Origin: Planctomycetia bacterium
Lineage (GTDB): Bacteria > Planctomycetota > Phycisphaerae > UBA1845 > UTPLA1
DNA length: 64,000 bases
Assembly (NCBI GenBank): GCA_015200345.1
Contig: CP054187.1
Span: 2,898,470-2,962,469, forward strand
Direction: 5' to 3'
The stretch's first letter is position 1. The number at the start of each line of letters is the position of its first letter. Made by a program: the position numbers and the translations under genes. The notes under the pieces are model-generated. The model was not told the DNA's origin. It searched no databases and saw only the letters and a list, made by a program, of their open reading frames with translations. Positions 1-64,000 of the stretch are shown one piece after another.

Positions 1-381
1 GCCGTTGATCCCCTGGGCCTGAAGCAACGAGCCGCCCTTCTCAACGAGCGGATCGAAGATTTCGTTCTTGTCGTCGAAGAAACCGAACCGCGTCACGACC
101 ATCGCGCCGCTGCCGCCGATCGGCGTGCTGTGGCAGGCGCCGCAACTGGTCTCATTAAACACCGGGCCAAGCCCCTGGCCGATCGTCAAGGCCGTATTGA
201 ACTTGGTGCGACCCGCAAGGAAACGATTGAGCTGGGCCGGGGTCAGGCCGCTTAACGGCGCGCCCATCTTGGGCTGGAGGTCGACGGCCTCGGCACGGTC
301 CACTCCCGGATCGGGCAAAATCACCGTGATCAGCACCCACAGGCCCAAAGATCGACCAACCAATCGCTTCTTTCCGTTCAT
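1..381 (-). CDS. Di-haem cytochrome-type oxidoreductase, N-terminal part (runs off window)
   Basis: The reading frame starts at an ATG at 381 with GGAG nine bases upstream and is still open at base 1, so only the first 127 codons are visible. The protein starts with a signal peptide (MNGKKRLVGRSLGLWVLITV) and then shows a c-type haem site, CGACHS, preceded by GPVFNETS and followed by PIGGSGAMVVTRFGFF. This order (LNRFLAGRTKFN, then GPVFNETSCGACH) resembles the di-haem 'thiol oxidoreductase'/DUF1111 family, relatives of MauG and cytochrome c peroxidases, which act in the periplasm. The second haem site would lie outside the window. Family assignment is from motif memory; the exact substrate is unknown. 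Confidence 0.75.
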   Translation of the reverse strand, partial: MNGKKRLVGRSLGLWVLITVILPDPGVDRAEAVDLQPKMGAPLSGLTPAQLNRFLAGRTKFNTALTIGQGLGPVFNETSCGACHSTPIGGSGAMVVTRFGFFDDKNEIFDPLVEKGGSLLQAQGING

Positions 382-546
382 CACAATGCACTCCTAAATG
401 TTGGCCGCCGATGGCAGGGCAGACCCAAGGGCGGCTCGCACCAACGCGCAAGCCTTCCCTGCGACCGGCCACTTGGAACGCGCAGCCATTTACGGCGATC
501 CCCCGACTAATTAGCCAACCCGATCACCACTCGTCCGGCGGAGCGC

Positions 547-3024
547 CTAACTGGCGCAGTCCTGACCGTTGAGGATCTCGTTAACAAAGAGCGGGATATC
601 GTTCATATCCAGCCCGTTGTTGTTGATGTCCGCGCACGAGCAGACGCCCGGGTTGCCGAGGAGGCAATTCACGAAACCGGCGATGTCCAAACCGTTGCGC
701 TGGCCGTCGCCGTTGGTGTTGCCGGGGCAATTGCAACCCGCTTCACACACCGTACTGGTGACTTCAAACGCGTCGATCGCACCTTCGCAGGTCGTGTTCG
801 TGCCGGTGTCCGCGACGGAGAACCGCACGCGAACATTGGCGGAGAGCGCCTGGTTCTGGAAGTAATCACTCACGCGGAACGAGGCAAGCGTCCAGGCCGA
901 TGCGCTGGTCGTGATCGTCTCGACGGTCGTCCAATTGACGCCGTTGTCATTGCTGACGGCGACTACCATGCTGTCGCCGGTGCTGCCGAAAAACCACCGG
1001 GCATAGCGAATGACCGCGTCGGAACCCGACAGGTCGATCGGAGGCGAGATCAGGTGCGTCGGCCCTCCGTCGACGTCCGCCGCGCCCACCGCGCCGCCGG
1101 GGACACCTTGACCGGTGACCCAGCACATCACGTTGGGCGGACCCTCGTAGTCGTCTTCGGGCTGTGCCTGGTTGACGCCGCTGATGGTTCCAACTGGATC
1201 AACGCGCACCCACGCGCCACCCGTCAGGGATGGATCATTCTGCACGGTCCAGCCGGCATCGCTCACTTCGAAGCTTTCGAGTGAAACCGCCTCACCCGTC
1301 GCGACGGTCGCGCGATAGGTTGCCGCGGGCGCAGTGGACGGGCTGTAGAAGGTTCCCCCGCCAACCAACTGGCCGCGGATGTAATAGCGGATGAAATCAC
1401 CGCACTCGGCCGCCGGCAGGGAGGCCGTGTAGCGATCGCCGCTGACGTGCGTCATCGGAGTCGAGCTGAACGCTCCGCCGTTGATGCTGTAGAAAAGAGT
1501 GACGCTGCCGGGCTGCAACGCGCCGTTGACCGGGACCACGTCGACTTCCAGCAGGCGGGCCGTCGCCGGCTCCACCGCCTGGGGCGCGCCGCCGATGAAC
1601 GTGTAATTGATCGAGACCGGCGGAATGTTGATCCAGACTTCCATCGTATTGCAGCGGCCCAGGACGATGTCGTTGTAGCCGTCGCCGTTGATGTCGAAGA
1701 TCGCCGAGTGATACGTGCCGACGAGATTGCCGGTCGGGATGACCGACGGGCTATCCTCGCGAAGCGTCACGTTCGGCGCATTGCCAAGATTGCGGTAAAT
1801 GTGCGCCCGCCGTATGCAGCCGAAGCCGTCCACGTCCACGTCGGAGATGAACACATCCTTCCAGCCGTCATTGTTCAGGTCGACGATGATCGACTGGCTG
1901 CCGAAGCCGTCGTCCCCGCCCGCCTGGAACGAGAACGAAAACGTGTTGAAGTTCGGCGCGCCGTTCGCGTCGTTGCCCGTGTTCAACAGGTACCGGTCGG
2001 CGTTGTCGTCGGTCGTGACGAGATCGAGCCGGTTGTCGTTGTTCAGATCGCCGGCGCTGACGAAATACGGCGCCTGCGAATTGACGATCTTGTAATTGTT
2101 GAAGAAGCCGACGTTGCTCGGATCGTTCATCACGACGGCCACGTGCTGCGGCGGCGTCAGGGCTGTCTGCTTGACCACGTCGTTGATGCCGTCGCCGTTG
2201 ATATCGCAGATGATGCTGGCCGCGCCGAACGTCGAGTACAGATAGTTGCGAACGCCCACGCCGGGGTAGTTGAACGAGCTGCCCATGCGCATGGTGCTCT
2301 GGTCAACAAACACACCGGGATTGCCCGCTCCGAGATTGACCAGCAGTTTGTTGTCAAAGTCGTTGTTGGGGTTTTCGCTCGGACCGGTCTGGCCGCTGTC
2401 GTAATCGCCAAAGTAAATATCCGGGTAACCGTCGCCCGTTACATCACCGACCGCCACCGAGCAGAATCGCGGATTCGCCACGACGTTGTTGACGCTCAAC
2501 ATCTGCGGAATGCGGAAATCCTCATGGCGGAAACCCTGCCAGACGCCGCCGATCTCGCCGAGGTTGCGGTAGATCCGCGGGTGGCCGATCACCTTCGACA
2601 ACCCGTCGCTCACGGTCGTCGCCGTGACGATGTCCAGCCAGCCATCGAGGTCCAGATCGACCAGCAGCACGTCGCGATCATTCGTCTCCGTCAGGAATCC
2701 CTGATCGCCCGGAACGTCCGATGCCGTGGCGTAGGTGGCGGTCTGATCCGTCAACACGCCGTTGACGTTCATGAACAGGACATTCGTCTTGCCGCCCGGG
2801 GTTGAAAACGGATTCTTGCGAACGCAAACCAGATCCACATCGCCGTCCTGGTCCACGTCGCCCCAGGCGTAGTCCTTCTCTTCCGGATCGGCCGTACTGA
2901 CCGCCGGCGCCGCGTTGATACGGACCCCGGATTGGTTCTGGAACGTCACCCATTGCCCATGTGCCGACCCCCCGGCACAGAAAAGTCCGACCATCAGGCA
3001 ATACGACAGGTTTCGGGGATTCAA
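547..3024 (-). CDS. Secreted FG-GAP/VCBS-repeat protein with C-terminal dockerin-like module
   Basis: The frame is open from a GTG at 3087, but a TTG at 3024 is preferred: it has GAGGG seven bases upstream and gives a clean signal peptide (LNPRNLSYCLMVGLFCAGGS, cleavage near AHG/Q). About 825 residues. The first 480 or so residues hold repeated D-x-D-x-D-G calcium-binding blades such as DVDQDGDVDLVCV, DLDLDGWLDIVTA and DINGDGINDVV, typical of FG-GAP/VCBS beta-propellers. A jelly-roll-like region follows, and the last 60 residues contain two dockerin-like loops (NTNGDGQRNGLDIAGF, DINNNGLDMNDIPLF) after a CNCPG linker. It is probably surface-exposed or secreted; the partner of the dockerin-like module is unknown, and planctomycetes commonly have such modules without obvious cohesins. 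Confidence 0.85.
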   Translation of the reverse strand: MNPRNLSYCLMVGLFCAGGSAHGQWVTFQNQSGVRINAAPAVSTADPEEKDYAWGDVDQDGDVDLVCVRKNPFSTPGGKTNVLFMNVNGVLTDQTATYATASDVPGDQGFLTETNDRDVLLVDLDLDGWLDIVTATTVSDGLSKVIGHPRIYRNLGEIGGVWQGFRHEDFRIPQMLSVNNVVANPRFCSVAVGDVTGDGYPDIYFGDYDSGQTGPSENPNNDFDNKLLVNLGAGNPGVFVDQSTMRMGSSFNYPGVGVRNYLYSTFGAASIICDINGDGINDVVKQTALTPPQHVAVVMNDPSNVGFFNNYKIVNSQAPYFVSAGDLNNDNRLDLVTTDDNADRYLLNTGNDANGAPNFNTFSFSFQAGGDDGFGSQSIIVDLNNDGWKDVFISDVDVDGFGCIRRAHIYRNLGNAPNVTLREDSPSVIPTGNLVGTYHSAIFDINGDGYNDIVLGRCNTMEVWINIPPVSINYTFIGGAPQAVEPATARLLEVDVVPVNGALQPGSVTLFYSINGGAFSSTPMTHVSGDRYTASLPAAECGDFIRYYIRGQLVGGGTFYSPSTAPAATYRATVATGEAVSLESFEVSDAGWTVQNDPSLTGGAWVRVDPVGTISGVNQAQPEDDYEGPPNVMCWVTGQGVPGGAVGAADVDGGPTHLISPPIDLSGSDAVIRYARWFFGSTGDSMVVAVSNDNGVNWTTVETITTSASAWTLASFRVSDYFQNQALSANVRVRFSVADTGTNTTCEGAIDAFEVTSTVCEAGCNCPGNTNGDGQRNGLDIAGFVNCLLGNPGVCSCADINNNGLDMNDIPLFVNEILNGQDCAS

Positions 3025-3099
3025 GGCTATGCCCTCGCTGTGAAGGTAGAAGTCCACTCTGCCCGCCGTTGCGGCAGGACGGCTCACTCCAGTCTCCCT

Positions 3100-3128
3100 A
3101 GCATAACCGAACGCGATATAAGACTCAA
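3100..3128 (-). promoter_or_regulatory. Likely sigma-70 promoter of the FG-GAP/dockerin gene
   Basis: On the minus strand TTGAGT (3128-3123) is separated by 17 bases from TATGCT (3105-3100), in a local AT-rich patch about 75 bases upstream of the preferred TTG start. Spacing and match are good, but this is a by-eye call. Confidence 0.5.
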
Positions 3129-3246
3129 TCAGTTAATGGCTTAGGAGCCGCAGTAGCGAGCTGTTCCAATGATGTCCAACGTCCGAATTTCGTTCATCCA
3201 CAACCAATTGTCACGTATGAAGTTGCTATTACGCACACATGCAGGC

Positions 3247-3267
3247 CAATTGCATATTATGCAATTG
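3247..3267. repeat. Perfect 21-bp palindrome in AT-rich intergenic DNA
   Basis: Arms CAATTGCATA and TATGCAATTG flank a single central T. It lies in the 368-base gap 3025-3392 between two minus-strand genes, downstream of the ASPIC/UnbV gene and about 120 bases upstream of the promoter at 3100-3128. There is no T-run on the minus-strand side, so it does not look like an intrinsic terminator for the upstream gene. It could be a regulator site or cruciform. Apart from this and the promoter I see nothing in the gap. Confidence 0.6.
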
Positions 3268-3392
3268 CACAAAAAGTCGTGCTAGACGTTGATTGAACTC
3301 TCCGGCTCGTGAGCCGGTGCCGTCGGTTTTCTGAATTGCGGTCAATGAATGCACGGGGACTTGACCGGTCCTCGCAAGGACTCGAGGCGGCG

Positions 3393-5981
3393 CTAGCGCG
3401 CCGGCAAGGGTGTTTCGCCTTGCCGAATCATGTAGCGACCTGATTTCAAGTTCTCGTAGCGGCTCTTGGAACCGGTCGTGCCGGGGGGGCGCGCGTCGGG
3501 CCACGAAATCGTCAATTCATCAATCTGCTCCGTTTCGCCCAGTCCGATGTGCACCCAAAGACTGGACTGCGATAGCCGACCGCTCCCCGCCTCAACCGTT
3601 CGCACGAGCTGGCGCCCACCCACCACGGCCGAGACCCGCGCGCCGATGGCATCACGATTGCACCGCTCGCCGATCAATCGAAGTGAAACAAACCTGCACG
3701 CGCCGCTTCGCTCGTTCCTCACGAGTCTCGCGCCCGTCTCGCTCCCGTTGTTTACCCAAATGTCTAAATCATAGTCTCGGTCCCAGTCGACGGCCGCCAC
3801 CGCACCGCCCGGCGGGCAGTTTCCTTCCACCAGCATGGACGCGTCGCAGAACTGACCGCTTCCGAGATTCAGGAACACCGTCGGCTGCTCCCTGCCGGCC
3901 CAGCCGATGCCCCCATGCAACCAGCGTTTCAAGTCCACCCAGGCGCGTGGGCCTTCCGCGGTTCGTGCAGGATCGCCCAACACAGGAGCAACGCGTCGCC
4001 AGAAGGAATTTGACACATCCTCGTCGCGCGTGCCGGAAACAAGTCCGTTCGTCACGATCAGGTCTTCCAGGCCGTCTCCGTTTACGTCGATCGGCGTCGC
4101 CCCGCTTGTCCAGCCGCCAATGCGCACGCCCGATTCGTCCGCGCGATTCAGGAACGTGCCGTTTCCCTGATTGAGGTACAACGCATTGCCCTGCGGAAGC
4201 CGCTGCATGGCGACGCGCGAAGCGGGATCGCAACCTTCCATGAAACGAGGCTGAAAAACGATTCGGCTGCCCTCCGGACTGAACACGTTGCCCTCGAACA
4301 AATCCAGATCGCCGTCGCCGTCGAAGTCCGCCCAGCAGGCGGCGCGGCCGATGGCGGCGAAGTCCAATCCACTCTTCGCGGTCACGTCGACGAAGCGCCC
4401 GCCGTCGTTGCGAAACAACCGCCCACTTGCGAATTCCGACGCGACAAAAAGGTCCGCGTCGCCGTCGCCATCGTAGTCCGCCCACGCCGCGGCCGTTGAA
4501 AAGCGATGTCTGCCCGCGTCGAGACCGACCGCCGCGGTGACATCGGAGAAGCCGCGCGGACCATCGTTGCGAAGCAACACGTCTGCCGGACCGTTGGAAG
4601 CGTCGAACAACGGTTGGGGCGCCGGGCCTTCGCCCAACCAGTCGATACTGCGACACGCGTACACATCCAGATCGCCGTCAAGATCGAAATCCGCCGCCGC
4701 CAGCGAACCGAACCGCCCCGGGCCGGCCCCCAGGTGTGCGTGGCGAAGCGTGAACCGTCCACGCCCGTCGTTCTCATAAAATACAATTGTCGCTCCTGTC
4801 GCGGCGACGAGGTCCGCATCGCCGTCGTTGTCCCAGTCGATCAGCAGCACCCCGCCCGCGTCGTCGGTCCAGTCCACGCCCGACTCGCGCGCCGAATCGC
4901 GCACGCTCCCATCGGCCTGTTGCAGCAGCAGTCGATTCGCCTGCCCCGCTCCCGTCGCCACGAAGACATCCTCAAGCCCGTCGCCGTTCACATCGCCGAT
5001 GGCGATCCCGTGACCCCGCAGCCGCGGACTGCGAGACCTGGGCTGCGCGCCGGACGCTCCAACCGGATCTTTGCTCGATTCGAACTGCGGCGAGAAAGTC
5101 AGCATCGCGCGATCGGCACGAAGCTCGTCGTACTCCATGACCAGGATTGAGACGATCCGCGGCGCAGCCGTGCGCGGCAACCGGTCACCCGCTTCTGTAA
5201 CCTGTTTCCCGTTCCCCGTTTCCCGCTCCCTGTTTTCTGCTTCCGCCTCCCACACCCACGACACGGCCCAGCGAGCGTTCTGCTGCACGCGCGATGATCC
5301 AGCGCCGCTCCCCACGCGCACGATTACGTCCGTCGCGAAGTCCGTCGGCGAATTGGAAATGATGCCGGCCACTCGAAAATCAAATCGCAGGAAGGGGTTC
5401 CCGTCTGAATCCCGCGCATCGTGACCTTGCCTTTGTGCCTTCGCGCGGGTGGTGGCTTCGTTCTGATTGACCTCACGAACGTTTCCGTCGCCCGCCTGAT
5501 GCGGGGCAAGAAACGCCTCGAACGCCGCGCCCGGCGGCGTGCGGCCGATCGACTCCGGCCGACCGCGAAACCGTTCCACGCGAACGCCCCGCAGAGCCGT
5601 CGTGATCCGTGGCTCGGGCCGCAACGGCGGAAGCAGACATCGGTCGAAAAACTCTCCCTCGGCGTCCGGCGAGATCGTTCCCGTGGCGGCCAACACGTCG
5701 CCCAGCCGGCGAAGCTGCGCCACCGCGGCCTCGGCCTGCACTTCGCTGATCCAGCCATCGGCAAGGGCGCTTGGCAGATCGGAGCCTTTTTCCGCGAGCC
5801 GCTCTGCGCGTTCAACGGATTCGACGGCTGAAGCCATGGATTCGCCGCCGGCGTTCGCATGGACCGTTCCCTCGGCGTGCCGCACCGATTGCAACGGCTG
5901 GCAGGCGATACCGGGCACGACGAATACAAGCCCGATGTGCGGGAGAAAGACCTTCAGGCTGGTTGCGTTCCATCGGCGCAT
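3393..5981 (-). CDS. Exported VCBS-repeat protein with C-terminal ASPIC/UnbV domain
   Basis: 862 residues from ATG 5981. The N-terminus has a hydrophobic stretch (VFLPHIGLVFVVPGIAC) that could be a signal peptide or a weak lipobox with Cys27. Calcium-binding propeller repeats fill the middle (DVNGDGLEDVFVATGAG, DWDNDGDADLVAATG, DFDLDGDLDVYACRS, DYDGDGDADLFVAS, DFDGDGDLDLFEGN, DVNGDGLEDLIVTNG). The last hundred residues match the ASPIC/UnbV domain: NRDAIGARV, VRTVEAGSGRLSQSS, HIGLGETEQIDELTISWPD. This architecture is that of CRTAC1-like proteins. A stretch near residues 250-275 (ENRERETGNGKQ) is low-complexity and encoded by GGGAA-rich DNA at about 5205-5245, suggesting a small repeat insertion. 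Cellular role unknown; exported and likely structural or adhesive by inference. Confidence 0.85.
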   Translation of the reverse strand: MRRWNATSLKVFLPHIGLVFVVPGIACQPLQSVRHAEGTVHANAGGESMASAVESVERAERLAEKGSDLPSALADGWISEVQAEAAVAQLRRLGDVLAATGTISPDAEGEFFDRCLLPPLRPEPRITTALRGVRVERFRGRPESIGRTPPGAAFEAFLAPHQAGDGNVREVNQNEATTRAKAQRQGHDARDSDGNPFLRFDFRVAGIISNSPTDFATDVIVRVGSGAGSSRVQQNARWAVSWVWEAEAENRERETGNGKQVTEAGDRLPRTAAPRIVSILVMEYDELRADRAMLTFSPQFESSKDPVGASGAQPRSRSPRLRGHGIAIGDVNGDGLEDVFVATGAGQANRLLLQQADGSVRDSARESGVDWTDDAGGVLLIDWDNDGDADLVAATGATIVFYENDGRGRFTLRHAHLGAGPGRFGSLAAADFDLDGDLDVYACRSIDWLGEGPAPQPLFDASNGPADVLLRNDGPRGFSDVTAAVGLDAGRHRFSTAAAWADYDGDGDADLFVASEFASGRLFRNDGGRFVDVTAKSGLDFAAIGRAACWADFDGDGDLDLFEGNVFSPEGSRIVFQPRFMEGCDPASRVAMQRLPQGNALYLNQGNGTFLNRADESGVRIGGWTSGATPIDVNGDGLEDLIVTNGLVSGTRDEDVSNSFWRRVAPVLGDPARTAEGPRAWVDLKRWLHGGIGWAGREQPTVFLNLGSGQFCDASMLVEGNCPPGGAVAAVDWDRDYDLDIWVNNGSETGARLVRNERSGACRFVSLRLIGERCNRDAIGARVSAVVGGRQLVRTVEAGSGRLSQSSLWVHIGLGETEQIDELTISWPDARPPGTTGSKSRYENLKSGRYMIRQGETPLPAR

Positions 5982-6059
5982 AAAAAGACCCGCCCGACGC
6001 GCGATTCACACGCGCCGAGCGGATCATCGTATCCGAACTCCTTGTTCTGTTCCCTCCTC

Positions 6060-9000
6060 TTACGGACCCGTCACGATCCCCTCCACCATTCCCTTCACAT
6101 CCAGCCCGTTCGCGGACCCGTCGCAGTTCACGTCCGCCGTCAGCGCGTGATACGGCTCGTGTGGCATTCCCAGCAGGGCCGCCACAAACGGCTCGATGTC
6201 TTCCATGTCCGCGAAACCGTCGCCGTTCACATCGCCGCGCTGCTCGTTCTCACACGGTACCACGGTGCGAATCCGCTGGCGGCCCGCCGCGTCGTACACC
6301 CCGTCGCCGTCGCTGTCGAACTCCAGCGCCAGCTCGATGGGCGCGAACGTTTCGTGGGCCAGGATCGTGACATTCACCGGCAACTTGATCGGCACGCCGA
6401 TCGGCAGCGCGATCACCCGATGAATCGGCTCGCCCGGCGGCAATCCATCGAGGCTCACCGCTTCCAGGTCCGCCACCTCCCCGCCGGACCCATCCGGGAT
6501 GACCGCTCGAATCGTGAACTCCAGCAGGCCGCTTGGATCGGTCTCATTCAGCAGATTGAGTGTGTACTCCCGTTCCGTCCCCACGCGCTGGGTTGCCGTC
6601 GTCGGATTCTGCCACCAGTCACCGCACCATCGTGATGTCGCGCTCACCGTGTTCGTGCAGCCGAACGTCGCCCCCGTCGCGTTGTTCGTGACCGAGAGCT
6701 GATAGCACCCCGTCAGGTACGGCGGCGGATTCGGCAACCCCGTCGGCCGCGGCAGGTTCACGCACACATTCACGCACTGCCCCGCCGGAATCATGGCCGT
6801 CACACCGGCTGGCGGCGAGAAGTTCATCGCTCCGATGTTGCTGCACCCTGCGCCGCCGATCGGCCCGGAGAGATTCCACGTGTAGCTCTGCGGCGAGCCG
6901 GTGTAGTTGCAGATCTGGAAGCACACCTGCTTGCTGACATCGCCCCGGCAATACAGCACCGAGTTGGTGTAGCAGACTTCGCGGCACTTGCCGAGTTGCC
7001 CGGCCGTGAACAGGTCCACGATCTCGTTGTTGCCGAGCGACCGCCGGAAGAACTCAAACTCGTCCAGCACGCCGTTGAGGAAAAGATTGCCCGCCAGGAT
7101 CGGCAGCCGCTGGCCGAACACCAGCGCCGACGTGTTGTTCACGCTGCCGATGATCGCGTTGTCGTTGAAGCTTTGCGCGACGCCATCCACAAACAACCGA
7201 ATCACGTTCGCGCTGCCCGTGCCGCCGGACCCGTTGCGATACACCACCGCTGCCACGTGGTGGCACTGTCCGTCGTTGATCAACGGCAGACCCGTCGCGA
7301 TGAAGTTCCCGAACACGCCCGAGGCCAGCTGAAACGCCAGTCGACCGTTGAAACTGAACAGCGCGTAGCCATAGACGTTGCCGCCGCCATCCGTCGTGCG
7401 CTTATCGACAAACGGCTCCAGACCCGCGCCCGTCGTGCGAATCCAGCCTTCGATCGTGAAGTTGCCAAGCCCGAAGTTGATGTCCGCCGTCCCCGGCACA
7501 TTCGGCACCGTCACCACGCCGTTGATGCCGTTGAACGCCAGCGCTCCGCTGCTCGAACAACTCGCCGACCCGGCCGGCGTGACCCCGCCCGACGGCGTTC
7601 CGTGGTTCATGATGCCCGCGATGTCATCAATCGGCGGCAGCACCGGGTTGTCATCCATCGGCCACCAGTCCGCCATGTTCGCCGGCGGATGCTTGCAGTC
7701 GCATGAGCAGCGATACCGCACCTTGCCGTATTCGGCAGGCGGAATCGGTGGATCGTAATACCGCACGAGATTGCACAAGCCGCTGTTGCTGCAACCGCCC
7801 GAGCACCGCACCGCGCCGTTCACCAGTACCGGATGGCAGGGCGGATCGACCGGCGGATAGCAATCGCAATCCGACACCTGAAAATGACCTGATCCCGCCG
7901 GATACTCGGTGATCTCGATGGGCGTGCAGACTTCGCCGTTGGGGCAATGGCCCGCGCAGGTCGGGATGCACGTCCCCGGTTGATCCGGATTGCAGTAAGA
8001 GGTCAAATTGCAGGCTGGCGGCGGCGTCTGGCAATCACACCAGTACCGCACCGAGCCATCGGAATTCTGCGACGTCTGAATCTCGCAAGTCTGCCCCGCG
8101 ACCGGGCACGCGAACACGCACATCGGACCGGCCGGTCCCATCTCGACGTGGCAGAACTCCGGCCCGCATTCGCACCGCGTGATGCGATACACGCCATCGG
8201 CCCCGAGTGTGATCTCCTTCGGCTGACACAGCGTGCCGCTGTCCGGGCACCCATTGACGCACGTCATGCCCGCTGGATCGGGCTGGCATACCGGCGGGTT
8301 CACCGCAACCGGGCAGGGAATCTCCACGTCGCCGAGCTGGAGCTTATCACCCGTGGTGGTGTCCTGATCGAGATCGATCATGATCGACTGGTTGGTGAGC
8401 GGGCTGCCACCGTTGGCCTTCTCGCCGAGGATGCCGTAGACGTACAAGTCCACCCCCGGATCGGGCGGCAGCTTGATCGCGTCTGCCGTACACCAGACCT
8501 GTACTCGGTTGTTTACGGTGTTCGGCGTGTCGTAGTCATAGTCCGTTCCGCCTGCCGAACTGTCCTGAAGACTATTGATGACCGAGCCGGTGATGAACGT
8601 ATTGCCCGACGGCGACCATCCGCCGCCTCCGGCCGGATTGGGCGGCGTGTAGCAGAATTGCAGCAGGCGGCTATGATGCGCTCCGGTGTAAAAGTCGCCG
8701 GCCCAGCTTTGCATGGAACGCTCCGCTGCGAGCATGCAACAGGATGCCGAGGGTGCATTCGGCGCCGTGAAGCTGATGTCGCTCACCGGGCTGCTCCACG
8801 GATCAGGCTGGGTCTGGTAAACGGGCAGGATCAGCTCCAACTGTTCGGTGCCCGCGATCGGCCGGCCGATGTTCGGTCCCGAGGCCGCCAGCCCCACCGA
8901 CCAGATTTCATTGTCATACGTTGCACTGGGACTTCCAATGTCTTCGCGCCAGACAGAATAATACAATCGTCGCGTATAGTTCGGGCCGCCGCCGGCCGGG

Positions 9001-10256
9001 TCCGCGTGCGTCTGAACGGCCCAGACCCGCTGGCCGCGCTGCGTCACCGGGTGCGGGCCGATCGGCACCGCGCCGTTCGGATCGGGCGGCGGCGAACCGG
9101 GCAGCACGATGCCCGTCGCGTGGTTCCAGGTCGACAGCACCGTCGCCGCGGGGCTGATCTGATAAATACGTCCGTCTTCAAAATTGGACACGTAGAACGA
9201 TTGCAGCCCGCAATCGTAGGTCAGATTGCCCAATCCGGGCCAGCATTCGGTACCGGTGCAGCCCGTATACATCGCGTTCGGCAGCGTGATCCAGTGCGCC
9301 GCCACGCCCGTGTTCGTGTCGATTTTATAGATCGCGCCCGCTGCGCCGCCGGGAACCGTCCCAATCGCATCGGTCCCCGGGCCGATCGTCGAATAAATCG
9401 CCGTGTGCGCGAGATACAGGTTGCCCAAGTCATCCAGCGTCACGCCGAAAACCGTGCCCAGGTCCGATTTGAGCCACTTCTGCGCCGCCGACGGTGAATA
9501 GAAATTCGTGTACCAGTTGTCGGCGAGCGTCGCGCCGGATTGACCGGAGATGTTCATGATGTTGACGACCGGCAGCACGGTATTCGTGAAGTAGTCATAT
9601 CCCTCGTGCGTCGCGAGCGCCACGGAACCGGGAAACGTCGCCGCTGGAAGGAAGTTCGGCTTCTTCCCGCAGCAATCGTCGCACGCCGGCGGCGGGCAGG
9701 CGGATCCCGCGCATTGAATCGTGAACGTCCCCGCCGCGGGCGCCGTGCCCGGCTTCGTCCCGATCCGAATCAGATACTGCTGCCCGCATACGACCTCGCA
9801 ATCCAGATACGTCTGCACGCCGCACGGCGGCGCGTTCGGCGGAAACGGCGGCGGCGCAATCGAATCATCGACGCAGCAAAGCGGCGGCGCGCTGGGCGGC
9901 AGCCCCGGGCAAGTACAGCCATTTGTATAAAATGCAATCTTCGTGTCGGCCGTCGTCTGACCGCACGTGTGAATCTGGATCAACCCCGTGCACGGCGCCG
10001 TCCAGCAGAACCACACGTCGTGCTCGAACGCGAGCTGGCCAGGCTGCCCGCACCACGCATCCTGCCCCTCGGCGCTGGTCGTCGCCGTCGTCAGGTCGAA
10101 GTTAAACACCCCCGTGCCCGAAATCGACGTCGGCGACGTGCACTGATCGCCCGCCTGCACCGGCGAGACCATCAACAGGAACACGCTCAACGCTCCCACC
10201 AGTCGGCAAACACGTTGCGACGTTGGTGCCCGGTCATCGTTCCGATCAATCGTCAT
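6060..10256 (-). CDS. Giant secreted Cys-rich protein with LamG-like and dockerin-like domains
   Basis: Start chosen at ATG 10256 (GAGG seven to eight bases upstream); an upstream GTG at 10358 would add 34 residues with no export signal. 1398 residues. Signal peptide ends near VSPVQA/GDQC. Residues about 230-560 look like a propeller (GVTLDDLGNLYLAHTA, GNLTYDCGLQSFYVSNF). Residues about 650-880 contain at least four similar Cys-rich segments built around C-x-C-P-x-C-x-C-x-P. A LamG/concanavalin-like domain follows (GALAFNGINGVVTVP, FTIEGWIRT, LFVDGVAQSFND, GVLDEFEFFRRSL). The C-terminus is dockerin-like (GDVNGDGFADMEDIEPFV, DVNCDGSANGLDVKGMV). Probably extracellular; no enzymatic motif was seen. 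Confidence 0.8.
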   Translation of the reverse strand: MTIDRNDDRAPTSQRVCRLVGALSVFLLMVSPVQAGDQCTSPTSISGTGVFNFDLTTATTSAEGQDAWCGQPGQLAFEHDVWFCWTAPCTGLIQIHTCGQTTADTKIAFYTNGCTCPGLPPSAPPLCCVDDSIAPPPFPPNAPPCGVQTYLDCEVVCGQQYLIRIGTKPGTAPAAGTFTIQCAGSACPPPACDDCCGKKPNFLPAATFPGSVALATHEGYDYFTNTVLPVVNIMNISGQSGATLADNWYTNFYSPSAAQKWLKSDLGTVFGVTLDDLGNLYLAHTAIYSTIGPGTDAIGTVPGGAAGAIYKIDTNTGVAAHWITLPNAMYTGCTGTECWPGLGNLTYDCGLQSFYVSNFEDGRIYQISPAATVLSTWNHATGIVLPGSPPPDPNGAVPIGPHPVTQRGQRVWAVQTHADPAGGGPNYTRRLYYSVWREDIGSPSATYDNEIWSVGLAASGPNIGRPIAGTEQLELILPVYQTQPDPWSSPVSDISFTAPNAPSASCCMLAAERSMQSWAGDFYTGAHHSRLLQFCYTPPNPAGGGGWSPSGNTFITGSVINSLQDSSAGGTDYDYDTPNTVNNRVQVWCTADAIKLPPDPGVDLYVYGILGEKANGGSPLTNQSIMIDLDQDTTTGDKLQLGDVEIPCPVAVNPPVCQPDPAGMTCVNGCPDSGTLCQPKEITLGADGVYRITRCECGPEFCHVEMGPAGPMCVFACPVAGQTCEIQTSQNSDGSVRYWCDCQTPPPACNLTSYCNPDQPGTCIPTCAGHCPNGEVCTPIEITEYPAGSGHFQVSDCDCYPPVDPPCHPVLVNGAVRCSGGCSNSGLCNLVRYYDPPIPPAEYGKVRYRCSCDCKHPPANMADWWPMDDNPVLPPIDDIAGIMNHGTPSGGVTPAGSASCSSSGALAFNGINGVVTVPNVPGTADINFGLGNFTIEGWIRTTGAGLEPFVDKRTTDGGGNVYGYALFSFNGRLAFQLASGVFGNFIATGLPLINDGQCHHVAAVVYRNGSGGTGSANVIRLFVDGVAQSFNDNAIIGSVNNTSALVFGQRLPILAGNLFLNGVLDEFEFFRRSLGNNEIVDLFTAGQLGKCREVCYTNSVLYCRGDVSKQVCFQICNYTGSPQSYTWNLSGPIGGAGCSNIGAMNFSPPAGVTAMIPAGQCVNVCVNLPRPTGLPNPPPYLTGCYQLSVTNNATGATFGCTNTVSATSRWCGDWWQNPTTATQRVGTEREYTLNLLNETDPSGLLEFTIRAVIPDGSGGEVADLEAVSLDGLPPGEPIHRVIALPIGVPIKLPVNVTILAHETFAPIELALEFDSDGDGVYDAAGRQRIRTVVPCENEQRGDVNGDGFADMEDIEPFVAALLGMPHEPYHALTADVNCDGSANGLDVKGMVEGIVTGP

Positions 10257-10390
10257 GGCAATATCCTCATGTTGACTTGGGGAGTTGCATTTCAAACTCG
10301 GGATTGCCGCTGTCTGGACAGCTTCGGGACGCCGCGGCGCACCGCAGTCCATCCTCACAATCCCTCATCTCCATTCCGTCGAAACACCCT

Positions 10391-10443
10391 CGAATCTCTC
10401 ACTTGGAGATTCGAAATCTCAATGTGCTTGAGAGTTGAGATTT
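10391..10443. repeat. Cluster of nested inverted repeats upstream of the sigma factor
   Basis: CGAATCTC (10391-10398) pairs with GAGATTCG (10406-10413), GAGATT (10406-10411) with AATCTC (10415-10420), and AAATCTCAA (10414-10422) with TTGAGATTT (10435-10443). Four copies of a GAGATT-type word alternate in orientation, allowing mutually exclusive hairpins. It lies in the 381-base gap 10257-10637 between two divergent genes. The gap also holds a short GC hairpin beside seven A residues (10555-10577), which would read as a weak terminator on the minus strand. Confidence 0.45.
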
Positions 10444-10637
10444 GAAATAGCCGCTAATCCTTGACATCGTTGCCGAACGAACAATCCGCGACCGTGCTGT
10501 AACTATATGGATATCAATGGGTTATGTCTTTAGCAGGCCGAAACGAGCTTCGTTAAAAAAAGGCCCCCACCGTGGGGTATCATGGATTGGCACTTCTCAC
10601 GTCTTCTTACGGGGGTTGCCGACGCCTTGGAACGAAC

Positions 10638-11237
10638 ATGGCCCTGTCCACGCACACATCGACATCCCTTCTGGTCGGTCTCGCCGAAGCCGAAAACGAC
10701 GCCGTCTGGGCCGAGTTCGACGCACGCTATCGGCCGATCGTCACGGGATATTGCCTGAAGCTCGGCCTGACCGAACACGAAGCGGCTGATGTCGCCCAGG
10801 AATCCCTGATGCGCTTTCTGGAGGAGTACCGCGCCGGAAAGTATGACCGCGAGCGCGGCCGGCTTCGCTCGTGGCTGATCGGCATCGTCAAATATCGCGT
10901 GGCCGACCTGAAGCGCGCGAAGTTCGCCCGGCGCGAGCTGCGCGGCGAATCGGCCGTCGTCGATCTGCCGGACGATGACCAGCTTGAGGCACTCTGGGAG
11001 GCGGAGCGCTGCCACCAGCTGCTGCGCCAGGCGATCAGCGAGCTGCGCGGCGCGTCACGCCTGACCGAGCGGACGATGCGCGCGTTCGAGATGTTCGCCG
11101 TGGAGCAGAAACCGGCGGCGGCCGTCGCGGCCGAGCTGGGCATCTCGGTGCAGGACGTGTACGTGGCGAAGAATCGCGTGGCGGCCCGGCTGCGCGAAAC
11201 CCTCGAGCGTCTCGAAGCCCTCTTCGACGATCGGTGA
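10638..11237 (+). CDS. ECF-type RNA polymerase sigma factor
   Basis: Start placed at ATG 10638 (MALSTHTSTSLLVGLAEAEN), giving 199 residues; the frame is open 22 codons further upstream without support. Region 2 is clear: a domain around FDARYRPIVTGYCLKLGL, then EHEAADVAQESLMRFLEEY and RLRSWLIGIVKYRVADLKR. Region 4 ends in a helix-turn-helix, GISVQDVYVAKNRVAARLRE. It directs RNA polymerase to a specific promoter set. The next gene begins four bases after the stop and encodes a kinase whose N-terminus resembles a zinc-binding anti-sigma domain, so the pair probably forms a signalling unit of the kind often seen in planctomycetes. Confidence 0.88.
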   Translation: MALSTHTSTSLLVGLAEAENDAVWAEFDARYRPIVTGYCLKLGLTEHEAADVAQESLMRFLEEYRAGKYDRERGRLRSWLIGIVKYRVADLKRAKFARRELRGESAVVDLPDDDQLEALWEAERCHQLLRQAISELRGASRLTERTMRAFEMFAVEQKPAAAVAAELGISVQDVYVAKNRVAARLRETLERLEALFDDR

Positions 11238-11241
11238 ACCA

Positions 11242-14200
11242 ATGGGCGAAACGCGAGCCGATGCTACGACTCCCTGCCCCGACCTCGCCGCGCTGGAGGA
11301 GTGGGTGCTCGGTGGCGAGTCCGATTCCGCGCTGGGTCGTCACGTCCAAACCTGCTGTCGATGCCGCGATTGTGTCAGCGAAGTCCGCGCCAACAATCAA
11401 CTCATCGCCCGCTTCGCCCGGCCCGGCGCGAGCGAACCGCCTCCTGCAACGACCGTCTGGTCGTCCGTCGAACCGGCCGATCTGATTCTCGGCTACACGC
11501 TGGGGCCGGAGCTTCATCGCGGCGGCCAGGGCATCGTGTACGAAGCTGTTCAGAAGTCCACCAAGCGCCGCGTGGCCGTCAAGATGCTGCGACCCGGCGC
11601 GCTCGCCACCGACAAGCAGCGCCGGCGATTCGAACGCGAAATCGAACTGGTCGCCGCGATGCGCCACCCCCACATCGTCACGCTCTACGAAAGCGGCGAC
11701 ACCGCCGACGGCCGGCGCTACTTCGCCATGGAGCTGATCCGCGGGCGGCCCCTGAATGAAGCCTGGCATGGCCAGAAAATGGCGGCGCGGCGCGAATCGC
11801 CTCGCGATGTCGCCACGATCCGGCACGTGCTGGCTCTCTTCATTCAAATCTGCGACGCCGTGCAATACGCGCATCAGCGCGGTGTCATCCATCGCGACCT
11901 CAAACCCGCGAACATCCTTGTGGACGAGACCGGCGCGCCGCACATCCTCGATTTCGGCGTCGCCAAGGCACTCGGCGAGGAATGGTGCGAGGGACTTCAG
12001 TCCACGCGCGCCGGCGAGTTCATGGGTACTTTCGCCTACGCCGCACCGGAACAGGTCGAAGGCCGCATCAACGTGATTGATACACGCACCGACGTCTACG
12101 CACTCGGCGTCATGCTGTACGAAGCCCTCACCGGCGCGCTGCCCTGCGACGTCGATCGGCCTCTCTCCGATGCCATCCGTGCCATCACCCACGAGCCGCC
12201 GCAACCGCCTTCGCGACGCAATCCCGCGCTGGGCGACGAGTTGGACACCATCTTGCTCAAGGCGCTCGAAAAAGATCGCGCTCGCCGCTACCAATCCGCT
12301 GAATCGCTTCGAAAAGACCTGGAGCGCTTCCTGCGCAACGAACCCATCGACGCCCGGCGCGACAGCACCTGGTACGTCCTGCGAAAGTTCATGCTGCGCC
12401 ATCGCGTCTCCGCGACGATCGGCGCCGCTTTCCTGTTCCTCATCGTTGCGTTTGCCATCGTCACGGCCGTCAACCTGCGCCGCACCGCCTTCCAGCGCGA
12501 CAAGGCCCTGCGCGCGGAAGATGCCGCCCGGACATCCGCGCGCCAACTGGCTGCGGCCCTTTCGCAGAGCAACATCGAGCGGGCGCGGCTCATGGTGCGC
12601 GCCGGAAACGTGGCGTCGGCGGAGGAGGTCCTCTGGCGCGAGTACCTCGCTCCCGTCGACGCGTCACAACCGATGGAGGCGCTCGACGCAACGGCTCGCA
12701 GCGATGCCGAGCCGTTGCCCCTGAATGACGCCTACTGGGCGCTCCGCGAGGCCTGCGTCGCCAGCCACTGCCTCGCGACCATCGCGGCGGAGGGCGGCGA
12801 GCGAATCGCGCTGGCCGTCTCACCCGACGGTCGACACGTCGCCGCGGCGGGGCAGAATGGCGTAGTACAGGTGTGGTCGCTTCCGCTGGGCCCGCAGCGC
12901 GAACTGCTTCGGCTGACGCTCGATCCAATCTATGCGGCATCGTATTTTGAGACGAACCGCCTCGCGCTGGTCACGGTTCGCGATGAACAGGTGCAGTTAC
13001 GCATCGTGGATGCACGGACCGGCGAGTTTGAATCATCGGCGCGCACCCTGGCGGCGCTTTCGGAGTTGCGGCCGGGTCCGCTGCTGATCCGGTTCTCGCG
13101 CGACGGCCGGCGCCTCGCGCTGCTCGGCGCCGACGGGTTCGCTCGCGTGCATGCGACAGCAACCGCTGAATTGATCGCCACTGTTTCTTACTCCGCGAAC
13201 GGGCAGGTCACGACCGTCGCCTTGAGTCACGACGGCCAGCGGCTGGCGATCGGCGGGGTCGATCACTCGATTCACATCCATGATCTGTCGCGCGGCACCG
13301 AGGTGCAGCGCCTCCGGACCAGCCCGCCCAACCCGTTCCGCTTTATCTCCGCCATGAGCTTCAACGCAGACGCGACGCAACTGGCCGTCGGCTGGGGCGA
13401 GGGCGCCGTGGAAGTCTGGGATGTGTCCGCCGGCGTGCGACGGTGCAGCATGCGCGATCACACCTATGGCATCACCACCCTGGAATTCTCGCCTGACGGT
13501 CGACGTTTGCTTTCCGGCGGACACGACAAATCGCTCATCGCCTGGGAACTCCCCGCCTGCCGCAGGTTGTTTGTCTGCCAAGGGCACCGCGCCGCGGTCC
13601 TTCATGCCTGCTTCAGCGACGGAAGTGACAGCATCCTGTCAGTCGGTCTCGATGGCCTGCTCAAAGAATGGGACCCCCACGTCGAACCGGGCATCGCCCG
13701 CCTCACGGGGCATGAGGCCGCATCGTTTTGCGTTCAATTCAGTCAGAACGGCGGCCTCATCGCGTCCGCCAGCGCAGGGCCGGACAATCGCGTGCGCGTC
13801 TGGAACCGCCACACTCTTGCCCGCGCCACCGGTCAGCAACCGCACCACGAGGCCGTCGGCGGAATCACGATGCTTGATCAGGACGGGGTGTTGCTATCAA
13901 TCGGGTACGACGGCGAAATGCGCGTCTGGGACGTCACACCCAGCGGCGATGCCGAGCCGCGGCTGGCCCTGCGCCGAACGTTCAACACCGGTATCAAGGT
14001 GCCCTCGTGCATCGCAGCCAGTCCGGATGGCGAGTGGGTCGCCGCCGGCGGATACGAAAATCGCGTCACCATCTGGCACGCGAAGAACATCGTCGAGGAC
14101 GAATCGTACGCCGATCACGATCCGATATCTCCGCGGACGCTCGAGCCTGCTCATTCCGTTTTCGGATCGTCGGACCGCACACCCTGTGTGACGTTCAGCG

Positions 14201-14742
14201 AGGACGGCCGTCTGCTCGCGGCGTGCAGCACCGATCGCACCGTGCGGCTGATCGAACCGGCAACCGGGCGCATTCTGACGACATTCGTCGCCCACGACGG
14301 AACCGTCCGATGGGCCAGATTTCTCGACGGCGGGCGGCGACTCGTCACCTGCGGCGACGACGGCCGCGCGAAGCTGTGGGATCTCGCCGCGCTGCGCGGT
14401 GGGGCACCGCCGATGGCTGCCTGCGTGCGGGAGTTCGCCGGACACGAGCACGCAATTCTCACGCTCGCAGCCAGCTCCGACGAACGCATCCTGGCCACCG
14501 GCGCGCGCGACGGCTCCATTCGCCTGTGGAGCCTCGCCGACGGCCGCTTTCTGACAACCCTGGAAGTCCACAAACAGGCGGTCTATTCGGTGGCTTTCTC
14601 GCCCGACGGCCGCATGCTGGCGTCGGTCGGCGAGGAACGTGACGTGTGTCTGACAGATCTCCGCTATTACGATCGGCACCTGGCCGGAAATCGGGTGTAT
14701 CACGCGGCGAGGCTTCAGGCGGAACGCCCGAATCGAGAATAG
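11242..14742 (+). CDS. Membrane Ser/Thr protein kinase with N-terminal zinc-binding-type motif and WD40 repeats
   Basis: 1166 residues. Residues 1-45 contain H-x3-C-x2-C (RHVQTCCRC) as in ZAS anti-sigma domains. A Hanks-type kinase domain covers about 85-365: glycine loop HRGGQGIVYEA (92-102), Lys114 in VAVKML, HRDLKPAN (217-224), DFG (237-239), APE (268-270). One transmembrane helix (391-412, GAAFLFLIVAFAIVTAV) follows. The rest, about 500-1150, consists of many WD40 repeats with W-D/W-x ends (for example VEVWDVSAG, LIAWELPA, LKEWDPH, LRVWDVT-like, AKLWDLAA, IRLWSLADG), probably folding as two outer propellers. All catalytic residues are present, so the kinase should be active. Four bases after the ECF sigma gene, likely co-transcribed. 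It overlaps the convergent MFS gene end by 28 bases. Confidence 0.9.
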   Translation: MGETRADATTPCPDLAALEEWVLGGESDSALGRHVQTCCRCRDCVSEVRANNQLIARFARPGASEPPPATTVWSSVEPADLILGYTLGPELHRGGQGIVYEAVQKSTKRRVAVKMLRPGALATDKQRRRFEREIELVAAMRHPHIVTLYESGDTADGRRYFAMELIRGRPLNEAWHGQKMAARRESPRDVATIRHVLALFIQICDAVQYAHQRGVIHRDLKPANILVDETGAPHILDFGVAKALGEEWCEGLQSTRAGEFMGTFAYAAPEQVEGRINVIDTRTDVYALGVMLYEALTGALPCDVDRPLSDAIRAITHEPPQPPSRRNPALGDELDTILLKALEKDRARRYQSAESLRKDLERFLRNEPIDARRDSTWYVLRKFMLRHRVSATIGAAFLFLIVAFAIVTAVNLRRTAFQRDKALRAEDAARTSARQLAAALSQSNIERARLMVRAGNVASAEEVLWREYLAPVDASQPMEALDATARSDAEPLPLNDAYWALREACVASHCLATIAAEGGERIALAVSPDGRHVAAAGQNGVVQVWSLPLGPQRELLRLTLDPIYAASYFETNRLALVTVRDEQVQLRIVDARTGEFESSARTLAALSELRPGPLLIRFSRDGRRLALLGADGFARVHATATAELIATVSYSANGQVTTVALSHDGQRLAIGGVDHSIHIHDLSRGTEVQRLRTSPPNPFRFISAMSFNADATQLAVGWGEGAVEVWDVSAGVRRCSMRDHTYGITTLEFSPDGRRLLSGGHDKSLIAWELPACRRLFVCQGHRAAVLHACFSDGSDSILSVGLDGLLKEWDPHVEPGIARLTGHEAASFCVQFSQNGGLIASASAGPDNRVRVWNRHTLARATGQQPHHEAVGGITMLDQDGVLLSIGYDGEMRVWDVTPSGDAEPRLALRRTFNTGIKVPSCIAASPDGEWVAAGGYENRVTIWHAKNIVEDESYADHDPISPRTLEPAHSVFGSSDRTPCVTFSEDGRLLAACSTDRTVRLIEPATGRILTTFVAHDGTVRWARFLDGGRRLVTCGDDGRAKLWDLAALRGGAPPMAACVREFAGHEHAILTLAASSDERILATGARDGSIRLWSLADGRFLTTLEVHKQAVYSVAFSPDGRMLASVGEERDVCLTDLRYYDRHLAGNRVYHAARLQAERPNRE

Positions 14743-15998
14743 AAAACCACCGCACCGATCGCCCCCAACAGCCCCGCCGTGGTGAACGTCCACAAGGCGC
14801 CCCATCCCGGCGTGACCCGCTCACCAACGAGCCAAAGCCCTGCGCCCACCAGCGCCGCCGGCATCACCGCCACCCCCCGCGCCGACCAGTACGCCCCGAC
14901 CGACTGCGTCTTCATCGTGGCGGGCACCAGATCGGCGATCATCGCTTTTCGCGCCGGCTCGCCCAGCTCCCGGCAGCCGGCCACTGCGAACGCGACGTAC
15001 AATCCCGCGGCCCCCAGCGTCGCCCCCAGCACTCCCAGCGCGATCGGAAACGCCGAGAAGAATACAAACGTCAATCCTATGAACGGCTTTTTCGCCAGGC
15101 CCGCCCGGCTCGCCCGCGGCGCGATCAGCAGGTACAGCAGCACGTTCATCGCCGCCTCGATGTTCAGCAGGACCGACTGGTACACCGCCGCCCCGCGCGC
15201 CGCCTCCGCTGCGAGGATCGGCACACAGAACAAAATGATGAACGGCTTGGCCATCCCCTCGGCCCATCGTGCGAAGATGTCCGAGATCAGCAGCCGCCGC
15301 AGGTCCGGATTGAACTGCCGCAACACCTCGCGCGGCCGGGCCAGCGCCAACTGCTCATCGCGCGACGCAACCCCCATCGAGCGGAACTGAATCACCAGCG
15401 CCGCAAGCACCAGCGCCGCAGCCGCCGCCACGTTCGCCCGAACGCCGCCGGTCACGCTCCCTAATTGCCAGAGAAACAGCCCACCCACCCCGTAGGCCAC
15501 CATGCGCGACACGCGTCGAAAAATCGACTGGAGCGTGAACGCCATTGTCCGCCGGTCCGATGGCAGCGCGTCTCCCACGACCGTCACGATCGCCGGTCCC
15601 GCCAGCGAGTCCCACACGAACACAAACGGAATCGCCAGGAACACCGCCGTCCGAGACTGCCAGATGAACAAGATCGCCAGGCCGACCAGCGGCAACAGGT
15701 TGAACGCCAGCAAGGCTCGTCGCGTGTTGAACCGCGCCGCGATCGCGCCGCCCGCGTAGTAATTCAATGCCTCCAGCCCGTCACGGTAAAACCCGTACAG
15801 CCCGATCAGCACGATCAGCCATGGATCGCCGCCCAGCGCCGCCCGCTGGAGCGATTTGAGGTACTGCGGAACCAGCGGCGACCACAGCTCCGTGCTCGCC
15901 GTCACCAGCAGGATCGCGCCGAGCAGCGCCAGCGTCGATGCGTTCAGGCCCAGCCAGTCGCGCCATCGCCCGCCGGAATTCTCCGCCGAGGATGCCAT
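14715..15998 (-). CDS. MFS-family permease
   Basis: 427 residues with about twelve hydrophobic segments (for example LALLGAILLVTASTELW, AVFLAIPFVFVWDSLAG, LGSVTGGVRANVAAAAALVL, WLVGERVTP followed by FTTAGLLGAIGAVVF). A loop between helices 2 and 3 has GGAIAARFNTRRALLAFN, similar to the MFS motif A region. Substrate cannot be told. The start ATG at 15998 shares one base with the TGA of the upstream small gene (TGATG), and GGAG lies ten bases before it, so it is the last gene of a translationally coupled four-gene unit. Confidence 0.8.
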   Translation of the reverse strand: MASSAENSGGRWRDWLGLNASTLALLGAILLVTASTELWSPLVPQYLKSLQRAALGGDPWLIVLIGLYGFYRDGLEALNYYAGGAIAARFNTRRALLAFNLLPLVGLAILFIWQSRTAVFLAIPFVFVWDSLAGPAIVTVVGDALPSDRRTMAFTLQSIFRRVSRMVAYGVGGLFLWQLGSVTGGVRANVAAAAALVLAALVIQFRSMGVASRDEQLALARPREVLRQFNPDLRRLLISDIFARWAEGMAKPFIILFCVPILAAEAARGAAVYQSVLLNIEAAMNVLLYLLIAPRASRAGLAKKPFIGLTFVFFSAFPIALGVLGATLGAAGLYVAFAVAGCRELGEPARKAMIADLVPATMKTQSVGAYWSARGVAVMPAALVGAGLWLVGERVTPGWGALWTFTTAGLLGAIGAVVFYSRFGRSA

Positions 15999-16324
15999 CA
16001 GTATGACACTCCGATCCCCGATGCGATCGCTGGCGCGGGTACATCGGTCTCGGTCGTCAGCGATACGCCGTACAACGCGCGAACCGTCTCACGCAGAAAC
16101 GCAACGAATTCCTCCTGCGTGTGCGGCGTGCCGTCGGGCCGCCGGCCCCACGGCGCCGCCCGCGCCTCGTCTGCGTCGTACCGCGCGGGCGAAACGCCGC
16201 GCCGTCGAGTGGGGGCTTCACCTTCGCCATGGCGGCCTCCGCAGTGCGCGCATCGAGCCTCCGCGATGCGCCTGCCGCGATCCGCTGTCCTGCTTTTTCG
16301 CGCCGATTTTTTTCTCGTTGCCAT
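15998..16324 (-). CDS. Small basic unknown protein, 108 residues
   Basis: Starts at ATG 16324, which overlaps the previous gene's TGA by one base, with a strong GGAGG about ten bases upstream inside that gene. The N-terminus is very basic (MATRKKSARKSR) and holds one CAHCGG pair that might bind a metal with other ligands; the C-terminal half (TQEEFVAFLRETVRALYGV) is predicted helical. I recognise no family. The neat overlaps on both sides argue that it is real and made together with the SGNH protein and MFS permease. Confidence 0.65.
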   Translation of the reverse strand: MATRKKSARKSRTADRGRRIAEARCAHCGGRHGEGEAPTRRRGVSPARYDADEARAAPWGRRPDGTPHTQEEFVAFLRETVRALYGVSLTTETDVPAPAIASGIGVSY

Positions 16325-16506
16325 CAGACCCTGCCTCCCCCGGCGCCGATCGGCGGGCGCCCATCGCCGATCAACGATAGGGTCACCGTCGCGGGAATCA
16401 AGTCAGTGGTGTTCGTGCGAATCGTCCCGCGCACGGTAGCCCCGACCGGGTCGCAGGTTAGGTCGTCAACAGTCGCTTGCAAAAATTCGTCGCGTCGAGG
16501 AATCAC
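16324..16506 (-). CDS. Small unknown protein, 60 residues
   Basis: GTG start at 16506 overlaps the upstream stop as GTGA, and its own stop overlaps the next start as TGATG. The product (MIPRRDEFLQATVDDLTCDP...) looks like a single small beta-rich domain: ATVRGTIRTNTTDLIPATV with a glycine-rich end. No family recognised. Support comes only from its tight packing within the operon; it might instead be a linker reading frame. Confidence 0.5.
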   Translation of the reverse strand: MIPRRDEFLQATVDDLTCDPVGATVRGTIRTNTTDLIPATVTLSLIGDGRPPIGAGGGRV

Positions 16507-18581
16507 GGCGCGGTTGCGCTCGGTTGCAGCATGCGCCGATACGCTTCCCCGAACGGCCCGCCGCCCGCGAGCCGCTGCTTGACCAGCTCGCTCGCCTTCT
16601 GCGATTGGCCGGTCTGGAGGTACGCAAAGACCAGTGCCTGATCCAGCGCCAGAAGATCGGTCCCGCTCAACGCCGGCATCGCCGCCTCAAGATGCGGAAT
16701 CGCCTTTGCCTGCTCGGCGCGAAGCTGATACAACCGGCCGATCCAGCGATGAATCTGCAAGTCGGCCAGCGGCGCGAAACGGGCCAGCGCCTGCCCCCGC
16801 TCGATGGCCGCCAGCGCGGTCGCCCGATCGGCGTCGTCCAGTTGCGCTTTCAATCGCTCCCGCGCGGCCAGCATGAAATAGACATATTCCACATTCAGCG
16901 ACGAGTACGGCGGCACGCTCCGCGCCGCCACGTTCATCAGGCGATCGGCCTCCTGGTAGTTCCGCTCCTTCAGCATGACGCGACCGACCATGCCGCTGAT
17001 CGGCCGCTGAATGCCGCCGCGGTGCGGCGCGGGGGTCTGCCACTGCCGGGCGACGTCGAGCACCTCGGGCGACATCGTACCCTCCAGCGCTCGACAAATA
17101 CCGTCAAACCGCTGGTAGGCCTGCGGATTCGATTCGCGATAAAACGGAATATCGCACAACACGCGCACGGTATGGGCCGCGCCGTATCGTTCGTACACGT
17201 TCTCGCCGAGGCGACGGCGATACGCCTCGTCATTCGGCAGCGCCGCCATGCGCTCACGCGGCGGCGCGATCGATCCGCCCAGATCGCTGATGGACGCCAG
17301 CCACGTCCGCGCCATCAGCACCTGCCCCGCCAGCGACGGGTGGACGTGGTCATCCATCAGTTCGTCGCCGATGGCGCCGCCGGGGCTGGCCGCGGCGAAC
17401 GCGGCGCGCACGTCGCAAAGCGCTGCGCCTCCCTCCTTCGCGGCGTCGAGAATCGACTGTTGCACGGCGCGGGGCGGACGCCACGGCATCGTATCGAGAT
17501 CCAGCGCTCGCCTGAACTCCGCTGCGGCCTGGTCGTACTGTTTCATGCTGTGCAGCGCGCGACCGAGCAGGTAATGCGCCAGCGCGCTGGTCGGATGGGT
17601 GTTCAACACGTCGCGCATTGCGGCGGCGACTGCCTCGGGTGCGGTTCCCGTCGATCGCATGGCGACCAGTTTCGCCGCCAGTTTTTCGGCGGCCTCGGGT
17701 GACAGGCTGGTCGCGTCGTCCTCGCCGAGCGGCGCGAGATCGCGCTCGTTGGATGCGAGCGTGCAGACGAGAATCGGCACGCCGCGTGCCTTGCAGAGTC
17801 GGATCATGCCGCCGAGGTGCGCGCGAAGATTTCGCGCCGCGTCCTGCCGGACGGGATCCTCAACGGGGATGACGGAGCGCGCCATGACGTGTTCCATCAG
17901 CGTCTGGTTGGATTCTTGCGACGGCGCGGTCCAGGCTTCGATGACCTGTGCCACGCCTGTTGCGCGAAACGCGCGCTGCACGCGCATGGCTGCGGTGGAT
18001 CGACCCGCCGAATGCAGCGACGCCACGCCGTACGCGCCATAAAACTCGTTGTTCCCGCAATAGACGATCACCAGATCGGGCTGGTAGTCGATTGCGTCTT
18101 CCAGCATCGCCATCACGGGGAAGCTCGCCACCGCGGTCGTCGCGAGATTGACGACCTCGACCGTTCGGCCCGGCAAGCAGTCGCCCAGCATGGCTTGCAG
18201 GAAGGCCCCGGCGCTAAGCGCCATGGGCTGCGGGAACCCTTTCATCGCTGACTCGCCGCACAGGAAGATGCGCACCGTGCCGGCCGGCTTCGGCATGAGC
18301 AGGGCGTTTTCAAACATCGAGCCTGCGCGGCCCTTGTTGGCGAAGAAGTACGAGGCCGCTCCGGCTGGATCGGTCACAACGAGCGTGCCGCCGCTGACCG
18401 GCCCGATCGTCTTCATCAACGCGGGATAGCCGCCGTAGCCGCAGAGCCGCGTGACGCCTTCGACCGCGCCGAACAGCGCGGCGACCAGTCCCAGGGCGAG
18501 GAAGATGAAGAGTCGGCGCTTTCGGCGCGTGATGCGCGGCGTCGATTCGATGGTCGCGGCGTTGGATTCGCGTGGAGACAT
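16503..18581 (-). CDS. Membrane-anchored SGNH hydrolase-like protein with TPR repeats
   Basis: 692 residues. One N-terminal transmembrane helix (LFIFLALGLVAALFGAVEGV, about 24-43) follows a basic tail. SGNH/GDSL features: block I FLCGESAMKG with Ser111, block III YCGNNEFYG (175-183) and DDHVHPSLAGQ with Asp411 and His414 as catalytic pair. A TPR-like segment (SALAHYLLGRALHSMKQYDQAAAEFRRAL, about 332-360) is inserted before the last block, and more helical repeats follow to the end. The intact triad predicts an esterase or acyl/acetyl-group transfer role on a cell-envelope glycan, by family analogy. It heads an overlapping unit with two small genes and an MFS permease. Confidence 0.8.
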   Translation of the reverse strand: MSPRESNAATIESTPRITRRKRRLFIFLALGLVAALFGAVEGVTRLCGYGGYPALMKTIGPVSGGTLVVTDPAGAASYFFANKGRAGSMFENALLMPKPAGTVRIFLCGESAMKGFPQPMALSAGAFLQAMLGDCLPGRTVEVVNLATTAVASFPVMAMLEDAIDYQPDLVIVYCGNNEFYGAYGVASLHSAGRSTAAMRVQRAFRATGVAQVIEAWTAPSQESNQTLMEHVMARSVIPVEDPVRQDAARNLRAHLGGMIRLCKARGVPILVCTLASNERDLAPLGEDDATSLSPEAAEKLAAKLVAMRSTGTAPEAVAAAMRDVLNTHPTSALAHYLLGRALHSMKQYDQAAAEFRRALDLDTMPWRPPRAVQQSILDAAKEGGAALCDVRAAFAAASPGGAIGDELMDDHVHPSLAGQVLMARTWLASISDLGGSIAPPRERMAALPNDEAYRRRLGENVYERYGAAHTVRVLCDIPFYRESNPQAYQRFDGICRALEGTMSPEVLDVARQWQTPAPHRGGIQRPISGMVGRVMLKERNYQEADRLMNVAARSVPPYSSLNVEYVYFMLAARERLKAQLDDADRATALAAIERGQALARFAPLADLQIHRWIGRLYQLRAEQAKAIPHLEAAMPALSGTDLLALDQALVFAYLQTGQSQKASELVKQRLAGGGPFGEAYRRMLQPSATAP

Positions 18582-18628
18582 GGTTCACGGGGATTCTATC
18601 GTGGCGTCGCGCGGGGAGGCGAGCGCGC

Positions 18629-18662
18629 AAAAAAACGGCCCGCGTCGCAGGACACGGGCCGT
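18629..18662 (-). terminator. Intrinsic terminator after the PEP-CTERM gene
   Basis: ACGGCCCG (18635-18642) pairs perfectly with CGGGCCGT (18655-18662) across a 12-base loop; read on the minus strand the stem is followed by a run of T residues (18634-18629). It lies 37 bases beyond the PEP-CTERM stop and before the SGNH gene, separating the two transcription units. Confidence 0.8.
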
Positions 18663-18698
18663 GGTGAGTGAACTTGATTTCCCAGTCCGAGCCGACGA

Positions 18699-19382
18699 TC
18701 AGCGTCGGCGTCGAATCAGAGCCAGCGCGCCCAAGCCGATCAGGGCCATGGTGCTTGGTTCCGGAACCTTGACTTGGTACGTCACCGGGTGGGCGTTCGA
18801 CGGCTGCCCCCAGTCGCCGACCTGCTGGTTGGGATTCCCGAGCGAATCAATCGCGCCGTCGCCGCTGCCGCCGCCGCTGGTGAAGGCATCAAGGAAGACG
18901 ATGTCGCCGGCTGACAGACCCATGTTCGACAGCAGCGTCGTGATGGTGACGGTGTTGCCGGACTTGCTGATTGAGATGTCATTGTTCGGCGGGGAGTTGT
19001 ACGTCGCTTCGGTCAGCGACCAGGAACCGCTGTAGTTGTACAGCTCGGCGCCGTTGCCGCTGTCAACCCACGAGCCGATCCAGTAATCGGCGCCGCTGGT
19101 CATGCTGATCGGTCGCACCCAGCCGTTGCCGACCGGGTCGCCACCGGGAACGGTGTCGAGGATGACCATGTATTTGCCCCAGTCGGTGAGATCGACATCG
19201 CCCGCCAGCGTGAACTTGAACGAGATGTTCGTGGCGTCGTTGTTCACTTCCAAGCTAAGGATGTCCAGGATGCCGCCGCCGGCACCGGTGAAGACGTCAT
19301 CGAATGAATCCTGGTAAATCATCGACGCCGAAGCCGGCATCGCCGCGATCGCAAGAACCATTGCCGCAATCAGTTTCTTCAT
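18699..19382 (-). CDS. PEP-CTERM sorted exported protein
   Basis: 227 residues from ATG 19382, with GGAG seven bases upstream. Signal peptide MKKLIAAMVLAIAAMPASAS. The C-terminus is a textbook PEP-CTERM signal: VPEPSTMALIGLGALALI followed by RRRR, which an exosortase would process; no exosortase gene is in this window. The middle (NVSFKFTLAGDVDLTDWGKYMVILD-like, about 55-80) resembles sugar-binding/DOMON-like beta sheets, but no firm family was recognised. It has its own promoter overlapped by a palindrome shared with the pseudopilin promoter, and its own terminator. Confidence 0.88.
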   Translation of the reverse strand: MKKLIAAMVLAIAAMPASASMIYQDSFDDVFTGAGGGILDILSLEVNNDATNISFKFTLAGDVDLTDWGKYMVILDTVPGGDPVGNGWVRPISMTSGADYWIGSWVDSGNGAELYNYSGSWSLTEATYNSPPNNDISISKSGNTVTITTLLSNMGLSAGDIVFLDAFTSGGGSGDGAIDSLGNPNQQVGDWGQPSNAHPVTYQVKVPEPSTMALIGLGALALIRRRR

Positions 19383-19498
19383 GACTTCTCTCCTTGCCTC
19401 ATGGGCGCATCTCGCGCTGAAAAAACGACATCTATCTAACCCATGCGACCCGCTTCAGGCCGCTCGGCCCGACCCCCGGATCGCACTTCTTGCCTCTA

Positions 19499-19512
19499 GT
19501 AAAACACTTTAC
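19499..19512. promoter_or_regulatory. Candidate LacI-family operator at the PEP-CTERM promoter
   Basis: GTAAAACACTTTAC, an inverted repeat (GTAAA/TTTAC), matches 12 of 14 bases of the palindrome at 28142-28155 beside the lacI-type gene. It covers the -10 region of the promoter at 19506-19535, a normal place for repressor action. Confidence 0.5.
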
Positions 19513-19535
19513 CTGAAGCCGAGGAGGCTTGTCAA
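19506..19535 (-). promoter_or_regulatory. Likely promoter of the PEP-CTERM gene
   Basis: Minus strand: perfect TTGACA (19535-19530), 18-base spacer, TAAAGT (19511-19506) as -10. The leader to the ATG is about 115 bases. The 572-base gap 19383-19954 holds this promoter, the operator-like palindrome and the 35-bp repeat array. Confidence 0.55.
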
Positions 19536-19745
19536 TGGTTTGGCGGGGGTTGGCGGTAGGGTTTGCGAGAAATTGGATACAGCGGCCTTTGACTCACTCG
19601 TGGTAGGTCTATGTGACCGATTCCGAGAATCCCGGCCTTGAACCCACGCAAGCCCGAGCCGGGCTGCGGAGGATTCCGCAGGGGTCAGGGCGTGGGCGGG
19701 GAATCTTCATTCGAAGGCACGATGTCTAACCCCTCACCCAACCCT

Positions 19746-19935
19746 CTCCCCAGTGGGGAGAGGGCTTTATCGACGAAGCGCTCCCCAGCGGGGAGCGGGC
19801 TTTATCGACGAAGCGCTCCCCAGCGGGGAGAGGGCTTTATCGACGAAGCACTCCCCAGTGGGGAGAGGGCTTTATCGACGAAGCACTCTCCAGCGGAGAG
19901 AGGGCTTTATCGACGAAGCTCTCCCCAGCGGGGAG
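19746..19935. repeat. Tandem array of a 35-bp hairpin-forming unit (5.4 copies)
   Basis: Units begin at 19746, 19781, 19816, 19851, 19886 and 19921 (partial). Each has an inverted repeat CTCCCCAGCGGGGAG followed by AGGGCTTTATCGACGAAGC. Differences between copies are few and compensatory: CTCCCCAGTGGGGAG, and CTCTCCAGCGGAGAG keeps pairing. The array is preceded by CCCTCACCCAACC, the same start as the element at 59254-59371. It lies just past the 3' end of the GH13 amylase gene on the minus strand. Confidence 0.9.
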
Positions 19936-19954
19936 CGGAAAATTCAGACGGGAT

Positions 19955-22750
19955 CTAATTCAGCAGGCTGGTCACGAACAGGGGCACGTCGTCGAGATCG
20001 TTCAGGCCGTCGCAGTTCATGTCGGCCGCCGGACCGAAGTTCGGGTTGAACCCGGTCACGTGGTAAATGAACGGCTGGATATCGCGTCCGTTTCGAGCGC
20101 CGTCGTTGTTGACGTCGCCCGCGCCGAGTCCGCTGCCGGTCGTGGCTTGAATTCCTACAAATGTCTTGTGTCGGTATTTGTTCACGCCTCCGGGGAGCGT
20201 CTCGATGGCGACGAGGTCGGCTCGGTGATTGCCGCTGCTCAAGGAGCTTTGCCGGAAGGTGAAGGTGTCGAGGTATTGGGTGGCGCGGTTGGACGGCCCC
20301 GATGCCAGGGCGATGAAGTCCGTTCCCTCGGGCAGATCGACAAAGACGTACACGGCGTTGGTCGTGAGGTCGTCGGTCTTGACGATCCAGTCGACCGGCA
20401 GCGACGTGACGTCGTTCGAGCAGGTCGTGGTTGGCGCGAGCAGCGTGAAGTCGGGATCCTCAACGTCCACGTAGACGACGATTCGGAACTCGGAGAAGAG
20501 CGGATCGCCCGTCGTGCGATGGCGATACGCGCGCACGGTGATGTAGTGATAGCCCTCGCCCAGCGCGGCGGCGTCGATGGTCTGGCGATAGGTGCCGCTG
20601 CCGCCGGTGAAACGGGGCGAGTTCTGCGTGAGGAAGTTCTCGAAGCCGTAACTGGGGCTGTCGCTGGACGTGTTGCCCGCGTTGAAGTCCGATGACGGAT
20701 TGCCGCCGTGCATCGAGCCGTTGCCGTTCGTGTCGGTGAAGCCCTGATCGATGCGATACACGGCGAGATCGTCGGTGTTCGGATCGAGCGCGTCGGCCAC
20801 CGTCGTCTGCAACTGAATGTCAAACGTCGGCGAGGTCACGATCGTGATCGGGCTGATCCGCTGGAGGTGATCGGCCACGCCGGCTGAATCGGGCGGAATC
20901 ACCTGGGTGGTGGCGTTGGTGATGGAAATCGTGCCCGTCGGAACGGCCGGAGCGTAGATGACATACCCGCGGCCGTGGAAGACGCCGTTGGCGTTTCGAT
21001 TGCGCGGGACGCGGATGGTGAGTGACCCGCCGGCGCCGACGGTGAGAATTTCCTGAAGATCGTTGTTGGGATCGACCGTGGCGCTGGCGGCGTTGCCGGT
21101 CATCTCGTGCAAGCGCGTGCCCTGCGGGAAGGTCGTCGTGACGGTTCGCGAGTCGAAGCCGTTGTCCTCGCGATCATTCAGGCCGACGACGACGTTGTCG
21201 ACGCTGTTGGGCGTGCGGCGCGTGAAGACCAGCACGTCGCCCTGGGCGCCGCTCGACGTGATCGGCACGAACCAGCCGCGAGCGAATTGATTGCGCAGAC
21301 GGACAAGATCGGTGATCTGCGAGCTGTTCAGGCCGAGGGCATCGTCGCGGCCGTTTCGCCGGGGGAAGTTGTTGGGCGGCGGTCCGAACTGGTTGGCCAT
21401 GTGATAGACGATGGCCGGTCCGGTTCGCATGAGGACGTAGGCCTGCGCGATGGAGTCGTTCTCGCCGGTGCTGATGGCGTTGTCGTGGCTGTTGACGTGG
21501 TGGACGCCGATGGTGCCGTTGTTGAAGCCGTCGACGTTGTCGACGGAGGAGCTGATGATGGTGTCCCAGGAGCCGGCGCCGTCGTTTTCGACAAGATCGC
21601 GGAGCGCGCCGGCTTCGTTCAGGTCGAGGGCGTCGCGATTGCCCTGCTGCCAGCCGACGGCGGGGTAGCCGGTGCCGGGTTCGCCGGGCTTGCGGACCCA
21701 TTGAGCCATGTTGCTGTTGCTCTCAACGGCCTCGGAGAAGGAGTAGGGCGTCTGGACGGTGCCGTCAAAGGCGACGTAGCGATTGTAGACGATTGCATCC
21801 CAGAGGTTGTCCCAGAACCAGGTCGGCAGGTGCTTGGCGGCGTCAAGCCGGAAGCCGTCGACCTTCAGCACTTCGAGGTAGTACTGGGTCGATCGCATGA
21901 GCAGGCGTGTCGCGCTCTCGGAGACCGGGTCGCCCTGCATTGGATCGTTCAGGTTGTAGGGATAAAACGTGTAGTTGAACGTGCCGGGGTTTCGGCTGGT
22001 GCCGTTGAGCGTGACGTTCTGCGCGCCCAGGGCCTGATCCGGATAGAGCCGGGCATTGGCCGCGTTGGGGAGGTTGTAGATCGTTCCGGCCGGGATGTTC
22101 GCGGGGTTGCCCGCGGCGACGGGATGCCGGATGAAGAGGTGGTTCTTGGCCGGATCGATGTCGATCAGCCCCAGAAGACGACCGTTGTAGAGGTGGTAGC
22201 AGCAGCCGCCGCACTGGGGATCGTTGAGCGAAAAGCTGCAACAGGGGCTGGTGGATTGCGGGCAGCCGTCGGAATAGCTGTTGAAATCGCCCGCGGGGTC
22301 GCCGCCGGTGGTCAGCACGAAACCGGGATAGCCGCCCTGGGTGATGAAATTGGGCGTGTTGTTGTCCCAACTTCCGTTGTGATTCATGATCCAGTCGACG
22401 AAGACGCGGCAGCCGGCGCGGTGGAACTCCTCCACCATGAGGCGGAAGGTGTTTTCGGTGCCGTAGCGCGTCTGCGACGAACTGCTGCCCAAATCGAACC
22501 GGTCGAACAAGTCATAGCCGATGCTGGCGGTGCCGCCCTGCCCGCGCTGGGGCGGCGGGAGCCAGGTCGAATCGTAGCCGGCCATGAAGACGTCGGGCAT
22601 GCGTGCCCGGATCACGTCCCACTTCGCTTCGAAGTACTGAATCATCACGGGCGGCGGCTCGGCCTGTGCGCGGGGGCCGAGCCGGGCCATCGCGCCGAGC
22701 AGCAGCGCGAGGGCGACGTACAAGCGATTCGATGCGAAGCGTTCCATCAT
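19955..22750 (-). CDS. Secreted GH13 alpha-amylase-like enzyme with dockerin-like C-terminus
   Basis: 931 residues; AAGGAG lies eleven bases before ATG 22750 (a second ATG follows directly). Signal peptide ends near GPRAQA/E. A family GH13 barrel covers about 35-560 with all conserved regions: region I VFVDWIMNHNG (116-126), region II DGFRLDAAKH with nucleophile Asp303, region III FSEAVE with acid/base Glu340, region IV NSHDN with His422/Asp423. Two or more beta domains follow, and the end has dockerin-like loops (DVNNDGARNGRDIQPF, DMNCDGLNDLDDVPLF). It should hydrolyse alpha-1,4-glucans outside the cytoplasm. It begins 16 bases after the stop of the 1348-residue protein gene, so the two are probably one transcript. 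Confidence 0.9.
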   Translation of the reverse strand: MMERFASNRLYVALALLLGAMARLGPRAQAEPPPVMIQYFEAKWDVIRARMPDVFMAGYDSTWLPPPQRGQGGTASIGYDLFDRFDLGSSSSQTRYGTENTFRLMVEEFHRAGCRVFVDWIMNHNGSWDNNTPNFITQGGYPGFVLTTGGDPAGDFNSYSDGCPQSTSPCCSFSLNDPQCGGCCYHLYNGRLLGLIDIDPAKNHLFIRHPVAAGNPANIPAGTIYNLPNAANARLYPDQALGAQNVTLNGTSRNPGTFNYTFYPYNLNDPMQGDPVSESATRLLMRSTQYYLEVLKVDGFRLDAAKHLPTWFWDNLWDAIVYNRYVAFDGTVQTPYSFSEAVESNSNMAQWVRKPGEPGTGYPAVGWQQGNRDALDLNEAGALRDLVENDGAGSWDTIISSSVDNVDGFNNGTIGVHHVNSHDNAISTGENDSIAQAYVLMRTGPAIVYHMANQFGPPPNNFPRRNGRDDALGLNSSQITDLVRLRNQFARGWFVPITSSGAQGDVLVFTRRTPNSVDNVVVGLNDREDNGFDSRTVTTTFPQGTRLHEMTGNAASATVDPNNDLQEILTVGAGGSLTIRVPRNRNANGVFHGRGYVIYAPAVPTGTISITNATTQVIPPDSAGVADHLQRISPITIVTSPTFDIQLQTTVADALDPNTDDLAVYRIDQGFTDTNGNGSMHGGNPSSDFNAGNTSSDSPSYGFENFLTQNSPRFTGGSGTYRQTIDAAALGEGYHYITVRAYRHRTTGDPLFSEFRIVVYVDVEDPDFTLLAPTTTCSNDVTSLPVDWIVKTDDLTTNAVYVFVDLPEGTDFIALASGPSNRATQYLDTFTFRQSSLSSGNHRADLVAIETLPGGVNKYRHKTFVGIQATTGSGLGAGDVNNDGARNGRDIQPFIYHVTGFNPNFGPAADMNCDGLNDLDDVPLFVTSLLN

Positions 22751-22766
22751 CTGCTCACCGTCTCCT

Positions 22767-25700
22767 TTATGGCGCGAGGAACGCCGTGATGAACGGTCGG
22801 ATATCCAGGCCGTTTCGAGTCAGGTCGGCGTTGAGGTCCGACTTGCTCACGTCGCAGGGGTTGGTGTTCGTGCCGAGGAGTACGCCGACGAAGGCATCGA
22901 TGTCGGCCTGATTCTTCACGCTGTCGCCGTTGATGTCGCCGGGGATGTTGCTGCACGCGGGCACGATCGTATGGCCGAGCCATTGCTGGCCGGGCGCGAC
23001 GGCGTTGTCGGACAGGTTGCCCGACCAGCGATCGCACGGCGGTTGCGTGCCGATGAAGCCGAGGTTCCAGGCGTTGCCGCGATTGAGCGGGGGCAGGAGC
23101 TGGTTGGAGAAGTAGCCGGTGCTGCCCGTGAGCACCGCCAGGACCTTGATCTGCGTGCCCAGGGAGGGCGGCGTGAGGCCGACGTCGACCATGGGGATGT
23201 CGAACTCCATGCCCTTCTCGGCCAGCGTCGCGCCGGCGGCGGATCCGCCCTGACTTAGACATGTTTGGCTATTCAGTGAACCTCCGGTGACACCCAGGAT
23301 GTTGGTGTCGTCGAAGGCGACTTGCAGGCAGTTGGCGTTGCCGGGGTTGGGGGCCACGGCATCGCCGAAACCCGTGTGGTTGTTCTGAGTCGCCAGGGCG
23401 GTTCCCATGACGGATGGAATGTTTGACGGCGTGAACTGCGTCGGCGAAGCCGGGTTGGTACCGAGGGTGTAAGCCAGGAACTGATTGCCCGGGGCCGTGC
23501 CGCCGTTCAGGTTGGCGTTATCGCCGAGGTTGGCCTGGCAGCCGCCCAGCGGGGGAAGGGTCTGGTTGCTCCAGAAGCCGCTGCCGCCGACGAGGGCGGC
23601 GCCGACTTCGATCGCGCCGGCGGGGCTGCCGATGGAGGCCCGATCGATCGCGAATTGAACGCCTCGGAAAGACGTCGCGGCGTTGAGTTCCTGCTCTTCG
23701 GGTGTCGTCGTCGGGCAGTTGGAGCTTGTGACGCCCGAGGAGTTGGAGTTATCACCGAAGAAGGTGTTGGGCCCGACGGTTTGGGTAAACGTCAGGGCGG
23801 TGACGGTGAGCGGCGGCGTCGTGTCGGTTAGGTCCACGAGCTGCGCGGTGTAGTTGCCGCCCGAACGAGTCATGACAATTGCATAATTGGGGTTGAACCC
23901 GGCGTCGAGCGTGTCGCCGTTCAGGTTGCGGAGCACCTGCGGGAAGCCGACGTAGTTCGTGTCGAGTATGTTGGACGGCCCGCCGGCGCCGGTCTTCAGG
24001 AATAGAACGTAGGCGTTGCCGTTGGCTTCGAGATTGCCGGTCACACCGAGATACACATGGCTGGCGTCATCCTGGATGAACAACTGATTCATCTCGCTGC
24101 CGTTCGCGTTGGGGATCGGATCAGCCAGAACGCCCGAACCGCTGTTGCGCGTCAGGCGGCCGATCGAGCGCGTCGTGTTGGTGGCGAGGTTCTTCAGGAA
24201 GACGCTGTACTCGTTAGTGTTCGGTTCGTTGTTGCGCTGGACGACGCAGGCGTAGTCGGGAGTGAAGCCGGCGTCGAGGATGACGTTGTTGAATCCGGTG
24301 ATGGCGCTCGGCGGGGCGGTCTGGCCGGTGATCGTGCCGGCGCCGCCGGCGAGCGTGTCGAGCAGGACGACGAAGGCATTGCCGTTGCCTTCGAGATTGC
24401 CGGTCAACGCGACGCGGATGCGATCCGCGGTGTTGGACACGAAGATTCGATCCAGTTCCGAACCGGGCAGGTTCTGGGGCGGGGCTTCGACGGCGTCGCC
24501 AAAGCAGGTGTAATTGTTCTGAACCGCCGCGGCCGGAATCGCCGGCAGCGTGCCGCCGCCCTGCTGCGGCGTCGTGCCGTCGTAGACCTTCGGGATGTTC
24601 TGGCCGGTGAAGAGGGTGTTGGTCGGCGTGCTGGCCGGGATGCCCGTCGGGCTAAGGGTGATCGTCGCGAACTGGTTGCCCGGCGTGAGCGGATTGGTGC
24701 TCAAGTCGATCGGATTCTCAAACGCGTCGTGAATTCCGAGGCAGCCGACGTTGCCGCCTTCGTATTCCTCGACGTGCAGCGTCCATGACACCAGCGAACC
24801 GACGTCGCCGGCGACGGAATCGACGACTTTCAGGCTCCACGGCCCGTTCGGATCCACGCCGTTCATGGTCAGGAGGGTTTCGGCCGGCAGGACGGTCCCG
24901 CCGCCGCCTTCGCTGTCGAAGGTGACGTTGAGATTCGCGCCGGCGCCGCTGGAGGGATTCCACAGGACGACCGAGCGACCGCTGTCAACATGCGTCAAGG
25001 TCACGGTCAGGTTGTTGACCTGCGGGTGCGTGATGTTGACCGACACGTTCAGGTCCGTGATGCGGTTGATGCCTGCGAACGTCGGGCTGCGGTTGTCGGT
25101 CGCGCCGGCCGGGTTGTTGTCCGGAATCGCCAGAGGAAGCGGTGCATCGGAGAAGGCGGCGCTGCCCGTCGCGGGCGGGGTTTGAGTCGGATTGAGTGGA
25201 GGCAGCCACTGGTTGCTGATGAAACCGCTGCCGCTGACGATGGCCGCGGCGATCTTGATTTCATCGGTTGGCTGGATGCCCAGCGACGCGAGGCGCACGG
25301 AAAACTGCACGCCGCTGATGGCCGTGACCGCCTTGATTTCCTGTCGAATCGGATCGTCGCCGGAGATGTCGTTGACGCCGAGGATGTTGCTAAGGTCCGC
25401 GGAGAAGGCGTTAACGGCGAGATTCGTATGCCGCGCGGTGTCGACGGAGAACTCGAGCGGGATGTCGGAATCGAAGCGCAGGTCTTCAATGAAGGCGTTG
25501 TGCTGATTGCCGCCGCGCCAGTATTGAATGGCATATTCGGGGGCGAAACCGTTATCGAGCGTGACGCCGTCCATGCCTTGCAGCGCGCCCGATCCGCCGA
25601 GCAGCGAGCTGGTGAAGAGAAGCTGGGAGCCGGGGTCGCCGTCGTCAGGCCGGTCGATGAAAATAATCAGCGTGTTGTTGAAATCTTCAAAGACGGGGAT

Positions 25701-26813
25701 GTTGCCGGTGACGCCGATGTAGAGCTTGGAGAAATCGTTTCGGACAAAGAGGCGGTCCAGCTCGCTGCCCTGCGTCGGAAGCGGGCTGAAGGGTGCGGCG
25801 TCGCCGAAACAGGTGTAATTGTTCTGCGTGGCGATGAGCGCGCCCGCGCCGTAGTCCGCCGGGATGTTCACGCCGTCAATCGCCGGGGGCGTTGAGCCGA
25901 CGCTCAACTGCACCGTGGCAAACTGATCGCCGGTGAACGTTGCGAAATCGATGATGCTCGGCGGGTCGGCCATGGGATCGTGCACGCCGACGCAACCAAC
26001 GCCGCCGCCGATCGAACCCTGCGTGGGCCGCAGCGGCGGCAGACTCTGATTGCTGATGAACCCGCCGCCGTTGGCGAGCAGGGCCTGGATGCCGATCGTG
26101 CTGGTGCCGGTCAGATTGAGCTGGAGCAGCTCGATCTTGAACTCGAAGCCCAGCGTGGCGGTCGCCGCGTTGACTTGCTGTTGGAGCGGATCGTTGGCCG
26201 GCTCGCCGTTCACGCCGGCCAGATTGTTGTTGTCGACCGCGAAATGCGTGCCGAGTGTCAGGGCGACGCCGGCGTCGGTCGGATTGGTCAGATCGTGGAG
26301 GAACGCGGTCGGCGTCGTGCCGTTCATCCAGACGGCGAGGGCGTATTCTGGGGCGAAATCGAGCGTGACGCCGCTTAGGTTCTTCAGGGCGTTGGATCCG
26401 CCCGTGAAGCCGGAGGTGTTCAACACGGCCGTGCCGCCGTTGGCGCCGTTGTCGATAAAGACAAGGATAGTGTTTTCGAGGGCGTCTTCGCGTTCGGTGT
26501 TCCCGGTGATGCCGATGTACAAGTGCGTCGCGTCGTTGCGGACGTAGAGCCGGTCAATCTCGTTGCCTTCGGTCGGCTCCTCGGAAGGCGGCGTCGCGTC
26601 GCCGAAGCCGGTCGGATTGTCCTGCGTGGCGCTGGGGCTTCCCTGGTATTTGGTAGGCAGATTGCGCCCGTCAACCGTCGGCACCCCGGCGCAGGGGTCG
26701 CCTGCGAGCGATTCACCCGGCGCGGCCAGCAGTGCGGCCAGCATCGCGGCCACTGTGCCGAGTGCAATAAACCATCGAACCATCCCGGATGTTGAAATCA
26801 CGTATTGAGTCAT
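22767..26813 (-). CDS. Giant secreted protein with repeated sugar-binding-like modules, P-domain and dockerin-like end
   Basis: Start at ATG 26813 (GGAG six bases upstream) gives 1348 residues with a signal peptide ending near GESLA/GDP. At least five related modules repeat: LDRLYVRNDATHLYIGITGN / LDRLFVRNDFSKLYIGVTGN / LDRIFVSNTADRIRVALTGN / MNQLFIQDDASHVYLGVTGN, each followed by an ILVFID-type strand and a GVTLDxGFAPEYA segment. Between them, near residues 575-725, is a proprotein-convertase P-domain (ITHPQVNNLTVTLTHVDSG, GPWSLKVVDSVAGDVGSL). The end is dockerin-like (GDINGDSVKNQADIDAF, DLNADLTRNGLDIRPF). It precedes the secreted GH13 gene, suggesting an outer-surface role in polysaccharide capture; this is inference. 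Confidence 0.75.
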   Translation of the reverse strand: MTQYVISTSGMVRWFIALGTVAAMLAALLAAPGESLAGDPCAGVPTVDGRNLPTKYQGSPSATQDNPTGFGDATPPSEEPTEGNEIDRLYVRNDATHLYIGITGNTEREDALENTILVFIDNGANGGTAVLNTSGFTGGSNALKNLSGVTLDFAPEYALAVWMNGTTPTAFLHDLTNPTDAGVALTLGTHFAVDNNNLAGVNGEPANDPLQQQVNAATATLGFEFKIELLQLNLTGTSTIGIQALLANGGGFISNQSLPPLRPTQGSIGGGVGCVGVHDPMADPPSIIDFATFTGDQFATVQLSVGSTPPAIDGVNIPADYGAGALIATQNNYTCFGDAAPFSPLPTQGSELDRLFVRNDFSKLYIGVTGNIPVFEDFNNTLIIFIDRPDDGDPGSQLLFTSSLLGGSGALQGMDGVTLDNGFAPEYAIQYWRGGNQHNAFIEDLRFDSDIPLEFSVDTARHTNLAVNAFSADLSNILGVNDISGDDPIRQEIKAVTAISGVQFSVRLASLGIQPTDEIKIAAAIVSGSGFISNQWLPPLNPTQTPPATGSAAFSDAPLPLAIPDNNPAGATDNRSPTFAGINRITDLNVSVNITHPQVNNLTVTLTHVDSGRSVVLWNPSSGAGANLNVTFDSEGGGGTVLPAETLLTMNGVDPNGPWSLKVVDSVAGDVGSLVSWTLHVEEYEGGNVGCLGIHDAFENPIDLSTNPLTPGNQFATITLSPTGIPASTPTNTLFTGQNIPKVYDGTTPQQGGGTLPAIPAAAVQNNYTCFGDAVEAPPQNLPGSELDRIFVSNTADRIRVALTGNLEGNGNAFVVLLDTLAGGAGTITGQTAPPSAITGFNNVILDAGFTPDYACVVQRNNEPNTNEYSVFLKNLATNTTRSIGRLTRNSGSGVLADPIPNANGSEMNQLFIQDDASHVYLGVTGNLEANGNAYVLFLKTGAGGPSNILDTNYVGFPQVLRNLNGDTLDAGFNPNYAIVMTRSGGNYTAQLVDLTDTTPPLTVTALTFTQTVGPNTFFGDNSNSSGVTSSNCPTTTPEEQELNAATSFRGVQFAIDRASIGSPAGAIEVGAALVGGSGFWSNQTLPPLGGCQANLGDNANLNGGTAPGNQFLAYTLGTNPASPTQFTPSNIPSVMGTALATQNNHTGFGDAVAPNPGNANCLQVAFDDTNILGVTGGSLNSQTCLSQGGSAAGATLAEKGMEFDIPMVDVGLTPPSLGTQIKVLAVLTGSTGYFSNQLLPPLNRGNAWNLGFIGTQPPCDRWSGNLSDNAVAPGQQWLGHTIVPACSNIPGDINGDSVKNQADIDAFVGVLLGTNTNPCDVSKSDLNADLTRNGLDIRPFITAFLAP

Positions 26814-27184
26814 GTTTTGCTCCACTTTCCGCCTTCCGGAAATCTCCTGAAAACGCGTTTCTGTCTGTTTTCGTCCGCCGCGATACGGTCCCCGTGCGTT
26901 TTGATGGCGCACATCGAGCGCCGCTCGGGGGCAGTCAATTGCCCCAACGCCGCGGCAAAACGATTCCGAACTAAACGATCACCCCAAACGGGGCGGCGGG
27001 AGGATGGTCGGCCGGCAGGGGTCCACTCCACGTGGGCCGAACGATGCGGTCGGCGAATCGACTCGTGCCGTCGATTCGTTCATTCTAACACATCGTGCCT
27101 GGCGACTGCGACGGCTTCCTTCCCCCCGATTTCCCTCACTTCGTTGACCTCGTTGTACGATGCGGCCCGTCTGGCCTGCATCGA
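26814..27184. other. 371-base intergenic region with inverted repeats
   Basis: It holds the leader of the gene starting at 26813 and the 3' flank of the pseudopilin gene. AAACGCGTTT (26851-26860) is a 10-bp palindrome of LacI-site style close to the 26813 start. CGAATCGAC (27054-27062) pairs with GTCGATTCG (27070-27078) across seven bases, without a T-run. No further gene was seen. Confidence 0.5.
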
Positions 27185-28105
27185 TCACTCAATCGTTTGA
27201 ATCTCGGACGCACGATTCGGCTCACTCGAAAAGCGCGGTCGCGCGGCGTTGAAAGGTCCGAATAGCTTGACGGCCAGCGCCTGCGAATCGGCGTTGGAGC
27301 CGCTCTTGAGCTGTGCCCACTCGACGTGGGAATCAAGATACAACACGTTGATTCCGCGCGTACCGTGATTGTCGTCCGGGTTGAATTCGCGCAGGAACGC
27401 CGTGCTGGTGTCATTCAGGTTTGTCTGATCGGTCATCAGGAAAAACTCGGGCTTGTCGTCGTTGCGAAGGAGTGAAATATACACATAGCTAATATATGTT
27501 CGGCCGGCTGATTGTTCCTGGATGATGGTTCGCGGAAGATCGCGATAATGGCTGACCGGGACGGTGGGCCACTGGGGCGTATCGTTGAAGGGTCGATTGT
27601 TGATGCGATCGCTGGGACACAACAACTGCTTCGGCTCCGGCAGATAGGCCGGCGTGGGCGATGCTTCTTCCAGCGCCGGGTCGCGCGTCACCTTTCGCTC
27701 GACGATGTCCCGGATCATGCCGGAAAAGTTCGGCCCCCAATCGGCGGATGCGGCACGCTGCGCATCGCGCCTTTGCTGAAGCGAGGGGTTATCGTTGTTG
27801 GCGACCGGTTTGGCTGGGAACCAGCTCTCGTTGTCCTGGCTGTATTGCAGGAACGCCTGGCCGAACTGCCGCAGATTCGAACCGCAGACGGTTCGCCGCC
27901 CGACTTCGCGCGCGCGTCCCAGTGCGGGGACGAGAATGGAGATCAGGAGCGAGATGATCGCCATGACGACGAGCAGCTCGATGAGGGTAAAGGCCGGACG
28001 CGCGGCGTAGCGAGAAACTACTTGGCGTTGGGTGTTATTTCGAAGTAGACAGGTGGGGCGGGAGAAAGCCGACAGCCGTTTCAGTGGGCACGCTCCCGTT
28101 CGCAT
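27185..28105 (-). CDS. Pseudopilin-like protein (prepilin-type N-terminal methylation domain)
   Basis: Start set at ATG 28105 (GGTGAG six bases upstream), 306 residues; the frame is open much further upstream but through the regulatory region. After a basic leader comes RPAFTLIELLVVMAIISLLI, the prepilin cleavage/methylation motif; the residue before Phe is Ala rather than the usual Gly, as is common in planctomycetes. The C-terminal part holds H-x-D-type ends (GINVLYLDSHVEWAQLKSG), typical of the planctomycete DUF1559/'prepilin-type' proteins. It is exported and probably assembled by a type II/IV-like system; function unknown. Divergent from the lacI-type gene, with a candidate operator right after its promoter. 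Confidence 0.8.
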   Translation of the reverse strand: MRTGACPLKRLSAFSRPTCLLRNNTQRQVVSRYAARPAFTLIELLVVMAIISLLISILVPALGRAREVGRRTVCGSNLRQFGQAFLQYSQDNESWFPAKPVANNDNPSLQQRRDAQRAASADWGPNFSGMIRDIVERKVTRDPALEEASPTPAYLPEPKQLLCPSDRINNRPFNDTPQWPTVPVSHYRDLPRTIIQEQSAGRTYISYVYISLLRNDDKPEFFLMTDQTNLNDTSTAFLREFNPDDNHGTRGINVLYLDSHVEWAQLKSGSNADSQALAVKLFGPFNAARPRFSSEPNRASEIQTIE

Positions 28106-28141
28106 TTGAATCTCACCGCTGCATGGGTTAAGATTGTATCG

Positions 28142-28155
28142 GTAAAACCTTTTAC
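28142..28155. promoter_or_regulatory. Candidate operator for the adjacent LacI-family regulator
   Basis: GTAAAACCTTTTAC: six-base arms around a CC centre. It lies between the divergent pseudopilin and lacI-type genes, from about +2 to +15 of the predicted pseudopilin transcript, so binding would block initiation. A near-identical site sits on the PEP-CTERM promoter at 19499-19512. Confidence 0.55.
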
Positions 28156-28163
28156 TTAATGGA

Positions 28164-28191
28164 AGTATAACGTGACGCCAACGCGATTCAA
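28164..28191 (-). promoter_or_regulatory. Likely promoter of the pseudopilin gene
   Basis: Minus strand TTGAAT (28191-28186), 16-base spacer, TATACT (28169-28164). The predicted start of transcription falls at the right edge of the palindrome 28142-28155. Confidence 0.55.
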
Positions 28192-28319
28192 GCAAATTCC
28201 GGGATCCGGACCGCCGCGGTTGATGCCAAGCCGGTACGTGGTTGTCGGAGCAATGGTTACAATCGGCCGACCATCCTTGGAATCGGTCATCGCCACGCAT
28301 TGAAGCACGCACTCGACCC

Positions 28320-29348
28320 ATGGCAAAACGAAAATCGGTCAGCATCAAGGACGTCGCCCGCGAGAGCCAGGCCTCGCTGACAACCGTCTCACTCGTTCTC
28401 AACAAACGCGATTGGCGCATCAGCCCGGCCACGCGCGAACGCGTGCTGGAGGCCGTTCAGCGACTCGGGTACCGCCCCAGTCGGATGGCGCAGGGCCTCC
28501 AGGCCCAGCGGTCAGGATTCTTGGCAATTCTCGTGCCGCAGCTTCGCCATGCGTTCGCGGACGCATATTTCGGCGAGTTGATCAGCGCGATTCACGATCA
28601 GGCGCGCGAATCGGGCTACAAGGTCATCCTCGAGGTGGCGGACGAGACCTACCTCGCCGCTTCGCAACACGTCGAGATCTTTGATCGGCACGTCATCGAC
28701 GGCATGCTGTGCATGGGCGTCACGAATCGAGACGTTTATCTTAAAGACTTTGAGAAAGGCGATCGCCCCGTCCTGCTCGTGAACAACTATCTCCCCGGGC
28801 TGGTGTTGAATTCCGTGCGCTGCGATTACGTCGAAGCCGGCCGCCTCGCGGGGCATTATTTGCGTGAGAAAGGTCACCGGCACGTCGGATTGATACACGG
28901 CGCGCAGGAGGTACAGACGACGCACGATCTGCGTCGCGGATTTGAAGATGCGATCGGGTTGAACGCTCCGCTCGCCGCCGAGCTGCTTGAGGACGGCCTC
29001 TACACGGAAGAAGGCGGCGCCGAGGCGGCGATTCGCCTCGTGCGACGCCATCCGAACCTGACGGCGCTCTTTGCCGGGAATGACAAGATGGCCATCGGCG
29101 CCATTGCCGGGCTGAAAAGCATCGGCCTGCGCGTGCCCGAAGAAATCAGCGTGGTCGGCTGCGACGACATGCACTCGGCCGCGTTCTGCGATCCGCCGCT
29201 GACGACGGTGCGCACGCCGATCTACGAGCTGGGCCGGCGTGCCTGCGAGCGGCTGCTCGACCTGGTGTTCAACCGCGCGGAAGCCGTTCAGGAAGTTCAC
29301 CCGGTATCGCTGACGGTTCGCAAGTCCGTCGCCGCGCCGCGTGCCTGA
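28320..29348 (+). CDS. LacI-family transcriptional regulator
   Basis: 342 residues from ATG 28320. An N-terminal helix-turn-helix and hinge, VSIKDVARESQASLTTVSLV to RRLGYRPSRMAQGL-like sequence (about 6-60), is followed by a periplasmic-binding-protein-like effector domain: LVPQLRHAFADAYFGELISA, ending with SVVGCDDMHSAAFCDPPLTTV and the typical GRRACERLLDLV. It probably senses a sugar and represses or activates nearby genes. It is followed directly by starch-degradation and import genes, and a shared palindrome occurs at two neighbouring promoters, which makes it the likely local regulator. Confidence 0.92.
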   Translation: MAKRKSVSIKDVARESQASLTTVSLVLNKRDWRISPATRERVLEAVQRLGYRPSRMAQGLQAQRSGFLAILVPQLRHAFADAYFGELISAIHDQARESGYKVILEVADETYLAASQHVEIFDRHVIDGMLCMGVTNRDVYLKDFEKGDRPVLLVNNYLPGLVLNSVRCDYVEAGRLAGHYLREKGHRHVGLIHGAQEVQTTHDLRRGFEDAIGLNAPLAAELLEDGLYTEEGGAEAAIRLVRRHPNLTALFAGNDKMAIGAIAGLKSIGLRVPEEISVVGCDDMHSAAFCDPPLTTVRTPIYELGRRACERLLDLVFNRAEAVQEVHPVSLTVRKSVAAPRA

Positions 29349-29398
29349 TCGCCCCGCGCACGGCGCTCTTGAAGGCATTCAATCGCTGGAGTGAAAAC

Positions 29399-32300
29399 AT
29401 GAACAGCATTCGCTGCGGGGCCGTCCTCGCGCCGTCCGTCGTGCTGGCCCTGCTGCTGCCCGTGCGCGGCGAGCCGGCTGGCAAGGCGTCGAACGCCGAG
29501 CGCATCAACGTCGCCGGCACGTTCAACAATTGGACGACCGGCGATTCGGCGTACCGCATGACGCTTGTTGACGGGCGTTACGAACTGGTTCGCGGACTTC
29601 CCGCCGGGCGGTACGAATTTAAATTCGTCTTCAACGGCTCGTGGGATCGCCACTTCGGCGACGCCGGCAACGGCCGCGTTGAGCAACCGGGCGGGAACAT
29701 CGCGCTGGTCGTGCACGCATCCGGCGCGCAGCGCATCTGGCTGGATCCGGCGGCGAGGCGATGGGGGCACGAGCGCGCCGAGCCGGCTGCTCCGTTCGCC
29801 GTCATCCGCGTGCTGCGCGGCGAGAAGCCGGGCGAGTATGTTCTCGACGGTAGTCTTTGCGAGGTTCCCCCCACGATGAAGAGAACCTTCGCATGGAAGG
29901 TGGAGAAATCAGCGGGCGGCGAGCTGGCGGTGACCGACGCGGACCGGATGCTGGCGCGCGTGACCGTTCCGACGCCCGGCGGCTACCGGATACGGCTGGC
30001 GGTCGGCGAGGGCAAGGGCGTCGATGGAGCATCGACCGTGCGGACGTGGGAGGTCCGGCCGGAGGAATTGGACGCACGGCTTCCGGCGACGGAGTTCCGC
30101 TGGTCGCCGAGCGGTTCGTGGGCGAGAAAATCGCTGCCGATCGAGCGGGTCGAGGTCGTGGGCGATTTCAACGGCTGGCGGCCCGGGTCGACGCCGATGC
30201 ACGCGGCGACGCCGGCGGGCCCGTACACGGCGCGCGTGATGCTGGAAGACGGGTTGTATCAATACAAGTTTCTTGTTAACGGCGTGGATTTCGTCGAGGA
30301 TCCGTCGGCCGACTCGCGCTATCGCGCGCCCGACCGCGCCGGCGGGTTCAACAGCGGCCTGCTTGTCGGGCCCGACGCCGCGCAGCTCGGCCCGGCCCGG
30401 CCCGACGCGATCGCCGCCGCCGCCGTGCAACACGACCTTCACCGAGCGAAGTACCTTTCGCCGATCAGCGACGACGTGATTCGCCTCGGCGTGCGCACGC
30501 TGGCCGACGACGTGCAGGCGATCGATGTGCTGATGCCCGGGAACTCCCCGAACGGCAAGGCGGTCGAGCCGCTCGGGGCCATCCCGATGCAGCGTGGTCC
30601 CGGTCAGCACGGATTCGAGACGTGGTCCTGTCAATTGACCGCGCGGCACAGCAGGCTTAAATACGCCTTCCGCCTGCGGGACGGCAGCGCGACGCGCACG
30701 CTGGATGCAACGGGGATACACGAATCGCCGACGGTGAAGCGTTACTTCGAGCCGGATCTCTCCATGAGTTTCAAGACGCCGGACTGGGCGAAGCGGGTCG
30801 TGTGGTACCAGATTTTCCCGGAGCGGTTTCGCAACGGCGACCCGTCGAACGATCCGCCGTCGACCGTTCCGTGGAACCATGCGTGGTTCAAACCGTACCG
30901 GCCGCGCGGCGGCAAGGGTTATACCGAGCACGGCACGCTGGAGGATTTCATTTACGACCGGCGGTACGGCGGCGATATGCAGGGGGTGCGTGAGAAGCTG
31001 GGCTATCTCCGCTCGCTGGGCATCACGGCGATCTACTTCAATCCGGTGTTTCAGGCGCCGTCGCTGCACAAGTACGACGCGAGTGATTACCGGCACATCG
31101 ACGATTTCTTCGGCGTCAAGGGCAGTCTGAAGGACGTGCGTGGCGAGACCCTGGATCCGGCGACGTGGCAGTGGTCTAAGACGGATTTAGTTTTCCTCGA
31201 GTTTCTCGCCGAGGCGCACCGCATGGGCTTCAAGGTGATTCTCGACGGCGTGTTCAATCACGTCGGGCGGGAGTTCTGGGCGTTTCGGGATGTGCTCAAA
31301 CACGGCAAGGATTCGCGCTACGCCGGCTGGTTCGACATCAAGAGTTTCAAGCCGTTTCATTACCAGGCGTGGGACGGCGATGACGGCTCGCTGCCGCGGC
31401 TGAAGCACGACGACGCGCTGGGGCTGGCGAAGGAGGTGCGCGAGCATCTCTTTGCCGTGACGCGGCGCTGGATGGACCCCAACGGCGACGGCGATCCGTC
31501 GGACGGCATCGACGGCTGGCGGCTGGACGTGGCCAGCGATATCAACGTGAATTTCTGGAAGGACTGGCGCACGCTGGTGAAGTCGATCAATCCCGATGCG
31601 TACATCGTGGCGGAGCTGTGGCAGGAATCGCGAGAGTGGCTGGACGGCCGCAGTTTCGACGCGGTGATGAATTATCCGTTCGCGCGGAGCTGCCAGCGGT
31701 TTTTCGTGAACCGTGCGAAGCGCATCACGGCGAGCGAGTTCGACCGGCAGTTGAAGGAGATGCAGGGCTGGTACGCGCCGCAGGTGAACTACGTGCTTCA
31801 AAATCTGTTCGGCAGCCACGATACGGATCGCGTCGCGTCGATGTTCATGAACCCGGATCTGGAGTACGATCAGGCGAACCGATTGCAGGACAACGGGCCG
31901 AATTACAACCCGTCCAAGCCGACGGCGGATTGCTACAAACGACTGAAACTGATGGTGACCTTTCAGATGACGGCCCTGGGGGCGCCGATGGTCTATTACG
32001 GCGACGAGGTCGGCATGTACGGCGCGGACGACCCGAGCTGCCGCAAGCCGATGCTGTGGGACGATCTGCCGCCGAATGACGACCCGGACGAGCGAATCGA
32101 GCCGGACGTGCTGGAGCATTACCAGTGGATGATCGCGATTCGGCACACGTGCCCCGCGCTGCAACTGGGCACGATGGAGACGTTGTGCATGGATGACGAG
32201 AAGGGCCTGTATGCCTTTTCGCGCACGCTGGGGAGCGAGTGCGTCGTCGTGGTTCTTAACAACAGCGACCATCGGCATCGATTGGATATCGCCGTGCCCT

Positions 32301-32533
32301 GGGCCGATGGCACGCACGTGGTTCGTCTCGACGATCGCAAGGCCTGCGAGCGCATCGAACCCGGGCTTGAACAGCCCGCGGCGCGTCCGCGCATCGTGGA
32401 GCGCAGGATCGAGGGCAAGCCGGGCACGCATCATGCGGGGATGCCGCGCGTGGAAGGCGGCCATCTGCGGGGTCTCGTGCTGGAGCCGTATACCGGCGCG
32501 GTGTTTACGGCGCGGAGGGCGGCCGGCGAGTGA
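29399..32533 (+). CDS. GH13 neopullulanase/maltogenic amylase-like enzyme with two N-terminal CBM48-type domains
   Basis: Start at ATG 29399 (GGAG seven bases upstream), 1044 residues, with a signal peptide (GAVLAPSVVLALLLPVRG). Two E-set/glycogen-binding-like domains: RINVAGTFNNW...YEFKFVFNG (35-80) and RVEVVGDFNGW...YQYKFLVNG (250-295). A third beta domain (about 360-450) resembles the neopullulanase N-domain. The GH13 barrel from about 465 has region I ILDGVFNH (614-621), region II GWRLDVA with Asp710, region III VAELWQ with Glu739, region IV GSHDTD with His807/Asp808. All catalytic residues are present. It should cut alpha-glucans or cyclodextrins, probably in the periplasm. First gene of the import cluster, 50 bases after lacI. 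Confidence 0.88.
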   Translation: MNSIRCGAVLAPSVVLALLLPVRGEPAGKASNAERINVAGTFNNWTTGDSAYRMTLVDGRYELVRGLPAGRYEFKFVFNGSWDRHFGDAGNGRVEQPGGNIALVVHASGAQRIWLDPAARRWGHERAEPAAPFAVIRVLRGEKPGEYVLDGSLCEVPPTMKRTFAWKVEKSAGGELAVTDADRMLARVTVPTPGGYRIRLAVGEGKGVDGASTVRTWEVRPEELDARLPATEFRWSPSGSWARKSLPIERVEVVGDFNGWRPGSTPMHAATPAGPYTARVMLEDGLYQYKFLVNGVDFVEDPSADSRYRAPDRAGGFNSGLLVGPDAAQLGPARPDAIAAAAVQHDLHRAKYLSPISDDVIRLGVRTLADDVQAIDVLMPGNSPNGKAVEPLGAIPMQRGPGQHGFETWSCQLTARHSRLKYAFRLRDGSATRTLDATGIHESPTVKRYFEPDLSMSFKTPDWAKRVVWYQIFPERFRNGDPSNDPPSTVPWNHAWFKPYRPRGGKGYTEHGTLEDFIYDRRYGGDMQGVREKLGYLRSLGITAIYFNPVFQAPSLHKYDASDYRHIDDFFGVKGSLKDVRGETLDPATWQWSKTDLVFLEFLAEAHRMGFKVILDGVFNHVGREFWAFRDVLKHGKDSRYAGWFDIKSFKPFHYQAWDGDDGSLPRLKHDDALGLAKEVREHLFAVTRRWMDPNGDGDPSDGIDGWRLDVASDINVNFWKDWRTLVKSINPDAYIVAELWQESREWLDGRSFDAVMNYPFARSCQRFFVNRAKRITASEFDRQLKEMQGWYAPQVNYVLQNLFGSHDTDRVASMFMNPDLEYDQANRLQDNGPNYNPSKPTADCYKRLKLMVTFQMTALGAPMVYYGDEVGMYGADDPSCRKPMLWDDLPPNDDPDERIEPDVLEHYQWMIAIRHTCPALQLGTMETLCMDDEKGLYAFSRTLGSECVVVVLNNSDHRHRLDIAVPWADGTHVVRLDDRKACERIEPGLEQPAARPRIVERRIEGKPGTHHAGMPRVEGGHLRGLVLEPYTGAVFTARRAAGE

Positions 32534-32549
32534 GAAACGTGGCGCGGTG

Positions 32550-34919
32550 ATGGAACCAATCGCACGATGGGCGCGGAGGATCACTGCGGCGGCGGCGGTT
32601 GCCGTGCTGATCGGCTCGTTCGGCTGGATGGGCTGGCGGCGCGTCAGCGCTGCGCGATCGCAGGACGATCGCATCGCGATCAAAGTTCTGCACTGGGGTG
32701 AAAAGACAGAAGACGATATCGTCCGCCGGCTGGTGGCGGATTTCGAAGCGCAGCCCGAGAACGCCGGTATCCGCATCGTGCGCATCAACCTCGGGCAGGC
32801 GGCGGCGGTTCGGACCAAGTTGCAGACCATGTTCGCCGCGGGTGAGCCGCCCGATGTGTTCTACCTCGGACTGGAGAACGTCTCCGACCTCGCCATGAAG
32901 CACGCGCTGGTGGACATGGAGGAATTGATCGAGGCCGATCGCGCTGCCGGGCGCGAGACGGTGAACCTCGACGCGTTTTTCCCGTCGGTCGTGCGGTGCT
33001 TTCGCGTGAACGAGGAAACGGGGGCCGTCGGTGACGGCAAGCTGGTCGGCCTGCCCAAGGATTTCACCACCGTCGGCTTTTATTACAACCGCGATCTGTT
33101 TCGCCGCGCGGGCGTGGCCGAGCCGCCGGCGACCGGCTGGACGTGGGAGCAGTTCCACGCCGCGGCGAAGAAGATCGGCGAGCTGCCCGATTGCTACGGC
33201 GCGGATTTCGTCTCGTGGGAGCAGATGGTGCGCATCTACCTCTGGACGCACGGGCATGATTTCACGTCGCCCGGCTGGACCGCGCCGTATTCGTTCAAGC
33301 ATCCCGAACTTCAAGCGGCCATTCAGCAGTTGCAGGATTGGTTCAACGACGGCCGCACGCTGCTGTCGGCCAAGACGCAGATGGAGACGCTTCAGGATCC
33401 GTTCCTCTCGGGGAACGTCGGCATGGCTGGGCCGTTCGGTCGCTGGAAGGTTCCGGCGTATCGCCAGATTCGCGGGTTCGACTGGGATCTCGCGCCGCTG
33501 CCGCATGTGGAGGGCAAGCCGAAGCGGAACGGCGTGTTCACGGTCGCATGGGGCATCTCGAGCGCGACGAAGCACAAGGAAGAGTCGTGGCGATTCGTGA
33601 AGTACCTGATGAGCCGCCGCGGGCAACAGTTGATGACGCAGGCGGGTCTGGCGGTTTCGGTGCTGCGTGAGGTCGCCGAGGAATCGCTGAAGAGCGAAGG
33701 GCCGACGCGTCCTCGCAACGCGCGGCTGTTTCTTGACGCGGCCGACGACGCGCTGCCGACGGACTTTCCGGCGATTCCACAGTTTCAGCAGTTGCTGCGG
33801 GTGCGGCTGGAGGAGATTTTCAAGATCGGCCGGCCGGTGAAGCCGACGCTGGCGCGGCTCGATTCGGAATGGCAGGCGCTGGACAAGCAGTACGAAGTCG
33901 GCGTGGGCGGTCGTCCGATGCCGTGGGGCCGCCTGCTGTCCATCTGGATGTGGCCGGTTGGCGCGATGCTCGTGGCCGGCGCGATGCTCTGGTGGCGCGG
34001 TCGGCCTCGCGGCGGCGAGCTGCGCGAGGAGCGCGCTGGGTTGATGATGAGTTCGCCGTGGATCATCGGGTTCATCGCGTTCACGGCGTTTCCGATCGTG
34101 TTGTCGGCGGCGCTGGCGTTCACGCGATGGAGTTCGCTGACGACGCTGGACCGGGCGGAGTTCATCGGCTGGGAGAATTTTGTCAATCTGTGGCGGGACG
34201 ACGCGACGTTCGGCATCGCGTTGCGCAAGACGGCGTGGTATGCGCTGCTGGCCGTGCCGAGCAGCCAGCTCGTGGCGTTGGCGGCGGCGATGCTCCTGAA
34301 TCGCGAACATTGGTCGGTCGGCATTTTTCGGTCGATCTGGTATCTGCCTGGCGTGCTGGCGGGCGTAGGGATGGCGGTGATGTGGAAGTGGGTGTTCCAC
34401 CACGAGCACGGATTGCTCAAGGCGTTGCTGGACCCGGTGCTGCCGGGTGGAATGACGACGCCCGCATTTTTTGAGAAGGACGCCGAGGCGTGGGGCGTGC
34501 CGGTCTTCGCGCTGATCAACCTGTGGGGCATCGGCGGTACGATGATGATTTACCTCGCCGGGTTGAAGGGCATTCCGAAGGATTTGTACGAGGCCGCGTC
34601 GATCGACGGCGCGTTGGGCTGGCGGCGGTTTCGACATGTGACGCTGCCGATGCTCAGCCCGGTGATATTTTTCAACGGGATCATGGCGATCATCGCGTCG
34701 TTTCAGGTGTTCACGCAGGCGCACGTCATGACCGGCGGCGGCCCCGGCGATGCGACGCGATTCTACGTCGTCTATTTGTACAACCAGGCGTTTGATTTTC
34801 ACGAAATGGGCTATGCCTCGGCGATGGCGTGGCTGCTGCTGCTCATCGTGCTGGCGTTGACGTTCGCCCTGATGTGGGGCACGAAGCGATTCGTCCACTA
34901 CGAAGGATTGAAGGCGTAA
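32550..34919 (+). CDS. Fused sugar-binding protein and MalF-type ABC permease
   Basis: 789 residues from ATG 32550, 16 bases after the GH13 stop (a GTG lies directly before it). Residues 11-33 form a membrane anchor. Residues about 40-440 read as a family-1 extracellular solute-binding protein: IKVLHWGE, LQTMFAAGEPPDVFYLG, DGKLVGLPKDFTTVGFYYN, FLSGNVGMAGPFGRWKVPAY, GVFTVAWGISSATKHKEESW. A helix at about 463-482 links to a MalF-like permease (500-789) with PWIIGFIAFTAFPIVLSAAL and a full EAA loop, EAASIDGALGWRRFRHVTLP (682-701). Usually these are separate proteins. Reading is continuous, with no sign of a frameshift. With the next gene it would form the importer; the ATPase is not here. Confidence 0.9.
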   Translation: MEPIARWARRITAAAAVAVLIGSFGWMGWRRVSAARSQDDRIAIKVLHWGEKTEDDIVRRLVADFEAQPENAGIRIVRINLGQAAAVRTKLQTMFAAGEPPDVFYLGLENVSDLAMKHALVDMEELIEADRAAGRETVNLDAFFPSVVRCFRVNEETGAVGDGKLVGLPKDFTTVGFYYNRDLFRRAGVAEPPATGWTWEQFHAAAKKIGELPDCYGADFVSWEQMVRIYLWTHGHDFTSPGWTAPYSFKHPELQAAIQQLQDWFNDGRTLLSAKTQMETLQDPFLSGNVGMAGPFGRWKVPAYRQIRGFDWDLAPLPHVEGKPKRNGVFTVAWGISSATKHKEESWRFVKYLMSRRGQQLMTQAGLAVSVLREVAEESLKSEGPTRPRNARLFLDAADDALPTDFPAIPQFQQLLRVRLEEIFKIGRPVKPTLARLDSEWQALDKQYEVGVGGRPMPWGRLLSIWMWPVGAMLVAGAMLWWRGRPRGGELREERAGLMMSSPWIIGFIAFTAFPIVLSAALAFTRWSSLTTLDRAEFIGWENFVNLWRDDATFGIALRKTAWYALLAVPSSQLVALAAAMLLNREHWSVGIFRSIWYLPGVLAGVGMAVMWKWVFHHEHGLLKALLDPVLPGGMTTPAFFEKDAEAWGVPVFALINLWGIGGTMMIYLAGLKGIPKDLYEAASIDGALGWRRFRHVTLPMLSPVIFFNGIMAIIASFQVFTQAHVMTGGGPGDATRFYVVYLYNQAFDFHEMGYASAMAWLLLLIVLALTFALMWGTKRFVHYEGLKA

Positions 34920-34923
34920 GGCG

Positions 34924-35784
34924 ATGTTCAAACCGTTGCGACAATCCACCGCCCTGGTCGTGCTGCTGATCGGCAGCGTCGTGATGCTTTTCCCGTTCTG
35001 GTGGATGCTGGTGACGAGCCTGTCGCGCGCGGAGGAGGCCGGCGCGTCGGCGTCGGTCAGCGGGTTTCGCTGGTGGCCCAGCGATCCGCAATGGAGCAAC
35101 TACCCCGACGCGCTGGCGCGCATGGGCAGCAAGCCGTGGTACGGGTTTCTTGACGCGTTGAGCAACACGGTCGTGGTCACGTCGTTGAGCGTCGTCGGGC
35201 AGGTGCTTTCGTGCAGCCTTGTGGGCTATGCGCTGGCGCGGGTGCGCTTTCGCGGGCGCGGCGCGATGTTCCTCGTGATGATCGCCACGATGATGTTGCC
35301 GGCGCAGGTGACGATGATCCCGCTGTTCATCCTGTTCCGCTGGTTCGGCTGGGTGGACACGATCCTGCCGCTGGTGGTTCCGACGTTCTTCGGCACGGCG
35401 TATTTCATCTTCATGTTCCGCCAGTTCTTCGCGCAGATTCCCGAGGCGCTGCTGGAGGCGGCGCGGATCGACGGCTGCGGGCACCTGCGCGTCTGGTGGC
35501 AGATCATGCTGCCGTTGTGCAAGCCGGTGATGGCGATCACGGCGATCTTCACCTTCATCGGCGTGTGGAACGATTTCCTCGGCCCGCTGATTTATCTGCA
35601 AAGCGAGGATCGCATGACGCTGGCCGTCGCGCTGAACTCGTTTCAGAACCAGTACGGGGATTTTCGCGAGGCGCATTACCTGATGGCGGCGAGCATCGTG
35701 ACGATGGTCCCGTGCATCGTGTTGTTCTTTGTGGCGCAGCGGCAGTTCGTGGCCGGGCTGATCCTGGGCGGGGTGAAGGAGTGA
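34924..35784 (+). CDS. MalG-type ABC sugar permease
   Basis: 286 residues, starting four bases after the fused permease gene. About six transmembrane helices (VLLIGSVVMLFPFWWMLVTS at the start, SIVTMVPCIVLFFVAQRQF near the end). The EAA loop, EAARIDGCGHLRVWWQIMLP, is where the ABC ATPase docks, and the C-terminus FVAGLILGGVKE is the standard ending for this family. Inner-membrane partner of the fused binding protein/permease for oligosaccharide import. Confidence 0.93.
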   Translation: MFKPLRQSTALVVLLIGSVVMLFPFWWMLVTSLSRAEEAGASASVSGFRWWPSDPQWSNYPDALARMGSKPWYGFLDALSNTVVVTSLSVVGQVLSCSLVGYALARVRFRGRGAMFLVMIATMMLPAQVTMIPLFILFRWFGWVDTILPLVVPTFFGTAYFIFMFRQFFAQIPEALLEAARIDGCGHLRVWWQIMLPLCKPVMAITAIFTFIGVWNDFLGPLIYLQSEDRMTLAVALNSFQNQYGDFREAHYLMAASIVTMVPCIVLFFVAQRQFVAGLILGGVKE

Positions 35785-35960
35785 CGCGCGAAGCTGATCT
35801 TGCAGGGTTCGCGTGCATTGACGCGGTCGCGCGCCGCGCGTGGTTTGACCGGCGGGAAACGCGCCGGTACATTGCACGGCTGTTTCCATTCGTGAGAGAC
35901 CGGTTCGCGCGGTGGGCCGAAGGGTCCGCCGCGTTGTGTTTGCGGGGAAAGTGGGAATGA
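35781..35960 (+). CDS. Possible small gene, 59 residues, linking the permease and alpha-glucosidase genes
   Basis: A GTG at 35781 overlaps the malG-type stop as GTGA, and the stop overlaps the alpha-glucosidase ATG as ATGA, so this frame fills the 172-base gap exactly. The product (VTREADLAGFACIDAVARRA...) is Arg/Ala-rich and partly helical, with no known family. AAGGA lies directly against the GTG, too close for a good ribosome site. It may be a coupling ORF rather than a working protein. Confidence 0.4.
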   Translation: MTREADLAGFACIDAVARRAWFDRRETRRYIARLFPFVRDRFARWAEGSAALCLRGKWE

Positions 35961-38407
35961 CCACAACGCGTTACGGCGGCCTACCGGCGGCGATCACGGT
36001 GCGCGAGCGCAGCGGCTGGCAATCGCTGGGCAACATCACGTCGTACCGCACCGAGGACGACGCGCTGATCATCGAGTGCGGCGAAGCGCGCGTGTGCTTG
36101 AGTGTGGAGCGTGAGGACATGATCCGCGTGCGGCTCGCGCCGCGCGGGCGATTTCGGCGGGATTTCTCCTGGGCCGTGCAGCCCGATGCGGTGACGCGGG
36201 TGCCCTTCGGCCTCGAGGAGCACGACGAACACCTCGAGATGGTGACGGATCAGCTTCGCGTGCGCATCGCGCGGCGGCCCTGTCGCATTTCGTTCCATAC
36301 GAACGAAGGCGACCTCATCGCGGCCGACGACGCCAGCAAGGGCATGGCGTGGGACGGGCCGGAGATTCGCTGCTGGAAGGCGTTGCATGGCGACGATCAT
36401 TTCTTCGGCCTCGGCGAGAAAGGCCCGCCGCTCGACAAGCGCAACGGCGCGATCGTCAACTGGAACCACGACGCCGCCGAGCACGAGCCGTACACCGATC
36501 CGCTGTATCAGACGCATCCGTTTGTGATCGTGCTGTCGCGCGGGCAGGCGCACGGGCTGTTTTTCGACAACACGTACCGCACGTTTTTTGATCTCGGCAA
36601 GACGTCGCGCACGGCGTGGTCGTTCGGCGCGGACGGCGGGGAGCTGGATTATTACTTCATTCCCGGGCCGACGCCGTGCGAAGTCGTTCGGCGTTACGGT
36701 CGGCTGGTCGGCACGGCGCCGCTGCCGCCGATGTGGGCGCTGGGGTATCAGCAATGCCGCTGGAGCTACGAATCGGCCAAGCGCGTGCAGCGCATCGCGA
36801 AGGAGTTCCGCCTGCGGAAGATTCCGTGCGATACGATCTACCTCGACATCGATTACATGGACGGCTACCGCTGCTTCACGTGGGATCCGAAGCGTTTCGC
36901 CAATCCGTCGGCGTTGCTGGCCGGTCTGGCGCGACATGGGTACAAGACGGTTGTAATTATAGATCCGGGCATCAAGGCCGAGCGCGGCTATTCCGTCTTC
37001 GAGAGCGGCGCGGCGGGCGATCATTTCTGCCGCGACGCCGACGGGCACGTCTACGTCGGCAAAGTGTGGCCTGGCGAGAGCGTCTTTCCCGATTACACGC
37101 GCGAGGCGACGCGCCGGTGGTGGGGAGATTTATACAAAAGTCTAATCGCCGACGGCGTCACCGGCTTCTGGAACGACATGAACGAGCCGGCCGACTTCAC
37201 CCATGGCGACGGCACGATCCCGCTCACGGTTCGCTTCGACAACGAAGGCGAGCCGACCGACCATCGCGAGGCGCACAACGTCTACGGCATGCAGATGGCC
37301 CGCGCTACCTTTGAGGGCATGCAGCGCCTGCGACGCGGCGAAAGGCCTTTCGTGCTGACGCGCGCGGGCTACGCCGGCGTGCAGCGCTACGCGGCCGTGT
37401 GGACCGGCGACAACGCTTCGACCTGGGATCACCTTCGGATGAGCATCCCGATGCTGCTGTCGATGAGTGTCTCGGGCGTGACGTTCTGCGGAGCCGATGT
37501 CGGCGGATTCCGGGCGTATCCCTCGCCAGAGCTGTACACCCGCTGGCTGCAACTGGGTATTTTTTATCCGCTTTGCCGCACGCACACGGCCGGCGGCGCC
37601 GAGCAGGACCCGTGGTCCTTTGGCAGGCGGCACGAGCGAATCAATCGCTCCGCCATCGAGTTGCGCTACGCCTTGCTGCCGTACCTGTATTCCGAAATGC
37701 AATACACGACCAAGTCCGGCGCGCCGCTGCTGCGGCCGGTGTTTCTCGACTATCCCGAGATGGTGGACGTGCACAAGATCGAACACGAGTTTCTCTTCGG
37801 GCGGCAGTTGTACGTCGCGCCGGTTGTGCACGAGGGGGCGAAAGAGCGGAAGTTCCGCCTGCCGCCGGGCGAGTGGTACGGCTTTGACGACGGCGCGCGG
37901 CGCACCGGCGACGCCGAGCACAAGATCGCCGTCGATCTCGAAACGATTCCGATGTTCGCTCGCGCCGGCGCGATCATTCCCATGCGCCGCCCGGTGCAGT
38001 TCGTCGATGACAAACCCCTGGCCGAGTTGATTCTTTCGGTCTTTCCCGGTCGCGGGCGTGGCTGCTTTTACAACGACGACGGTCGTACCTATGACTATCA
38101 GAAAGGCCGCTACCTGCTGGATGAATACGAGACCTTCAGCGAACAGGACGCGATGGTTCTGAAGCTTGTCCGGCGCACCGGCCGCGACGCGTTCGCGCCG
38201 AAGACGGTTCTGGTGAAGTTCAACGGCATGCTGAAACCGCCCGCGGCGGTGGAACTGACCGGCCGGGAGCTGCCGGAATGCAAGGACACGCGACGGTTCG
38301 AGCGCGCGGCCGACACGTGGCGGTACGACAAGAAATCGCGGGCGCTCTGGGTGCGCCTGAAGCGCTTCAACCCCGGCGACGCCTTGGCGGTGATCCGCAA
38401 GGTCTAA
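35957..38407 (+). CDS. GH31 alpha-glucosidase
   Basis: 816 residues from ATG 35957. An N-terminal beta domain leads to a GH31 barrel: YLDIDYMDGYRCFTWDPKRF, then the nucleophile motif GFWNDMNEP with Asp407, and the acid/base VWTGDNASTW with Asp485, followed by CGADVGGF. The C-terminal half (APVVHEGAKERKFRLPPGEW, GRGCFYNDDGRTYDYQKG) is typical. No signal peptide was seen, so it should act in the cytoplasm, releasing glucose from imported maltodextrins. Last gene of the starch/maltodextrin cluster. Confidence 0.93.
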   Translation: MTTTRYGGLPAAITVRERSGWQSLGNITSYRTEDDALIIECGEARVCLSVEREDMIRVRLAPRGRFRRDFSWAVQPDAVTRVPFGLEEHDEHLEMVTDQLRVRIARRPCRISFHTNEGDLIAADDASKGMAWDGPEIRCWKALHGDDHFFGLGEKGPPLDKRNGAIVNWNHDAAEHEPYTDPLYQTHPFVIVLSRGQAHGLFFDNTYRTFFDLGKTSRTAWSFGADGGELDYYFIPGPTPCEVVRRYGRLVGTAPLPPMWALGYQQCRWSYESAKRVQRIAKEFRLRKIPCDTIYLDIDYMDGYRCFTWDPKRFANPSALLAGLARHGYKTVVIIDPGIKAERGYSVFESGAAGDHFCRDADGHVYVGKVWPGESVFPDYTREATRRWWGDLYKSLIADGVTGFWNDMNEPADFTHGDGTIPLTVRFDNEGEPTDHREAHNVYGMQMARATFEGMQRLRRGERPFVLTRAGYAGVQRYAAVWTGDNASTWDHLRMSIPMLLSMSVSGVTFCGADVGGFRAYPSPELYTRWLQLGIFYPLCRTHTAGGAEQDPWSFGRRHERINRSAIELRYALLPYLYSEMQYTTKSGAPLLRPVFLDYPEMVDVHKIEHEFLFGRQLYVAPVVHEGAKERKFRLPPGEWYGFDDGARRTGDAEHKIAVDLETIPMFARAGAIIPMRRPVQFVDDKPLAELILSVFPGRGRGCFYNDDGRTYDYQKGRYLLDEYETFSEQDAMVLKLVRRTGRDAFAPKTVLVKFNGMLKPPAAVELTGRELPECKDTRRFERAADTWRYDKKSRALWVRLKRFNPGDALAVIRKV

Positions 38408-38539
38408 CGCTTTGCAATTCCTGACGAGTCCCAACGCAGGGTGCGTACTCGACGCATCGAGCCAGCGCACACGCGAAAGGGCCGCCGCGCCCGGTCGACC
38501 CGCCGTGAAGCGTGCGTCAATTCCCCTTAATTCACTTGT

Positions 38540-38547
38540 GGTATGAT
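38540..38547 (+). promoter_or_regulatory. Likely extended -10 promoter of the small membrane protein gene
   Basis: TGGTATGAT-type extended -10 (TATGAT at 38542-38547), 67 bases before the ATG at 38614; no convincing -35 upstream. Confidence 0.4.
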
Positions 38548-38613
38548 GTTCCCGGCGGGTTCCATTTGATGATCCTCGCCGCGGTTGCCAATCGGCTACA
38601 CCAGGAGCCTATC

Positions 38614-39147
38614 ATGTCGCAGGAGCAAGCCATGTCGACGGAAGAGTTCATGAAGCAGCAGTACCTGACGCTTCGGGATGAGATTCGCACGAGCAAGGCG
38701 CGGATATTCGCGCTGCTGGTGATCGGCACGCTGCTGATCCCGGCGGTGGGGTACTTCGCCCGCGAATCGGTCGGGATGTACGCCTCGGCGTCGATGCCGT
38801 TCGTGATCATCATCATGATGATCGCGTTCCTGATGGAACAGAACAGCATCATCCGCGCGGGGCGCTACCTCAAGCTGCACGTCGAGCCTCACATCGAGGG
38901 CATCGTCACGTGGGAGGAATGGCTGGAGAGCAACCGCAGGCTGCGCGATACGGATCGCTATTTCTTCGGCAGCTTTCTGCTGGTGTTCTTTCTGTTTTAC
39001 GCGATCGGCGCGGGGGCGGCCGTGCAGGGGCTGGCCGAGCAATGGCCCGAGCACTACTGGTACGGCGCGGCAGCTTACGGCGTCGGCGGATTGTGGTTTG
39101 TGATTGTCTTGATCGGCCACTGGCACTCGTGCACGTCGACGAAGTGA
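38614..39147 (+). CDS. Small unknown membrane protein
   Basis: 177 residues from ATG 38614, with GGAG six bases upstream. Four hydrophobic helices in two pairs: IFALLVIGTLLIPAVGYF and ASMPFVIIIMMIAFLM, then FFGSFLLVFFLFYAIGAGAA and AAYGVGGLWFVIVLIG. Between the pairs is a soluble stretch rich in Glu and Trp (EPHIEGIVTWEEWLESN). No family recognised. Convergent with the methyltransferase gene, three bases apart. Confidence 0.7.
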   Translation: MSQEQAMSTEEFMKQQYLTLRDEIRTSKARIFALLVIGTLLIPAVGYFARESVGMYASASMPFVIIIMMIAFLMEQNSIIRAGRYLKLHVEPHIEGIVTWEEWLESNRRLRDTDRYFFGSFLLVFFLFYAIGAGAAVQGLAEQWPEHYWYGAAAYGVGGLWFVIVLIGHWHSCTSTK

Positions 39148-39150
39148 TCA

Positions 39151-39774
39151 TCAACCGCGGCGGCGGTGAATCTTCGGCGCGACGTGCTCGAACGGATGCT
39201 CCAGCAGGCACGCCGCCGCGGAGCGATCATCGACCAGGAGGTAGCCGCCCGGGCGGATCACATCGATCACGTGTTGCATCGCACGCGGCGGGTCGCTTGA
39301 TCGACAGATCACGTTGAAAGCAATCACAACCTCGGCGAGCAACGGCGCGGCGGATGCATCGATCGCCGCAGGCGTGATCGGTTGCGTGGCGATGTCCATT
39401 TGCAGGCGCCGGACGCCGGGCAGGTCGCGTGCGACGGCTTCCAGAACGCGGGCCGAGCGATCCACGACGGTCAATTCAAACGGCATCGACAGCGTCGCTT
39501 GGAGTTCGACCGGCTCCAGCGAGCGTAGCGATGCAAACGGCACGCGTCGCACGACCTGGTCGGCGTAGCGTGCCACGTCGGCGATGAGCTGTCGCAGCGG
39601 CCCGGCTCGTCGCGAGCCGTCGCTCAAGAAGGGCGCGGCCAGGCGCGTGACCGCGCCGGGGCCGATGAGCACGATCGCGGGGTGTTTCACGCCGTCGGCG
39701 CGGAGCAGTTCATCCAGCGTGTGAAATACTGACAAGTGTCGATTATGCCAGGAGGTGGAGCCGACGGAATCCAT
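39151..39774 (-). CDS. SAM-dependent methyltransferase-like protein
   Basis: 207 residues from ATG 39774 (a GTG two codons earlier is possible). Rossmann features: VLIGPGAVTR as motif I, ELTVVDRSARVLEAV with the acidic residue for SAM ribose, VVIAFNVICRSSD as motif IV, and HVIDVIRPGGYLLVDDRS as post-motif strands. The substrate is unknown. Last gene of a minus-strand run with a TPR protein, holA and a lipoprotein. Confidence 0.7.
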   Translation of the reverse strand: MDSVGSTSWHNRHLSVFHTLDELLRADGVKHPAIVLIGPGAVTRLAAPFLSDGSRRAGPLRQLIADVARYADQVVRRVPFASLRSLEPVELQATLSMPFELTVVDRSARVLEAVARDLPGVRRLQMDIATQPITPAAIDASAAPLLAEVVIAFNVICRSSDPPRAMQHVIDVIRPGGYLLVDDRSAAACLLEHPFEHVAPKIHRRRG

Positions 39775-39796
39775 TGGCACGGGGTCGCGCGACGCC

Positions 39797-41431
39797 CTAC
39801 GGCACGAGCTTGAACCTGACGGTGTTGCTGTTGATCTTCTGCGCGAGGACGTCCTCGACTTCGACCTTGATCGTGTACTCGCCCTCGCCCAGTTGCCTGG
39901 GGATTTTCAAGCCGTTCTCCGGGTAGCCGAAGAAAAAGTCCGATCGGCGGTCGCGCGAGATGTCCTCGACGTTCTCGATCTTGTCGGTCCAGCGCTCGCG
40001 CCCCTCCGGGTCGATCAGGCTGAACCGCAGCGACAGCAGCGTGCGGAACTGGCCCGACTCGGTCCGCTCGCACTTGAAGTTCTCAATCGGCACGTAGAGC
40101 AGGAACCGCGATTCGGCGCCGACCTTGAACGTCGGCGGGTCGATCGGCTCGTACTGACCGAACTGCGAGATCGACCGGCAGATGACGACCTTGCTGACCC
40201 GCAAATCGGCCCGCTCGGCTACGAGGTGTCGCAGTTTCTCAATTGCCTCCATCTGGCGATTGGCCCACGTCGCCGGGTCGCGCTGGGCGCTGGATCGCGC
40301 CGTCATCAGCGCCGACAGCTGCGCCCGCATGATCTCCAGCACGTCGGCGTTGATGCCGTCGATGGCGGCAAGGGCTTTCTCATCCTGCCCGCTCGCGAGG
40401 TACAGAATCCGCAGGCGGAACTGCTCCTCGATGTTGTTGGGATCGGCCGCGACCTTCGCCTCCTGTTCCTCGATGCGTTGCTTGAGCGTATCGACGATCA
40501 CGGTCTCCTTTTGCGGCGACAGGCTCGCGGGAGTCGATGGGCCTTCGGCCCGTGCGTCCGGCGTTTTGGCCATCGGCTCATTCGACGCTTCGACGCTCAA
40601 GTTCGTGATGACCGGCGGGCGCTTCGTCGCAGCCGGCGCGGGATCAGTTTTCGCATCCGTCAATAATGAGGCGGCGGACGATTCGGCTTCGCTCGCGTCC
40701 ACCTCATCGTCGAACGGCTCATCCTCCGTCACGGGCTTGTTTGTCGCGCCCGGCGTTGCATCCGTCGGCTTGTTCGCCGGATTGGCTCGGTCCGCGCCCG
40801 GTGCCGTCGGCTTCTTCGCGCCGTCGTCGCGCTGCATCGCGGGTTGCGGCTTCACGAGCGGATCGTTCGCGTCGCTCGGATCCGCCAGTCGAGGTCGGCC
40901 ATTGTCGGCGTCGCTCGTCGGCGATTCATTCTTCGTCGGCGTCGAGCCGGGTTCCGCCGTGCGCGCGCCGTATACCGGCGACCCATCCGACGAAGCAGGC
41001 GGCGACATTTTGCTGTCATCCGTCAGCGTGCGATCCGGGCCGGTATCGCCGTTGCGATGGCGCGTGGCGGTCTGTTGAATGCGCGCGTGGCGATTGGGGT
41101 CTTCCTGCCGACGGATCTTGGAATTGAAATCGTTGCTTTCGTAGCCCGGCTGGTAGCGCGGATTCATCGAGCTGACGTACTGCTCGACTTTCTGATCCAC
41201 TTCGCGCGCTTTGGCGTCGTCGGCGCCGGTCTTGGCCGGCGCGGCCGCGGCGGCTTCGCCGGACGAAGGCCGATCGGTGCCGGCGGTCGCGCGCGTCCTG
41301 GGCTTCTCTTCTTTCTTCTTCATGCCGAACCAGTCCCAGTCCGACATCGCTCCGTCCGAGCACCCTGCGATCACGCCGATGCATCCGGCAACAACCAGCA
41401 ATCCCAAGCGCGTATTCAACATTCGCGACAT
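39797..41431 (-). CDS. Large lipoprotein with disordered linker and C-terminal beta domain
   Basis: 544 residues from ATG 41431 (GAGG nine bases upstream). Lipoprotein signal with lipobox VIAGC (Cys near 24). Residues about 30-310 are Pro/Ala/Asp/Lys-rich and probably disordered. A coiled or helical part (KETVIVDTLKQRIEEQEAKV) precedes a TPR-like stretch and a C-terminal beta domain (RFLLYVPIENFKCERTESG, LGEGEYTIKVEVEDVLAQK). No family known. Located 23 bases after holA. Confidence 0.7.
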   Translation of the reverse strand: MSRMLNTRLGLLVVAGCIGVIAGCSDGAMSDWDWFGMKKKEEKPRTRATAGTDRPSSGEAAAAAPAKTGADDAKAREVDQKVEQYVSSMNPRYQPGYESNDFNSKIRRQEDPNRHARIQQTATRHRNGDTGPDRTLTDDSKMSPPASSDGSPVYGARTAEPGSTPTKNESPTSDADNGRPRLADPSDANDPLVKPQPAMQRDDGAKKPTAPGADRANPANKPTDATPGATNKPVTEDEPFDDEVDASEAESSAASLLTDAKTDPAPAATKRPPVITNLSVEASNEPMAKTPDARAEGPSTPASLSPQKETVIVDTLKQRIEEQEAKVAADPNNIEEQFRLRILYLASGQDEKALAAIDGINADVLEIMRAQLSALMTARSSAQRDPATWANRQMEAIEKLRHLVAERADLRVSKVVICRSISQFGQYEPIDPPTFKVGAESRFLLYVPIENFKCERTESGQFRTLLSLRFSLIDPEGRERWTDKIENVEDISRDRRSDFFFGYPENGLKIPRQLGEGEYTIKVEVEDVLAQKINSNTVRFKLVP

Positions 41432-41454
41432 AACCAGCGTCCTCAAGCAGTTCG

Positions 41455-42501
41455 TCAGACTCGCGCGGCGGGCCGGGCAGGCCGGCTCAAACCGATGACC
41501 AGTTTCTCTACGTTCGTTCTCACGTCGCCAAGACCGGTCTTGGCGTCGAGGTCGATTTTCAGCAACTTTAACAGATGATCGTACCATTGGGCGAGGGGAA
41601 ATCGGGCCAACTGCTGTTCGAGGCCGTAATCGCTCCAGATTCGCAGCCGCCGAGCCGCTTCCCTCGCGGTGACGCCCTGTTCCACGAGGTGCTTGGCTTC
41701 GGCCAGGCGACGAAAGGCATAGGCCAGCCCGCCGACCGCCCGGTAGGGCGCGCTGCGGTCGGTGGCGAGCACCTGATCCCAGATGGCGAGGGCCGCCGGG
41801 GCGTCGCCGCGCGTGATCGCGTCGGTGATTCGGAAGATGACTTCTTCTCGGGTCGCGCCGACCATTTGCTCAACGTCCGCTTGGGTGATCGCCGTGCGCG
41901 GCGCGACAAATGACGCCAACTTGGCCAGCTCCATGTCGAGAATGCCCAGGCGCGCACCGACCAGCTCGGCGAGCCGGCGTGAGGCGGCGTAGTCGAGCGA
42001 GACGCCGTAAGTGGATTTGGCCCGTGCGACAATCCACGCGGGGACATCCTGCGGCTTGGGCGGGTCGCAGGGAATGTTGCGGCCGATTTTCTCGACCAGC
42101 TTGTAGAGACGAGTGGTTCGCTGCCAGGTTCGGCAGACGAGAATCAGCACACCGGTGGGGGTCGGCGCGCCGAGGTACTTTTCCAGCAATTCGCGGTTGG
42201 TGATCTCCGCTTCGGGGTCGCTCTTGAGCAGATCGTCCGCGTCGCGCACGAGGACGACGCGTTGCGGCGCGAGCAGCGACGGCGTGCGAAGTTCATCCAG
42301 CACCGTGGTGATGGTCGTCGTGGGGCCTTCATACTCCGCCAGCGCCATCGAGTCAGGCTGGTCGCCGAGCAGGTCGCGCAGGATGCGCTGCAAGGCTTCA
42401 AGCCGCAGGAACGAATCCGACCCAAAGATGACGTATACCGGCAGCGGGCCTTTCGTCGCCTCGGTGGCGATGGGTGGGGGAGTGGATTTTCGCGTGGCCA
42501 C
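41455..42501 (-). CDS. holA: DNA polymerase III delta subunit
   Basis: A GTG at 42501, 13 bases after the TPR gene stop, gives 348 residues, close to the usual 340 for HolA; the frame is open far upstream but inside the preceding gene. Motifs: PLPVYVIFGSDSFLRLEALQ at the N-terminus, QRVVLVRDADDLL, RLAELVGARLGILDMELAKL, and FRRLAEAKHLVEQGVTAREA in the C-terminal collar domain. As part of the clamp loader it opens the beta sliding clamp. Confidence in the family is high; the start codon is less certain. Confidence 0.9.
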   Translation of the reverse strand: MATRKSTPPPIATEATKGPLPVYVIFGSDSFLRLEALQRILRDLLGDQPDSMALAEYEGPTTTITTVLDELRTPSLLAPQRVVLVRDADDLLKSDPEAEITNRELLEKYLGAPTPTGVLILVCRTWQRTTRLYKLVEKIGRNIPCDPPKPQDVPAWIVARAKSTYGVSLDYAASRRLAELVGARLGILDMELAKLASFVAPRTAITQADVEQMVGATREEVIFRITDAITRGDAPAALAIWDQVLATDRSAPYRAVGGLAYAFRRLAEAKHLVEQGVTAREAARRLRIWSDYGLEQQLARFPLAQWYDHLLKLLKIDLDAKTGLGDVRTNVEKLVIGLSRPARPAARV

Positions 42502-42514
42502 GGTTGGGCTTTCG

Positions 42515-43957
42515 TCAGGGTGCGGCAACGGCCGGGCGCGGCGGATACAACTCCAGCCGCTTTTCGGCTCGCCGGCGTGCGTCGGGGTCGGACGCGGCAT
42601 GGGTCGCCGCGCGGGTCCACGCTTCGCGAGCCGCGTCGCGGTCGCCGCTAAACAGGGCGACGTCGCCAGCGGCAAGCAGCCCCTCCACGTCGTCGGGGGC
42701 GGCTGCGAGTACCGCGTCAAGCGTCCGACGAGCAGAGTTGTAATCGCCTCGCCGCGCTTGAACAAGGGCCAGCCCGCGGAGCGACGGCACGTGTTGCGGC
42801 GACTTGGCCAGCGCAGTCTTGAAGGCGCGCTCGGCGTCCTCCAGCCGACCTTGGAGAATGAGAATCCCGCCCAGATCGTGCCAGGCGTCGAGCAGGTTCG
42901 GGTCGAGTTTCAGCGCTTCGCGCAGCCGCACGACCGCGAGATCGTATTCCCCGCGAAGCCGATGGTACGTTCCCAGATCGAATCGCTTTTTCGCGTCGCG
43001 GCTGGTCTTCACATCGACCCGCGTCGCGCCGGCATCCGGCTCGCCGGCAGGAGTGAGAGGCTCCGATCTGCGAGGACCGGCTTTCATGCGCTGCGACTCG
43101 CTCGCGCCGCGTTCGGTTCCATCGGCAGAGAGCGAATCCACCATATCCGAATCGGCCGCTGCATCGTCCGCGCCGCGGACCCGCGCGCCATCGGCCGTAA
43201 TCAGAAGCCGGTCGGAGATGTACTGACCGACATTCCCCGCGCGGTCGCGCGCGGTCAGGCGAATCTCCACTCGGCCGCTCACGTCGCCGGGCACGGTCCA
43301 GCGGTACGCGCTGATATCGGGCAGCCCCTCGGCAATTCGGCGGTAGGTCTTTGAGGTCTCGGTCCGCCAGTCGATGGCGACGGGGCGGTCGGCCATCGCC
43401 GCGTCGGCTGCGCGCCAGCGAAGATGCACTTCTCGATTCACCGAGAAATCCGGGTCGGCCGTGAGGCTCAAGAGTTGCACCTCCGGCGACGTGGCATCGA
43501 CGCGAATAAAGGTTTGCGGCGCGATGCCCGGCCGGGGGGCGTCCGAGGACGGACCCGCTTCGTTGTGCAATACGAGGAACAATCCGTATTCACCGTCGCC
43601 GGGGAGCGCGCAGCGAACCGCACCGGTATCGAGCGTCGCATCGTGGGCCTTGGTCCAGGTGCGACCGTGATCCGTGGTGAACCACAACTCGGCGGAGGTG
43701 GGGGCCTCTTGACCATCCATTGTCTGAAAGCCGACGCGAACGGTTCGTGATTTGACGATCGGCGGCGTGGGTGCGGCGTTGGGCTTGGTCTCCGACGTTG
43801 CCTTCTCGCCGTCACCATCGGTTTGCTCGACCAGCGGAGCTTCGGGCGACTCGAAGGTTTCCGGGCGATTGGGAAGGGGGGTTGCGTTTGCGAGCGTTCC
43901 ACCTAGCGACCGGATGAAAATCGCGAGAATGACAAACCGGGCAATCACCATGTGCAT
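42515..43957 (-). CDS. Exported TPR protein with Ig-like region
   Basis: 480 residues from ATG 43957 (a second ATG two codons on is equally possible). Signal peptide VIARFVILAIFIRSLGGTLA, cleaved near NA/TPLP. Beta-sandwich segments lie at about 70-290 (ELWFTTDHGRTWTKAHD, VEIRLTARDRAGNVGQYI). TPR units from about 340: YHRLRGEYDLAVVRLREALK, LGGILILQGRLEDAERAFKT, LVQARRGDYNSARRTLDAVL, DVALFSGDRDAAREAWTRAA. Periplasmic scaffold by inference. First gene of a run with holA. Confidence 0.75.
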   Translation of the reverse strand: MHMVIARFVILAIFIRSLGGTLANATPLPNRPETFESPEAPLVEQTDGDGEKATSETKPNAAPTPPIVKSRTVRVGFQTMDGQEAPTSAELWFTTDHGRTWTKAHDATLDTGAVRCALPGDGEYGLFLVLHNEAGPSSDAPRPGIAPQTFIRVDATSPEVQLLSLTADPDFSVNREVHLRWRAADAAMADRPVAIDWRTETSKTYRRIAEGLPDISAYRWTVPGDVSGRVEIRLTARDRAGNVGQYISDRLLITADGARVRGADDAAADSDMVDSLSADGTERGASESQRMKAGPRRSEPLTPAGEPDAGATRVDVKTSRDAKKRFDLGTYHRLRGEYDLAVVRLREALKLDPNLLDAWHDLGGILILQGRLEDAERAFKTALAKSPQHVPSLRGLALVQARRGDYNSARRTLDAVLAAAPDDVEGLLAAGDVALFSGDRDAAREAWTRAATHAASDPDARRRAEKRLELYPPRPAVAAP

Positions 43958-44424
43958 GAACTTTTCAAGCGGATGTCGGATCGTGCAGGCGTCGCGCGAA
44001 ATGCGGCCGACTCCTTCGTTACCTTCTTATCGGGCAAACATGCTCCTCGTGGGCAGTCTGCGAGCGGTCGGGACATCACGTCAACGAGGCATTTCATAGG
44101 CGCTGTTCGTAACCGCGCCCAACCGGAACGAGTTAACGGTACTCCGAGGCCGATGCGCCGATAGGAATGGCGTTACAGACCCTGTCACGATGCCTCCCGC
44201 GCACGTCGCCCGGTAGAAGTCAACCCGGCAGAGCTGCCATTCGATGAAGGCTCCGTTGGCGGTCTGGTCTGCATTTTCAATACTGAAAATGGGGCCTGGC
44301 CGGCCGGGCGAACAATGCCGCCATGCGACGAGGGTATCAGGCCGTCGCGAATCGGACGCCCGGAGCGGATTCACACAAGCCGGCGAATCATCGCTTCGAC
44401 CGGCGCAGGTGGGGGGACGGGGCG
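43958..44424. other. 467-base intergenic region between divergent genes
   Basis: It holds one clear hairpin, CATTTTCA/TGAAAATG around ATAC (44272-44291). No reliable promoter and no coding frame with support were seen. Confidence 0.4.
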
Positions 44425-45030
44425 ATGGGGCACGAACTTCTTCGCAACCAGATCGCCGTTCAGGCGAATCGCGCGACGCGTCTTCAATTCACTTTGGGCA
44501 CAACGGGCTCAACGGCGCTCCTTCGAGTAGCAATCATCGTCTTGGCGAGCCTCACGGTCGGATGTTACCCCGCCCGTGATGCCGACATGGCCATGTCACC
44601 GCAATCCAAGCCGATGACGGGCTACCGAAACTACCCCTCGCCGGGCAATCGGTCCTCATCGGGCGGCTCGACGTCATCCGGTTATCGAAATAACAACGGC
44701 ACAAGCAGTGGATCGATGGGCTATCGATCACCGAGCAAGAGTGCTTCACCGGGAACCTATCGTGCGGCGCCGAACCGCGCGAACGCGCCCCGCAATCTCA
44801 ACGCGCCCTTGCCGGACCTGGTTCCCGCACGACCCGGCTCGCCGGTGTATCGCAACACGCCATCTACGCCCCCTCCCCAGCCGGACAGCGGCTGCGGATC
44901 ATGTCCCGGTGGGCGGGCCGCACCGGTTGATCCTCCCATGCGCGAGCCGGCGCAAAAACCGGTGGACGCATCCGATGATGATCGCCATCCGAGCCGGTGG
45001 AAAAAGAAGCTCAAGGCGCATTACGCATAA
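44425..45030 (+). CDS. Small Ser/Pro-rich lipoprotein
   Basis: 201 residues from ATG 44425, with GGGGGGA upstream. Hydrophobic segment LLRVAIIVLASLTVGC gives a lipobox at TVGC after an unusually long n-region (about 46 residues), so a start further in is possible. The mature part is disordered and repeats GYRN-type motifs (TGYRNYPSPG, SGYRNNNG, MGYRSPS) and ends with a basic tail (RWKKKLKAHYA). Unknown function. Confidence 0.6.
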   Translation: MGHELLRNQIAVQANRATRLQFTLGTTGSTALLRVAIIVLASLTVGCYPARDADMAMSPQSKPMTGYRNYPSPGNRSSSGGSTSSGYRNNNGTSSGSMGYRSPSKSASPGTYRAAPNRANAPRNLNAPLPDLVPARPGSPVYRNTPSTPPPQPDSGCGSCPGGRAAPVDPPMREPAQKPVDASDDDRHPSRWKKKLKAHYA

Positions 45031-45069
45031 TCGGCTGCACGGGCCGGTAGGCCGGCGCGCCGGGGCTGA

Positions 45070-45810
45070 TCACGGTTTATTGATCGGAATCGTCTGCCCG
45101 CTGATGTATCGGCAGGCCGGTGAGAGCAGCGTCTCCACCAGTGCCGCCACGTCGTCGGGAGCGAGGGTTTGTTCGGCGGGGTATTCCGGAAACGCGCCGC
45201 GCAACATCTCGGTTTCGACGGCCCCGGGCGCGACGGCGTAGGCCCGCACACCGTGCGGCGCGCCCTCGACCGCCAGGCCACGGGTGTATAAGTTGACAAA
45301 AGACTTCGTTGCGCCGTACGCCGCCAGCCCCGGGAACGGATCGAACGACGCCATCGACGAAATGCTCACCACCGCGCCGCGCCGCCGCACGAGATCAGGC
45401 CAGGCCGCCCGCGTACACAGATAAACCGAGCGAACGTTGGCCGACAGCAGGTGTTCAAACGCCTCCGGTTGCAAGTCCGCCAGCGTACTTAAGTACGCGA
45501 ACCCCGCGTTGTTGATGAGCACGTCGATCGGCCCAAACGTCGCACGCGCTTCCTCCGCGATCCGCTGCACGTCGGCGTCGTTCGACACGTCGCCCACCAG
45601 CGCCAGCGCTCGGCCGCCCTGTTGCGTCACCAAGTCGCGCGTCTGCTGAATTTGATCGGCGCTGCGCGAGACACATGCCACGCTCGCCCCGGCTGCCGCA
45701 AGCCGCCGCGCGATGGCCCGGCCGATGCCGCGCCCGGCGCCGGTGACCAGGACCGTGCGCCCCGCCAGCGATGGTTGGGTCAATTCAAGTGACACGGCCA
45801 TTCTCCGCAT
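45070..45810 (-). CDS. Short-chain dehydrogenase/reductase
   Basis: 246 residues from ATG 45810 (a second ATG at 45801). Classical SDR: TGAGRGIG nucleotide-binding motif, NNAG, catalytic Ser in VVSISSMAS, and YGATK active site, followed by VAPGAVETEML. NAD(P)-dependent oxidoreductase of unknown substrate. The start region overlaps the 3' end of the small Cys-rich membrane protein gene. Confidence 0.9.
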   Translation of the reverse strand: MRRMAVSLELTQPSLAGRTVLVTGAGRGIGRAIARRLAAAGASVACVSRSADQIQQTRDLVTQQGGRALALVGDVSNDADVQRIAEEARATFGPIDVLINNAGFAYLSTLADLQPEAFEHLLSANVRSVYLCTRAAWPDLVRRRGAVVSISSMASFDPFPGLAAYGATKSFVNLYTRGLAVEGAPHGVRAYAVAPGAVETEMLRGAFPEYPAEQTLAPDDVAALVETLLSPACRYISGQTIPINKP

Positions 45811-46018
45811 CCGCTCGCCGACTGGTCACGCTGATTTCGATCAATTCGCGTCGCGTGCCGAGTCGGTCCGTTTCGGCTGACGGCGCAGCTGAACGACTCG
45901 AAGCGGCGCACCCGCAGGATGTACCGCAGGCTGACGGACGGCGCAGCGCCTGCACGATTCGGACGATCAGGGCGACCGCAGCGCACGCGACGATTACGAG
46001 GGCGACCACCGTTTGCAT
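45785..46018 (-). CDS. Small Cys-rich single-helix membrane protein (FeoB-associated type)
   Basis: 77 residues from ATG 46018. One transmembrane helix (VVALVIVACAAVALIVRIV) followed by a Cys cluster (SACGTSCGCAASS), as in the FeoB-associated Cys-rich membrane proteins; the tail after residue 45 is extra. No feoA/feoB genes are nearby. Its end overlaps the SDR start. No clear ribosome site, so moderate confidence. Confidence 0.5.
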   Translation of the reverse strand: MQTVVALVIVACAAVALIVRIVQALRRPSACGTSCGCAASSRSAAPSAETDRLGTRRELIEISVTSRRADAENGRVT

Positions 46019-46146
46019 GAGGAGATTCTACGCACGCGCGAAAGACCCCGCCACGAACCCACCTGGCTTTGGCGAACCTCCCCGCAACCGGATAAAATGC
46101 CGCGACGCATCGTCGCAACGCAACGTTGTTCTCAAGGAGCTCACGC

Positions 46147-46644
46147 ATGAACGTCGCCGAGTTGTTGGCCAATCGACTGCACCTCGCCCGCCAGTGGACG
46201 CTTAGCCTGCTCGGCGACCTTCCGGAATCGTCGTGGTATGACTGCCCGATCCCGGATTTCGGCCATGTCGCGTGGCAGGTGGCGCACCTCGCCGTGTCGC
46301 AGATCGGGCTGGTCCACGTGCGCTGCTTCGGCAAGTCATTCACCGACTTCGCGCCGGAGCCGTATCTGAAGCTGTTCGGGCGCGCGTCGAGGCCCACCAA
46401 CGGCCCGGCGGGTTATCCCTCGCTCGGCGAGATCAAGACGTTTTTCCACAAGACGCAGGACAGCACCCTGCAACTCATCCGCTCGATGGATGACGCCATG
46501 CTGTCACGCCCGACAGCCGGCGACCCGCACCCGATGTTCAGCGACTGCGCCGGGGCCGCGGCGATGGCCGGCGCGCATGAGACGTTTCACGGGGGGCAGA
46601 TCGCGATGATCCGGCGGATGCGCGGACTGGCACCGCTGCGGTAG
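46147..46644 (+). CDS. DinB-like four-helix protein
   Basis: 165 residues from ATG 46147, with AAGGAG seven bases upstream. Two histidine-bearing helices fit the DinB/YfiT metal site: GHVAWQVAHLAVSQ and GAHETFHGGQIAMIRR. Members are often thiol-dependent transferases or stress-induced proteins; the substrate here is unknown. Confidence 0.8.
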   Translation: MNVAELLANRLHLARQWTLSLLGDLPESSWYDCPIPDFGHVAWQVAHLAVSQIGLVHVRCFGKSFTDFAPEPYLKLFGRASRPTNGPAGYPSLGEIKTFFHKTQDSTLQLIRSMDDAMLSRPTAGDPHPMFSDCAGAAAMAGAHETFHGGQIAMIRRMRGLAPLR

Positions 46645-46691
46645 TCAATCTCGTTCACAAAGGGTGATCGCTCGGATCGAGCGAGTCGGGG

Positions 46692-47693
46692 TTATTCGCT
46701 ACGCCGTACGAGGTCGTCGAGCAGATCGTCGGTCACGGGGATGAACCGACCGCCGGTGGCGTTGGCGATGGGCGAGAGGTCCTGCTCGGCCGCCTGCCCC
46801 AGCGCGACGACGTGCGTGATCGCGCCGGACTGCTCGGCCGCCTGCGTCAGCAGGGCCATTTGCTCGTTATCGACGGGCTTGCTCAACAAGAGGAAAAGTT
46901 GATCGGCATACCAGCCGCGCGTGGTCAGGAGCGCGCGGGGCAGATCGGTGTCGCCGGTGGGCACACGGGAGACCAGGACGCTGCGGGCACCCTCAAGATC
47001 GCCCGACGGCTCGGCCACTTCGACGATGTTGCTGCGGTCTCGATTGGCAGGGCGGACGATGCCGAACCGCCGACCCTGGAGATGTTCCGAGCGGGTCAGC
47101 GAGTTCGTCACGGCGGCGAGTCGGTCAATGTACGGAGCCATCGTGCGATCGTTGTCAACGACGAGGCCGATGGTCTTGCCCTCGAGCGGCAATCCGAAAT
47201 AAGTGGTTTTGGGATTGGATTCGAGGATGGCCGTTTTCGGATCCCACGGGGCGGGCGGCGAGGGCTCAACCGGCGTCGCGCTGACCGGTGGCGTCATGGC
47301 GACAATTGTCGGCGGCTCGCTCCGACCTTCGCCGGTCCACAGCCACACCGTCAGGCCGACGCCGATGAACAGGCACGCCGCCGCTCCACCCGTGAGAAGT
47401 TTGGCCGTCAGCGTGCGAGGGAGATAACTCGCTGACGCCCATCGTGTCGGCTTCGCAGCCTGGCTGCCCGAGGAACGAGCGGGGGCGCCGGCGCGGGATT
47501 TGATTCGGTTCGGCGTGGCGGCCGCGAGAGGCGGCATGGCGGGGCGCTGCGAAGGTCTTGCAGCGGCTTCAACACCGGCGCGCGGAACGTGTAACACATT
47601 TCGACAGCGCGGACATTTGCAGCTCGCTCCGGCGAAGACCGGATCAAGCGAAAGATCCTTGCCACAGGATGTACACTTCATCCGCAGCGGCAT
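46692..47693 (-). CDS. Zinc-ribbon membrane protein with VWA-like domain
   Basis: 333 residues from ATG 47693 (GGAG ten bases upstream). N-terminal zinc ribbon CTSCGK...CKCPRC, a Pro-rich linker, one transmembrane helix (LLTGGAAACLFIGVGLTVWL), then a domain with von Willebrand A-like order: IGLVVDNDRTMAPYIDRLAA, LPRALLTTRGWYADQLFLLL, ITHVVALGQAAEQDLSPIA. The MIDAS sequence is D-x-D-x-T, not the usual DxSxS, so metal binding is uncertain. Function unknown. Confidence 0.65.
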   Translation of the reverse strand: MPLRMKCTSCGKDLSLDPVFAGASCKCPRCRNVLHVPRAGVEAAARPSQRPAMPPLAAATPNRIKSRAGAPARSSGSQAAKPTRWASASYLPRTLTAKLLTGGAAACLFIGVGLTVWLWTGEGRSEPPTIVAMTPPVSATPVEPSPPAPWDPKTAILESNPKTTYFGLPLEGKTIGLVVDNDRTMAPYIDRLAAVTNSLTRSEHLQGRRFGIVRPANRDRSNIVEVAEPSGDLEGARSVLVSRVPTGDTDLPRALLTTRGWYADQLFLLLSKPVDNEQMALLTQAAEQSGAITHVVALGQAAEQDLSPIANATGGRFIPVTDDLLDDLVRRSE

Positions 47694-47852
47694 AGAGATA
47701 CCGCTCCTGACGAAAGGCATTCCCACCTGGGCTTGGCAGACTGACGCCTTTTTCGCCGCGGGATTCTAGCCAGTTGCGGGAGAGGTCAGACGACGGCTAT
47801 CCGCAACACGTGAATTGCAAAGGCCTTACCGCACGACGATTCTGCCACGACC

Positions 47853-48854
47853 CTACCCTTCCACACGCCAAATATACATGAAACGGGGGCCTCCTGTAAA
47901 GAGCGAAGGCAGTTGAAAGTTGAAAACGTTAACATTGGCCGGGCTTTCCGGCCCGCCGCGGGCGTAGATATTCGGTGTCCAATCCAACGGGCGATGGTAA
48001 ACCACGACGTTGGCACGCTTTATGTTGGCGCGGGTCTTCGCGGCGGTCAGGGCGTCGTCCAAGGTCCCGATTCGATCAATCAGGCCCGCCTCCAGGGCCT
48101 GCTGGGCGTTGTAGACCCGGCCGTCGGCCAGTTTCACGATCTGCTCGCGCGTCAGCTTCGGCCGCCCGGCGGCGACAATATCGACAAATTGATTATAGAA
48201 GCCGTCGACCAGGTCCTGAAACACCTTGCGCTCTTCGGGCTTCATTTTTCGCAGCGGCGAGCCGGCGTCCTTGAAGGCGCCCGACGTGATTGCGTCCGTC
48301 ACGACACCGATCTTGCCCAGCGTGCCCGATACATCCATCATCTGCATGATGACGCCGATCGAACCGGTCACGCTTGTGCGCTGCGCGATGATCTCATCCG
48401 CGGCGCACGAAAGGTAGTACGCACCGCTCGCCGAAACATCCTGAAAGTAGGCGATCACCGGCTTGCCGGTCTTCTTCCGAAACGCGAGGAGTTCCTCGTA
48501 CATCGTGTCGCTCGCCGTCACGCTGCCGCCCGGCGAATTGATGCGCAGCACGATGGCCTTGACGCGGTCATCCTTCGCCGCGGCCTGGAGTTTTTCGACG
48601 AGAAATGAAACGGGATGCTCGCCTTCGGAGAACAGACCCATCTGGTGGCTGTTCATCAGAATGCCGGAGACTTCGATCAGCGCGATGCGGTTGGATTCCC
48701 AGATCGACTCGGTGATGACCAGGCGCTCCTTGAGCGACAGGTCGGCCGGAAGCGCCGTGACCTTGAAGCTGCCGGTCGGCGCGCAGCCGACGATGCACAG
48801 CATGAGTACGCCAGGCACGCAGAGCACGACGCGACGATGAAAGCATGGAACCAT
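47853..48854 (-). CDS. sppA: Signal peptide peptidase SppA (S49), lipoprotein form
   Basis: 333 residues; AAGGAG precedes ATG 48854. A lipobox (LCIVGC, Cys24) anchors it. The S49 fold is clear: VKAIVLRINSPGGSVTASD, DVSASGAYYLSCAADEI with likely nucleophile Ser143, VTGSIGV, and GAFKDAGSP with Lys195 as general base. It degrades leftover signal peptides in the membrane. Single-domain 36K type. Confidence 0.92.
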   Translation of the reverse strand: MVPCFHRRVVLCVPGVLMLCIVGCAPTGSFKVTALPADLSLKERLVITESIWESNRIALIEVSGILMNSHQMGLFSEGEHPVSFLVEKLQAAAKDDRVKAIVLRINSPGGSVTASDTMYEELLAFRKKTGKPVIAYFQDVSASGAYYLSCAADEIIAQRTSVTGSIGVIMQMMDVSGTLGKIGVVTDAITSGAFKDAGSPLRKMKPEERKVFQDLVDGFYNQFVDIVAAGRPKLTREQIVKLADGRVYNAQQALEAGLIDRIGTLDDALTAAKTRANIKRANVVVYHRPLDWTPNIYARGGPESPANVNVFNFQLPSLFTGGPRFMYIWRVEG

Positions 48855-48970
48855 GTGGGGTGATCTCCTTCCACTCTATATCGGCGGCGGCTTGACTGGC
48901 GGCCGAACAGAAGGCCTCGATCGGGCCGTCGACGAGGATTCTAAGTGGAGCCGCAGAATGATTCATCGGG

Positions 48971-49020
48971 TGTGGCACCCGCCGCGGCGGGTGAATCACA
49001 GGCGAGACGCCAGTGCCACA
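48971..49020. repeat. 50-bp dispersed repeat with TGTGGCAC/GTGCCACA ends
   Basis: TGTGGCAC (48971-48978) and GTGCCACA (49013-49020) form 8-bp inverted ends around a CCCGCCGCGGCGGGTG hairpin. A related sequence in opposite orientation lies at about 57686-57730. Confidence 0.75.
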
Positions 49021-49094
49021 GGTGAATGCTGATCGCGGCTTCACTTAGTCATCGGCGGTTGTCGGATCGTGCCGCGCTGGTTAACGTACCCAGG

Positions 49095-49370
49095 ATGGCA
49101 GCAAGTGATCGGACGATGTTTGAGATTTATCGCGAGGCGGGGTACGGCCGTGCGTATCGCGTGGTGTACTTCACCGAGCTGGAGGAGAAGAACAAGGAGC
49201 AGGAGATCAACCGGGCGATGGCGGGCGAGCACGTCTTCGACGGGTTTCTGCTCGACTTGAAGAAAGAGACCGGCAAGGCGCGCGTGGCGGAAATTCTGAC
49301 GCGGCTCAACGCGGGGGAGGCGCTGGGGTCGGAGGAAATCGCGGCGCAGCTGGAGGGATTCTTGGCGTAG
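49095..49370 (+). CDS. Small unknown protein, 91 residues
   Basis: From ATG 49095 (or the ATG at 49116). Mixed alpha/beta, charged: FEIYREAGYGRAYRVVYFTE, then EEKNKEQEINRAMAGEHVFD and a helical end IAAQLEGFLA. No family recognised; normal codon use supports coding. Confidence 0.6.
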   Translation: MAASDRTMFEIYREAGYGRAYRVVYFTELEEKNKEQEINRAMAGEHVFDGFLLDLKKETGKARVAEILTRLNAGEALGSEEIAAQLEGFLA

Positions 49371-49389
49371 GGCGCGTTCATCGCCTCTT

Positions 49390-49407
49390 GGAGCGTCAAG
49401 ACGCTCC
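49390..49407. repeat. Palindrome GGAGCGTC/GACGCTCC
   Basis: Eight-base perfect arms around AA, 19 bases after the small gene's stop. No T-run, so more likely a dispersed palindromic repeat than a terminator. Confidence 0.5.
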
Positions 49408-49479
49408 CTCCGGCGGGCGAAGTGACGCGTCGTCTCCTAACGTCTATTGCAATTTTGCAATTGGCTTTTTCATTTTGGC

Positions 49480-50277
49480 TTACGGCAGCGCCATCATGTA
49501 GGCGTGCCAGCCCGGGCAGTTCTCGGCGCGCTCGGCCCGGCGAAAGACGCCGTTGCCCTCGCCGTCGCGGCCGGTGCCTTCCCAGTAGACGTGTGACGAT
49601 TTGAAACCTGCGGCGCGAAGGCAGTCGCGGATGCCGCCAATCGTCCACAGCCGCCAGTCGTAGGTGAAGGCGCGCTTCAGCTTCGTGCCATCGGGAAACT
49701 CAAAGTGAATGTGGCAGATGGCGTCGTCGGTGGTCGGGTTGTAGGCGGCCTGATCCCAGACGTAGGTGAACCCCTTGTAACGTGTGCGCTCCTGCATGAC
49801 TTTCTGCGATTCCCAGCCGCCGTAGGAGTCGAGCACGAACAGCCCGTCGCGCGCGAGCGAACGGCGCACCTGCGTGAAATACGCCGTCAACAGCTCGGGT
49901 GTTTTGAAAACGAAGAAGCTGAAATTGAACGCGCCGACGACTTGGACCTTCGGTTTCGTGACGTGCAGCACGTTGCGCCGCAGCAGGTGAATACGCCTTT
50001 GCTGTTCGGCGGACAGTTTCGAGAGATTGTTCCGGCGGCCCCATGCGAGCGTGTCGGCGCAGAGGTCCACGCCCCAGGCGACGTTGTCCCGCCGCCGCCG
50101 TACCCATTCGCAGGAGATCAGCGCCGTGCCGCAGAAATCCTCGCGGAAGCGCGTTGGAAGACGCCCGTATTCTTTCCGATAGACGCGGTCGATGAAATCA
50201 ATCTCCGCTTCGGGCGATTGAACCGATTCCTGGTAGAGCACGAACTTGTCAGCCGTGCGTGCGGTGAACTTTGCCAT
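49480..50277 (-). CDS. Class I SAM-dependent methyltransferase
   Basis: 265 residues from ATG 50277. Motif I FREDFCGTALISCEWV, then WGVDLCADTLAWGRR, and FNFSFFVFKTPELLTAYF, SLARDGLFVLDSYGGWES. The C-terminal half (FEFPDGTKLKRAFTYDWRLW, GIRDCLRAAGFKSSHVYWEG) matches stand-alone methyltransferases of unknown substrate. Confidence 0.82.
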   Translation of the reverse strand: MAKFTARTADKFVLYQESVQSPEAEIDFIDRVYRKEYGRLPTRFREDFCGTALISCEWVRRRRDNVAWGVDLCADTLAWGRRNNLSKLSAEQQRRIHLLRRNVLHVTKPKVQVVGAFNFSFFVFKTPELLTAYFTQVRRSLARDGLFVLDSYGGWESQKVMQERTRYKGFTYVWDQAAYNPTTDDAICHIHFEFPDGTKLKRAFTYDWRLWTIGGIRDCLRAAGFKSSHVYWEGTGRDGEGNGVFRRAERAENCPGWHAYMMALP

Positions 50278-50462
50278 GCGTGCTTCGATCCTCTATTGGC
50301 TGCGATCCCCATGCTGCTTCGCGCCATGCTTCGTTTCAACGATTTCCGTCGCTCCTGAAACGGGGACGGGAAAGTTAAGGGCTGCGTGGCGAGTTGAAAA
50401 GCCTTAACACGCGTGCGCCACGGGGTCAGCCCGCCGCTTGGCGGTGTGCAGCGCGGAACGCC

Positions 50463-53400
50463 TCACAGATGATGCACGTAAATCTCCACGGCGTGCCCCT
50501 CGATCTCCACGCGGGCCGGTTCCACGTCGTGCAGTGGTGCATCGCGCAGCGAATCCGCCAGCGTCTCGCCGCGGATCGTATCGCCATGCGCCGCGAGCAC
50601 GCGCTGGATGTCCGCGTCGCCGAGCACGGCGAGGTCGATGTGCTGCTCGTAGCGCAGGTTGAGATTCTTCCGCACCTGCTGAATCTGATTCACCAGGTCG
50701 CGCGCCATGCCCTCGTCGATCAACGCCGGCGTCAGATGCGTATCGAGCACGAGAATGCCGCAGCCCGGCACGCGCTCGGCGGCGAAGCCCTCCTTCGCGT
50801 GCAACTCGACGAGCATCTCCTCGGAGGTCAGTTCCACGTCCTGCCCGGCGACGTTGATCTTGCAAACGCCGCCTTGCTCGAGCTGCCGCACGAGCGCGTC
50901 CACATCTTGGTGCGCCGCCAGGGCCGCCTTGATCTTCGGCGCGAGCGGCCCGTGCTTGGGGCCGATCTTGCGGAAGTCGGGCTTCAATTCGTACGTCACA
51001 TACTCCGCGATCGCGGCCGAGTCCTTGTACTCGATTCGTTTGACGTTCAGTTCATCGCAAATGACGGCTTCGTACTTGCGCACCACCTCGGCGCGCCGGT
51101 GGAACAGTTCCATCGTCGCGAGGGGCTGCCGCACGCGCAGCTTCGACGCCGCCCGGGCCGCGCGCCCGCACGACACGAGCTGCCGCACCAGTTCGATTTC
51201 TTCGTTGAGCGCGACGTCGATTCGCGCGCGCACCGCCTCGCGCGTGTCGGCAGTCACCGGGTAGTCGCAGAGATGCACGCTTGACGGCGGCAACGAGCCG
51301 CTGGCTTCAGCCCGCGCGGCACCAGGAATTTTCGCGCCAGCCACCACCAGATTCTGATACATCTCCTCGGCGATGAACGGCGTGAACGGCGCGATCAGCT
51401 TCGCGACCGTCACGAGACACTCGTACAGCGTCGCGTAAGCGCTGTGCTTGTCGGCGTCCATTGCCGATTTCCAGTAGCGGTCTCGACTGCGGCGGATGTA
51501 CCAGTTCGACAGCGCATCCACGAACGCGCTCAACGTCCGCGCGGCGGTGAAGTTGTCGTACGCTTCCATCGCATCAAAGACGCGCACGCTGCACTGCGCC
51601 AGTTCGGAGAGAATCCAGCGGTCGAGTTCGGATCGGGTTTCGCCGGACGGCGCTCCCGACGACGGCGCCGCGCGGGCTGAAGCCCGCGGCTCGTTGGCCG
51701 ATGGCGTCCATTGGTCGATGTTCGCGTAGATCACGAAGAAGCTGTAGCAGTTGTAGAGGCGAATGAGGAATTCACGCTGGCCCTCGGCGATGGCGCTCTC
51801 CTGAAAGCGGATACTCGTCCAAGGCGTCTGGCCGCTGAAGAACAGCCAGCGCATGGCATCGGCGCCTTCGTGATCGAAGATGTACGTCGGCTCCTTGTAA
51901 TTCTTCTTGCTCTTGGACATCTTCAGCCCGTCTTCGCCCATGAGCAGCCCGAGAACGATGCAGGTTCGAAACGGGAGCGGGTATTCCTGTGGCTGGATGG
52001 CCGTAGCATGAGAGCCAACGCCCAATGAGCCGTCCAATGAGCCGTCCAATGAGCCGCGGGCTTCAGCCCGCGCGGAAGCCGTATCAGCGGTTGCATTCAA
52101 CGTCGCCACGCCGTCCTTCCCGAACAGCATCGTGCTGATCGCCACGAGTGAATAGAACCACCCGCGCGTCTGATCCAGGGCCTCGCTGATGAAATCCGCC
52201 GGAAACTGCGACGCAAACATGTCATGATTCCGGTGCGGCCAGCCCCATTGCGCGAACGGCATCGCGCCGCTGTCGTACCAGCAGTCGATCACCTCGGGAA
52301 CGCGCCGCATCCGCGACGAAGCATCATTCTCAAACGAGCCGCGGGCTTCAGCCCGCGCGGCCTGTCGATCGTGCGCGCACTTCGCACACGGAAACGTCAC
52401 CGCGTCGATGTACGGCTTGTGGATCTTCAAATGATCCGACAGCGACGGCTCGGCGGCTTTCGCCTTCTCCCACACGTCCAATCCCGCCACGCCCGGTTTG
52501 GCTGTCAGCGCGGCGTACGAATCGACGGCCTCCATGTGGCCGCACGTTTCGCACACCCAGATCGGCAGCGGCGTTCCCCAGTAGCGCTCGCGCGAGAGCG
52601 ACCAATCGACGTTGTCGCGCAGGAAGTTCCCGAAGCGGCCTTCCTTGATGTGTTCGGGCAGCCAATGGATCTGCGCGTTGTTTTCCAGCATCGCATCGCG
52701 GAATTGCGTCGTGCGGATGAACCAGCTCCTGCGAGGATATTGAATGAGCGGATCCTCATCGGCCCGCCAGCAGAACGGATAGTCGTGGCGATACTGCTCC
52801 TGATGCAATAGCAAGCCGCGCTCCTTCAAATCGCGACAGATGTCCTTGTCGCATTCCTTCACCCAGCGGCCGCGGCAGTACTCGGGGCCTTCGTCGGTGA
52901 AGGTGCCGTTCGGGGCGACGGCGCAAAGCAGCGGAATGCTCGCCGGGTTCTTGAACCGCTTGCGCTCCTGATTCATCAGGTCAAAGTCGACTTCGCCGAA
53001 TGCCGGCGCTTCGTGAACAAGGCCCGTACCCGATTCGAGGGTCACAAAATCGGCGTGCAGCACACGCCAGCAGGCGTAGTCCGCGCCACCGGCGGCGAGT
53101 TCCGGTTTGTAATCGCCGAGGAGGTCCGCCGGGCTTGCGTGAGCGACGTGCGGCTTCGCGGCGCTTTTGCGGTACAGATCGAACGGCGGGCGATAGCTCA
53201 ACCCCACCAGCTCCGCGCCCTTGACCGTCCGCTCGACTTGCCAGACGTCGGTCTTTTTCACCTTCTTGGCGATCGATTCGACCAGTGCCGCGGCGAAGAT
53301 CAGCCGCTCGCCGGTTTCGCGGTCGTGCACGATGGCGTAGTCAAAGTCTTTGTGCACCGCCGCAAACATGTTGCTCGGCAACGTCCACGGTGTGGTCGTC

Positions 53401-54254
53401 CAGACGAGGAGCGAATAACGAGCCGCGGACTTCTGCCTGTGCGGCGCTGAATCGATGAGTGAATCGCTCTCTCCCATGCGATCGGCCGCGCGAGCTGAAG
53501 CTCGCGGCTCATTGTGGGAAGCTCGCGGCTCGTTGTGGGAAGCTCGCGGCTCGTTGTGGGAAGCTCGCGGCGCTGCCGCCCACGTATCGAGCTTCTGCCG
53601 AAACCGCTCATCCTCGACCAATGGAAATCGCACGAACACGCTGGGGTCGTCCACCTCGCGATAGCCCTGACCCACTTCGCCGCTCGAAAGCGCCGTGCCG
53701 CCCTGCGCCCACCACCAGACGATCTTGTGCCCCTGGTAGAGCAGCCCCGCGTCAAACAGCTGCTTCAACGACCACCAGACGCTCTCAATGTAGCTCTGGT
53801 GATAGGTGACGTACGCCTCGTCGAGATTGACCCAGAAGCCCAGCCTCCGCGTCAGCTCCTCCCACTCCTTCGTATACCGAAATACGCTTTCGAGGCACTT
53901 GCGGTTGAACGCCTCGACGCCGTATGCCTCGATTTCTTCTTTTGTATGAATGCCAAGATCTTTGCAAACCTCGACTTCGACCGGCAGGCCGTGGGTGTCC
54001 CAACCGCCCTTGCGCAGGCACCAGTGGCCGGTCATGGTCTTGTATCGCGGGAACAGGTCCTTGATGGCGCGGGTGAGGCAGTGGCCGGGGTGCGGCAGGC
54101 CGTTGGCCGTCGGCGGGCCTTCAAAAAAAACAAACGGCTTGCATCCCTTTCGTGCATCGAGCGATTGCTGATAGATGTTGTTGGCCTGCCAGAAGGCGAG
54201 GATGCGCTTCTCCATCGCGGGAAAATCGAGTTGACTGGGGACTTCGTTGAACAT
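50463..54254 (-). CDS. ileS: Isoleucyl-tRNA synthetase with five repeat-derived insertions
   Basis: 1263 residues, about 170-200 longer than the usual IleS2-type enzyme. Class I signatures are intact: HPGH (55-58, the HIGH motif) and KMSKS (778-782), with GWDTHGLPVE, WWWAQGGTALS and CWYDSGAMPF. It charges tRNA-Ile. The extra length is explained by in-frame copies of a palindromic repeat: residues about 226-279 (including three EPRASHN-type units), 628-646, 726-744, 853-864 and 978-988. Each reads as EPRASARAA or AARAEARGS depending on orientation and lies at a loop or domain junction. Start 28 bases after the MATE stop, so the two genes are probably co-transcribed. Confidence 0.95.
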   Translation of the reverse strand: MFNEVPSQLDFPAMEKRILAFWQANNIYQQSLDARKGCKPFVFFEGPPTANGLPHPGHCLTRAIKDLFPRYKTMTGHWCLRKGGWDTHGLPVEVEVCKDLGIHTKEEIEAYGVEAFNRKCLESVFRYTKEWEELTRRLGFWVNLDEAYVTYHQSYIESVWWSLKQLFDAGLLYQGHKIVWWWAQGGTALSSGEVGQGYREVDDPSVFVRFPLVEDERFRQKLDTWAAAPRASHNEPRASHNEPRASHNEPRASARAADRMGESDSLIDSAPHRQKSAARYSLLVWTTTPWTLPSNMFAAVHKDFDYAIVHDRETGERLIFAAALVESIAKKVKKTDVWQVERTVKGAELVGLSYRPPFDLYRKSAAKPHVAHASPADLLGDYKPELAAGGADYACWRVLHADFVTLESGTGLVHEAPAFGEVDFDLMNQERKRFKNPASIPLLCAVAPNGTFTDEGPEYCRGRWVKECDKDICRDLKERGLLLHQEQYRHDYPFCWRADEDPLIQYPRRSWFIRTTQFRDAMLENNAQIHWLPEHIKEGRFGNFLRDNVDWSLSRERYWGTPLPIWVCETCGHMEAVDSYAALTAKPGVAGLDVWEKAKAAEPSLSDHLKIHKPYIDAVTFPCAKCAHDRQAARAEARGSFENDASSRMRRVPEVIDCWYDSGAMPFAQWGWPHRNHDMFASQFPADFISEALDQTRGWFYSLVAISTMLFGKDGVATLNATADTASARAEARGSLDGSLDGSLGVGSHATAIQPQEYPLPFRTCIVLGLLMGEDGLKMSKSKKNYKEPTYIFDHEGADAMRWLFFSGQTPWTSIRFQESAIAEGQREFLIRLYNCYSFFVIYANIDQWTPSANEPRASARAAPSSGAPSGETRSELDRWILSELAQCSVRVFDAMEAYDNFTAARTLSAFVDALSNWYIRRSRDRYWKSAMDADKHSAYATLYECLVTVAKLIAPFTPFIAEEMYQNLVVAGAKIPGAARAEASGSLPPSSVHLCDYPVTADTREAVRARIDVALNEEIELVRQLVSCGRAARAASKLRVRQPLATMELFHRRAEVVRKYEAVICDELNVKRIEYKDSAAIAEYVTYELKPDFRKIGPKHGPLAPKIKAALAAHQDVDALVRQLEQGGVCKINVAGQDVELTSEEMLVELHAKEGFAAERVPGCGILVLDTHLTPALIDEGMARDLVNQIQQVRKNLNLRYEQHIDLAVLGDADIQRVLAAHGDTIRGETLADSLRDAPLHDVEPARVEIEGHAVEIYVHHL
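51295..51320. repeat. Palindromic coding repeat, copy 1 (inside ileS)
   Basis: Starts GAGCCG on the plus strand; core GGCTTCAGCCCGCGCGGC. Encodes AARAEASGS in IleS. Confidence 0.85.
51667..51693. repeat. Palindromic coding repeat, copy 2 (inside ileS, opposite orientation)
   Basis: Core GCGGGCTGAAGCCCGC. Encodes EPRASARAA in IleS. Confidence 0.9.
52024..52075. repeat. Palindromic coding repeat, copy 3, with two 12-bp tandem units (inside ileS)
   Basis: Two copies of AATGAGCCGTCC (52024-52047) precede AATGAGCCG and the core GCGGGCTTCAGCCCGC. Encodes ARAEARGSLDGSLDGSLG. Confidence 0.9.
52336..52361. repeat. Palindromic coding repeat, copy 4 (inside ileS)
   Basis: GAGCC then core GCGGGCTTCAGCCCGC; encodes AARAEARGS just before VPEVIDCWYDSG. 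Confidence 0.9.
53420..53445. repeat. Palindromic coding repeat, decayed copy 5 (inside ileS)
   Basis: GAGCCGCGGACTTCTGCCTG keeps the layout of the unit with several changes. Confidence 0.6.
53485..53573. repeat. Palindromic coding repeat, copy 6, with three 21-bp tandem units (inside ileS)
   Basis: A variant core GCGAGCTGAAGCTCGC (53485-53510) is followed by three near-identical 21-bp units (53511-53573), each encoding the heptad EPRASHN. Confidence 0.9.
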
Positions 54255-54282
54255 GTGGTTATCTCAAATTGGCCGCTTGTTC

Positions 54283-55944
54283 TCATGGAGCCGCGGGCTT
54301 CAGCCCGCGCGGCGCTGGATTCGCGAGAGCATCGTTCAATCCCGTTTGATCGGCCGCGCGAGCTGAAGCTCGCGGCTCGTTGCCAGAAACGCACGGCTCG
54401 TCGCCTGAAGCTCGCGGCTCGTTGCCAGAAACGCACGGCTCGTTGCCTGAAGCTCGCGGCTCGTTGCCAGAAACGCACGGCTCGTTGCCAGAAGCTCGTG
54501 GCTCGATTTCGGACGAGCGAGGCTCGATAGCCTTTGCATCGCTTTCGCGCTGGTGGGCGAAGATGTCGATCTTTCGCCATTTTCCGCCCTGCCAGCGACC
54601 GTACATCAGCACGCCGAGGAAGATAATGTAAAGCGTGCAGGTCATCCACGGGCCGTGATGCAGCCAGCCGGGCAGCAGCTTCGTCGCGAGCCAGCCGCCG
54701 CCGATGAACAGGATCCAGCAATTGAGAATGACCACGACGGCGGGCCACTTGGCGTCGCCCGCGCCGCGCAGCGCGCAGGTGTAGGTGATGCACGCCGCGT
54801 CAAACACCTGAAACACGGCGGCCCAGATGAGGATCCCCGCGCCGACGGCGATCACCGCCGCGTCGGACGAGAGAATCCGCATCAGTGACTCGTTGAATAC
54901 CCAGAAGCCGATGCCGACGACCCCCATGTATGCGCCGGTGATCCACATGCACGCGCGCACCCGCCGCATCGCCAGGTCCAACCGCTTCTCACCGATCGCG
55001 TTGCCGACGAGCGTGCTGACGGCGATGCCCACGCCGATGGCCGGCATGAATGACACGTGCATGTATTGCATGGCGATGTTGGTTGCGGCGAGGGTGGCGG
55101 TGTCGAACCCGGCCATGAGCCAGGCGAGGAAGACAAACCACGAGGCGACGTCGAGCGTCCACTGGATGCTGGCCGGCGCGCCGAGGTTGAGGATGCCGCG
55201 CTGGCACGACCAGTCGAACCGCCAACCCGAGCGCGAGGCGAACTGCCGATGGTACTCGCGTGACAGGAAGATTCCCGTGAGCATCGCCGCGCGCACCAGC
55301 CACGAGATCAGCGTGGCCCAGGCCGCGCCCTCGATCCCCAGTCGCGGCAGCCCGAATTTGCCGAACACCAGGCCGATGTCAGCAAAGATGTTCAGTACGA
55401 CGGCGACGAGCACCGAGTGCATGGCCACCTTCGGATGGTGCACGCCGTTGAAGAACGACTCCAGCCCGGTGCAGAGAATGGCCGGGCCGATCGACCACAT
55501 CACAATGCGGCAATAGGCGATTTCCATTTCCTGCACGGCCGGCGCGTGTCCGACGGCGCCCCAGAACGTGGGCAAGGCCGAATTGATCAGCGGCACGAGC
55601 GCGGTGAACGCCGCGCCGATGTAGAACGTCTGCCAGGCGTAGGCGGCGCCCTCGGCGGGCTTTCCGCGGCCCAGCGACTGGGCGGCGAAGGTCTGCACCG
55701 CGTTGGAAAGCCCCATGCCCAGGCAGAGGATGATGAACAGAAAGAAGGTGCTGGGGCTGATCGCCGCAGTGGCCTCGGTTCCCAAGCGTGAGACGACGAT
55801 GAAGTCGGTCAAACCCAGCGCGAAGTGAGAGACCTTGGTGCCAATGATCGGCAGGGCGAGGATGATGAGCGCGCGCATGTCGGCGCGGAGACCCGTTGGG
55901 TCGGGTTGCTCGGCGACGGGCAGCGGCATGGATGGACCACTCAT
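54283..55944 (-). CDS. MATE-family efflux transporter with repeat-derived C-terminal tail
   Basis: 553 residues from ATG 55944 (an upstream TTG at 55962 lies in the terminator T-run). Twelve transmembrane segments, with LIILALPIIGTKVSHFALGL, LGMGLSNAVQTFAAQSLGRG, IGVGIAVSTLVGNAIGEKR, matching the MATE two-fold repeat. It exports drugs or metabolites using an ion gradient. After the last helix the tail (about 474-553) is hydrophilic and made of repeats: EPRASGNEPCVSGN heptads, then EPRASARAA, ending APRGLKPAAP whose codons and stop lie in another repeat copy. Upstream is a leader ORF plus terminator; downstream, 28 bases away, ileS. Confidence 0.9.
   Translation of the reverse strand: MSGPSMPLPVAEQPDPTGLRADMRALIILALPIIGTKVSHFALGLTDFIVVSRLGTEATAAISPSTFFLFIILCLGMGLSNAVQTFAAQSLGRGKPAEGAAYAWQTFYIGAAFTALVPLINSALPTFWGAVGHAPAVQEMEIAYCRIVMWSIGPAILCTGLESFFNGVHHPKVAMHSVLVAVVLNIFADIGLVFGKFGLPRLGIEGAAWATLISWLVRAAMLTGIFLSREYHRQFASRSGWRFDWSCQRGILNLGAPASIQWTLDVASWFVFLAWLMAGFDTATLAATNIAMQYMHVSFMPAIGVGIAVSTLVGNAIGEKRLDLAMRRVRACMWITGAYMGVVGIGFWVFNESLMRILSSDAAVIAVGAGILIWAAVFQVFDAACITYTCALRGAGDAKWPAVVVILNCWILFIGGGWLATKLLPGWLHHGPWMTCTLYIIFLGVLMYGRWQGGKWRKIDIFAHQRESDAKAIEPRSSEIEPRASGNEPCVSGNEPRASGNEPCVSGNEPRASGDEPCVSGNEPRASARAADQTGLNDALANPAPRGLKPAAP
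54288..54313. repeat. Palindromic coding repeat, copy 7 (end of the MATE gene)
   Basis: GAGCC then core GCGGGCTTCAGCCCGC; encodes the last residues of the MATE protein. Confidence 0.9.
54353..54378. repeat. Palindromic coding repeat, copy 8 (MATE tail)
   Basis: Variant core GCGAGCTGAAGCTCGC, same variant as copy 6; it starts the 21-bp tandem array. Confidence 0.9.
54379..54525. repeat. Seven 21-bp tandem units encoding heptads in the MATE tail
   Basis: Units begin every 21 bases from 54379. Two types alternate (GCCAGAAACGCACGGCTC and GCCTGAAGCTCGCGGCTC endings), giving a 42-bp higher-order unit that reads EPRASGNEPCVSGN; the last unit is degenerate. Confidence 0.9.
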
Positions 55945-55960
55945 AACGTGATATTCCAAC

Positions 55961-55993
55961 AAAAAAGCCCTGGAAGCGTTGGTCTTCCAGGGC
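55961..55993 (-). terminator. Perfect intrinsic terminator just before the MATE gene (possible attenuator)
   Basis: GCCCTGGAAG (55967-55976) and CTTCCAGGGC (55984-55993) pair fully across a seven-base loop; on the minus strand six T residues follow (55966-55961). It ends 17 bases before the MATE ATG and 40 bases after the leader ORF stop. Confidence 0.85.
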
Positions 55994-56033
55994 CGGTGAA
56001 CTTGGTTCGCGCGAGCTCGCGGATCGTCCCAGC

Positions 56034-56120
56034 CTAGGAAGCTCCCTTCATAACAATGTCCGGCGCAATCAGCGTCGGCTGATTGGCCGTCGCAAGGATG
56101 ATGGAGTACCGCGTCAGCAT
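56034..56120 (-). CDS. 28-residue leader peptide or small protein upstream of MATE-ileS
   Basis: ATG 56120 with GAGG eight bases upstream, TAG at 56036-56034. The peptide starts MLTRYSIILATANQP and ends DIVMKGAS; it has four Ile, two of them adjacent at residues 7-8. A consensus promoter lies just upstream and a perfect terminator follows. The segment overlapping its stop, CTTCCTAGGC (minus 56041-56032), can pair 8 of 10 bases with the first terminator arm GCCCTGGAAG, so a ribosome at the stop would favour termination and a ribosome stalled earlier would oppose it. This is the layout of a transcription attenuator, but a stand-alone small protein is also possible. Confidence 0.55.
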   Translation of the reverse strand: MLTRYSIILATANQPTLIAPDIVMKGAS

Positions 56121-56146
56121 GGGACGTACCTCAATTCGACAAGGGC

Positions 56147-56175
56147 ATGGTAGAGGGCGGCGCTTGACGTGTCAA
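56147..56175 (-). promoter_or_regulatory. Strong promoter of the leader/MATE/ileS unit
   Basis: Minus strand perfect TTGACA (56175-56170), 17-base spacer, TACCAT (56152-56147). Predicted start about 56140, only some 20 bases before the leader ATG. Confidence 0.65.
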
Positions 56176-56178
56176 GCG
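56161..56178. promoter_or_regulatory. Palindrome covering the -35 box
   Basis: CGCTTGAC and GTCAAGCG around GT: a perfect 8-base-arm inverted repeat that contains the TTGACA box, so a protein bound here would control the promoter. Confidence 0.5.
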
Positions 56179-56245
56179 GAACGTGCGAAGGGCGAGTAGC
56201 AAGAGAAACCAGGCGAACGATGACTGGTATGCGGTTCGACGTTTC

Positions 56246-56527
56246 CTAGACGCAGACGACTTCCCGCACCTGTGGCAGGTGTTTCTTCAGCGACGCTTCG
56301 ACGCCCATCTTGAGTGTCATCGCCGCAGAGGGGCAGCCGATGCAGGCGCCGTGCAATCGCACGCGCACCACGCCCTCCTGCGTGATGTCAACCAGCTCGA
56401 TGTCGCCGCCGTCGCTTTGAACGGCCGGACGAAGCTGCCGAATGATGTCGGCGACCTGGTCGTGCAGCGTGGTTGCATCGGATGCGGCATCGGACGGCGC
56501 GGCCTGGGATTTGGGGGCGACGGGCAT
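56246..56527 (-). CDS. NifU C-terminal-domain-like iron-sulfur scaffold
   Basis: 93 residues from ATG 56527 (GGAG seven bases upstream). SDGGDIELVDITQEGVVRVR followed by the CxxC site GACIGCPSAAMTLKMGVE (Cys62, Cys65). Carries or delivers Fe-S clusters to target proteins. Monocistronic as far as can be seen. Confidence 0.92.
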   Translation of the reverse strand: MPVAPKSQAAPSDAASDATTLHDQVADIIRQLRPAVQSDGGDIELVDITQEGVVRVRLHGACIGCPSAAMTLKMGVEASLKKHLPQVREVVCV

Positions 56528-56782
56528 CGAATGACTCCGCAGGTGCTTCGACAGGATTATAACACCTTGGGGCCACACGACCAAGTTTGTCGGCCGGCGC
56601 GTCCGATTTGCTCGCCGCGTCCTGAAAAGTCGCTGCTTGCCGAACGAGAGTCGATGGATGCGGCCGGAATCCGAGTTTCGCGTCGCGCCGGGACGATTTG
56701 TATTTGATACTTGGTGTGCGGCGATGCCCAATTCGGAGGCGCGCCCGGAGATCGGACTCTGCACCGGATTGTGAGTACCGCG

Positions 56783-57640
56783 ATGAATTGGGATTTTGTC
56801 TCTTCGCGCTCGCAGCACCGCGCCCCCGTTGCCAGTTGCTTGCGCCCGATGGGTTTTTCGTTCGCCCTGATGATCGCGATGATCCTCGCGGTCGGTTGCG
56901 GCAATCAGAGCGTGTCCGGTCTGTTAAGCGCGCTGGGCGGGCAGACGCTGCCGCCGATGACGCTCGAACAGTTGCAGCAGATGGTCGACTCGGACGGCGA
57001 CGGGATTCCAGATGCTTTTGACCCGTTTCCCTTTAATCCTGACGCCGACAACGACGGAATCATCGACGGTCTGGACAACGACTGGGACAACGATGGGATT
57101 CCCAACAACATCGATCCCGACAATACCGGCAACGACGCCGACGGCGACGGTATCCCCGACTTGCTCGATCCGTACCCGCTCGATCCCGATGCCAACAACA
57201 ACGGCGTGCCGGATGGCCAGGAGACCGACTCCGACGGCGATGGGCTGTTCGACTCGGTCGATCCCAACCCCGGCAATCCCGACATCGACGGGGACGGCAT
57301 TCCCGACGGCGTCGACCCCGATCCGTCCAATCCCGATGTGAACGGCAACGGCATCCCCGACGGCTATGAGACTGACTCCGATGGCGATGGCATCCTGGAT
57401 GCCGAAGACGCGTATCCGTTAAACCCCGACGCGAACGGAAACGGAATCCTCGATGGCAGCGATCCCGACTACGATAACGGCGACCCCTACGGCGACCTCA
57501 CCGGCGTGGATGAAGACGTCGACGCCGACAGCGACGGTCTGGCGGCCGGTCTCGACCCCGATGACAACGATCCCGACTTCGACGGCGACGGGGTGATTGA
57601 TGGACTGGATCGGTACCCTCGGGATTCCACGCAATGGTGA
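56783..57640 (+). CDS. Acidic calcium-binding lipoprotein with thrombospondin type-3-like repeats
   Basis: 285 residues from ATG 56783 (an ATG at 56849 is also possible). Signal with lipobox ILAVGC. Nearly all of the mature part is made of Asp-rich loops: DSDGDGIPDAFDPFPFNPDA, DADGDGIPDLLDPYPLDPDA, DIDGDGIPDGVDPDPSNPDV, DSDGDGILDAEDAYPLNPDA. These bind many calcium ions and form an extended rod. Likely an outer-surface spacer or adhesin; no other domain is visible. Confidence 0.8.
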   Translation: MNWDFVSSRSQHRAPVASCLRPMGFSFALMIAMILAVGCGNQSVSGLLSALGGQTLPPMTLEQLQQMVDSDGDGIPDAFDPFPFNPDADNDGIIDGLDNDWDNDGIPNNIDPDNTGNDADGDGIPDLLDPYPLDPDANNNGVPDGQETDSDGDGLFDSVDPNPGNPDIDGDGIPDGVDPDPSNPDVNGNGIPDGYETDSDGDGILDAEDAYPLNPDANGNGILDGSDPDYDNGDPYGDLTGVDEDVDADSDGLAAGLDPDDNDPDFDGDGVIDGLDRYPRDSTQW

Positions 57641-57685
57641 TCGCAGGATCGCGACGGTCCGAGCTGTGCCGCAACAAGCATTCAC

Positions 57686-57730
57686 TGGTGGCGCCGGCGT
57701 TTCACCTGTGATTCACCCGCCGCGGCGCGC
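57686..57730. repeat. Second copy of the 50-bp dispersed repeat, overlapping the end of folA
   Basis: Inverted relative to 48971-49020; shares GTGATTCACCCGCCGCGGCG and a GGCGT-CTGTG stretch. The last codons and stop of folA lie inside it. Confidence 0.65.
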
Positions 57731-58261
57731 GTAGCGGACAAGGTCCAGCCCCGCGTCGTTCGCGACGGGTGTCGCGATCCAATCGGTCTTGTTCCACTCG
57801 GGAAAAAACGTGTCGCCCACGGCATCCGGGCGATGCATCCACGTGACGATCAGTTCGTCCGCGCGCGGCAGGGCAGCGGCGTAGGTCTGCGCGCCGCCGA
57901 TGACGAACGCGGTTTTTTCGCCGCGCCGGTGGCATACCTCAACGGCCGCATCAAGCGAATCCGCCGTCTCAAGTGTTGCGTCGACGATGCCGGCGCGCTC
58001 GTTGTCGTGCGGCAAGGTGGAAGGCGCGTGGAATTGTTGGCGAATACGAGTTGCCCACGCCGCGTCGCGCGTCAGCACGAGGTTTCGGCGATTCGGGAGC
58101 GGTTTGCCGATCGATTCAAACGTCTTACGGCCCATGATGACGGCATGACCGGTGGTGGTGCGCTTGAAATGCGCCAGGTCGGCCGGATCGTGCCAGGGCA
58201 GGGCGCCGCCGCGACCGATCAGGCCCTGCGGCGTCATGGCGACGATGATGGCGAGTTTCAT
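57713..58261 (-). CDS. folA: Dihydrofolate reductase
   Basis: 182 residues from ATG 58261. KLAIIVAMTPQGLIGRGGAL, LPWHDPADLAHFKRTTTG, IMGRKTFESIGKPLPNRRNL, FVIGGAQTYAAALPRADEL. Reduces dihydrofolate to tetrahydrofolate, restoring the cofactor used by thymidylate synthase encoded just upstream. Its last residues (RRGG) come from a dispersed repeat. Confidence 0.95.
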   Translation of the reverse strand: MKLAIIVAMTPQGLIGRGGALPWHDPADLAHFKRTTTGHAVIMGRKTFESIGKPLPNRRNLVLTRDAAWATRIRQQFHAPSTLPHDNERAGIVDATLETADSLDAAVEVCHRRGEKTAFVIGGAQTYAAALPRADELIVTWMHRPDAVGDTFFPEWNKTDWIATPVANDAGLDLVRYARRGG

Positions 58262-58357
58262 GAAAGAGTTCCGGGGCCTGCTGCCATTGGCCAAGCACTC
58301 GCTTCCATTTCCGCATCGCGACCGGCTCGCCTGCGACCGTTCGGATAATTCATTCCT

Positions 58358-59212
58358 TCACACCGCCACCTTGAATCGAATCGGATCGTGGCATCGATAG
58401 CCGACCAGTTCGAAATCCTCAAAGCGCAGCTCATCAAACGGCTTCGGCGCGATCAGCAGCTTGGGCAGCGGATACGGCTCGCGCGTCAGTTGCTGTTTCA
58501 ATCCCTCCAGGTGGTCGTGGTCCTGCGTCGCCGCGCCGGGTTTGGCCACGTAAATGTGCGCGTCGACAATCGTATGCGCAAAGCGGCCGGCCTGCATGCC
58601 GACTTCCTGCGCGATCATCTGCGTGAGTGCGGCGTAGGCCGCCATGTTGAAGGGGATGCCGAGGGCCAGGTCGCCTGACCGCTGGCAGAGGTGACAATTC
58701 AATCGCCCGTTGGCCGCGTGAAAGGCGAAGGTGTAATGACAGGGCGGCAGCTTGCTGCGGATCGCGTTGCCCGGTTCCCACGCCGAGACCACGAGCCGTC
58801 GGCTTTCGGGGTTTTGCTTCAGCGCGTCGATCACGTAGCGGATCTGATCGACCTCGCGCACGCGCCACTGACCGTCTGCGTCCTTCTCGGCGCTGGGGAA
58901 GTGCCGCCAGTAGTAGCCGTAGGCCGTATCGAGGTTCCCGTCGGCGTCGGCCCAGTCGTCCCAGATTTTCGTGTGCTGCCGGAGATTGCGAATGTGATTC
59001 TCGCCGGAGAGATACCAAAGCAACTCACGCAGGACGGCGTTCCAGTTCATCTTCTTGGTCGTCAACAGGGGAAAGCCGGCGGCGAGATCGAGCTGATAGT
59101 GCGCCGAGAAGAGGCTGATCGTGTCGACGCCGGTGCGCGAAGGCTTGAACACGCCTTCGTCCATGACGCGCTTCACAAGATCGAGGTACACCACATCGGC
59201 GTGCGTGGACAT
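58358..59212 (-). CDS. thyA: Thymidylate synthase
   Basis: 284 residues from ATG 59212 (GGGAG five bases upstream). Catalytic Cys158 in KLPPCHYTF, with RRLVVSAWEPGN, CQRSGDLALGIPFNMAAYA, HIYVAKP. Makes dTMP from dUMP with methylene-tetrahydrofolate. Followed by folA 96 bases on, a standard pairing. Confidence 0.97.
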   Translation of the reverse strand: MSTHADVVYLDLVKRVMDEGVFKPSRTGVDTISLFSAHYQLDLAAGFPLLTTKKMNWNAVLRELLWYLSGENHIRNLRQHTKIWDDWADADGNLDTAYGYYWRHFPSAEKDADGQWRVREVDQIRYVIDALKQNPESRRLVVSAWEPGNAIRSKLPPCHYTFAFHAANGRLNCHLCQRSGDLALGIPFNMAAYAALTQMIAQEVGMQAGRFAHTIVDAHIYVAKPGAATQDHDHLEGLKQQLTREPYPLPKLLIAPKPFDELRFEDFELVGYRCHDPIRFKVAV

Positions 59213-59253
59213 GCGGACTCCCTTCCGATTTACACGGCGATTCTTACAAAGCT

Positions 59254-59371
59254 GTTTCAAAACCCCATCTCCCTTTCAGGAAGAGGCTCGGGGTGAGGGT
59301 GAATCCTTTCGGTTGAACTACTTTTCCCCCTCACCCAACCTCTCCCCCAAGGGGGAGAGGAGTTTTGAAAC
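59254..59371. repeat. 118-bp miniature inverted-repeat element
   Basis: Perfect 10-bp ends GTTTCAAAAC (59254-59263) and GTTTTGAAAC (59362-59371); the pairing continues imperfectly inward (CTCCC/GGGAG, GGGTGAGGG/CCCTCACCC), so the whole element folds on itself. No coding capacity. It lies in the gap 59213-59505 upstream of thyA; the rest of the gap holds ATTCGCTATTCGCTATT, another common short tandem. Its CCCTCACCCAACCTCTCCCC half resembles the start of the array at 19746. Confidence 0.8.
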
Positions 59372-59505
59372 CAGTTTCTAGTCTACGGTTTTCCGCCGGC
59401 GGCGGAAGGGGGGTGTGAATTTCAAACTTGTTGTTTGCTTCATCGCCTTGCGGAGATTGCAGATCGTGATTTTTCCCTGCATTGAATCTCGATTTTCGCC
59501 ATTCG

Positions 59506-61083
59506 CTATTCGCTATTTTTCATCACCCGCCCCGCGTACTTCGCCCGGCTCGCCAGGACCATCGCGCCCAGCGCCAGCACGCCTTGCACGATCAAACCGC
59601 TCCACACCGGTGCATCGAAATTCTTAAACGCCCACAACCAGGTGCCGACGGGCGACGCCGTGAACAGGATCGACCGCGGCCCGTCGAGGTCCAGTTCGCG
59701 CATCGCATCGAGCGAAGCGTCCGCGAACGGCGGAATGGCCCAGGTCGCGATGACAAAGAGAACAATCGCCCAGAGGGCCTTGGGCGACGCGGCATACACG
59801 AATCGCAAGACGCCGCCCAGCGTCAGCAGCGTGAGAAACGATGCCGCCAGCGCGGCGCACAATCGCGCTTCCACGATTTGCCAGTTCTCAGTCTCCAACA
59901 GCCGGCTCCAGTCGCGCCCGGCCACGGCCGTCAGCACGCCAAAACCCAGGATGCACGCCAGCAGCGCGCCGGCCCAGTAGTTCAGCGGGCGCTTCTCGCG
60001 AAAGAGCGGGTCCAGTGCCTGGCGACGGCTCCAGACGGCGTGATGAAACGCCGCGCTGGCGACGGGCACCATCAGCACGAACGTAAGCAGCAGCGTCGTG
60101 AGGAACATCCAGTTCGACGGTTCGTTGAAGATTTCGTTCGGCAGGAAAAAGGTGGTGCGCGGCTGCCAGAAGCGCAGGCCGACGCCGCCGACCAGCCCGC
60201 TCAACGCCGCCAGAGCCATTGCCAGCAGCGGGTCGAAGGCGGCGAGGTCATCGTGGTGATACTTTCGCGCCGAGGCGACGAAGAAGATCAGCGCGAAGCC
60301 CAGTTGTGCGAACACCGAGAACATGAGCCACCAGGCGATGGTGGCCAGGGACGATTGATCGATCAGATCGGTGGCGATGGACGAGCCGAACAGCATGGCC
60401 AGCCCCGGCACGATGTAGATGAATTTCGCGTTCGTGGCGATGAACACGCATACGATCAGCGGCGCGACGGACACTTTGCCGCGCGTGCAGAGGCCGGTGA
60501 GCAATGCGAACGTCCACCAGCTCAACCCCATCACGAGCATGACCGCGAACAGGCCGATCATGCCGACCGGCGATTGCCCCAACGGCGTGGTGCCCATGCG
60601 TGCGAGAAGGGTGCAGATCAGCCAGTTCACGAACGTGACCATCATCGCCTGCGCCAGAGGCCCGGTGAGATAGCCCATGCAGGCGGTCGCGCCGGACATG
60701 CTGGTGCGCCGATGTGATGAAATCATCTCCGAGGTGAAGTCGCGCTGGATGGCCTTCTTGATCGCGCCGGTACCGACGAAAAAAATGAACGCGGCGGCGA
60801 TCATCAGGTTGACGTTCAGCGCCGCGTCCGCGAACCGCGGCAGCGTCACTTCTTCGCGAATCAGCCGGTAGATCAGGACATGCACGACGAGCGACACGAG
60901 CGCGTAGCCGCCGGTGGCCATCATCAACCGCTTCCATCCGCCCGCCAGCCGCACCTGCGCCCAGCCGATCGGATCGTGAATCAGTTCGTCAACCGTTGCG
61001 GCCATCTTTGAAAGGTCCCGCTCGACCGTTCGCGCGGTCGGCACCTTGTTCTCGATTGCTCGCGCAATCGGCTCTTTGGTCAA
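59506..61083 (-). CDS. Membrane subunit of an ABC-2-type transporter
   Basis: 525 residues. TTG start at 61083 overlaps the ATPase stop as TTGA; an ATG at 61005 is the alternative. About twelve hydrophobic helices (ALVSLVVHVLIYRLI, LMIAAAFIFFVGTG, VGMIGLFAVMLVMGLSWWTF, FVLMVPVASAAF). Family not certain, but the coupled ATPase makes it the membrane partner of an exporter. Confidence 0.75.
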   Translation of the reverse strand: MTKEPIARAIENKVPTARTVERDLSKMAATVDELIHDPIGWAQVRLAGGWKRLMMATGGYALVSLVVHVLIYRLIREEVTLPRFADAALNVNLMIAAAFIFFVGTGAIKKAIQRDFTSEMISSHRRTSMSGATACMGYLTGPLAQAMMVTFVNWLICTLLARMGTTPLGQSPVGMIGLFAVMLVMGLSWWTFALLTGLCTRGKVSVAPLIVCVFIATNAKFIYIVPGLAMLFGSSIATDLIDQSSLATIAWWLMFSVFAQLGFALIFFVASARKYHHDDLAAFDPLLAMALAALSGLVGGVGLRFWQPRTTFFLPNEIFNEPSNWMFLTTLLLTFVLMVPVASAAFHHAVWSRRQALDPLFREKRPLNYWAGALLACILGFGVLTAVAGRDWSRLLETENWQIVEARLCAALAASFLTLLTLGGVLRFVYAASPKALWAIVLFVIATWAIPPFADASLDAMRELDLDGPRSILFTASPVGTWLWAFKNFDAPVWSGLIVQGVLALGAMVLASRAKYAGRVMKNSE

Positions 61084-62018
61084 TCCACCTGGCGGATGCC
61101 GGTCCGCAGGTACGCCTGCTCCAGATCATGCTCCACCGGCGCGAACCGTGCGACCGGCAGCCCGGACTCCAGAAACTTCGCCAGCAGATCGGCCGCCGCC
61201 TGGTCATCGTGCTCGTACTCAAACGACACCTGTCGTCCGTGCACTTCCAGCGCCGTCAGGCCCGGAATCGCGCCGATTGCCCCGGCGACATCGGGGATCT
61301 GCCTCGCCAGCGTCACTTCCCATCGGCAGCGGTTGTCTTCCTTCGCGCCAACCACCTGCGCGACCGTCCCGAACTGTATCATCCGACCGCCCTGCATGAT
61401 GCCGATGTGCGTGCAGTACTCGTGCAGGTCGGCGAGGATGTGCGAGCTGACGATCAGCGCCTTGCCCTGATCGCGCAGGCTGGCGAGCATCTTACGAAAT
61501 GCGACGCGCCCGGCCGGGTCCAGCCCCGCGGCCGGCTCATCGAGCAACACGAGCGGCGGATCGGGCAGCAGGGTCCGCGCGACGGTCAGACGCTGCTTCA
61601 TGCCGCGCGAGAGGCTCTTGATTTTCGAATTGCGGCGATCGTGCAGCCAGAGCTGTTCCAGCCAGAAGTCGATCCGCTCGTTGATGAGATCGAGCCGGAT
61701 GCGATGCGCGCGACCGATGAACTCCAGGAACTGCGCGACCGTCAATTCGTCGTAGACCGGCGGCGTGTCCGGCGCGAAACCGCAACGCGAGCGAACCAGC
61801 GGGTCGGTCAGCGTCAGCTCGTCGCCGAGAATCGTGACGCGCCCGGCCGTCACCGGCACGATGCCGCACATCGCCTTGAGACAGGTCGTTTTGCCCGCGC
61901 CGTTCGGCCCGATCAATCCGAGCAGGTGCCCGGCCGAAAGTTGGAGTGAAAAATCCGAGAGCGCCGTGAAGCGGCCGTAGTCGACGCGCAGGCGTTGGGC
62001 ATCCAGAACAATGGTCAT
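61080..62018 (-). CDS. ABC transporter ATP-binding protein
   Basis: 312 residues from ATG 62018. Walker A GPNGAGKTT (37-45), signature LSRGMKQRL, Walker B LVLLDEPAAGLDP, switch SSHIL. The C-terminal extension (LARQIPDVAGAIGAIPGLTA) is that of ABC-2-type exporter ATPases. Energises the membrane protein encoded next. Confidence 0.93.
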   Translation of the reverse strand: MTIVLDAQRLRVDYGRFTALSDFSLQLSAGHLLGLIGPNGAGKTTCLKAMCGIVPVTAGRVTILGDELTLTDPLVRSRCGFAPDTPPVYDELTVAQFLEFIGRAHRIRLDLINERIDFWLEQLWLHDRRNSKIKSLSRGMKQRLTVARTLLPDPPLVLLDEPAAGLDPAGRVAFRKMLASLRDQGKALIVSSHILADLHEYCTHIGIMQGGRMIQFGTVAQVVGAKEDNRCRWEVTLARQIPDVAGAIGAIPGLTALEVHGRQVSFEYEHDDQAAADLLAKFLESGLPVARFAPVEHDLEQAYLRTGIRQVD

Positions 62019-62192
62019 GCGAGGGTCCGTATCCGTTCCTGCGGTGAACGTCGGGTCGCCGTGGCGTGTCGGAGCCAAAGGCCTGCTTCTACCCTGACGA
62101 TACCGCCGTTCAGCCGCAAATTCGAGTCGACTGCGTCAGCAACGTGGGATGGCCGCTTTTCACAGCGTTTCTCCACCCGCCGAGACGCGGAT

Positions 62193-62222
62193 TTGACAGA
62201 CAATTGAAAATAAAGCTAGAAT
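62193..62222 (+). promoter_or_regulatory. Likely promoter of the glycosyltransferase gene
   Basis: TTGACA (62193-62198), 18-base spacer, TAGAAT (62217-62222) in an AT-rich patch; about 90 bases before the ATG. Nothing else was seen in the gap 62019-62311. Confidence 0.6.
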
Positions 62223-62311
62223 CCACCGGCAATTAGCTTCACGGGATCATCGCCGCGATCCAGCCGAAATCACCTGCGATCTGCAACGATTGAAAGGGCG
62301 ACCGCCTTACC

Positions 62312-63916
62312 ATGGAATCGTATTCGTACTGGCATTACCTGCTTCTCTTTACGCACCTGTTCGTATGTCTGGCGCTGGCGGCCTACGGCATTCATCGCTA
62401 TTCGCTGGTGTACCTCTACTACAAGTACCGGCGCAATTCGCCCCGTGCGAAGGCCTGCTTCCGGGAGAAACCGTTCGTCACCATCCAACTCCCGATGTTT
62501 AACGAGCAGTACGTCGCCCAGCGGGTCATCGAGGCGGCTTGTCACATCAAGTGGCCGCGCGATCGCCTGGAGATTCAGGTGCTGGACGACTCGACCGACG
62601 AGACGGTGGAGATCGCCCGCTCGACGTGCGAACGAATGGTCGCGCAGGGTTGCCCGGTGACCTTCATCCACCGCGACAACCGCGAGGGGTTCAAGGCCGG
62701 CGCGCTGGCCAACGGGCTGAAATCGGCGCGTGGTGATTTCATCGTCATCTTCGACGCGGACTTCATTCCGCCGGAAGACATTCTTGACCATCTGATCGAT
62801 CACTTTGTCGACGACAAGGTTGGCATGGTTCAGGCGCGGTGGGAGCACATCAACCGCGAGCAATCCCTCCTGACCAAGACGCAGGCGATCCTGCTCGACG
62901 GGCACTTTGTCATCGAGCACACGGCGCGGCATCGCTCCGGCCGATTCATGAGCTTCAACGGCACGGCCGGCGCGTGGCGGCGAAGCTGCATCGACGACGC
63001 CGGCGGCTGGCAGCACGACACCCTGACCGAGGATCTCGACCTGTCCTATCGCGCCCAGATGCGCGGCTGGAAGTTCATCTATCTGCCCGACGTCGTCAGC
63101 CCGGCCGAGCTGCCGCCCGAGATGAACGCCTTCAAGAGTCAGCAGCATCGCTGGGCCAAGGGCGGCGCGCAGACCTGCCGCAAGTTGCTGCCGGCCATTC
63201 TCCGTTCGCGCCTGCCGTGGCGGATCAAGCTGGAGGCGTTTTTCCACCTGACCAGTTGCGTCAGTTACTTTTTGATTGTCATCCTTGTGGTGCTGCTGCT
63301 GCCCGTGCTGCATCTGAAGTTGCACATTTTCTCCAACAACGCGGCGCTGCGGGCGATCTTTGACATTTCACTCGTGTTGATCGCCACCTGCTCGGCCAGC
63401 ACGTTTTATGTCGCCTGTCAACGCGAGTTGTTCCGAAGCTGGGCCGACAGCCTCAAGTACCTGCCGTTCCTGATGAGTCTGGGGGTCGGCGTATCGCTTA
63501 ACAACGCCCGCGCGGCGTTGGAAGGCTTCTTCGGCAAGGCCGGCGAGTTCGTGCGCACACCCAAGTTCGGCGTGGCCGGCCGCGAGGACAAGGAACTGGC
63601 CCGTAAGGCCGCGCGCCATCGGCTCGATCCGAAGCGCGTCCAGGCATGGTGCGAACTGTTCATCGGGCTGTACCTGGCGACCTGCGTTGCGTACTGTCTG
63701 ATGCATAAGTTCTGGATCGGCACTTTCTTCATCTGCCTGTTCATGATCGGCTACCTGTACGTCGCCATGCTCACCCTCCATGGGCAATTCGTCACGGCAC
63801 GTGCGGCGAACCAGTCGGACACCTCGGCGGCCGATGCGGCCTTGTCCGGGCAGCCGCCCAGGCCGTCTCACTCGTACAGCGCGCGGGCCTTCGCGCCGGT
63901 CAGAACGCGCGAGTAA
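62312..63916 (+). CDS. Membrane family-2 glycosyltransferase (cellulose synthase/mannan synthase-like)
   Basis: 534 residues from ATG 62312. N-terminal helix, then the GT2 core: VTIQLPMFNEQYVAQRVIEA, LDDSTDET (Asp92, Asp93), IVIFDADFIPP (DAD 148-150), TLTEDLDLSYRAQ (TED 239-241), and SQQHRWAKGG (QQHRW 277-281) as the processive signature. C-terminal helices (FHLTSCVSYFLIVILVVLLL, LYLATCVAYCLM). It should polymerise a beta-linked glycan across the inner membrane, glucan or mannan by similarity; no PilZ domain was seen. Confidence 0.9.
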   Translation: MESYSYWHYLLLFTHLFVCLALAAYGIHRYSLVYLYYKYRRNSPRAKACFREKPFVTIQLPMFNEQYVAQRVIEAACHIKWPRDRLEIQVLDDSTDETVEIARSTCERMVAQGCPVTFIHRDNREGFKAGALANGLKSARGDFIVIFDADFIPPEDILDHLIDHFVDDKVGMVQARWEHINREQSLLTKTQAILLDGHFVIEHTARHRSGRFMSFNGTAGAWRRSCIDDAGGWQHDTLTEDLDLSYRAQMRGWKFIYLPDVVSPAELPPEMNAFKSQQHRWAKGGAQTCRKLLPAILRSRLPWRIKLEAFFHLTSCVSYFLIVILVVLLLPVLHLKLHIFSNNAALRAIFDISLVLIATCSASTFYVACQRELFRSWADSLKYLPFLMSLGVGVSLNNARAALEGFFGKAGEFVRTPKFGVAGREDKELARKAARHRLDPKRVQAWCELFIGLYLATCVAYCLMHKFWIGTFFICLFMIGYLYVAMLTLHGQFVTARAANQSDTSAADAALSGQPPRPSHSYSARAFAPVRTRE

Positions 63917-64000
63917 CTCCGCCGCGCGCGGTCAATCCATTCCCCTCCGGCGTCGGCGTTAAACCGGTGAGCATTGACCTGCCGGATTGCTTTTTGCGTT

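Follow-up and report, generated by a model that had tools for sequence, protein, structure and literature searches.

The leader region of the MATE and ileS genes

The window, which is the whole 64,000-nucleotide stretch of DNA analysed here, carries a gene for a MATE-family efflux transporter followed in the same direction by ileS, the gene for a type 2 isoleucyl-tRNA synthetase (IleRS), with 28 nt between the MATE stop codon and the ileS ATG. The identities of the two proteins are firm (TIGR00797, TIGR00392, PF01554, PF00133), and no other ileS was found in the genome. In front of MATE, in the region 55961-56178, lies a candidate leader whose elements are all on the minus strand, along with MATE and ileS. 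The order is NifU-domain gene, promoter, Shine-Dalgarno (SD) core, 28-codon ORF, 39 nt, hairpin with T6, 16 nt, MATE and ileS. The features are as follows.

56246..56527, minus strand: upstream NifU-domain gene (PF01106), given for context and outside the switch
56161..56178, no strand: inverted repeat over the -35 box, 8-bp arms with a 2-nt centre, CGCTTGAC-AC-GTCAAGCG
56147..56175, minus strand: predicted sigma-70-type leader promoter, TTGACA-17 nt-TACCAT, scoring 10/12 in a sequence scan
56129..56132, minus strand: SD core of the leader ORF (TTGAGG), anti-SD duplex -6.9 kcal/mol
56034..56120, minus strand: leader ORF of 28 codons, MLTRYSIILATANQPTLIAPDIVMKGAS
56097..56102, minus strand: adjacent Ile codons 7 and 8 (ATC ATC), from the sequence
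56067..56069, minus strand: Ile codon 18 (ATT), from the sequence
56055..56057, minus strand: Ile codon 22 (ATT), 7 codons before the stop, from the sequence
56032..56042, minus strand: antiterminator strand GCTTCCTAGGC, comprising the last two codons, the stop codon and two bases beyond
55984..55994, minus strand: terminator 5' arm GGCCCTGGAAG, common to terminator and antiterminator
55961..55994, minus strand: intrinsic terminator, an 11-bp hairpin with T6
54283..55944, minus strand: MATE-family efflux transporter, first gene of the operon, ATG at 55944 (TIGR00797, 1.3e-59; PF01554, 6e-41)
50463..54254, minus strand: ileS, type 2 (DUF5915) isoleucyl-tRNA synthetase, ATG at 54254 (TIGR00392, 1e-237; PF19302)

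A preliminary description of this region had proposed an attenuator, and nearly all of its parts were found again. The perfect TTGACA box is present within TTGACA-17-TACCAT, the 28-codon ORF with a good SD does contain four Ile codons, two of them adjacent, and the terminator stem with six T residues precedes the MATE ATG as an 11-bp hairpin, T6 and a gap of 16 nt, within which no second promoter is found. The competing pairing claimed for the leader stop was likewise recovered: GCTTCCTAGGC pairs at 8/10 positions with the first terminator arm (CTTCCTAGGC with GCCCTGGAAG), and the duplex of the antiterminator strand with the terminator 5' arm amounts to -17.1 kcal/mol here. Because this strand overlaps the stop codon, a ribosome could mask it directly. 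The 18-bp palindrome stood in part, as an inverted repeat does lie over TTGACA but is not perfect, its 8-bp arms flanking a 2-nt centre. The remark that nothing resembles a T-box was borne out by Rfam, which gave no T-box match for the window at gathering score and none up to E=10 in 55900-56300. Weak matches to other known RNA families (NsiR1, ncS037, radC) fell far below the Rfam cut-off and were rejected. A second copy of the antiterminator/terminator sequence was sought across the genome and not found.

The coding part of the operon also contains repeats. A palindromic element, CGCGGGCTTCAGCCCGCG, occurs at 7 sites with at most 3 mismatches in window positions 51299-54374 (0.74 matches expected by chance), all of them inside ileS or at the MATE end and MATE-ileS junction. 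Within ileS the element is read in frame and adds peptide inserts such as EPRASARAA. The window holds no sites of the element beyond these 7. Genome-wide there are 59 copies with at most 1 mismatch, while the reversed control has 0. Tandem arrays of 21 bp (GAAGCTCGCGGCTCGTTG...) at 53497-53571 and 54365-54505 add repetitive peptide to ileS and to the MATE C-terminus.

Conserved layout and covarying antiterminator

The comparison with relatives was anchored on MATE because whole-leader nucleotide matches stop at the sister genome: the search returned a full-length match only in that genome of the same genus, and terminator pieces before MATE in two further genomes. Of 114 genomes of the order, 99 yielded a MATE orthologue, and 97 loci were examined; the relatives named below are mostly Phycisphaerae MAGs. 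Leaders passing fixed criteria precede MATE in 46 of the 97 genomes, 25 with ileS downstream, 17 without it and 4 in neither group. The scoring weights for the choice of leader were set by eye, and three starts (G016, G021, G066) were placed by hand. Across these 46 leaders the ORFs span 14-44 codons, the stop codon stands 25-39 nt from the terminator, and the terminators occupy the same place before MATE; the layout is constant while the peptide sequences diverge. The leader ORF, the terminator and the competing pairing expected upstream of MATE are conserved in many relatives. The sister species keeps the frame, the length and the four Ile codons, with 4 synonymous and 3 non-synonymous codon changes and no indel. 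A TTGAC -35 box with a -10-like hexamer lies upstream of 28/46 of the leaders.

To test covariation, the stop-codon region of each leader was matched against two kinds of terminator 5' arm, its own and those from other species. Pairs from one and the same leader average -14.02 kcal/mol, compared with -11.64 (sd 0.36) when arms are swapped between species and -12.76 (sd 0.30) when they are swapped within the family, and none of 20,000 permutations was as good in either case. A smaller set of leaders also shows this covariation of stop strand and terminator arm. Examples of the pairing are GGTTTCCCTGG with GCCCCGGAAACC in G005, GCATTCCTGAGG with CCCGGGAATCC in G087 and GGCACCCC with CCCGGGTGCC in G075. 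In 20/46 leaders the arm finds its best partner window at the stop codon, against an expectation of 23% (p 0.0017); in 26/46 the single best partner lies outside the stop-codon region. For the arms of family f4, a CCGGGG segment lying 14-21 nt upstream often pairs better. A ribosome with the usual footprint, positioned at the stop codon, would hide much of the stop strand or of this upstream segment. PG...APP or xPP commonly precedes the stop in f4 leaders (L104, L105, L110, L115 and others), and the codons concerned form the antiterminator. Such RAPP-like leader ends resemble known arrest motifs.

When folding of the nascent RNA was modelled with a ribosome on the first Ile codon (or at codon 6 in leaders without Ile), the stop region captured more than 30% of the terminator arm in 44/46 leaders. 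With the ribosome at the stop codon, capture is impossible by construction, and without any ribosome folding favours antitermination in 27/46 leaders. Covariation and folding together point to an antiterminator that excludes the terminator and could be blocked by a translating ribosome.

The leader RNA of the window folds more stably than its shuffles (z = -4.25). Promoter-like and terminator-like sites, counted singly, are near the shuffle expectation in the region. A strict detector of the joint architecture (promoter of at least 9/12, SD, ATG ORF, and a strong terminator 22-42 nt after the stop) was applied to both strands of the window and of 80 named loci, nearly all from Planctomycetota. 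It found 16 sites in 1.78 Mb of strand sequence, 16/16 of them directly upstream of MATE, and none elsewhere in that sequence.

Since some MATE-ileS operons have no detectable leader (five in f5, and those of G053 and G018), the leader is not essential. Visual inspection of 15 loci with stand-alone ileS genes revealed no clear leader and a single possible one (G042/L181), which argues that the switch goes with MATE. Some families (f4, f7, f8) retain the leader before MATE genes that lack ileS, with Ile not enriched; in f8, a family with MATE and no ileS, it was seen in only about 10 of 42 genomes. In place of ileS, the gene after MATE in this family is often one for a purN-like formyltransferase (L087, L089, L092; PF00551 for L087).

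Association of leader isoleucine codons with ileS

Leaders with ileS downstream are far richer in isoleucine (80/585 codons, 13.7%) than those without it (12/430, 2.8%). At least one Ile codon is found in 25/25 of the former, 20 of which have at least two, and in 8/17 of the latter. The difference is significant by Mann-Whitney (p 6e-7), by family-stratified permutation (p 5e-5) and by PGLS on the MATE tree (p 2e-6 at the fitted lambda of 0.56; 2e-5 at lambda 1, full Brownian motion), and it persists within f1 (p 0.018) and f4 (p 0.003). Some leaders without ileS may be spurious, which would pull their own Ile fraction towards background and would not raise that of the ileS group. Of the remaining 19 residues, two fell below 0.05 uncorrected, Arg (p 0.02) and Leu (p 0.049); both would fail correction, and the idea that other residues are tuned to the operon in ileS-less genomes was dropped.

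The enrichment also belongs to the leader and to its reading frame. An overlapping set of 18 leaders holds 59 Ile against 15.0 (sd 3.7) in shuffles, and Ile content is similar in the MATE proteins of both groups (7.3 vs 8.0%). Ile triplets number 80 in the ORF frame, compared with 19 and 7 in the other frames. The ratio of ATT to ATC is 48:28 in the leaders and 124:650 in the MATE genes of the same genomes. Of the 80 Ile codons, 79 stand at least 5 codons before the stop, upstream of the antiterminator. A lone Ile codon is present in two leaders of f1 (G005, G007) and in three of f4.

This pattern recurs in several families (f1, f4, f5, f6). Because the f6 leader is still Ile-rich where the downstream synthetase is of the other subtype, IleRS1, the association may follow the reaction and not one gene lineage. 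In L082 and L085, which belong to two other families, a type 1 IleRS takes the place of the type 2 enzyme after MATE. Several relatives have a GNAT acetyltransferase gene beside ileS (the L063 protein matches PF13302), in the order MATE-GNAT-ileS in L063, L064 and L070 and directly before ileS in L202. Leaders without ileS show a different feature, found post hoc: Asn-Pro occurs in 8/17 of them (e.g. L080, L081, L087, L092, L113, L122; shuffle mean 2.0, reached in 0/5000) and in 3/25 ileS leaders. Since stand-alone ileS genes lack a clear leader and MATE genes without ileS keep one in some families, the attenuator travels with MATE, and it bears Ile codons when ileS shares its transcript.

Proposed mechanism, alternatives and significance

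We believe it very probable that the region is a ribosome-controlled leader-peptide transcription attenuator that senses charged tRNA-Ile on behalf of the MATE-ileS operon. This was the preliminary reading, and the conserved layout, the covariation and the enrichment of Ile where ileS lies downstream support it. The ORF would be translated. When Ile-tRNA is plentiful, the ribosome would reach the stop codon and cover the antiterminator strand, so that the terminator folds and transcription ends before MATE. If isoleucine runs low or IleRS is inhibited, so that Ile-tRNA becomes scarce, the ribosome would stall on an Ile codon at least 5 codons upstream, the free antiterminator strand would capture the first arm of the terminator, and the polymerase would read into MATE and ileS, which are presumably co-transcribed. 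The response would increase both an exporter and the very enzyme whose failure had led to the stall. Any response to drug-stalled ribosomes, which the preliminary description also envisaged, is likewise a prediction. For the leaders that precede MATE without ileS, the simplest guess is that they report general stalling of ribosomes.

On the best reading, a familiar type of switch is found here in an unfamiliar context. Classical leader-peptide attenuators control the trp, his, ilv and pheST operons. Like these, the present region combines a short in-cis leader ORF with a predicted ribosome site, probable regulatory codons (here Ile, tied to the ileS of the operon), an intrinsic terminator between the leader and the first gene, a competing antiterminator, and the position of the ribosome as the likely signal. 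In contrast to the trp type, where a separate segment 2 follows the leader stop codon, the antiterminator strand here sits directly over that stop codon. The target, too, differs from the classical cases in combining an efflux pump with ileS, and the setting is Planctomycetota. The pheST operon shows that attenuators can control a synthetase (PMC1262725). In Firmicutes and Actinobacteria, uncharged tRNA-Ile raises ileS through a T-box riboswitch (PMC1262725); the physiological logic is the same, whereas here the sensing would be done by a ribosome on a leader ORF and Rfam detects no T-box. In Caulobacter crescentus, a short leader CDS before ileS, CCNA_03934, is named as a control construct (PMC4117421); it resembles the leader here in its position, and differs in that the relevant part of that paper describes neither an attenuation mechanism nor a MATE gene. 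Our literature search, incomplete in coverage, returned no account of leader-peptide attenuation in Planctomycetota or of a MATE-ileS operon under such control.

The nearest parallel on the efflux side is PA5471.1-armZ of Pseudomonas aeruginosa, which acts in the control of MexXY: full translation of the leader leads to termination, and stalled ribosomes allow read-through towards the efflux system (PMC13041342). It differs from the region here in responding to ribosome-targeting drugs and defective tRNA, with no Ile specificity established, and in controlling an anti-repressor and not a synthetase operon. The precedent (PMC13041342) makes it a possible, if clearly less probable, explanation that the MATE leader is a general sensor of ribosome-stalling antibiotics, as in the armZ or erm leaders, with the Ile codons secondary. 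The same attenuator before MATE genes without ileS, where Ile codons are not enriched, would fit such a sensor, as would the 27/46 leaders that favour antitermination when no ribosome is present, but it leaves unexplained why Ile, and no other residue comparably, tracks ileS across families.

It is quite improbable that the short ORF encodes a functional small protein whose transcript the terminator merely ends. Its good SD, its own promoter and the frame kept between the two sister species could be read in that way; the peptide, however, is unconserved beyond the genus, and what stays fixed is the RNA pairing at the stop codon and the spacing of the terminator. We give slightly less credence still to the -35 palindrome as a repressor operator and the main control of the operon. 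The repeat over TTGACA matches in 8/8 positions in the window, but in 6/8 in the sister species and elsewhere at about background (mostly 0-3 of 8, at most 5); a conserved operator was rejected on this ground. A chance meeting of a constitutive terminator with a spurious ORF is the least probable of all. Promoter-like and terminator-like sites are individually about as common as in shuffles, yet their joint architecture occurs only before MATE in the DNA scanned, and both the covariation and the Ile tests contradict this explanation.

Beyond the charged tRNA-Ile attenuator itself, the operon might be a dedicated response to poisoned IleRS, in which ribosomes stalled for want of Ile-tRNA turn on the exporter, GNAT in several relatives and a type 2, mupirocin-resistant-like IleRS together. 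The leader would then be a MATE switch of modular design, acquiring Ile codons when ileS enters the operon and shedding them when it departs. We regard this extension as speculative and rather unlikely. If it were true, one attenuator would sense the damage done by natural IleRS inhibitors and deploy export, modification and fresh enzyme against it. The main reading, for its part, places an exporter under tRNA-charging control and would so connect efflux with inhibitors of aminoacyl-tRNA synthetases. The lineage amounts to a natural experiment: one attenuator design is kept, and across families its likely regulatory codons change with what the operon contains.
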